From the IMG/VR virus record IMGVR_UViG_3300032085_000079, positions 1 to 24,842 of that record: a stretch of DNA of 24,842 nt. One strand, given 5' to 3'. The first letter of the stretch is position 1; every line of letters begins with the position of its first letter. Positions 1 to 24,842 of the stretch are shown here, in pieces. The notes beneath the pieces are model-generated. The model was given only the letters and a program-made list of their open reading frames with translations, had not been told where the DNA came from and ran no database searches. Made by a program: the position numbers and the translations under genes. This stretch comes from a virus.

Positions 1-2
1 AC

Positions 3-554
3 GCAAAATCTAATGCAAAAAAACAAGGAGATAATATTTTAAATATTGGCTCTATGGTGCATAAGTTTTGTGAGATGTGGTTAAAGGGAGAGAAATTTAC
101 TGACCCTGAAGACCCTATTATAAAAGGTTGCTTTGAAAAGTTTAAGAGATTTTGGACAAAACATAAACTAAAAGTTATTGAGTCTGAAAAAATACTTTAC
201 TCTGAAAGAGGGTATTGTGGAACTTTAGATTTAGTAGCCAAAGATTCAGAGAATAATCTATGGTTAATAGATATAAAGACTTCTAAAGGTGTGTTTATTA
301 ATATGGTACACCAACTTCACGGATATAAGTTGGCATATGAAGAACAAACTGGAAAGAAAATAAATAAGATGTATTTAGTTCGACTTCCTAAAGATAGTGG
401 AGATTTTGAAGCTAGACACATTTTATATAAAAAGGAACACTTGAAAGCATTTCTAGGATTATTGAGTTGTCATAAATCCGAGTTAATGTTTAACGAGCAA
501 GTACGAAAATATAATCAACTAAAACGAGGAACAAAAAATGTATCAAAAAAATAA
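3..554 (+). CDS. PD-(D/E)XK (RecB/Cas4-like) nuclease, 5' end outside window
   Basis: Probable phage exonuclease of the RecB-like PD-(D/E)XK superfamily, likely acting in recombination or DNA processing. Counting from the internal Met at position 54, the core is visible: GTLDLVAK (Asp59), then LIDIKTSK (Asp73, Lys75), then a QLHGY motif (Gln87, Tyr91). This matches the D...DxK...QxxxY order of RecB-type nucleases. The frame stays open from 54 back to the window edge, encoding AKSNAKKQGDNILNIGS before that Met. This looks like the conserved helix ahead of the GxxVH motif, so the Met at 54 is internal and the gene starts beyond the window. The 3' end overlaps the next gene by 17 nt. The partner with an SSB-like tip just downstream fits a DNA-metabolism role. 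The superfamily is confident; the exact substrate is not known. Confidence 0.85.
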   Translation, partial: AKSNAKKQGDNILNIGSMVHKFCEMWLKGEKFTDPEDPIIKGCFEKFKRFWTKHKLKVIESEKILYSERGYCGTLDLVAKDSENNLWLIDIKTSKGVFINMVHQLHGYKLAYEEQTGKKINKMYLVRLPKDSGDFEARHILYKKEHLKAFLGLLSCHKSELMFNEQVRKYNQLKRGTKNVSKK

Positions 555-981
555 ATTTGATTTACCCTTTTGTGGTTTATCAATGCGATTATTTCCAACT
601 GGAAATCAGAGTCCAAAGTACGAGTATAGTGGAGAAGCAAGTAAAGTTAAATTTACTTGCAGCTTAACTAAAAGAAAGTATAGCCTATCACAAGTTAATG
701 ATTGGTTTTTGACTCCTGAAGTTCAGAAATATAGTAAAGCTGGATATGTTATGAAATACATGACTAAAACCCAAGAGATGAATAATCCACCTAAATATGC
801 AAAAAGTAATTTAGAGCAGATTATTTGTTTGGGTATGGTTAAGCCATATGTACCTCAACCTAATGTAGATGGCATGAAACCTATTAGTCAATCCATGCCA
901 CCTCATGCTCAACAATTTGCACCAGACCATGCACAACCAGTTGAGAAAATGTCTGATATGGATGATGAGATACCATTTTAA
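538..981 (+). CDS. DNA-metabolism protein with SSB-like acidic C-terminal tip
   Basis: 147 aa protein of unknown family. The C-terminus reads DMDDEIPF, closely matching the acidic tip of bacterial SSB (E. coli ends MDFDDDIPF), which docks SSB partners such as exonucleases, RecO and PriA. The body has basic and aromatic segments followed by a Pro/Gln-rich flexible linker (about residues 105-135) before the tip, the same layout as SSB. I cannot recognise an OB fold from sequence alone. The start is ATG 538 with a GAGG site about 8 nt upstream, overlapping the nuclease gene by 17 nt, so the two are probably co-translated. It could be a phage ssDNA-binding protein or a recombination mediator. The tip is seen; the function is inferred. 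Confidence 0.75.
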   Translation: MYQKNKFDLPFCGLSMRLFPTGNQSPKYEYSGEASKVKFTCSLTKRKYSLSQVNDWFLTPEVQKYSKAGYVMKYMTKTQEMNNPPKYAKSNLEQIICLGMVKPYVPQPNVDGMKPISQSMPPHAQQFAPDHAQPVEKMSDMDDEIPF

Positions 982-983
982 TT

Positions 984-1181
984 ATGACAAAAGAACTTAT
1001 TAGCGAGATTAACCAATTAAAACGTGATCTCGCTTTTAAGAGAGAAGAACTACAAGCGATGTATATGGAACATAAAGGATTAAGTAAAAAGATAGATTCT
1101 TTAGAAAAAGAAAACCATAGTTATAAACAACAAATAAAACAATTAGAAAAAGAAGCAGAGGAGATGTTATTATACCCATGA
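984..1181 (+). CDS. Small coiled-coil protein, unknown function
   Basis: 65 aa, almost entirely charged and helical. Leu/Ile residues recur in heptad-like spacing (LISEINQLKRDL, IDSLEKEN, IKQLEKEAEEM), predicting a dimeric or trimeric coiled coil. It starts 2 nt after the preceding stop without a strong ribosome binding site, so it probably relies on coupling. Its stop lies in an ATGA overlap (1178-1181) with the following lipoprotein gene. No family is recognised. Confidence 0.65.
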   Translation: MTKELISEINQLKRDLAFKREELQAMYMEHKGLSKKIDSLEKENHSYKQQIKQLEKEAEEMLLYP

Positions 1182-1333
1182 TTATATTTGGAAAAACTAT
1201 TCATAGAAAATATGTAAAAGTGATTGCAGTTGTATTATGTATATTTATATCTGTAATACTAATGTCTTGTAATAAATTAGAATTTGACCCTACAACAACT
1301 ACAATTAAATATATGTTAAAGGAGAAGAAATGA
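1178..1333 (+). CDS. Small lipoprotein (51 aa)
   Basis: A 51-codon gene starting in the ATGA overlap with the upstream coiled-coil gene (1178-1181) and ending in a second ATGA overlap (1330-1333) with the downstream gene. The N-terminus is basic (residues 6-14, KTIHRKYVK), followed by a hydrophobic stretch (VIAVVLCIFISVILM). Then comes a lipobox LMSC with Cys31 followed by Asn, consistent with signal peptidase II cleavage and lipidation. The mature part is about 21 residues with a TTTT run and a basic tail. A GAGGAG lies about 14 nt upstream of the ATG, rather distant. Exact nesting between two genes supports a real gene. It could be a surface or periplasmic lipoprotein such as a superinfection-exclusion factor, or an Rz1-like spanin. 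It lacks the Pro richness usual for Rz1, and its place in the presumed early operon argues against lysis. Confidence 0.7.
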   Translation: MIIFGKTIHRKYVKVIAVVLCIFISVILMSCNKLEFDPTTTTIKYMLKEKK

Positions 1334-1656
1334 ATTTAAGTGAACAACTATATAAGAAACTAGAAGAAGCATCTAAAGAATGGGCAGAGTGGCAAAAGAA
1401 AGTAATTATTTTAGATGAGGGAAAAAAAGCAGTATTTTCTGCGTGTGTAATTAAACATAAAAAATTAGTTAAAACAATGAGTGAAGCAGAACACGAAGCA
1501 CGAGTAGATAAAGACTATAAAATGATTGTTGAACAATATGCAGAAACAGAAAAGGAATTAATTAAAGCTAGATACAGATATGCCAATATAGACAGATATG
1601 TTAGTTTGAAACAATCTGAATTAAAAAGAGATATAGCTTTAAATAGTAAAGTTTAA
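1330..1656 (+). CDS. Conserved-looking phage protein, alpha-helical, unknown function
   Basis: 108 aa, charged and strongly helical, with Lys and Glu dominating. No catalytic motif or membrane segment is visible. The segment SEAEHEARVDKDYKMIVEQY followed by KARYRYANIDRYVSLKQSE resembles small helical proteins common in phage replication and recombination clusters, but I cannot name a family. The start is well fixed: an AAAGGAG site ends 6 nt before ATG 1330, and the start overlaps the lipoprotein stop in ATGA. It is the last gene of the plus-strand operon before the convergent junction. Confidence 0.75.
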   Translation: MNLSEQLYKKLEEASKEWAEWQKKVIILDEGKKAVFSACVIKHKKLVKTMSEAEHEARVDKDYKMIVEQYAETEKELIKARYRYANIDRYVSLKQSELKRDIALNSKV

Positions 1657-1662
1657 CAAAAT

Positions 1663-1710
1663 TCTACTAACGAGAATTAGGTTTGCTCCTCTTGTTTATC
1701 AGTTAGTAGA
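1663..1710 (+). other. Inverted repeat in the convergent junction
   Basis: TCTACTAAC (1663-1671) and GTTAGTAGA (1702-1710) form a perfect 9-bp stem around a 30-nt loop just after the plus-strand operon. A second imperfect hairpin (about 1713-1738; core TCATTA/TAATGA) follows directly. Together with the terminator hairpin, the junction holds three hairpins in about 110 bp. They may stabilise transcript ends or hold a protein-binding site. Confidence 0.4.
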
Positions 1711-1739
1711 TAAAGTCATTAGGGAGACTTAATGATTTG

Positions 1740-1774
1740 CTGGGGTGGTTTGCTCTCTCTTTCCACCCTAGTTT
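1740..1774 (+). terminator. Probable intrinsic terminator between convergent operons
   Basis: The arm 1740-1748 (CTGGGGTGG) pairs with 1763-1771 (CCACCCTAG) as a 9-bp stem with one G-T wobble and a 14-nt pyrimidine-rich loop, followed by TTT. The U tract is short, so strength is uncertain. It lies where the plus-strand operon (ending 1656) and the minus-strand operon (ending 1773) meet, and overlaps the last stop codon of the latter, so it may act in both directions. Confidence 0.55.
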
Positions 1775-2018
1775 AATGTCTAGTTACATCAAAATATTTT
1801 AAATCTGTATCTTCGTGGATTCCTGTATAAGAGTATTCAAAGTTAATTAAATCAACATCTCCTCGTTTTTTAATTTCTGCAATCATGTCATTAACTTTAG
1901 GAAAGTTTGGGTAGGTATCTATAAACTTAAAATTAACAAAACTACCATAAGGATTGTTATTTGTTTCTAATTGTAATTCTAAATCTGTGATTACTGCATC
2001 AACTTTTATTTTGTCCAT
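1773..2018 (-). CDS. Hypothetical protein (81 aa), last gene of late operon
   Basis: 81 aa, acidic, with alternating hydrophobic residues (FVNFKFIDTY, LINFEYSYTGI) that suggest a small alpha/beta fold. No family is recognised. It has no signal peptide or membrane segment. It starts 9 nt after the holin-like stop with only a weak AGAAG-type upstream sequence, so coupling is likely. It is the most distal gene of the minus-strand transcript, ending inside the terminator hairpin. Confidence 0.6.
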   Translation of the reverse strand: MDKIKVDAVITDLELQLETNNNPYGSFVNFKFIDTYPNFPKVNDMIAEIKKRGDVDLINFEYSYTGIHEDTDLKYFDVTRH

Positions 2019-2027
2019 TCGGACATA

Positions 2028-2393
2028 TTACTTCTTTTTGTTTCTGTTTAAAACCTTATCTGTCATTTTAGTTGAGAATGTTGCTGTGAAGACGATAATT
2101 ACGAGATACCATACTGAATCTGGGAGATCGTTTATGATTCTTACCCATTCTTCAAAGTTATCTCTAGTGCTTTCAAACCAGCCTGTACTTAACATTGATA
2201 TAAGCCATACCATTAATATTTCGTCTTTCCAACTTTTATCTTGGCTTTTAATTCTTGTTATATCAACATCTTTAGCAGCTTCTATTTCTGCTGCTCTAAT
2301 TGTTTTAACTTTTTCTGCTTTGTGTTTAAAATGGTCAGTTACTTTACCAACTGCTAATTTTGTAAGTGGGTTATTTAATAAACCTAAAATCAT
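2028..2393 (-). CDS. Putative holin (GTA-type holin-like membrane protein)
   Basis: 121 aa. A basic, helical N-terminal half (LTKLAVGKVTDHFKHKAEKV) is followed by two hydrophobic segments, about residues 57-70 (EILMVWLISMLSTGWF) and 93-108 (SVWYLVIIVFTATF), and a basic tail ending NRNKKK. The motif SWKDEILMVW and the LPDSVWY before the last segment resemble the gene-transfer-agent type 3TM holin family. This role fits the nearby endolysin (4439-4921) and the XhlA-like protein. There is no Shine-Dalgarno sequence before the ATG; it overlaps the stop of a 26-codon upstream reading frame (ATGA), suggesting coupling. It could instead be another small inner-membrane protein. Confidence 0.5.
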   Translation of the reverse strand: MILGLLNNPLTKLAVGKVTDHFKHKAEKVKTIRAAEIEAAKDVDITRIKSQDKSWKDEILMVWLISMLSTGWFESTRDNFEEWVRIINDLPDSVWYLVIIVFTATFSTKMTDKVLNRNKKK

Positions 2394-2470
2394 AAACTAT
2401 TACTTGTTAAATAAATTAATGTTGTCCAGTATAACATAAGAATTGAATAAATTAAATAAGTGAAGTTCAT
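2390..2470 (-). CDS. Possible 26 aa membrane microprotein upstream of holin
   Basis: A 26-codon frame encoding a mostly hydrophobic peptide (MNFTYLIYSILMLYW then TTLIYLTSNSL) that would form one membrane span. Its stop overlaps the holin-like start in an ATGA, and the holin-like gene has no ribosome binding site of its own, so translation through this frame would explain how it is expressed. An AAGGA lies 13 nt upstream, which is far. It could be an antiholin-like regulator or simply a coupling leader. Short length and AT-rich context make chance a real possibility. Confidence 0.35.
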   Translation of the reverse strand: MNFTYLIYSILMLYWTTLIYLTSNSL

Positions 2471-2486
2471 AGATGCTTCATATTCC

Positions 2487-2729
2487 TTATTTTTTATTTT
2501 GCAATAATTCTTTCTGTAATTCGCAATAGTGGATAATCTTATCCAAATCTTCGACTCCATTTTTTTTATCGAATCTGCAAATATATTTAATTATACAACC
2601 CTGAATAAATGATAGGTTATTCTTTGAAATAAACTCGATTGGTTGGATTTTAAAGTTAGTGTAGTGGCTACCCCCTATTTGCTTCTCAGTAGCTTTCTCT
2701 GTGGCTCTCTGTGGCTTTAAACTAGACAA
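2487..2729 (-). CDS. DUF3310 protein (SaV-like)
   Basis: 80 aa. The signature is clear: IGGSHYTNFKIQPIEFI, then SFIQGCIIKYICRF, then GVEDLDKIIHYCELQ. This is the order G-G-x-H-Y...Q-P-x-E...A/G-x-IKY-x-x-R...D-L-x-K-A/I-x-x-Y of DUF3310, a small phage protein family often found near nucleotide-metabolism genes; its biochemical role is unsettled. The predicted start is TTG (2727-2729), since no ATG lies upstream in frame; an AGG sits about 6 nt before it. It overlaps the phosphoesterase gene by 8 nt. Confidence 0.85.
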   Translation of the reverse strand: MSSLKPQRATEKATEKQIGGSHYTNFKIQPIEFISKNNLSFIQGCIIKYICRFDKKNGVEDLDKIIHYCELQKELLQNKK

Positions 2730-3426
2730 TTTTACCTATCCACTCCCCTTTATTGTTTAAAACCATAGGGTATAACATAGGTTGTCCATTTATTATAGCA
2801 CCAGTACCTATTACGAATCTTAATCGAAAATTTTTTGAGTAGCCAAAGGCAAGTGAACTTTGTTTCGTCAAGCAACCACATTGTAAAGACCAAACAAGAT
2901 TATCAGGATTGCTAAAATATTGGATATTGAACTTACTGTGAAAATGGAACTGGCAAACATTTTTACCATACTGCATCGCTAATTTAAGACCATCTGCTGA
3001 CATGCCATGTGTAAAGTAACACTCTGATCCATTACTTAATTTTAAGTTTAAATCTTCTACCCACTTCCAACCACTATCTACTTCTAAAAACTCATTGTAT
3101 GATCTTAAATAGGCTCTTGGCATACCATGTTTTAATGCTTTTCTATAAATTAATGATGAATGATTTGAATGTAGTATTGTCATTTTAGGAAATATCTTTT
3201 TTAATTCCCATATATATTTTTTAGATTGTCTTAACTCATCTCCAGCACTAGGTAAATCTGGGTCGCTATCATGAAATGATAATGCGTGTTTATCAAGTTC
3301 ATCTCCACCACATAAAATATAATCTGGTTTTATTTTTTTTTGTAGTGCTTTTAAAAAATCAAATGCTTGTGGGTGGTGGTAGGGAATATGTAAGTCAGAT
3401 ATACAAAGGATTGATTTATAACTCAT
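2722..3426 (-). CDS. Calcineurin-like metallophosphoesterase
   Basis: 234 aa, close to the usual size for single-domain phage metallophosphatases. The metal-binding motifs are in order: SDLH (Asp11, His13), CGGDELD (Asp42), SNHS (Asn88, His89, replacing the usual GNHD), THG (His140), and FHFHSK (His161, His163, in place of GHTH). The fold and metal site are well supported; the substrate could be nucleic acid, a nucleotide or a phosphoprotein. It starts at ATG 3426, follows the XhlA-like gene after a short gap and overlaps DUF3310. Its placement inside the lysis region is common in marine phage genomes but unexplained. Confidence 0.85.
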   Translation of the reverse strand: MSYKSILCISDLHIPYHHPQAFDFLKALQKKIKPDYILCGGDELDKHALSFHDSDPDLPSAGDELRQSKKYIWELKKIFPKMTILHSNHSSLIYRKALKHGMPRAYLRSYNEFLEVDSGWKWVEDLNLKLSNGSECYFTHGMSADGLKLAMQYGKNVCQFHFHSKFNIQYFSNPDNLVWSLQCGCLTKQSSLAFGYSKNFRLRFVIGTGAIINGQPMLYPMVLNNKGEWIGKIV

Positions 3427-3445
3427 ACAAGTTATTGTTGTATAA

Positions 3446-3676
3446 CTATTTAGAGAAAATGTAAAGTATTTGGGTCAAGAACACGATTGCTACTGTACCG
3501 ACTCCATAAATTAACCAAGATGTAAGTTTATCAAATTTAGAATCAATCTTATCTATATCTTCGTGCATATGTTTTAGATGATTTGTTTTTATAATTTTTA
3601 TTTCTCTAGTTAAACCTTTGATATGACCATACAAGGCTACAATGTGTTCTCCAGTAGTTCTAGGATTCTTACTCAT
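3446..3676 (-). CDS. XhlA-like small membrane protein
   Basis: 76 aa with an N-terminal conserved-looking TTGEHIVALYGHIKGL segment, a helical, coiled-coil-prone middle (DIDKIDSKFDKLTSW), and one C-terminal transmembrane span (about residues 56-73, LIYGVGTVAIVFLTQILY). The coil-then-single-span layout and size match the haemolysin XhlA family, linked in Bacillus prophages to lysis, and it fits the nearby endolysin. The start is in an ATGA overlap with the upstream gene. The family assignment is by architecture only. Confidence 0.6.
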   Translation of the reverse strand: MSKNPRTTGEHIVALYGHIKGLTREIKIIKTNHLKHMHEDIDKIDSKFDKLTSWLIYGVGTVAIVFLTQILYIFSK

Positions 3677-3918
3677 TTCTTTCTCTTTTTTCTTAAATCT
3701 GTATCGTGTTTTCTTGATCCACGCAGAAATGAATTTACTCTACCCATAGACCAAGAAGCCATAGATGTTTTTGGTCTTGACCCAGAAGAAAGAAAAGCAC
3801 CTTGTCCTCTACGATATACTTTTTTTAATGTGCCTAATGTAATATTTTTTCTGTTTTTTGCTTTATTTCTTAAAATAGTAACAACTCTAGCAGATAAAGG
3901 TTTTCTTCTAACAGCCAT
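3673..3918 (-). CDS. Small basic phage protein (81 aa)
   Basis: 81 aa, very rich in Arg and Lys, ending KKRKK. A conserved-looking core reads KKVYRRGQGAFLSSGSRP then MASWSMGRVNSFLRG. This resembles a short domain (DUF5824-type, from memory) seen in phages and large viruses; I am not certain of the name. It starts in a TAATG overlap with the preceding gene and ends in an ATGA overlap with the XhlA-like gene. It is the last of five consecutive small basic proteins. A nucleic-acid-binding role is plausible from charge but not shown. Confidence 0.7.
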   Translation of the reverse strand: MAVRRKPLSARVVTILRNKAKNRKNITLGTLKKVYRRGQGAFLSSGSRPKTSMASWSMGRVNSFLRGSRKHDTDLRKKRKK

Positions 3919-4091
3919 TATTTGTACCTCGCAGCAAACATTGATCTTGGTATTCTTTGACCTTTTTTATATGCTTCTGACATAGCCTTGATAAGACTTG
4001 CTCTAGCTGATCTTTTACCACCTTTAAGACCTGATAAATACTTTTTAGGAATTTTTGTTTTTTTATCTTTTGAAACTCTACGTCTTTTCAT
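3918..4091 (-). CDS. Small basic phage protein (57 aa)
   Basis: A 57-codon gene. The product begins MKRRRVSKDKKTKIPKKY and continues LSGLKGGKRSARASLIKAMSEAYKKGQRIPRSM, with about a third of residues basic. The DKKTxxPKKYLSGL motif followed by a KRSARA helix and Tyr-Lys-Lys-Gly looks like a small family I have seen in marine phages, but I cannot name it securely. The stop forms TAATG with the downstream gene and the start forms ATGA with the upstream stop, so it is locked between two neighbours in a third frame. This nesting is the best evidence that it is translated. Confidence 0.7.
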   Translation of the reverse strand: MKRRRVSKDKKTKIPKKYLSGLKGGKRSARASLIKAMSEAYKKGQRIPRSMFAARYK

Positions 4092-4270
4092 TTTCCTACA
4101 CTCCTCATAGCTTTAGTATGTGCAGAAGAAAAAGTAGCACCTTTTTTCATGGCTCTTGCCATTGATCGCATATGTTTAAGTGAGTGATGTCTTGCATGTG
4201 CTTTCATAGTCTTTTGTTGTCTTGGTTTAAGACCTTTAATGATTCCTGTGATTGATGCTACTTTAACCAT
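4088..4270 (-). CDS. Small basic His-rich phage protein (60 aa)
   Basis: 60 aa, strongly basic with six His. The C-terminal half carries HHSLKHMRSMARAMKKG then TFSSAHTKAMRSVGK, a pattern (HxxKHMxxMxxxMxxGxxFxxAHxxAMxxVGK) typical of a conserved small protein, function unknown to me. The start codon directly follows the stop of the 22 aa frame (TAA then ATG) and the stop overlaps the next gene in ATGA. The clustered His residues could bind metal; this is conjecture. Confidence 0.65.
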   Translation of the reverse strand: MVKVASITGIIKGLKPRQQKTMKAHARHHSLKHMRSMARAMKKGATFSSAHTKAMRSVGK

Positions 4271-4339
4271 TTACTTCTTTCTATTCTTTTTTTTTTTCTT
4301 TTTTTTCTTCTTAGGTTTCATACTGTATCCATAAGCCAT
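4271..4339 (-). CDS. Possible 22 aa polylysine microprotein
   Basis: A 22-codon frame encoding MAYGYSMKPKK followed by an almost unbroken lysine run and NRKK; 13 of 22 residues are Lys or Arg. It starts 1 nt after the stop of the 29 aa gene and its own stop abuts the ATG of the 60 aa gene, so it fills the gap exactly. The mRNA is a long A-rich tract that could cause polymerase or ribosome slippage. There is no good ribosome binding site, so coupling would be needed. The aromatic head plus lysine tail suggests a nucleic-acid-binding peptide, if made. Confidence 0.45.
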   Translation of the reverse strand: MAYGYSMKPKKKKKKKKKNRKK

Positions 4340-4340
4340 A

Positions 4341-4430
4341 TTATTTTCTCGCTTTCTTTTTTTTCTTTTGTTTTTTCATAATAGCTTTTTGTAAAGCCAT
4401 TGGTAATTTCTTTTGTTTTTTAGTAAGCAT
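4341..4430 (-). CDS. Lysine-rich microprotein (29 aa)
   Basis: A 29-codon gene (product begins MLTKKQKKLPMALQKAIM and ends in a KKQKKKKK tract) with about half its residues Lys or Arg. Its best support is an AGGAG ribosome binding site 5 nt before the ATG, placed immediately after the endolysin stop (TAG, 4439-4441). It opens the five-gene stack of small basic proteins. Function unknown; binding to DNA, RNA or acidic proteins is possible from charge alone. Confidence 0.6.
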   Translation of the reverse strand: MLTKKQKKLPMALQKAIMKKQKKKKKARK

Positions 4431-4438
4431 ATCTTCTC

Positions 4439-4921
4439 CTAGTTTTGCATTTTACCACCAGACCATTTAGCTTCTGGTAAATTGTTTTTATATTCTCCAC
4501 CTGAATATGTCAAAACTTGTTTTCTATTAGAATCTTCTTTATAAGAACAATGAATCCAACCACTATTAGGCTCTCCCTCTTTCCAAAATTCTAAAATAAG
4601 TTGGTCAAAATTACAATTATTTTGAATCCATAAAGCTACTTGTAAGTTAGAAACTCCAGCAATCTCAAAGTCTGCTGCTTCTCCTAAACAATGTTGTGAT
4701 GTTGCTTTACTACCAATAGCTTCTGATAATTCAGGGCTTCTATATCCTGATGTGATAGTAACAGGCTTATCAAACTTTGCTCTTACAGGCTCTAGCACTT
4801 CATAACAAAGATCGCCTAAATTTTTAATCTCTCCACTACCAGCTTTATTAGTTATTCCTTTTCTAGTAGCAGTTTGGCTTTTCTCAAATTCTTCTAATGT
4901 AAAATGTTTTGATAATTGCAT
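4439..4921 (-). CDS. Endolysin, peptidase M15 (zinc D-Ala-D-Ala/L,D-type peptidase)
   Basis: 160 aa, a typical single-domain M15 endolysin length. It opens LSKHFTLEEFEKSQTA, the usual N-terminus of this group, then TITSGYRSPELSEAIG, then the zinc motif SQHCLGEAADFE (His77, Asp84), and SGWIHCSY (His124 as third ligand); Glu111 in LILEF is a candidate catalytic acid. These enzymes cut peptide cross-links in peptidoglycan. There is no signal peptide, so release needs a holin; candidates are the proteins at 2028-2393 and 3446-3676. Start ATG 4921; the lysine-rich microprotein gene follows with its own ribosome binding site. Confidence 0.9.
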   Translation of the reverse strand: MQLSKHFTLEEFEKSQTATRKGITNKAGSGEIKNLGDLCYEVLEPVRAKFDKPVTITSGYRSPELSEAIGSKATSQHCLGEAADFEIAGVSNLQVALWIQNNCNFDQLILEFWKEGEPNSGWIHCSYKEDSNRKQVLTYSGGEYKNNLPEAKWSGGKMQN

Positions 4922-4927
4922 AATACT

Positions 4928-5557
4928 TTAATTATATAATTTTTTAAAGTTATGTGGAAGTCCTAAATGTAATCTACCATCATATATATTCTTTTTTGAA
5001 TTTGTTGTTTTTATATCATTATAATGTAAAAATACTTGACAACAAGAGTTACCATGAAATTTTTTTCTCCAATGTTCTAATTCACAACCTCTATAAACCA
5101 ATATATCTCCAGCTTTTAAATCAACTTTAATACCTTTTTTACCTAAATCTCCTGATGGCTCTAAATATATTGACCAGTTATTACCTCCTAAATTCATTGT
5201 GCAAGATATTTCACAGCTAAATCTATCTTTATGTCTTTTTAATACATCTCCTTTTTTATATATTCTTGCATAAGTGTAAGATGGTTGTAATTTTAATTGT
5301 GTTACTTTTTCCATAACTGGCTGACATTTTAATAATAAAGTTTCCATAACAATATCGGAGTAATGAGAATAAGTATTTGGTATCATACCATCACTTGGCT
5401 CATACAAACCTAGCATACTTTCAAATGGAGAAATAAATTTTTCTTTTAAACAAGTATCATAAACTTGTTTTTTCATTAAAAAATAATTGTATATAAAATT
5501 TGCCATATCTTTAGAGATAACATTTTTAACTATTGCATATTTTTTTTTTTTAAACAT
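4928..5557 (-). CDS. 2OG-Fe(II) oxygenase family protein (A)
   Basis: 209 aa. The HxD motif is visible as RHKDRFSCEIS (His109, Asp111), followed by MNLGGNNWSIYLEPSG, a GDILVYRG turn (about 150-157), and the distal iron ligand His162 in LEHWRKKFHG, then CQVFLHYN. This is the double-stranded beta-helix order of a prolyl-4-hydroxylase-like enzyme using 2-oxoglutarate, O2 and Fe(II). The Arg normally 10-12 residues after the distal His is not obvious, so cosubstrate binding may use another residue. The substrate is unknown. It overlaps oxygenase B by 8 nt and lies 6 nt upstream of the endolysin gene. Confidence 0.85.
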   Translation of the reverse strand: MFKKKKYAIVKNVISKDMANFIYNYFLMKKQVYDTCLKEKFISPFESMLGLYEPSDGMIPNTYSHYSDIVMETLLLKCQPVMEKVTQLKLQPSYTYARIYKKGDVLKRHKDRFSCEISCTMNLGGNNWSIYLEPSGDLGKKGIKVDLKAGDILVYRGCELEHWRKKFHGNSCCQVFLHYNDIKTTNSKKNIYDGRLHLGLPHNFKKLYN

Positions 5558-6179
5558 CTTTTGCCATTTCTCTTGGAACAGCTTGTATATTCCAATGTAT
5601 AAATCTAAAAGGATCTATACCAAAATCTAAAGCATATTCGTGTTCTAAGTAACCCGGAAATATAATTAATGTACCCGGTGTGGGTTTAAAATGTATAAGT
5701 TCTGATCCATTTGATATACTTTTGTAATCTTTCATTTTTAACTTAGTGGCTCTTGCACCTGATCTTGGCTCATGGAATATTGGAAAAGAGGTTTTATCAC
5801 TACACTTTAAAAAATAGAATCCTGATACATGTTGATTCCAATGTACATGTGCTGAATGATGACCACCACCTTTTTTAGCAAACTCTTGCACCCACATTTC
5901 ACTAAAGATAGTTGTGTATTGTTGCATATCATAACCTTGATGATCCAAATATTCCCAAGACTTTTGACCAACGTAATTTCTAAAATCTAAAAAATCATTG
6001 TCCATAGTAAGTGTTGTTGAATGATGTGATAACCCAAAATCTCCATGTTGTTTTATATGTTCTTTATTTTTGTTTCTTGCATCTTTAATATATTTATTAG
6101 ATGCTTTGTTTAATGATTTAACAAACTCTGGTTTTTGTTCTGTCCAAATAGTAGTGTTAAAGTAATTACTTATAAACAT
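5550..6179 (-). CDS. 2OG-Fe(II) oxygenase family protein (B), TIGR02466-like
   Basis: 209 aa. Key segments: HHSAHVHWNQHVSGFYFLK (His111, His113), IFHEPRSG, then PGTLIIFPGYLEHEY (distal His180), and Arg192 in PFRFIHWN as the likely 2-oxoglutarate ligand. The H-x-H...SGxYYL...F.EPR...FPxxLEH...RxxxxWN series resembles the TIGR02466 group of putative oxygenases, common in marine phages. An exact HxD is replaced, so the first iron ligands are probable rather than certain. It shares a TAATG overlap with oxygenase C and an 8-nt overlap with oxygenase A. Confidence 0.8.
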   Translation of the reverse strand: MFISNYFNTTIWTEQKPEFVKSLNKASNKYIKDARNKNKEHIKQHGDFGLSHHSTTLTMDNDFLDFRNYVGQKSWEYLDHQGYDMQQYTTIFSEMWVQEFAKKGGGHHSAHVHWNQHVSGFYFLKCSDKTSFPIFHEPRSGARATKLKMKDYKSISNGSELIHFKPTPGTLIIFPGYLEHEYALDFGIDPFRFIHWNIQAVPREMAKDV

Positions 6180-6811
6180 TATTTAAAAGGCCTCCCTAAA
6201 TGCCAAACAACAAGACTATATCTTGTTCCTGATGTTACTGGTTTAACTCTATGCCAGACAAAACTAGGAAATACAATAATAGATCCTTTTGGTAATATTT
6301 CTTTACATTGTATTTTGTGTTTTGATTCGTCTCTCATATGTGGATCATAATTTCTAAAATCAAATTCTAATTCTCCACCCTGATATTCTGAGCCATCTGT
6401 TAACTGACAAGTCATAGATAGTTTTCTAATCTTACCATGATTAGGTGTGTTTGGTTTGTCGTAAGCCTTATCCCAACTATCACAATGCCAATCGTAATAT
6501 TGATTGTGTTTGTATTTCGTAAATTGACAAGTTTCTGATCTATCCCATTCAAAGTTCCAACCAGCATTTTTATTAGCCATATGAACGTATGGGTGTAATT
6601 CTTTATAGATCCAAGTATCATTTAACCAAACTAAATCAGAGTTTCTTTTTCTTTTAAGATCTTTAACTTCTTTTTTATCTAATTTTTTATTACCAAAACC
6701 AGCAGTTAAACCCATTGTTTCTTTTTGTTGATTAGCATAAGCAATTACATCATTACAAAATCTATGTGTAAGAGCAGATTTAAAATACCAATAATAATTA
6801 GATATATTCAT
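6179..6811 (-). CDS. 2OG-Fe(II) oxygenase (C), prolyl-4-hydroxylase/PKHD-like
   Basis: 210 aa and the clearest oxygenase of the cluster. HxD is His109-Cys-Asp111 in YYDWHCDSW, followed by KIRKLSMTCQLTDG, GGELEFDF, KGSIIVFPSFVWHRV (distal His187), and TSGTRYSLVVW with Arg197, ten residues after the His, for 2-oxoglutarate. All four canonical residues are present, so catalytic activity is expected. The PKHD-type arrangement resembles protein prolyl or lysyl hydroxylases, but nucleic acid or small-molecule substrates cannot be excluded. It overlaps the next gene upstream by 14 nt. Confidence 0.9.
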   Translation of the reverse strand: MNISNYYWYFKSALTHRFCNDVIAYANQQKETMGLTAGFGNKKLDKKEVKDLKRKRNSDLVWLNDTWIYKELHPYVHMANKNAGWNFEWDRSETCQFTKYKHNQYYDWHCDSWDKAYDKPNTPNHGKIRKLSMTCQLTDGSEYQGGELEFDFRNYDPHMRDESKHKIQCKEILPKGSIIVFPSFVWHRVKPVTSGTRYSLVVWHLGRPFK

Positions 6812-7301
6812 AAGTTATTGTTTGCACAAAGTTTAATGAGCCTGTTTGATTATTAGCTAAATAATACATATTAGTAGAGGGAAACATTATAAACATATTA
6901 TTTTTAAGTTCTAAATCCCAGCTTTTCCCTTTACGTCTGTTATCTTCATAATGTATTCTAACAAAACAATTTTTTACTTTAATACCATATAATAATGTAA
7001 AGTCTGGAGAGTTTTGTAAATCTACTGGATTTATGTTTAATAATGGAATCGTAGTCTCATCAGATTTATATATATTCCCCCATGTTTTTTTATTAACTAA
7101 ATTAACATCATACTCAGCACCAATGTGATCTCTAATATAAGTATTTAACATATCCCAAGTTTTTGAAAAAGGAAATTCTGAATCTGTTAGTTGTGATTGT
7201 AAAATATCTGTTGTTAATTTATTTTGATCTATTTCAAAGCCTTTTGGCATATCAACGTTACCAAAATATAATGCTTGTTCTGTTAATATTTTTTTTTGCA
7301 T
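6798..7301 (-). CDS. Oxygenase-like beta-helix protein without canonical iron ligands
   Basis: 167 aa. It starts KKILTEQALYFGNVDMPKGF, reminiscent of proteins in marine T4-like phages. The C-terminal part has alternating beta-like strands (NCFVRIHYEDN, WDLELKNNMFIMFPSTNMYYL, LNFVQTITYEY). The FxMFPSxxxYYL stretch sits where oxygenases have IxFPSxxxHxV, with Tyr at the distal-His position, and no HxD is present. It may be a non-catalytic relative or binding partner of the adjacent oxygenases. The oxygenase relationship is inferred from pattern and context only. Confidence 0.5.
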   Translation of the reverse strand: MQKKILTEQALYFGNVDMPKGFEIDQNKLTTDILQSQLTDSEFPFSKTWDMLNTYIRDHIGAEYDVNLVNKKTWGNIYKSDETTIPLLNINPVDLQNSPDFTLLYGIKVKNCFVRIHYEDNRRKGKSWDLELKNNMFIMFPSTNMYYLANNQTGSLNFVQTITYEYI

Positions 7302-7313
7302 ATCTAATATCCT

Positions 7314-8108
7314 TTATGTTAAATTTTTATATTTACTTACAATATAGTTAGGAATTTTTATATTATAATTGATCTTATTAATTTTACCTTTTCTTATAAT
7401 GTGTAAAGGTGCTTTTATAAATGAATCATCATAAGAAATATTATTTATAGAGAATTGATTTTTAATTTTGTAATCATGTGTAAATTTTGGTATTTTTAAA
7501 AAATTATATATTTTTTTAATTGTATCGTTTGGTTTTTTTACCAAGTTATTATAGTCAACAACTAGAACATTTTTCTTATTTTTTATAAATTTATAAGACA
7601 TACAAGCTATATCAAAATATTCATTTTTTTTAGTTATAATTTCTATTTTTTCTTCAATCTCTGATTTATAGATAGTTGTAGGATCTATACTATTGTATGT
7701 TTTGTTAATGTAAAAATCAGGATATTTATTACATAAATTTAAAAATGATTTAATTACTTCTATAGGATCTCTCATTAAAAAAATGATTTTAATATCATTA
7801 GGACAATATTTTTCTAACATACTATAATTAAAAGGAGTTGACCATTCTGATCTTATTATGATGTTGCTTTGTTTCCAATTATTGAAAAAATTTTTAAATA
7901 TATTTTTCTGTATCTCATTTAAGTTATCAGTTGTTTTAAAATTTTTATATGTAACATTGTAGTTTTTAATTCTTTCTAATTGTAAAAATATATCAGGTAT
8001 AAAAGAATGACCAGTAGTTGCTATAGTAGGGTTTTGATTTAATATTGTAGATAATAAAGTATTTCCTGATCTTGGAAAACCTGATAAAAAATAATATTTT
8101 TTTTCCAC
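7314..8108 (-). CDS. PAPS-dependent sulfotransferase family protein
   Basis: 264 aa, usual for a single-domain sulfotransferase. The 5'-phosphosulfate loop is FLSGFPRSGNTLLSTIL (residues 7-23), the 3'-phosphate motif is IIFLMRDPIEVIKSF (Arg113, Ser121), and the end is typical with a basic segment (IIRKGKINKINYNIKI). Substrates in the family include sugars, lipids, proteins and small molecules; none can be chosen here. The predicted start is GTG 8108 with no clear ribosome binding site, but the P-loop begins at residue 7-10 so little N-terminal sequence can be missing. The region is even more AT-rich than its neighbours, hinting at separate acquisition. It lies between virion genes and the oxygenases. 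Confidence 0.85.
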   Translation of the reverse strand: MEKKYYFLSGFPRSGNTLLSTILNQNPTIATTGHSFIPDIFLQLERIKNYNVTYKNFKTTDNLNEIQKNIFKNFFNNWKQSNIIIRSEWSTPFNYSMLEKYCPNDIKIIFLMRDPIEVIKSFLNLCNKYPDFYINKTYNSIDPTTIYKSEIEEKIEIITKKNEYFDIACMSYKFIKNKKNVLVVDYNNLVKKPNDTIKKIYNFLKIPKFTHDYKIKNQFSINNISYDDSFIKAPLHIIRKGKINKINYNIKIPNYIVSKYKNLT

Positions 8109-8122
8109 GTTAGCAAATATAT

Positions 8123-8572
8123 TTAAGCTAAATTATTTGTCAAATCCCAAGTTGTTTGTTCTTCATTCCACACATAATACCATCTGTGAGTTTGTTCAGT
8201 ATTTTGTGATTGTTGTTCTGTAGTTAATTTAGGTGCATCACCTATAGGAGATTGCCAACTTGCAGTTGTCATATTTTTTACCCAAGAATCATAAGGTTTT
8301 TTAGGCCAAAAAATTTGTTCTTCTTCATTCCATGTATAACCTATACCAGCATAATTACCTCTAAAGGGTGTTCCACCTAAAGTATGTGTATTTTTAAATG
8401 TATTATATGAAGTTTGTATCCACATTTCAGCAGCCCAATTATTGTGTGTTTCTAAATATTGTTGCCCAACTGCTTCTTCTTCTACACCATCAGCATTTAA
8501 CATATTTTTATTATCAAGTGTTAGAACTTGAATAACTTTTTTATCTGAATTTATTTTTGCAAAATGTGCCAT
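8123..8572 (-). CDS. Putative virion/tail-fibre-associated protein
   Basis: 149 aa, rich in Trp, Asn, Thr and Gln. It begins AHFAKINSDKKVIQVLTLDN and carries the repeated pattern YTWNEEEQIFWPKKPYDSW and YVWNEEQTTWDLTN, two related W-rich modules. Proteins with this N-terminus and GxGYTWN/FW-PKPY motif are frequent in T4-like and other marine phages next to fibre genes, usually called structural. Its place directly after the Gly-rich fibre supports a distal fibre or fibre-cap role. No enzyme motif is seen. Confidence 0.65.
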   Translation of the reverse strand: MAHFAKINSDKKVIQVLTLDNKNMLNADGVEEEAVGQQYLETHNNWAAEMWIQTSYNTFKNTHTLGGTPFRGNYAGIGYTWNEEEQIFWPKKPYDSWVKNMTTASWQSPIGDAPKLTTEQQSQNTEQTHRWYYVWNEEQTTWDLTNNLA

Positions 8573-8579
8573 AATTTAC

Positions 8580-9575
8580 CTATTGAAATTTGTACCTTAT
8601 TATTACTATACCAGATCCACCAACACCACCTGAGCCACCGGGAGATCCTCCTCCACCTCCTCCTCCTCCAGTATTTGCAGTTCCAGCATCTCCTGTACCA
8701 CCACTTCCATGATTTTTACCATCTCCACCACCACCAGATCCTCCTGATCCACCAGCACCGGGTGGGCCGGAAGTGCCATTCCCAGCACCACCTCCACCTG
8801 ATAATGTAACTGATGACCCTGAAATTGATGTTGCTACACCATTACCTCCAGCACCAGCTGGATTACTACTACCAGCACCACCAGCAGCACCAGCGCCTCC
8901 TCCACCTGATCCAGCATAAAATGTTGGTACTCTAGGTGCAGCACCAGCTGGATTACCTTGCGATGGACTTACTGGGGGTGTATTACCAACTCCTCCAGCA
9001 GTAGGAGAAGCATAAGCTACTCCACCACCAGATCCACCGGGTTGATTTGATCCAGCATTACAATAGAAACCTCCACCTCCTCCAGTAGAAGTTGTTGTTG
9101 AAAAAATAGAATTTGATCCTCTTGATGCTGGTGCGCCTGTTGCACCACCAGCACCTACTGTAATTGGGTAAGATTGTGCTGAAACTGTTATAGCAGTAGT
9201 ACCATCTAATGGACTTGCAGTATAAGATGTAACTGGAGATTTATCTTCTCTAAAACCACCAGCACCACCACCACCAGCACCGGATCCTGATGCGTTTCCA
9301 CCACCACCACCACCAGCTACTACTAGGTGTGCAACTACATTATTGTCTGCACAAGAAGAAATGCCTGAAACTGCAAAAGTTCCCGGACTTGTAAATGTGT
9401 GAATTTTGTCATCTCCTGATGTTGTTATTGTTCCACCAGTAGCAGTAATAAAACTAGCACCAGCACCTCCTCCAGCACCAAATCCTAAAACTTGGTAACC
9501 AAAAGATTTACCTCTTTTTGATTTTATATTTTTTGTGCTTTTACCAGAAATCAGTTTATCTTTTAAATTTCTCAT
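8580..9575 (-). CDS. Glycine-rich tail fibre/adhesin protein
   Basis: 331 aa. A short basic N-terminus (to about residue 25) leads to FGAGGGAGASFITATGGTIT, then several glycine blocks (up to eight Gly in a row) separated by short beta-like segments with Thr, Ser, Ala and Pro, ending GGSGIVIIRYKFQ. Such Gly-rich, Pro-spaced proteins occur in viral fibres; polyglycine-II packing, known from gp38-type adhesins of T-even-like phages, is a reasonable model. The DNA is markedly more GC-rich and repetitive (CCACCA/CCTCCA tracts on the plus strand) than the rest of the window. It overlaps the upstream fibre gene by one base (TAATG). Confidence 0.8.
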   Translation of the reverse strand: MRNLKDKLISGKSTKNIKSKRGKSFGYQVLGFGAGGGAGASFITATGGTITTSGDDKIHTFTSPGTFAVSGISSCADNNVVAHLVVAGGGGGGNASGSGAGGGGAGGFREDKSPVTSYTASPLDGTTAITVSAQSYPITVGAGGATGAPASRGSNSIFSTTTSTGGGGGFYCNAGSNQPGGSGGGVAYASPTAGGVGNTPPVSPSQGNPAGAAPRVPTFYAGSGGGGAGAAGGAGSSNPAGAGGNGVATSISGSSVTLSGGGGAGNGTSGPPGAGGSGGSGGGGDGKNHGSGGTGDAGTANTGGGGGGGGSPGGSGGVGGSGIVIIRYKFQ

Positions 9576-10606
9576 TATGCGTCATTAGCTGCATCAGTAG
9601 TAAAAAATATTTTAATACCTAAGACTCTTGCATCAGCACTAAATGTATCTCCACCAGCATTTGCATCTCTAAATAATTGAAAATAAGTTAATTGGTCAAC
9701 TGCTGGACTACCAGCAATAGTAACTGCACCACTTTCTGCTGTGACTTGTTGATCCTCAACTGTTCCTATACCAGCATCTGTAACATTTACTGCTGTTCCA
9801 AAAGCAGTATCAATAGTATCATTATCTCCACATGAAACACCTTGTAATCCAAAAATACAATTACCTGTATTTGTAGAAGCTGGTGTCCAATATACTTGAT
9901 AAGTTACTGTTCCCTCATTCCATGATTTAGGAAATGCTACTGAAAATTGTGCAAATTCATCTGTACCAGCATCAAAATCTAACACTTTCATATCAGGTCT
10001 TGTTGCTGTAGTTTCTACTTGTTGTGCGTCTGCTGGATTAGTTGTAGCACCATACATAGCTGAGGCTGGTACCCACATAGTTTCTTTACCAGCTACTTTA
10101 ACAGCACTTCCTCCTGATTGTACAACACCAGTTCCTTTTGGTGCTAAATTAATACCAATGTTAGTATCATCTCCTGTTGCAGATAAAATAGGATTGTTTC
10201 CTGTTGAATTATTTGTAATTGTAAATTCATTAACTGCACTTCCTGTTTCTACAAATTTTAAAAGTTCTAAAGTACCATTTCCAATAGCATTACCATTAAC
10301 ATCTAATTGACCACCTAATTGAGGAGAAGTATCATTTACTAAATCTGCTACAACTGTACTATCTAACCAATTAACTGTATTTGCTGAATGGTTTAAAGTT
10401 GCAAGAGATATATCTCCAGCACCATCATAATATTTAAGAGTAGGAGTAGATGCTGATGTTGTGTCTAGCCAAATTGTGCCAGTAACTGCTGAACTTGGTC
10501 TTGAAGTTCCTGAATTAGATGAATTAATAGCATCAAGAACACCATTTAAGTCTGTTCTAAAGGCTGGGAAAGATTGGTTCGCTATATCGTAATCGTGTTG
10601 TGCCAT
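9575..10606 (-). CDS. Tail fibre protein
   Basis: 343 aa. The N-terminus has a typical fibre attachment signature: NQSFPAFRTDLNGVLDAINS then NSGTSRPSS and GTIWLDTT, followed by SPQLGGQLDVNGNAIGN and beta-rich repeats (NEFTITNNSTGNNPILSATG). The C-terminal 150 residues look like a beta-sandwich. It probably links the tail tip to the distal Gly-rich protein and binds the host surface. The order after the J-like tail-tip gene agrees with this. Start ATG 10606, 18 nt after the J-like stop. Confidence 0.8.
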   Translation of the reverse strand: MAQHDYDIANQSFPAFRTDLNGVLDAINSSNSGTSRPSSAVTGTIWLDTTSASTPTLKYYDGAGDISLATLNHSANTVNWLDSTVVADLVNDTSPQLGGQLDVNGNAIGNGTLELLKFVETGSAVNEFTITNNSTGNNPILSATGDDTNIGINLAPKGTGVVQSGGSAVKVAGKETMWVPASAMYGATTNPADAQQVETTATRPDMKVLDFDAGTDEFAQFSVAFPKSWNEGTVTYQVYWTPASTNTGNCIFGLQGVSCGDNDTIDTAFGTAVNVTDAGIGTVEDQQVTAESGAVTIAGSPAVDQLTYFQLFRDANAGGDTFSADARVLGIKIFFTTDAANDA

Positions 10607-10624
10607 AATTGTTTTATACTCCTT

Positions 10625-13492
10625 TTAAAACCCTTTTGCAATAAAATCAAATGTTCTTGATACATTTGTTCCACTTGAATTTTTAAATAGAACATCAAAT
10701 CCATTAACTGTTTTATTAGATACTGTAAAGAAATCTCCAGTTGCCATGTTCTCGCCTGTAATTCCAACTGCATAACTATCAGATTTAAGTGGGTTTGTAA
10801 ATGTTACTGTTTTAGTAGATGTACCAGATACTATATCATTTCCACTAAATATTCTATCAGGCATATCTACTGTAACTGTTACTGCTGATACAACAGGAGT
10901 AGAAGCTAAATCAGTTGAAGTTAAAATAACTCTAAATTTTAAATATCTAGCAGTATAATTTCCTATTACAAAACCTTGAAAAGATGTGTATGTAGAATTA
11001 TCATCACTTGTAGCAATTTCTAAATGTGCATCACAGTTAGCTGGTGTATCTCCATCAAAGTTAGAAGAAGCTGAATCAAATAATCCTGATCTATTATCAA
11101 ACAAGTCATCTGGGTTGTCTGATGATTGTGTTAAACTAGCTGTAATTCTAACTGTGTGTTTTGCACCTATATCTATAACATTTGCAAATAAATAATTACC
11201 ACTTGCAAAAAAGTCTGCGTTTGCAACACCAGAATCAAAAAATCTAGTTGTTTCTGCATCAAAATTTCCACTAGCTGCATCAAATAATTCTGATGAATCT
11301 AATTCAATAGCATTATCTGTAATAACTGTATTTGTTAAAGTTCCAGCAAATGTAGGGTGTTCAGATTGGGTAGCTACTGCATTGTGATTAACAACATCTG
11401 TTACATTAGAAATAATAGATGTTGCATTAGAACTTGCATTACCTAATTTATCAAAGGCTTTTATAAGATAAGTTCCAGCCCTAGCTGGTACAGATATTGA
11501 AGTACCGGGTCTTGATACTTTAGAAACTAAATTAACCGAGTTTTGCCAATCAGCAGTTCCATCTGTTTCTGTTGCATATCTAATTTGATAAAATGCTAAA
11601 TCTAAATCAGATATTTGTGTCCAAGATAAATGTGCTTCTTGTCCTACAATATTACAAGAAAAATCTGTTACATCACTAGGTGGCTCAATAGCACCTACTA
11701 TTGTTCTTTGTGCAGATACATAAGTTGATGATACTCCTAATGTATTAACTGCTTTTACTCTTACATCATAAGTAGATTGGTCTATTACATTTAAAACTCT
11801 ATGGTTTAATCCTGACCCTTGTGCATAAATTATAAAATCTGAATCTGTACTTAATTTGTATTCTACTTGATAAAAATCAACAAAGCTATCAGGAGAAGCA
11901 CCTATTGCAACATCTAAAGCTACAATTACAGTACCATCATTATACTCAATAAGTTGGTCAGATAATGTGACACTAGCTGGTGGTTGGATAGTAAATGGAT
12001 TAGGTAAATTAGTAGATGGTGTAGAACTTACTTGTGCTTTACTTGCCCAAGTGTAATGACTAGCCTCATATTGAACAAGAGATAATCCTATTGTGTAATC
12101 TTCGTTAAATGTTAAACCCATAACTCTAAATGCTTTTGCAGAAAAACCTAATGAACTATGTGTAATATTAACTATATCTCCTATGGCCAGATCATAAGCA
12201 TCAAAGCTAACATTAATACCAAGTGTTAATGCTTCTCTTGATCTTCTTAAAATAACTTCTGCCATTTCCTCTGCTTGATATGGCGAAGTCAATGTCTTAA
12301 ATGTAAATCTACCCTCTAATAAAAATCCACCATCAGCAGTTTTCATATTTGCGTGTTGGTCTGCACTAGATAAACCACTATCATCTATTGGTGGGAATTG
12401 AACTTCATCTACTTGAAAGTTCCTAGCTGGATTTACAAAACCAACTATAACTCTATTGTATCTTTCATTCTTTGTTGGGATAGATAAATTATATCCACCT
12501 ATAATATCATCTTCTGTTAATGTAATTGATGCACTTCCTGTTGTTTCAATAATTAATTTATATTTTCCATTTGTATATGGGAGATAGCCTCTACAACCTT
12601 TTAATATTTCTCTAACATTATCTATAATCTTTTGTGATGTATCTATTGCAGTATTTGTGTCAAAAATATTTATATCACTAGCACCTGAATATGGTGTTAC
12701 TTGTGTTTCACAAACAACTGACGCATCATAAAAACTTGTTAAATCTATTTCAGAAATAGCAATACCTTTTCCATATCTTGTATTAGTCAAGTAATCTAAT
12801 AAGCACCAAGCTGGATTTGTTTTAAAAGCTGCTGTTTGTGCTGCTAAACTAGAATTATAAAATACAACTTTTTTACCTTGTATCTTCGCTTGAACTTTAG
12901 GTATTCCAGTAAATGCGTCTTGATTCCATTTAAACCTTAATGCTAAATAACATAAACCAGATAATTTATGGTTGCTTCCCCAAGATGATAATGTTGATAA
13001 TAAAGATGATGCTGATTGACCATCTGTTCCAAAGTGAGGCTCTACTCTAATTAGACTTTCTGAATTTTTATAAAAATTACCATCTCCACTTCCTACTTCT
13101 ACTTCTGATCCATCTGATAATGCACTTGCCCAAGTTACAGCTTTATCATCTACTCTTATTTCTTCTATATCGTTTATTTCTCCCTCTGACATAACGATTG
13201 CCATATATAAATAAGTATTATCTGTTCCTGATGTTTCCATAAAAACTCTAGTTCCACCAACAAGTCTTTCTCCATATATAACAGGAATATTTGCGTCATT
13301 AGATTGTTTGTTAAGTAATAAACCTCGTTCAAAATCATCAAATTCGTTTGTTCCAAAATCTTCTATTTCAGCAACTTTTGGTCTTAATATCCAAGCAAGA
13401 AATAAACTAACACCTAATGCGACTAATGGATTTACACCTAAAAATTTTAAAACAGGTGACAATGCTCGTCTTACAAATTTACCAATACCCAT
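10625..13492 (-). CDS. Tail-tip host-specificity protein, lambda J-like
   Basis: 955 aa, the longest gene in the window. It has an N-terminal hydrophobic helix (about residues 13-34, SPVLKFLGVNPLVALGV), then a central J/tip attachment-protein region (CLLDYLTNTRYGKGI, RYNRVIVGFVNP, RSREALTLGINVSF). Two fibronectin-III-like segments follow (about 500-595 and 605-690; the second has LSWTQISDLDLAFYQIRY), and a C-terminal beta-rich domain. At about 728-745 and 793-815 are duplicated FD-rich elements (ELFDAASGNFDAET; DLFDNRSGLFDSASSNFD). It should form the tail tip and contact the receptor. It starts in an overlap with the upstream tail-tip gene. Confidence 0.85.
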   Translation of the reverse strand: MGIGKFVRRALSPVLKFLGVNPLVALGVSLFLAWILRPKVAEIEDFGTNEFDDFERGLLLNKQSNDANIPVIYGERLVGGTRVFMETSGTDNTYLYMAIVMSEGEINDIEEIRVDDKAVTWASALSDGSEVEVGSGDGNFYKNSESLIRVEPHFGTDGQSASSLLSTLSSWGSNHKLSGLCYLALRFKWNQDAFTGIPKVQAKIQGKKVVFYNSSLAAQTAAFKTNPAWCLLDYLTNTRYGKGIAISEIDLTSFYDASVVCETQVTPYSGASDINIFDTNTAIDTSQKIIDNVREILKGCRGYLPYTNGKYKLIIETTGSASITLTEDDIIGGYNLSIPTKNERYNRVIVGFVNPARNFQVDEVQFPPIDDSGLSSADQHANMKTADGGFLLEGRFTFKTLTSPYQAEEMAEVILRRSREALTLGINVSFDAYDLAIGDIVNITHSSLGFSAKAFRVMGLTFNEDYTIGLSLVQYEASHYTWASKAQVSSTPSTNLPNPFTIQPPASVTLSDQLIEYNDGTVIVALDVAIGASPDSFVDFYQVEYKLSTDSDFIIYAQGSGLNHRVLNVIDQSTYDVRVKAVNTLGVSSTYVSAQRTIVGAIEPPSDVTDFSCNIVGQEAHLSWTQISDLDLAFYQIRYATETDGTADWQNSVNLVSKVSRPGTSISVPARAGTYLIKAFDKLGNASSNATSIISNVTDVVNHNAVATQSEHPTFAGTLTNTVITDNAIELDSSELFDAASGNFDAETTRFFDSGVANADFFASGNYLFANVIDIGAKHTVRITASLTQSSDNPDDLFDNRSGLFDSASSNFDGDTPANCDAHLEIATSDDNSTYTSFQGFVIGNYTARYLKFRVILTSTDLASTPVVSAVTVTVDMPDRIFSGNDIVSGTSTKTVTFTNPLKSDSYAVGITGENMATGDFFTVSNKTVNGFDVLFKNSSGTNVSRTFDFIAKGF

Positions 13493-14058
13493 TATGCTCT
13501 ACCCCATTTAATATCTTGTACTGTTTGAGATGCAAAATCCATACCCACATCTGTACTAAAAAATCTTTGTTGTGATGTGTTATTTGTTTTACGACCATTT
13601 TTCTTTTCAAAGTCTGCCCAATTTGAAACTATACTTAAATTAACTTGACTATTTTTATCTGTTTCTGCAATATCAAAACTTTCTATCTTTCCTCTATAAA
13701 GTAAAAAAGGGTCAGCAATCAAACTATTAGAGTCATTTAAAAATCCTCTAAAAATATCTACACCATCATTAACTACATTTTCATTTAATACTGTTGAGAT
13801 AAATGTTTGATCTGCACCAGATAAATTAAGACTTACACTTGATTTAGTAACATCTGTTTCTTCTGTGTGATTAGATATACCTAATATAAAATCACTAGCT
13901 GCATATGTAACTGATGAGCCTGATACTGATGATGTTAATGGAAATGAACAATCTGTGATATTAACAGGAGTACCAAAGCTAATAGTGATAAGATGTACTG
14001 GTCGAATATCATTTGTTGCTAATTCGTTCTTTACTGCTGTTGTCAGACTTCTCGTCAT
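13492..14058 (-). CDS. Tail-tip/baseplate hub protein, DUF2163-like
   Basis: 188 aa. It opens RSLTTAVKNELATNDIRPVHLITI, which resembles the start of DUF2163/gpL-type tail-tip proteins that bridge the distal tail and the J protein. The body has DFILGISNHTEETDVTKSSVSLNLSG and FRGFLNDS, LYRGKIESFDI, all beta-like. Its C-terminus reads TDVGMDFASQTVQDIKWGRA, the FF-DxGFE...-WG- end usual in this group. ATG 14058 has an ACGAGGA site just ahead; the gene overlaps the previous one by 50 nt. Confidence 0.75.
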   Translation of the reverse strand: MTRSLTTAVKNELATNDIRPVHLITISFGTPVNITDCSFPLTSSVSGSSVTYAASDFILGISNHTEETDVTKSSVSLNLSGADQTFISTVLNENVVNDGVDIFRGFLNDSNSLIADPFLLYRGKIESFDIAETDKNSQVNLSIVSNWADFEKKNGRKTNNTSQQRFFSTDVGMDFASQTVQDIKWGRA

Positions 14059-14239
14059 ATTCCTCGTAATTTGTTTGTGTTACACTTTCTGATCCTTTTA
14101 ACATAGTATATTCAAATTTGCTATTAGGTTTCTTGTATTCTTTAAGATCATTAATATTAGGATTAATTTCATCTTCATTAACAATTATTTCAGCAATAAA
14201 ATCTGCTGTAATCTTGTGAGTTATTTTATATTTTTTCAC
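14009..14239 (-). CDS. Hypothetical small protein in tail-tip operon
   Basis: 76 aa, acidic and Lys/Glu/Asn-rich with no recognisable domain; N-terminal strands (KYKITHKITADFIAEIIV) suggest a small beta fold and the C-terminus is likely disordered. The start is GTG (14237-14239) in a TAGTG overlap with the distal tail gene, and the 3' end overlaps the next gene by 50 nt, an unusually long overlap. Between two tail-tip genes, it may be a small adaptor or assembly helper. Confidence 0.55.
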   Translation of the reverse strand: MKKYKITHKITADFIAEIIVNEDEINPNINDLKEYKKPNSKFEYTMLKGSESVTQTNYEEYDEKSDNSSKERISNK

Positions 14240-14859
14240 TATAAAGATTCTTCTACATCAAATTCAAATTGATATAATAATGCACCATCTTTAGCTGTAC
14301 CTATTGCACCAAATTCTTGGACATCATTTGTTAAATGTACTGTAAAAGGAACATTGTCATAAGTAACAACTGAATCATCTGCAAGTGCTGTAATTAAAGG
14401 TGGCTCTATTGTAACTGTTGAAGCATTACTAGATGCTTGAACATCTGCAACTACCATATAAACTTTATCGTGTGATGCAAACTTAATAAAATCTCCAGCT
14501 TTAAATGCGTGTGGATTATCATTATGATGATTGTCCATAGCAATCGTTGTATCTCCAACTGCGTGAACACCATTAACTAAAACTGTGTTTGTTTCATTAC
14601 CTCTTGCATCTTCTATTTCTGGTGGAATTATTGTAAAGTTTTCTTTACCTGATCTTTGTTTAATTATAAATGCCATTAGCTGTCCATAAACATCTGATCT
14701 AGTTCCTGTAATTATTCTAACTGTAAATGCGAATCTTTGATTATCTATTTGTCTTGCAAGTTTTTTACCAGAAACAGATTTAGATATAATTGTGTTTTGG
14801 ATAGACTTAATACCCATTGTTTCAAACTTTGCAGATGATATTGGAAAAGCACCAGACAT
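14239..14859 (-). CDS. Distal-tail-type (minor tail) protein
   Basis: 206 aa. The N-terminal half (GIKSIQNTIISKSVSGKK, RFAFTVRIITGTRSDVYGQLM) looks like the beta ring domain of distal tail proteins, then an inserted beta domain (NTVLVNGVHAVGDTTIAMD through FIKFASHDKVYMVVADV), ending YQFEFDVEESL. It directly follows the tape measure gene, where siphoviruses place Dit or gpM homologues that close the tube end. Both borders are one-base stop/start overlaps. The role rests mainly on position. Confidence 0.7.
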   Translation of the reverse strand: MSGAFPISSAKFETMGIKSIQNTIISKSVSGKKLARQIDNQRFAFTVRIITGTRSDVYGQLMAFIIKQRSGKENFTIIPPEIEDARGNETNTVLVNGVHAVGDTTIAMDNHHNDNPHAFKAGDFIKFASHDKVYMVVADVQASSNASTVTIEPPLITALADDSVVTYDNVPFTVHLTNDVQEFGAIGTAKDGALLYQFEFDVEESL

Positions 14860-16565
14860 TATATTAGATTTCTACTCCCTCTTTCATTAACTGCGTTATT
14901 AATTATTTGTGTAATAGTTCCTCTGTTTCTTACTAATAGATCGTCAAAACCAGAAGCATCTACTGTATTAATATTAAAATTAACTGTTGTACTTCCACCA
15001 CCAGTTCCTCTAGCAGCTTGTGTTATTTGTCCTGTGCTATTTGGTACAAACATTTCAGCACCTCTTTCTCCAACTACAACTGGTTGTCCTTTTGATACTG
15101 CACCACCTTTAGCAAATCCAAATACTGATTTTGCCATACTAAATAAAGAGCCACCACTACTACTACCACTTAAAGCAGCTTGTTTTTGTTTTTCTTTTGT
15201 AATTAATTTTTCAATAGCAAGTTCTACACCTTTTCTTGCAACAATTTCTATTAAAGCACTTAAAACATTTACTAATAATGATCTTGCCATATTTTTAAAT
15301 GTATCTGATAATTTTTCTCCAAATACAAATGCTCTTGCTAGTCCTTGTGACATTTTTGTAATTCCACTATTAATACCCTCTGCAATAGTCATTCTTATAT
15401 TTCTCATTTTATCCTCTAATGTTTTTAAACTGGTGCTATTTAATTCTCTAAATTTAGATATAGCTTTTTCTGTTGCAGTTGGTATTTTAACAGATAATTC
15501 GTGTTCAAAGTCATGTATAATTTGTAAAGCTGATTCTAAAGGATCTACAAAACCATCATTGGCATCTGCACCTGATAGTATATCTGATAATTTTTGTATT
15601 TCTTCTGTTGTTTCTTTTGTTGCACCAGTAAATGCTTTAATTCTTTCAATAAGATTGTTTATAACTATACCAGTTCCAACAAGTATTTTAAGAGTGCTAC
15701 CAAACGCAACTAATAATATACCTAAAACATCTGTCAATTCTCTAAAGTTATCTGCTAACATTTTAATTCCTTTTGCAGCAGTAACAGTTGCTTGTGCTAA
15801 ATTAGTTCCTATTTCTATGGCTATCTTTTCTAATTGCTCTGCATTTTTTTCTAAAAATTTATCTAAATCTCCAAATTGATTTTTTAACTCTGTAAAAAAC
15901 CCAGCATCTAATAAAGTCTTTTTAAATGCAAAAACTTTATCTCCAAGCATTGACATTGTTCCCTCAAATGTTCTTGCTAATTCATCTGTTGCTTTACCAA
16001 ATCTACCACTTCTACCAAAAACATTTTCAAATGCTTGTACTGTTGCTTCAATAGAAACTGTTGCACCAGCTTGAAAACCAAGCATATTTCTTACACCTTT
16101 TTCTCTAAATAAATCTGCTGCACCTATACCAGCACTAAATGATCTTTGTATTTGTTCTGCTGTTGTTCTAAAATCTAATCCTGTAACTGCTGCAACATTA
16201 CCAGTTATCTCTAACATTTTTTGTAGATCATTAGCATTGTCTGTAACAGTTGCTAAAATACCAGATCCAGCTTGTATTTCTTCTAAAGAAAATGGAACTT
16301 TAGATGCAAACTTGACCATATTTTCAAATGCTTTTGCACCCTCGTTTGTATCTTTAAGTAAGAACTTTAATCTAACTTGTAAATTTTCTAATTCTCTTCC
16401 TGTATTAACTAAATTTCTAATAACTAAACCAGCACCTAAACCTACAAAAGCACTTTGTAAATTAAACACAGCACCTTTAACTTTAGATAAAGCACCTCTA
16501 ACATTGTTTAATGCTTGTTTAGATTTATCTCGTGCTACTATATCTATGTTGAGTCTTTGTGCCAT
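14859..16565 (-). CDS. Tape measure protein
   Basis: 568 aa, short for a tape measure. It begins RLNIDIVARDKSKQALNNV and continues with long helices, LENLQVRLKFLLKDTNEGAKAFENM and SLEEIQAGSGILATVTDN, typical of the tape-measure N-terminal region. A hydrophobic segment lies at about 275-305 (VLGILLVAFGSTLKILVGTG), and the C-terminal part carries VVVGERGAEMFVPNSTG, a signature of phage tail-length proteins. Tail length scales with this protein, so a fairly short tail (roughly 85 nm at about 1.5 angstrom per residue) is inferred. The start overlaps the GT stop in TAATG. Confidence 0.9.
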   Translation of the reverse strand: MAQRLNIDIVARDKSKQALNNVRGALSKVKGAVFNLQSAFVGLGAGLVIRNLVNTGRELENLQVRLKFLLKDTNEGAKAFENMVKFASKVPFSLEEIQAGSGILATVTDNANDLQKMLEITGNVAAVTGLDFRTTAEQIQRSFSAGIGAADLFREKGVRNMLGFQAGATVSIEATVQAFENVFGRSGRFGKATDELARTFEGTMSMLGDKVFAFKKTLLDAGFFTELKNQFGDLDKFLEKNAEQLEKIAIEIGTNLAQATVTAAKGIKMLADNFRELTDVLGILLVAFGSTLKILVGTGIVINNLIERIKAFTGATKETTEEIQKLSDILSGADANDGFVDPLESALQIIHDFEHELSVKIPTATEKAISKFRELNSTSLKTLEDKMRNIRMTIAEGINSGITKMSQGLARAFVFGEKLSDTFKNMARSLLVNVLSALIEIVARKGVELAIEKLITKEKQKQAALSGSSSGGSLFSMAKSVFGFAKGGAVSKGQPVVVGERGAEMFVPNSTGQITQAARGTGGGSTTVNFNINTVDASGFDDLLVRNRGTITQIINNAVNERGSRNLI

Positions 16566-17094
16566 TATTTATATTTCCTTGCTTCTGCTAAAGATTGTTT
16601 TGTTTTATACTCATCTTGCTCTTTTTTCAAGTATGCTATCCAAAGATTATAATGGCTAACAGGCATATCAAGAACTTGTTGTATTGTGAGGTGTAATCTC
16701 TCTGCGATGACTAAAAGCGACCTGATGTCAGGGTCGCTATTTACTTTTTTTCGGCTTCCTCATAATTAGTATCTGCAAGTATCTGATTGGCAATAGTTGA
16801 GATAACATTAGAGTCTGCTTTTTTTCTTAAAGCAAGTTTATCAAATGGCTCAAATGCTTTAATCATTTCTCCTTTATCATTCTTAACTTGGAGTTTCATT
16901 ATAAGTAAATCAACAAGAACAGTTAAGTCTTGAAAGTTACTAGACTTTTTAAAGATTATGTTTTTTTCTTCAAGTGTAAGTGGCTCAGAATAAAATATAC
17001 TCGGTTTACCATGCTCGTCTTTCCACTCCTCAACTTCAATAGTGATAGTTTTAAGAGTTTCAAAATGAGTCTTTACTCTATCAATAACTGACAT
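16565..17094 (-). CDS. Tail assembly chaperone GT (programmed -1 frameshift product)
   Basis: Extension of the G-type chaperone into the -1 frame. At 16744-16750 (minus strand) the message reads A AAA AAG followed directly by the UAA stop of the short product. A -1 slip continues VNSDPDIRSLLVIAERLHL, then TIQQVLDMPVSHYNLWIAYL and a charged helix, ending at the TAA overlapping the tape measure ATG. The extension is 59 residues, giving about 176 aa in total; the coding span is 17094-16744 joined to 16744-16565 with base 16744 read twice. The SDPDIRSLL...L.LT...V..MP...LxLWxAY pattern is what gpT-type domains look like. As in lambda, the fusion should recruit the tape measure and tube protein during assembly. 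Confidence 0.85.
16716..16750 (-). promoter_or_regulatory. Programmed -1 frameshift signal (slippery site plus hairpin)
   Basis: The slippery heptamer A AAA AAG occupies 16750-16744 on the minus strand, immediately before UAA. After a 5-nt spacer counted from the heptamer, AGCGACC (16738-16732) can pair with GGTCGCT (16722-16716) as a perfect 7-bp stem; an alternative pairing extends to CTGA/TCAG with a bulged C. Heptamer, spacer length and hairpin agree with known bacterial -1 frameshift sites. The frequency cannot be read from sequence. Confidence 0.85.
16741..17094 (-). CDS. Tail assembly chaperone G (short product)
   Basis: 117 aa, ending EEAEKK at the UAA after the slippery site. Helical and acidic, with SEPLTLEEKNIIFKKSSNF and LVDLLIMKLQVKNDKGE, similar in size and make-up to gpG-type chaperones. 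It lies between the major tail protein and tape measure genes, exactly where lambda-like phages place G. Both the short form and the frameshifted GT form are expected, with the short form in large excess. It follows the tail tube gene after 9 nt. Confidence 0.85.
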   Translation of the reverse strand: MSVIDRVKTHFETLKTITIEVEEWKDEHGKPSIFYSEPLTLEEKNIIFKKSSNFQDLTVLVDLLIMKLQVKNDKGEMIKAFEPFDKLALRKKADSNVISTIANQILADTNYEEAEKK

Positions 17095-17103
17095 AAATTA
17101 GGA

Positions 17104-17490
17104 TTATACAGTTCCTCTTGTTAGTGCGCCTGTTCCTTGAAATGTAACTGATCTTGTAGTTATTCCATCTAAAGTAACATTGACACTCATTCCTGTAACA
17201 ATTCCTGATCCTGTAAAAGTTTCATCTCCTGATGAATTACCCTCTGGTGCTAATATAAAAGCTATAGTAGTTCCAGCAGTTAATGTTTGTTGTGGAGAAT
17301 CAGTTTCATCATAACTCATTTCTAAAGTTCCTGAGAATGATGTTCTTCCAGCTACAAAAGATTTAGTTGCATCTGATAACTGAGTATCCTCTACAACATC
17401 AGAGGTAGTTTCAAGTGTATAACCAGTAAGTTCGCCTATACCAGTTCCACCAGCAGTAACTACTCCCTCTTTTCCGAAGTGTGTTGCCAT
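17104..17490 (-). CDS. Major tail tube protein
   Basis: 128 aa, Thr/Ser/Gly-rich beta protein. It begins ATHFGKEGVVTAGGTGIGEL, with SFVAGRTSFSGTLEMSYDE and SGIVTGMSVNVTLDGITTRSVTFQGTG as beta hairpins common in short siphovirus tube subunits. It sits just ahead of the G/GT chaperone genes and after the tail terminator. A homohexameric tube stacked along the tape measure is expected. The start (ATG 17490) lies within the last 31 nt of the preceding 54 aa gene; the upstream AAGGAAAAC serves as ribosome binding site. Confidence 0.88.
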   Translation of the reverse strand: MATHFGKEGVVTAGGTGIGELTGYTLETTSDVVEDTQLSDATKSFVAGRTSFSGTLEMSYDETDSPQQTLTAGTTIAFILAPEGNSSGDETFTGSGIVTGMSVNVTLDGITTRSVTFQGTGALTRGTV

Positions 17491-17624
17491 TTTTTGTTTT
17501 CCTTTTTACTTGTTGATATATTTTGTTTTTCTTGCTTCCAACCTAAATCTAAAAAATTGTCAAGTTGAGTTTCGTTAATTACAACTTCATTCCCATCTTT
17601 ATATAATTTAATGTCTTTAGCCAT
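17460..17624 (-). CDS. Small protein (54 aa) overlapping the tail tube gene
   Basis: A 54-codon gene with an AAAGGA ribosome binding site 5 nt before ATG 17624. Its product MAKDIKLYKDGNEVVINE followed by LDNFLDLGWKQEKQN shows the pattern K-x-x-KLxKDGxEVxVNE...L..GWK. I recognise this as a recurrent small protein near phage head and tail genes, function unknown. The charged C-terminus reads through the tail tube start and ends at TAG 17460. The 31-nt overlap could couple its translation to that of the tube protein. Strong start context and gap filling support it. Confidence 0.72.
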   Translation of the reverse strand: MAKDIKLYKDGNEVVINETQLDNFLDLGWKQEKQNISTSKKENKKWQHTSEKRE

Positions 17625-17635
17625 AAGTCCTTTTA

Positions 17636-17842
17636 TTAGTTTTCTTCTTCTTCGTCAATATCTTCTTCATCAAATTCTTCATCGTCTATGTCTTCTTCCC
17701 AATCTTGACTATCTTCTTCTTGATTTTCTTTTAATTCTGCTAATAAATCTTTTACTTCTTCACATAACATAGACTCTTTATCGTGTAATTTTTCTATTTG
17801 ATCTATTTTCTTTTCTATTCTGTTTATAATTTTAGTTGTCAT
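17636..17842 (-). CDS. Small highly acidic protein (68 aa)
   Basis: 68 aa with a helical, coiled-coil-prone N-terminus (TTKIINRIEKKIDQIEKLHD, VKDLLAELKENQ) and a C-terminal tail that is almost all Asp and Glu (EEDIDDEEFDEEDIDEEEEN). It starts at ATG 17842 in the connector/tail-tube region, ending 12 nt before the next start. The acidic tail could act as a nucleic-acid mimic or as a chaperone for basic virion proteins. No family is recognised. Confidence 0.65.
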   Translation of the reverse strand: MTTKIINRIEKKIDQIEKLHDKESMLCEEVKDLLAELKENQEEDSQDWEEDIDDEEFDEEDIDEEEEN

Positions 17843-17850
17843 ATTATCTC

Positions 17851-18288
17851 CTATGGTGTTCCAGCTTGATACTCATACATACATCTAATAGTCATTCTTA
17901 TTCCACCAACAGGAAATAAGCTACCCTCATCAGTTTCTACTTGTATAACTTCTGTATCAAGTGCGTTACTATTTCTTGTAATATCAGATTCTAATGCAGT
18001 TTCAATAGCTGTGATTAACTCGTTTCTTTTAGTATCAATATTAACTTCTGCACCTTTAACAAATCCTAACACTACAAAATCAATCGTACCATGTCTTGTT
18101 CTAGCACCAGTTCCTAATTCCGAATCATCTCTATTTTCTTCTGATGTTTGTACTATTACTGCTGGATATTGTTGCTCTGATAATTCGTCTAATATAAAAG
18201 GTTGTCTAGTTGCTTTCTTAATATCTGGGCTAGATATTGCTGATATAACTGACAATAAATTAGATGCTATATTTTCTCTTACACTCAT
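17851..18288 (-). CDS. Tail terminator/tail completion protein
   Basis: 145 aa. An N-terminal helix (SVRENIASNLLSVISAIS) is followed by AVIVQTSEENRDDSELGTG, a TIDFVVLGFVKG strand, the helix KRNELITAIETALESD, and the end GGIRMTIRCMYEYQAGTP. This alpha/beta order matches tail terminator proteins (lambda gpU-like, HK97 gp10-neighbour class), which cap the tube at the head side. Its place between the gpS/gpG-like gene and the tube protein agrees. It starts in an ATGA overlap with the upstream gene. Confidence 0.75.
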   Translation of the reverse strand: MSVRENIASNLLSVISAISSPDIKKATRQPFILDELSEQQYPAVIVQTSEENRDDSELGTGARTRHGTIDFVVLGFVKGAEVNIDTKRNELITAIETALESDITRNSNALDTEVIQVETDEGSLFPVGGIRMTIRCMYEYQAGTP

Positions 18289-18761
18289 ATTCTAAACTTT
18301 CTTAATTCTTTTTCTACAAATCGGTTGAATTGTTTACTTATAATCTTTTCTGTTCTATTGTTAAAGCCAAAAAATTCTCTTTTTGGATTACCAAGAACTT
18401 GATTCCATAATGCTTTATCTCTTTCTTCTGCTCTTGCAAAACCTAAACTAACTTTATGCTTTCCTGTTTTTTTAACCATAGATGGTGTTAAAGAACCAAC
18501 CATATTACCTGAATAATGTAAATCTACATTTGTTGGATAACCTATTTTGTTTAAATGTTTTAAATAACCCTCTGAATATGGTGCAAAAGGTCTATCTCTA
18601 AAATCAATTCCTTTTTTTGTTTTTTCTCTAATTATTGCAACTAATTGGAATCCAGCTTGTTTTACACCTTTATCAATTATTCTAGGTAATACAGATTGAA
18701 ACTTTTTAAATTTTTTAGATACTTGTTTTGAATTAGATTTAATCTTTAAATCGACAGCCAT
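18285..18761 (-). CDS. Virion morphogenesis / tail completion protein (Mu gpG / P2 gpS-like)
   Basis: 158 aa, basic. It contains GVKQAGFQLVAIIREKTKKG, then FRDRPFAPYSEGYLKHLNK, VDLHYSGNMVGSLTP, VSLGFARAEERDKA, and a REFFGFNN motif near the end. The R-x-F-x-PYS...DL..SG.M..SL......v.lGf...a.......G..RxFFG order is the phage virion morphogenesis (gpS/gpG) family, acting at head-tail joining or tail completion. It overlaps the connector gene at its start and the terminator gene at its end. Confidence 0.8.
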   Translation of the reverse strand: MAVDLKIKSNSKQVSKKFKKFQSVLPRIIDKGVKQAGFQLVAIIREKTKKGIDFRDRPFAPYSEGYLKHLNKIGYPTNVDLHYSGNMVGSLTPSMVKKTGKHKVSLGFARAEERDKALWNQVLGNPKREFFGFNNRTEKIISKQFNRFVEKELRKFRI

Positions 18762-19246
18762 TATCTAGTCAATCTTCTAAATCCATGTAAAGGCTCTCTC
18801 TCATTTGCTACAATAGTTCCTGATGAATCAACATCATATTCTACACCATCTTCTAATATCATTCTCCATTCGATATTGTATTGTGCCATGTAATATTCTG
18901 CCATTCTTTCAAATCTATCTTTTTCTGTTTCTGGTCTAAATTTAGTTAATGCTGGTAAAAAGAATCTTCCAAGAAATAGATAAACACCAGCACGTTCAAA
19001 CTGATCTAAATTAACTTTTGTATTATCCATTTCAGCAGTATTAAGAACTGTAATATCTGTAAAGATATTTGTTTTATATACAGGCCACCACTCTACTCTT
19101 AATGCTCTTAAAATATCATTTGTAGTTTGAGCAAAAAAATTAGTGGCTTCTGTTGCACCACTTGCAATACCAAAATCAAAAGCATCAGGTTGATACTTTG
19201 TTACATCTCCAGCTACTATTACATTTGCACCAGTATAGTTTGCCAT
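18761..19246 (-). CDS. Head-tail connector/adaptor protein
   Basis: 161 aa. Sequence segments (FFAQTTNDILRALRVEWWPVY, NLDQFERAGVYLFLGRFFLP, DRFERMAEYYMAQYNIEWR) indicate a mostly helical bundle. It lies after the capsid protein and before the gpS-like and terminator genes, where SPP1 gp15-like or HK97 gp6-like adaptors occur. I could not match a named family, so the role comes from position and helical nature. It starts 1 nt after the stop of the 32 aa membrane protein and ends in a one-base TAATG overlap with the next gene. Confidence 0.65.
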   Translation of the reverse strand: MANYTGANVIVAGDVTKYQPDAFDFGIASGATEATNFFAQTTNDILRALRVEWWPVYKTNIFTDITVLNTAEMDNTKVNLDQFERAGVYLFLGRFFLPALTKFRPETEKDRFERMAEYYMAQYNIEWRMILEDGVEYDVDSSGTIVANEREPLHGFRRLTR

Positions 19247-19247
19247 A

Positions 19248-19346
19248 TTATAATATCCAAATTAAAACAATAATACCAACAACAACTCCAACACTTATTT
19301 TAGGATTATCTTTTGCTAGTTCTATATATTTTGTTAAGTTTTTCAT
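19248..19346 (-). CDS. Small membrane protein (32 aa)
   Basis: A 32-codon gene: MKNLTKYIELAKDNPKIS followed by one transmembrane helix (VGVVVGIIVLIWIL) at the C-terminal end. The start is in an ATGA overlap with the upstream 70 aa gene and an AGGA lies 8 nt before it; the stop is 1 nt before the connector gene. An amphipathic head plus single span resembles tiny membrane peptides in phage structural operons. Function unknown; virion membrane-interacting or host-membrane roles are both possible. Confidence 0.68.
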   Translation of the reverse strand: MKNLTKYIELAKDNPKISVGVVVGIIVLIWIL

Positions 19347-19555
19347 TTTTTTTTCCTAGTTTTTCTTTTCTTTTTAAGAGGTATCACTTTTGCTTCATTT
19401 TCAAAAGTTTTATCTACTTCTTTAATATTTTCTTTTAAATTATTTTTAACTGGTTTGAAACCTCTCATTTCAAAATGTTTTACATTAGCTTCGTACTGTA
19501 TTTTTGATCTAGAAATGGTTTTTTTTCCATTTGTTAATTCTATCATTTCTTCCAT
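19343..19555 (-). CDS. Small basic protein downstream of capsid gene (70 aa)
   Basis: 70 aa. The N-terminal half (MIELTNGKKTISRSKIQYEA then NVKHFEMRGFKPV) carries an LTNGxKxxxRxxxQYEAN..xFxxRGFK pattern of a conserved small protein commonly seen after the major capsid gene. The C-terminus is Lys-rich (PLKKKRKTRKKK), probably flexible. It starts at ATG 19555 after the hairpin that follows the capsid gene. Perhaps a head-tail joining helper; not proven. Confidence 0.68.
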   Translation of the reverse strand: MEEMIELTNGKKTISRSKIQYEANVKHFEMRGFKPVKNNLKENIKEVDKTFENEAKVIPLKKKRKTRKKK

Positions 19556-19571
19556 AAATTCTCCTATTTAG

Positions 19572-19597
19572 TATCAGGGCAATTTCTTGCCCTGATA
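19572..19597 (-). other. 11-bp hairpin after the major capsid gene
   Basis: TATCAGGGCAA (19572-19582) and TTGCCCTGATA (19587-19597) form a perfect 11-bp stem around a 4-nt loop, in the 51-nt gap after the capsid stop. No U tract follows on either strand, so it is unlikely to be a full terminator. It may stabilise the capsid message, slow transcription, or be an RNA processing point that sets capsid expression above the downstream genes. Confidence 0.6.
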
Positions 19598-19606
19598 AAC
19601 TTATTA

Positions 19607-20470
19607 TTATGCGTCTTGTATTGATGAGTCTGCTTCAACTTCACAACCATAAGAGTCGTGTAATTCGCCAACTCCATAAACTGCTGTTGCAACAATTTCA
19701 TCTGCTCTTAAACTCGCATCTCTTTGAGTTTCGATTTTCAAGTCTTGCATCATAGCTAGACCTAAAGCATCTGAATGGAATACTGCACCTTTGTAATCTC
19801 CAGTTGTTCCCGGATTATTACCAGATGAGTCTGCCATGTTTGATGTTTCATAAACACTAACACCAGCGATTTGACCAGCAAAACCAGTTCTCAATGCTTC
19901 ATTACCAGCACCCGGATTAGGGTTAGCAAATGTGTTTGATAAACCAGATTTTAAATCAAAAGCGATATTTGGGTGTAATATACAAGCAAGATTATCACTT
20001 GGAACACCAGTTGCTCTTAATTTAGCCACTGCATTGAAAATCAATGCTGCTGACATAACTGTTGTATTTCCACCAACTGTGTTTGAAAAACCACCGAATA
20101 GTGCAGTTAAGTCTGTGTCTATTTTTTTTGCAATCGCTTCTCCAAATAATTTACCAATATCTGCTGCAACATTTCTTGGTGCTGCATTTCTTCCTAAATC
20201 AGTAAGAGTAGTCATTATTCCATTTTCTGATGCTGTAATAGTTACAGAAGATGGATTGATTGCTGTGTTAGATAAATCAGATGCTTCTGATACTGCTGCT
20301 GCACTTACTGCTGCATAGATCGGAACTTCAACTGACTTTCCACCACCTGTTATAGCATAGTTTTTTACAAGTGGTCTCATTATTGATCTTTCACTTGCTA
20401 CAAACAATGCTTCTGCCACTATCTCTGTATATAGTTCCGATAGTGTAGAACTTGTGCTTTCGTTTGCCAT
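19607..20470 (-). CDS. Major capsid protein
   Basis: 287 aa, rich in Ala, Ser, Thr, Gly and Asn as usual for capsid proteins. It starts ESTSSTLSELYTEIVAEALF, followed by VEVPIYAAVSAAAVSEASDL (a strand into an extended loop), VTITASENGIMTTLTDLGRN, LFGEAIAKKIDTDLTALFGG (spine-like helix), and LACILHPNIAFDLKSGL, ending SYGCEVEADSSIQDA. Gene order (portal, MuF, scaffold, this gene, connectors) makes the call. HK97-fold membership is expected from family knowledge. The extended, hairpin-flanked 3' end is noted separately. Confidence 0.88.
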   Translation of the reverse strand: MANESTSSTLSELYTEIVAEALFVASERSIMRPLVKNYAITGGGKSVEVPIYAAVSAAAVSEASDLSNTAINPSSVTITASENGIMTTLTDLGRNAAPRNVAADIGKLFGEAIAKKIDTDLTALFGGFSNTVGGNTTVMSAALIFNAVAKLRATGVPSDNLACILHPNIAFDLKSGLSNTFANPNPGAGNEALRTGFAGQIAGVSVYETSNMADSSGNNPGTTGDYKGAVFHSDALGLAMMQDLKIETQRDASLRADEIVATAVYGVGELHDSYGCEVEADSSIQDA

Positions 20471-20485
20471 TTTATTTTACCTTTA

Positions 20486-21190
20486 TTATTTATTAGTTAA
20501 GTTAATTTGAGTAGGTTTTGAATCTCGTTCTTTTCGATACTCTGAATATTTAGCACGATCTTCTGGCTTACTCATATCTAAATCCTGAATATTAAATGGT
20601 TTTACAGTTTTACCCTCGATACTGCTCTGGCTTCCTGATCCAGACAAAGACCCTTGACGGAAATGTGGGTTAGCATCTAAAAACTCTTTGACTCTATCTT
20701 CTATAGTTAAAAGTTCTCCTTTTGTGTTATATCTCACATTAGAATTATTATCAACTATTTCTATACGACCATCATCAGTATATCTTACTTCTTCTTTTAA
20801 AAGAGAAACGACTTGTTGTGCATTGATAGATTTTTCTCTATTGGCAACAGAAAGTATTGAATTATCTACTTTTTCTTTTTTAATTTGAGTTTTATATCTC
20901 AATACTTCATCTTCTTTTTCTTTTATTCTTTCTTGCATAATCTTCTCAATATCAGATTTAGATTTAGCTTCTTTTAATTGTTGTTCTTTTAAAAGTTCAG
21001 CTTTCTGCTTTTCTTCATCTTGAAGTTTTTTCTCATACTTATTTTTTTCTGCTTCAAGTCTTGATTTGATTATGTTGTCTAATTGTTCTTGGGTAAAAGT
21101 ATTTTGTTTTGTTTCTTCTACTTTTACTTCTTCTTTAGGTGTTTCAGTTTGTTGCGTTTGAGGTGCAACTACCTTTGTTTCTTCGGACAT
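20486..21190 (-). CDS. Capsid scaffolding protein
   Basis: 234 aa. An acidic, Gln/Lys-rich N-terminus (PQTQQTETPKEEVKVEE) is followed by a long coiled coil (about residues 33-110, with LDNIIKSRLEAEKNKYEKKL and AELLKEQQLKEAKSK) and a C-terminal part with the FLDANPHFRQGSLSGSGS segment, typical of phage GP20-type scaffolds. The gene immediately precedes the capsid protein, as expected for a protein that directs procapsid assembly and is then lost. No protease motif is visible. Ends 16 nt before the capsid start. Confidence 0.85.
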   Translation of the reverse strand: MSEETKVVAPQTQQTETPKEEVKVEETKQNTFTQEQLDNIIKSRLEAEKNKYEKKLQDEEKQKAELLKEQQLKEAKSKSDIEKIMQERIKEKEDEVLRYKTQIKKEKVDNSILSVANREKSINAQQVVSLLKEEVRYTDDGRIEIVDNNSNVRYNTKGELLTIEDRVKEFLDANPHFRQGSLSGSGSQSSIEGKTVKPFNIQDLDMSKPEDRAKYSEYRKERDSKPTQINLTNK

Positions 21191-21202
21191 TGTTTTCTCC
21201 TA

Positions 21203-22192
21203 TTATATTATTAGTTCGCCTTTACTGTCATACCAATCAGGATTGACATAAGACCATTGATGACGACAATTATAACCACCACGAACAACTAAAGGGTCAC
21301 CAGATTTTTTACCTGACCAACTTCTACTTGCCCACAGCTTTCTGACTTCATCAACTGTGAAAAGTCCACTTTTCCTCTTGTTATATATACCACTAATCAT
21401 ATTTCTGCAAATCTCTCTAGTGGTTGGTATTACATCTCCATAATATTTAACAAAAGTTAAACCAGCATCTTGTGACTTATTAAAATTTAAAGTTGCATCA
21501 AAATCTCTTAATGAGTCGTTTAATATCTGACCAGCATATCTTTTCATATTCTCTCCAGCCCTGTCTCTTGCAAATTTAGATTGTAATGTTTGTATTGATT
21601 TATCAACTTGTGCTTGTTTAGACTTATCAAATTTATTATCATTTATAAAATTAACTAATCGTGTAATTTCTGGGTCATCTGAACTAGCATATATGCCATT
21701 TATTGTTTGTCTTAATTCTTTTTCTAATACTGAAAACTCACTACCAACTAATGTATTTTGATAAACCTTTTCTGATAGTCTTCTGGTAAATGTGTTTGAT
21801 ACATCTTTAAACTGTGTGAAATATTGTTGTTTAAGATTCTGTACTAAAGCTAGATCGCCTTTTGTTAGTTCTTGAAACTCTACTGGTATATTACCTATTC
21901 TTTTAAATGCTTTCTCGATTCTTTTAGCTTGTTTATTAAAACCCTCTCTTACAACATCATCTGACCATTTAAGATATTCTCTTTCTAAAATAAATTTTAT
22001 TCTTGGTCTTATCGCAATAGCTGATTGTAGTTCTATTAATTTACCATCTGTTAAAGGTAATCGACTTGCAAGAGATACTACTTCTCTTTCTATTCTATCT
22101 AATGTTGCTACTAATGATTTGTAATACTCGGCTTCAGCAAGTTCTATTTGCTTGATTCTATAAAATGTTGCATCTTTTACTATATCTGCCAT
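21203..22192 (-). CDS. MuF/SPP1 gp7-like head morphogenesis protein
   Basis: 329 aa. Helical N-terminal two thirds, then a C-terminal MuF-type end: TREICRNMISGIYNKRKSG, VDEVRKLWASRSW, and GGYNCRHQWSYVNPDWYD (about residues 305-322; Cys and His of the CRH motif). Proteins of this class sit in or near the portal and take part in head assembly or DNA ejection, and lie right after the portal gene, as here, although a plus-strand gene separates them. It starts 174 nt upstream-facing from that plus-strand gene. No toxin domain is fused. Confidence 0.82.
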   Translation of the reverse strand: MADIVKDATFYRIKQIELAEAEYYKSLVATLDRIEREVVSLASRLPLTDGKLIELQSAIAIRPRIKFILEREYLKWSDDVVREGFNKQAKRIEKAFKRIGNIPVEFQELTKGDLALVQNLKQQYFTQFKDVSNTFTRRLSEKVYQNTLVGSEFSVLEKELRQTINGIYASSDDPEITRLVNFINDNKFDKSKQAQVDKSIQTLQSKFARDRAGENMKRYAGQILNDSLRDFDATLNFNKSQDAGLTFVKYYGDVIPTTREICRNMISGIYNKRKSGLFTVDEVRKLWASRSWSGKKSGDPLVVRGGYNCRHQWSYVNPDWYDSKGELII

Positions 22193-22230
22193 TTATTTGC
22201 TCTTATCAAAAATTTGTTAAAAACGCAAAA

Positions 22231-22262
22231 AGTGTTTTAGTGTCGCATCAATAGTGAAACAC
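22231..22262. promoter_or_regulatory. Candidate operator with AGTG repeats and inverted repeat
   Basis: The gap between the diverging MuF-like gene and the plus-strand gene holds three AGTG copies (beginning 22231, 22239 and 22253) and GTGTTT (22232-22237) pairing with AAACAC (22257-22262). Such clustered short repeats between divergent genes could bind a regulator of one or both. No binding protein is known and chance is possible in 130 bp of AT-rich DNA. Confidence 0.3.
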
Positions 22263-22328
22263 CCTAAACAATCAATCGTCTATTAGTTAGTAAAATGGTT
22301 ATAACCTAAAAAAATAGAAAAGTGAATA

Positions 22329-22337
22329 TGATATACT
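22329..22337 (+). promoter_or_regulatory. Extended -10 promoter for plus-strand gene
   Basis: TGATATACT is a TG-N-TATACT extended -10 element, matching five of six bases of TATAAT plus the upstream TG. No good -35 is seen 17 bp upstream, as is usual for extended -10 promoters. Transcription would start near 22344, giving a short leader with AAGGAGAG just before ATG 22366. Confidence 0.6.
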
Positions 22338-22365
22338 GTGTAAATAAATAACAAAAGGAGAGAAA

Positions 22366-22701
22366 ATGATAAATAAAAAAAACATGATAACATTAGGAGA
22401 TGTAATTCTAGTTGGTTATGGTGATGGAGATTTTCCAAAACTGCGAGTTGCTAGAGTTATTAAAATTCTACCTTATCCAAGTGGTTATGTTGATAAATTT
22501 AGAATTAGATTTATTAAAAGTGGAGTAACCGAGTATGGTAGTGAAAGAGGTGTTATCAGATATGAGAGGAACATTATTAAAAATTTTGGCTCTCAAAATT
22601 GTAAATTCACTTTAGAAAAGTTAGTGAAACAATTTAAGAAAGAGTATCGACAAGAAGAAAAACTTTCTAAAAAAAGAATAGCCGAAGCTAGAGCAAGTTA
22701 A
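22366..22701 (+). CDS. Moron-like gene of unknown function inside head operon
   Basis: 111 aa, basic. The N-terminal 60 residues are beta-rich (MITLGDVILVGYGDGDF, KLRVARVIKILPY, DKFRIRFIKSGVTEYG), compatible with a small SH3- or KOW-like barrel, followed by a Lys/Arg/Glu-rich helix (KLVKQFKKEYRQEEKLSKKR). No family is recognised. It is the only plus-strand gene between two head genes. It has its own extended -10 promoter, a strong AAAGGAGAG ribosome binding site, and an intrinsic terminator 11 bp after the stop. This is how morons are built: expression independent of the late operon, possibly in the lysogen or early in infection. A nucleic-acid-binding or translation-related role is conceivable from fold pattern and charge only. 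Confidence 0.8.
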   Translation: MINKKNMITLGDVILVGYGDGDFPKLRVARVIKILPYPSGYVDKFRIRFIKSGVTEYGSERGVIRYERNIIKNFGSQNCKFTLEKLVKQFKKEYRQEEKLSKKRIAEARAS

Positions 22702-22711
22702 ATAAAAGTTT

Positions 22712-22739
22712 AAGGCGATCAGAAATGGTCGCCTTTTTT
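22712..22739 (+). terminator. Intrinsic terminator of the moron-like gene
   Basis: AAGGCGATC (22712-22720) pairs with GGTCGCCTT (22727-22735) as a 9-bp stem with one T-G wobble and a 6-nt loop, continuing into TTTT. A classic intrinsic terminator for the plus strand. It overlaps the stop codon of the minus-strand portal gene; on that strand the hairpin lacks a good U tract, so late transcription could continue through. Confidence 0.85.
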
Positions 22740-24150
22740 ATATCTGCTCTTGCTCTACTTCTTGATCTTCTTGTGCTGGTTCGTCTTGTGTAAATTGACC
22801 AACTTCTGTTGCTTGGTCTATCTCCTCAAAGATTTCATTTAATTTATTATCATCATCAATAACTGCTCTAGCAATTTCTTTATCTACTTCTTTACTAAAT
22901 GTTGATGAGCCAATGTTTAATGATTTAGCTTGTTGGAAATAAACTAGATCAGCAGCATAATCTCTAATGTTAAATGAGTCAGGATAATTTATCTCGCCAT
23001 CAAATGTAACATTTTGAAATATTGCGTATAGTTTAAATAATTGTTCTTCTGCTATTTGTAAGTTATCAGCTTTTTCTGATAGTCTAGCATTTAATAATTC
23101 AAATTCTGTTTGTAGTGCTACACCAGATGTTATGCCTGTTTTTTGAGTTCTAACAGCCCCAGTATGAGCAATCCTATTTATTGAATCTACTTTGTTATTT
23201 ATAGACTCCATAATAGCTTGTAAGTTTTGACCCGATGGTTGAAGTAAATATGGTTTTAAGTTTGGCTCTAATTCATCAGGCATTTCTATAACTGCACCAG
23301 CACCAGCACTTGCATTTACACTTGGAGTTTTAACAAGTGATGGGTGGTTTGTTAATCTAATTAGTTGTTCCATTTCAGAGTATTCGTTGTAGATAGATTT
23401 TTGTAAGTCTGCAATATCTGTTAAATCTGATTGACCAATTCCTCGTTTGTGCGATTTAGAATTGTATAAAATAACTGCTGGTATTTTGCCAATCATATTT
23501 GGTACAGTATCTATCAGAGATGGTTCTGCTTTATCTGGCATATACACAGTATCTATTCTATCAGGATACCAAACTCTCATATATGTTCCACCATCTTTAT
23601 CAACTTCTTCTCTTACCTTTAAGTAATCAAGTTCATATTTACCATTTAGTTTTCTATCAAAATTCCAATCTAAAACATTTTCAGGAGTTACGATTGATAA
23701 GTATGGTCTGATGTTCTGTTCTAATTCTTGTGCTTGTGTTTCTGTATTTACATTTGGTTTATCTAAAATCATAAAACAATGACCATAGATTGATGCGTAG
23801 TTTTGTGCTTGTTTAATTACAGAGTTTAAATTGTTACCCTCTAGGTCTGCGTCTTTTAAGAATGATTCTAAACTAGCTTCATCTTGCATCGAAGCAAAAT
23901 CTCTACTCGGTCTAACTCTAAATAAAAAAGATGAATAAATTTGTATAATATTTTTACAATGATTATCGCATGGAGTATTTGCAAGTCTTTGATTGAACTC
24001 GTTATCTAATTCTAAATTATATCTGTTAAGATATTGACCAATCATATAATCATAACCACCATTATACGATCTAATATAATACTCCCAATTACTAATTGTT
24101 TCTTGATAATCTTTGTGGGTTTCGATTGCTTGATCTCGTGTGTATGCCAT
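22738..24150 (-). CDS. Portal protein
   Basis: 470 aa, the normal size for a siphovirus portal. It starts AYTRDQAIETHKDYQETISNWE; CDNHCKNIIQIYSSFLFRVRP is the characteristic early helix. Then come the wing and stem region (TPENVLDWNF, RVWYPDRIDTVY, GKIPAVILYNSKSHKRGIGQ, SDLTDIADLQKSIYNEYSEME), TGITSGVALQTEFELLNARL and an acidic Gln/Glu-rich C-terminus. A dodecameric ring at the capsid vertex, partner of terminase and connector, is expected. It lies 3 nt after terminase, in the standard head order. Confidence 0.9.
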   Translation of the reverse strand: MAYTRDQAIETHKDYQETISNWEYYIRSYNGGYDYMIGQYLNRYNLELDNEFNQRLANTPCDNHCKNIIQIYSSFLFRVRPSRDFASMQDEASLESFLKDADLEGNNLNSVIKQAQNYASIYGHCFMILDKPNVNTETQAQELEQNIRPYLSIVTPENVLDWNFDRKLNGKYELDYLKVREEVDKDGGTYMRVWYPDRIDTVYMPDKAEPSLIDTVPNMIGKIPAVILYNSKSHKRGIGQSDLTDIADLQKSIYNEYSEMEQLIRLTNHPSLVKTPSVNASAGAGAVIEMPDELEPNLKPYLLQPSGQNLQAIMESINNKVDSINRIAHTGAVRTQKTGITSGVALQTEFELLNARLSEKADNLQIAEEQLFKLYAIFQNVTFDGEINYPDSFNIRDYAADLVYFQQAKSLNIGSSTFSKEVDKEIARAVIDDDNKLNEIFEEIDQATEVGQFTQDEPAQEDQEVEQEQI

Positions 24151-24153
24151 AAA

Positions 24154-24842
24154 TTACTTCATTGTCCATCTTGTTGGAGAAGAAAAATTAGCCTGTGTAG
24201 TTAATGGTTTTAAGTAATCAATCATATAACCAAGTGCGTCATTCATATGATCGAATCCATCTTCCTTATCAGGAATATTTGTATTCTCCTTGTATATTTG
24301 TCTTTGTAAACCTTTTATCAATGTTTTGCAAGATTGTGAAACAAAAATATGTCTTTCTCCTTTAGAATCTTTTAACCTACTATTAACTGAATTGACTCTA
24401 TCTCGTATAGCTGGGTGTTTGTGTTTTACCTTAACTTTAAATCCAGCATTCTGAAGTATTGATAAATCTGTTCTACCACCAGCAGATGTCTTTCTTTGCT
24501 TACAAGCTGGGTCAGGATATATTGTTATTGGAATTTTAGTTCCATAACGATCTTTTATCTCTTGGCACATTTCATCAGTATTAGAGCCATAAATAACTAT
24601 TTCATCTACAAAATAAAATTTATCTTTTTCTAATTGACTAACACAAGCACTCATTGGATCAACATTCATATCTAATCCAATATGTAAAGGTTTAGTCCAA
24701 TCTATTTGTCGTTTAACAACATTATCTACTGGGTGGAAATTGTAATAAACTGCACCAGCATAATTTTCAAATGTACCCTCAAACTCTTGTCTAAAAGTTC
24801 TAATATCAATATCTTGTTTAGCTTGTTCTATTTCTTCTGGTG
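24154..24842 (-). CDS. terL: Terminase large subunit, C-terminal part (5' end outside window)
   Basis: The open frame runs to the right edge of the window, giving at least 229 residues of the C-terminal nuclease part. Visible motifs: FRQEFEGTFENYAGAVYYNF, a link common just before the nuclease domain; PLHIGLDMNVDPMSACV, with the first catalytic Asp in GLDMN; DEIVIYGSNTDEMCQEI, with an acidic site; and FDHMNDALGYMIDYL, a D...DALxY motif with the last metal ligand. The ATPase domain lies beyond the window. It packages DNA through the portal encoded next. The Met at 24669 is internal, not the start. Confidence 0.88.
   Translation of the reverse strand, partial: PEEIEQAKQDIDIRTFRQEFEGTFENYAGAVYYNFHPVDNVVKRQIDWTKPLHIGLDMNVDPMSACVSQLEKDKFYFVDEIVIYGSNTDEMCQEIKDRYGTKIPITIYPDPACKQRKTSAGGRTDLSILQNAGFKVKVKHKHPAIRDRVNSVNSRLKDSKGERHIFVSQSCKTLIKGLQRQIYKENTNIPDKEDGFDHMNDALGYMIDYLKPLTTQANFSSPTRWTMK

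Follow-up and report, generated by a model that had tools for sequence, protein, structure and literature searches.

The genome of an HTVC111P-like pelagiphage, an ocean virus of bacteria, carries a run of oxygenase and oxygenase-like genes that forms a conserved block with two fibre genes. The gene order of this block, G-F-D-C-B-A, is near-invariant across more than 100 marine phage loci. On balance, we favour reading it as a tail-fibre tailoring island in which the oxygenases would hydroxylate chiefly the prolines of the fibre and the sulfotransferase E, where present, would sulfate it. The window analysed here is a viral DNA stretch of 24,842 nucleotides (IMG/VR record IMGVR_UViG_3300032085_000079).

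Enzymes encoded in the window

Positions 4928-8108 on the minus strand hold five ORFs, A to E, which overlap or are spaced by 12–14 nt and are flanked by the fibre block on one side and an M15 peptidase endolysin on the other (Table 1). This agrees with an earlier note on the sequence, which had described five tightly packed genes between fibre genes and endolysin. The note had also treated the five as one cassette; this holds for the A-B-C-D core, but E is optional and the conserved block additionally takes in F and G (8123-9575).

Table 1. Features of the oxygenase/fibre locus in the window.
Feature	Position	Strand	Evidence
M15 peptidase endolysin, downstream boundary	4439..4921	-	PF08291 E 9e-19; PHROG endolysin E 6e-48
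A: probable 2OG-Fe(II) oxygenase	4928..5557	-	H109/D111/H162 with R164; phrog_2954 'ferrochelatase' E 4e-48
B: 2OG-FeII_Oxy_5 oxygenase	5550..6179	-	PF13759 E 1.4e-12; H-x-H...H...R
C: 2OG-FeII_Oxy_3 oxygenase	6179..6811	-	PF13640 E 5.5e-16; H109/D111/H187/R197
D: oxygenase fold without iron ligands (pseudo-oxygenase)	6798..7301	-	AF2 pLDDT 87.7; Foldseek to PHD2
E: PAPS-type sulfotransferase, optional insert, F-D slot	7314..8108	-	PF13469 E 1.1e-16; PRSGNT loop
F: small fibre-like protein, candidate substrate	8123..8572	-	phrog_7759; AF2 pLDDT 96.1
G: Gly-rich fibre protein, candidate substrate	8580..9575	-	PF21722 E 2.6e-18

Judged by family match, candidate ligands and a 2OG-binding Arg, B and C are members of the 2OG-Fe(II) oxygenase superfamily. 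The four residues that the note had named in C were found exactly and are invariant in 18 relatives; C is also weakly related to the PKHD-type hydroxylases (NCBIfam PRK05467, below cut-off). The conserved candidate ligands of B are H111 and H113, followed by H180 and Arg-192. In A, which has no Pfam or NCBIfam family match, H109-x-D111, H162 and R164 are invariant across 20 relatives, with R164 at an unusual spacing. The claim of three oxygenases with iron-binding residues stands for the motifs of A, B and C, with the correction that B has H-x-H and not H-x-D. The PHROG name of A, ferrochelatase, finds no support in the sequences, with no Pfam match in any of the 20 members and no NCBIfam match. 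A is probably a 2OG-Fe(II) oxygenase rather than a ferrochelatase. Profile–profile comparison (hhalign) of A with C was not significant, and the same comparison of A, D and a family labelled 'endonuclease V' against B or C gave nothing significant, so that fold or motif evidence was relied on instead. The 'endonuclease V' family of these phages carries a 2OG motif; both this label and 'ferrochelatase' are probably wrong in these phages.

D has no family match. Its AlphaFold model matches the 2OG oxygenase (DSBH) fold, with Foldseek matches to PHD2 and other DSBH proteins at E of about 1e-6. The iron-binding H-x-D/E...H triad is absent from D: the protein has only two His, His59 and His117, neither in a conserved column, and the distal His position is apparently taken by the invariant Tyr146 (placed by eye from motifs). 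With the triad missing, D is named oxygenase-like and not an oxygenase, in line with the one oxygenase-like protein of the note. Simple sequence searches of the isolate collection did not extend D beyond block-bearing phages.

The remaining enzyme, E, had been called a PAPS-type sulfotransferase, and the presence of both a Sulfotransfer_3 domain and the 5'-PSB loop identifies it as PAPS-dependent at the sequence level. The PAPS loop, PRSGNT, lies at residue 12 and is invariant in its core; R113 and S121 are conserved. The top solved-structure match of the E-family profile is TPST1 (E 8e-8), with further sulfotransferases ranking behind. In its PAPS loop and this top match the E family resembles the Sulfotransfer_3/protein-tyrosine sulfotransferases; as a profile, the similarity of the phage family is far lower (E 8e-8). 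A slot survey combined with a tree placed E-family genes in at least three slots (F-D, D-C and C-B) on different branches. E is an optional insert outside the block core, and its family is strongly clustered with the oxygenases. Block slots also hold inserted halogenase and methyltransferase genes and additional oxygenases; the inserted halogenases are of the phage PF04820 type, with none in the window. In the cyanophage version of the block, a carbamoyltransferase adjoins. Assimilatory sulfate reduction is known to be missing from SAR11 hosts, which we count against our best explanation with respect to the supply of PAPS for E.

A conserved block with fibre genes

Adjacent pairs were counted 135 times for F-D, 138 for D-C, 115 for C-B and 116 for B-A, with four exceptions, in loci that were gathered by sequence similarity, so that neither these locus counts nor the p values below are independent. 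In further F-seeded loci with room, D was next to F in 58/58. The note had proposed independent occurrence of the genes in relatives as evidence against a joint pathway; the A-B-C-D core rarely separates, whereas the sulfotransferase does occur apart. The A-B-C-D+F block is common to unrelated 60-kb pelagiphages, at about 80% on the nucleotide level, and HTVC023P carries it. Close sisters of the window phage are without the block and have a glycosyltransferase at its position. In 25 loci from the tail-gene lineage of the window itself, F is found in seven, all with an oxygenase or D; one has an oxygenase without F and 17 have neither. The gene combination had been called unusual, which we reject as stated: several oxygenases in a row also occur in HTVC008M, Mosig and S-SM1, and one phage with 24 of them has been reported (PMC9602691). 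Haem oxygenase and PcyA-like genes adjoin the array in Mosig.

An adjacent Gly-rich ORF accompanied F in all 184 F loci. No PDB entry was significantly related to F by Foldseek; a later structural comparison gave a modest partial match to the fibre of cyanophage Pam3 (PDB 7ypx; Z 5.5 over 58 residues), for which there is no match at the sequence level. A search with a single F protein against prokaryote genomes returned four loci only. G carries GNTPPVSPSQG at residue 197, and Pro makes up 6.0% of its Gly-rich region. F and PF21722 are also present in phages without oxygenases, which indicates that a fibre can function unmodified.

Proline content of the Gly-rich fibre domains

The Gly-rich domains contain 1.77% Pro in phages that lack all of the tested 2OG families, against 6.88% in 2OG-positive isolates and 7.2% in the IMG/VR block loci (nominal p 5e-5). 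No other residue of these domains shifts comparably. Phages fetched after the hypothesis was formed behaved alike: zth2-2, ctn9Y15, cta1H496 and ct2KA10 have 1.1–2.5% Pro and none has PF13640 or PF13759, while S-SM1 and S-RSM4, which have oxygenase clusters, reach 6.3 and 5.8%. For Bellamy, the Pro-rich fibre was seen and an oxygenase cluster then found. Loci with room that were seeded with GNTPPV[ST]P had oxygenases in 39/39. The motif alone was discarded as a marker, since Greip and DSL-LC04 have GNTP.SP.QG too; total Pro content is the cleaner signal, and whether C or A is present predicts it best. Where only one 2OG gene adjoins F, the fibres are not Pro-rich (ctNMl277 1.4%, DSL-LC04 3.6%), and HTVC008M has several oxygenases yet only 3.8% Pro.

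From this strong association we infer a link between the enzymes and the fibre. Phylogenetic control is underpowered: a single independent contrast is well supported (the best tree gives five), too few for the significance of the Pro–oxygenase association to be tested, and Pro-richness could have been inherited together with the oxygenases.

A proposed modification of the fibre

The Pro enrichment of Gly-rich domains beside the oxygenase cluster is what favours hydroxylation mainly at Pro, to which the fold of D points indirectly as well. In the mechanism that we propose, A, B and C would be made in the late operon along with Gly-rich G and fibre-like F, and would hydroxylate fibre side chains, most likely Pro of the Gly/Pro-rich domain, for example GNTPPVSPPQGN. 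D, as an iron-free relative, may serve A, B and C as a scaffold or substrate adaptor. In the window phage, the acquired E would then sulfate a hydroxylated residue or a Tyr of the same fibre protein, and the modified fibre might be stiffer or present an altered adhesin surface. What is shown here are the genes with their folds and motifs, the conserved block, the repeated insertions of tailoring enzymes and the Pro correlation; from these we infer what the enzymes do, what they act on, how D takes part and that sulfate is added. A broader version, which we offer tentatively, is a swappable adhesin assembly line: oxygenases and a pseudo-oxygenase scaffold would hydroxylate a Gly/Pro-rich fibre that sulfotransferase, flavin halogenase, carbamoyltransferase or methyltransferase would decorate, diversifying the receptor-binding surface chemically and not by amino-acid change.

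Fibre modification could also spare the G prolines. The oxygenases might act on F, or on other fibre residues (Asn, Tyr, Trp), with the Pro-richness of G as a lineage trait. F invariably adjoins D, as well as most inserted sulfotransferases and halogenases, and has many conserved Trp; aromatic residues would be fitting targets for a Trp-type halogenase and a TPST-like sulfotransferase. However, several phages carry F without any oxygenase, and no F residue clearly distinguishes phages with and without oxygenases beyond general divergence; we consider this alternative unlikely, if the least so of those weighed here. A further step down in probability is the view, published for pelagiphages and cyanophages (PMC9599517; PMC9602691), that such genes are auxiliary metabolic genes whose products target host metabolites, iron or haem, or lower 2-oxoglutarate, in which case the fibre-side position would be an acquisition hot spot. 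The neighbours of the Mosig array fit it, but no ferrochelatase can be recognised in A, and a hot spot alone leaves both the constant order relative to F and G and the Pro signal unexplained.

The earlier note had suggested a pathway that modifies a virion protein or a host-surface glycan, with hydroxyls as possible acceptors for sulfate. A virion protein is now the best-supported target, as the block travels with F and G and Pro tracks the block, while neither the host glycan nor DNA bases gained support as the target; passage from hydroxyl to sulfate would be a putative later step. Receptor masking, in which the infecting phage would alter a glycan or lipid on the host surface, sulfation included, draws on the glycosyltransferase of the sister phages and a weak NoeE match of E. 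Carbamoyltransferases and sulfotransferases act on glycans elsewhere, which we count in its favour. It would not predict a fibre composition that depends on oxygenases, and we regard it as improbable. Least probable is TET/JBP-like oxidation of phage DNA bases, the hydroxyl then being decorated: of the solved structures, a Tet-like dioxygenase matches the A profile best, at a non-significant E of 0.34, but A, B and C have no Tet_JBP family match, and the late virion-operon position beside fibre genes and the Pro signal in the fibre speak against it.

Among the nearest known systems is the prolyl 4-hydroxylase of PBCV-1, likewise a virus-encoded 2OG oxygenase, for which evidence of 4-hydroxyproline in the viral proteins was reported (Eriksson et al. 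1999, as cited in PMC9301287). PBCV-1 is an alga virus with one enzyme, whereas the phages have a fixed block of several predicted enzymes at one fibre locus, which includes a pseudo-oxygenase and may include a sulfotransferase or halogenase. Wittmers et al. 2022 (PMC9599517) described 2OG and 'ferrochelatase' genes in pelagiphages of the HTVC023P type as metabolic partners whose order varies; in part, these are the genes A, B and C. The present reading takes A for an oxygenase, extends the set by D, F and G and puts forward the fibre as substrate. The halogenases inserted in the island are of the same phage PF04820 kind as the VirX1-type marine viral flavin halogenases (Gkotsi et al. 2019, as cited in PMC10452541).

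Few unexplained genes of marine phages are as common as those for 2OG oxygenases, which are usually assigned to host metabolism, and the block recurs in very abundant marine phages. The proposal predicts hydroxylated fibre residues in phages that are already cultured, such as HTVC023P, HTVC033P, S-SM1 and S-CAM8, which carry the module. Should many of these enzymes turn out to act on the fibre of the phage itself, a large group of genes now called 'auxiliary metabolic genes' would need re-reading.

Enzyme genes beside the fibre genes

The window, a 24,842-base virus record whose relatives at ~83% nucleotide identity include the Pelagibacter phages HTVC111P and HTVC202P, carries five enzyme genes (A–E) next to two fibre-type genes (F and G). 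Adjacent genes from A to G overlap or lie no more than 14 bases apart, a tight packing that fits transcription as one late operon.

Candidate modification enzymes and their putative substrates in the window
Gene	Positions	Strand	Product	Location
A	4928-5557	minus	probable 2OG-Fe(II) oxygenase	between fibre block and M15 endolysin
B	5550-6179	minus	2OG-Fe(II) oxygenase	between fibre block and M15 endolysin
C	6179-6811	minus	2OG-Fe(II) oxygenase	between fibre block and M15 endolysin
D	6798-7301	minus	oxygenase-like protein	between fibre block and M15 endolysin
E	7314-8108	minus	PAPS-type sulfotransferase	between fibre block and M15 endolysin
F	8123-8572	minus	small fibre-like protein (phrog_7759)	fibre side of enzyme genes
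G	8580-9575	minus	Gly-rich fibre protein	fibre side of enzyme genes

C has H109, D111, H187 and R197, as the earlier note stated; these residues are invariant in 18 relatives, and C matches PF13640. A domain match likewise confirmed E as a PAPS-type sulfotransferase, the solved structure nearest to its family profile being protein-tyrosine sulfotransferase 1 (E 8e-8). B is a PF13759 member with H-x-H instead of H-x-D. A matched no Pfam or NCBIfam family and belongs to a PHROG named ferrochelatase (phrog_2954); its H109-x-D111, H162 and R164, invariant in 20 relatives, fit an oxygenase better. The label 'ferrochelatase' is probably wrong for the A family, as is 'DNA endonuclease V' for a family in another locus (L002 8655-9137; H-x-D...H...R motif present); both carry conserved 2OG oxygenase motifs. 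D matched no family and its sequence is missing the iron ligands; its predicted model (pLDDT 87.7) adopts an oxygenase fold with 3bvc and PHD2 as best matches (E ~1e-6).

A conserved block with optional inserts

IMG/VR scans seeded with D, A and F confirmed at least 598 relatives of D and at least 597 of F. Among the matches listed, the genes nearly always follow one another as fibre-F-D-C-B-A on a single strand (135 F-D, 138 D-C, 115 C-B and 116 B-A adjacencies; four exceptions), and D comes immediately after F in all 58 additional loci that were seeded with F and had room. The five-gene cassette first described is real; by this survey, the conserved unit is the larger fibre-F-D-C-B-A block and E is optional. 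At ~80% nucleotide identity, the window shares the block with the 60-kb pelagiphages HTVC023P and 023Pt_psg01, whose versions have no E; its sisters HTVC111P, 112P, 202P and 026P do not carry the block. Within the window's own tail-gene lineage, 7 of 25 loci with room have F plus an oxygenase or D, one has an oxygenase without F and 17 have neither. Looser forms, in which an A-type gene, an F-like gene and several 2OG genes accompany a Gly-rich fibre, occur in cyanomyophages.

The slots between core genes also hold extra 2OG oxygenases (including the 'endonuclease V'-annotated family), sulfotransferases, and flavin Trp-halogenase, methyltransferase and HNH endonuclease-like genes. Sulfotransferases occupy the F-D, D-C and C-B slots on different branches of their tree, those of the F-D slot forming one clade that includes the window's E. 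The combination with oxygenases had been thought unusual; it is not. In 69 of 85 E-family loci, F or a 2OG gene is no more than 1.5 kb away, and the density of 2OG genes drops from 0.73 per kb adjoining E to 0.07 per kb at a distance of 5 kb. From these slots, branches and clustering, the sulfotransferase is an optional yet recurrent partner of the block, and the pairing was probably acquired more than once.

Block genes accompany 25 of 30 halogenase loci by our own count. The PF04820 flavin-dependent Trp halogenase sits in the F-D or C-B slot (compared loci L067 2126-3241, L059 372-1481 and L176-L203), and halogenase-bearing islands include a rearranged form with D-A-B-C on the opposite strand. 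Four halogenase-bearing loci (L178-L181) have F, C and A with D and B undetected, so D is not strictly required. The C-B slot of L024, L025 and L055 holds an HNH endonuclease-like ORF, which may be a homing element aiding island spread. Other neighbours were seen elsewhere: a glycosyltransferase in place of the oxygenase block in HTVC111P and HTVC112P (L001 3700-4581, L007 2677-3558); haem oxygenase and PcyA-like genes directly adjoining the 2OG array of pelagiphage Mosig (L175 8984-10220); a Nol-like carbamoyltransferase, a possible further tailoring enzyme, adjoining the cyanophage cluster version (L263 663-2294, L264 678-2288, L266 658-2322); and, beside the large tail protein of sister phages, an RTX-toxin-type lysine acyltransferase gene (L001 9932-10339, L006 9590-10003, L007 9158-9544), possibly encoding another virion-protein modifier.

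Fibre proline content and the oxygenases

F with a Gly-rich fibre is also present in Greip, HTVC025P, CRP-207, CRP-143 and phiPsal1, phages that gave no 2OG match with PF13640, PF13759 or the A profile; they allow fibre domains with and without oxygenases to be compared. In isolates, proline makes up 1.77% of the Gly-rich domain without oxygenases and 6.88% with them (nominal p 5e-5, from loci found by similarity, many of them related, and thresholds chosen after the data were seen). Proline alone differs strongly, with little change in Gly, Ser, Asn, Ala, Asp, Lys and others. Across 324 ORFs of IMG/VR block loci the value is 7.2%. The traits change ~5–6 times across the F tree, with only one well-supported independent contrast, too few to claim formal significance for the association.

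The proline idea arose from part of the compared data, and further genomes, looked at later, are in line with it. Four with no PF13640/PF13759 match (zth2-2, ctn9Y15, cta1H496, ct2KA10) have 1.1–2.5% proline; S-SM1 and S-RSM4, with clusters, have 6.3% and 5.8% in the F-adjacent fibre. Bellamy, Pro-rich and at first classed as block-free, was then found to carry a cluster. Proline content is best predicted by the presence of C or A (180 loci), and oxygenases occur in 39 of 39 GNTPPV[ST]P-motif loci with downstream room. Exceptions are ctNMl277 and DSL-LC04, each with one oxygenase beside F and not Pro-rich, and HTVC008M, with only 3.8%. At L311, L312, L314 and L315, a sulfotransferase and two other oxygenases, with no A, B, C or D, lie beside Gly-rich fibres of 0–0.4% proline, so this version may target another residue.

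Candidate substrates and a possible role

In the most straightforward interpretation, the predicted activities of A, B and C would hydroxylate the fibre during its synthesis. The first-ranked alternative substrate is F, which has a confidently predicted fold (pLDDT 96.1) and, as the sole PDB relative found, a partial match to the cyanophage Pam3 fibre (Z 5.5 over 58 residues); a Gly-rich ORF accompanies F in 184 of 184 loci with upstream room among the matches listed. A role in host metabolism ranks second: co-located 2OG and 'ferrochelatase' genes of HTVC023P-type phages were interpreted as auxiliary metabolism (PMC9599517), and a cyanophage with 24 2OG genes as reprogramming its host (PMC9602691). 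Action on host surface glycans, which the earlier note had proposed alongside virion proteins, is placed third, and action on DNA bases fourth.

A viral prolyl 4-hydroxylase is known from PBCV-1, where there is evidence that viral proteins contain 4-hydroxyproline; the source that describes it also mentions collagen in viral tail fibres and calls viral use of collagen still cryptic (PMC9301287). No link between the block and the proline content of fibres, F/G or the interchangeable tailoring enzymes was reported in the literature searched, whose coverage was incomplete.

Under fibre hydroxylation, D would help present the fibre, and E, where present, would sulfate a hydroxylated or tyrosine residue; SAR11 is known to be without assimilatory sulfate reduction, which bears on PAPS supply for E. 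Hydroxyproline gives collagen-like and other Pro-rich proteins a stiffer chain and an altered surface, and by analogy the same stiffening and surface change could apply to the Gly/Pro-rich fibre.
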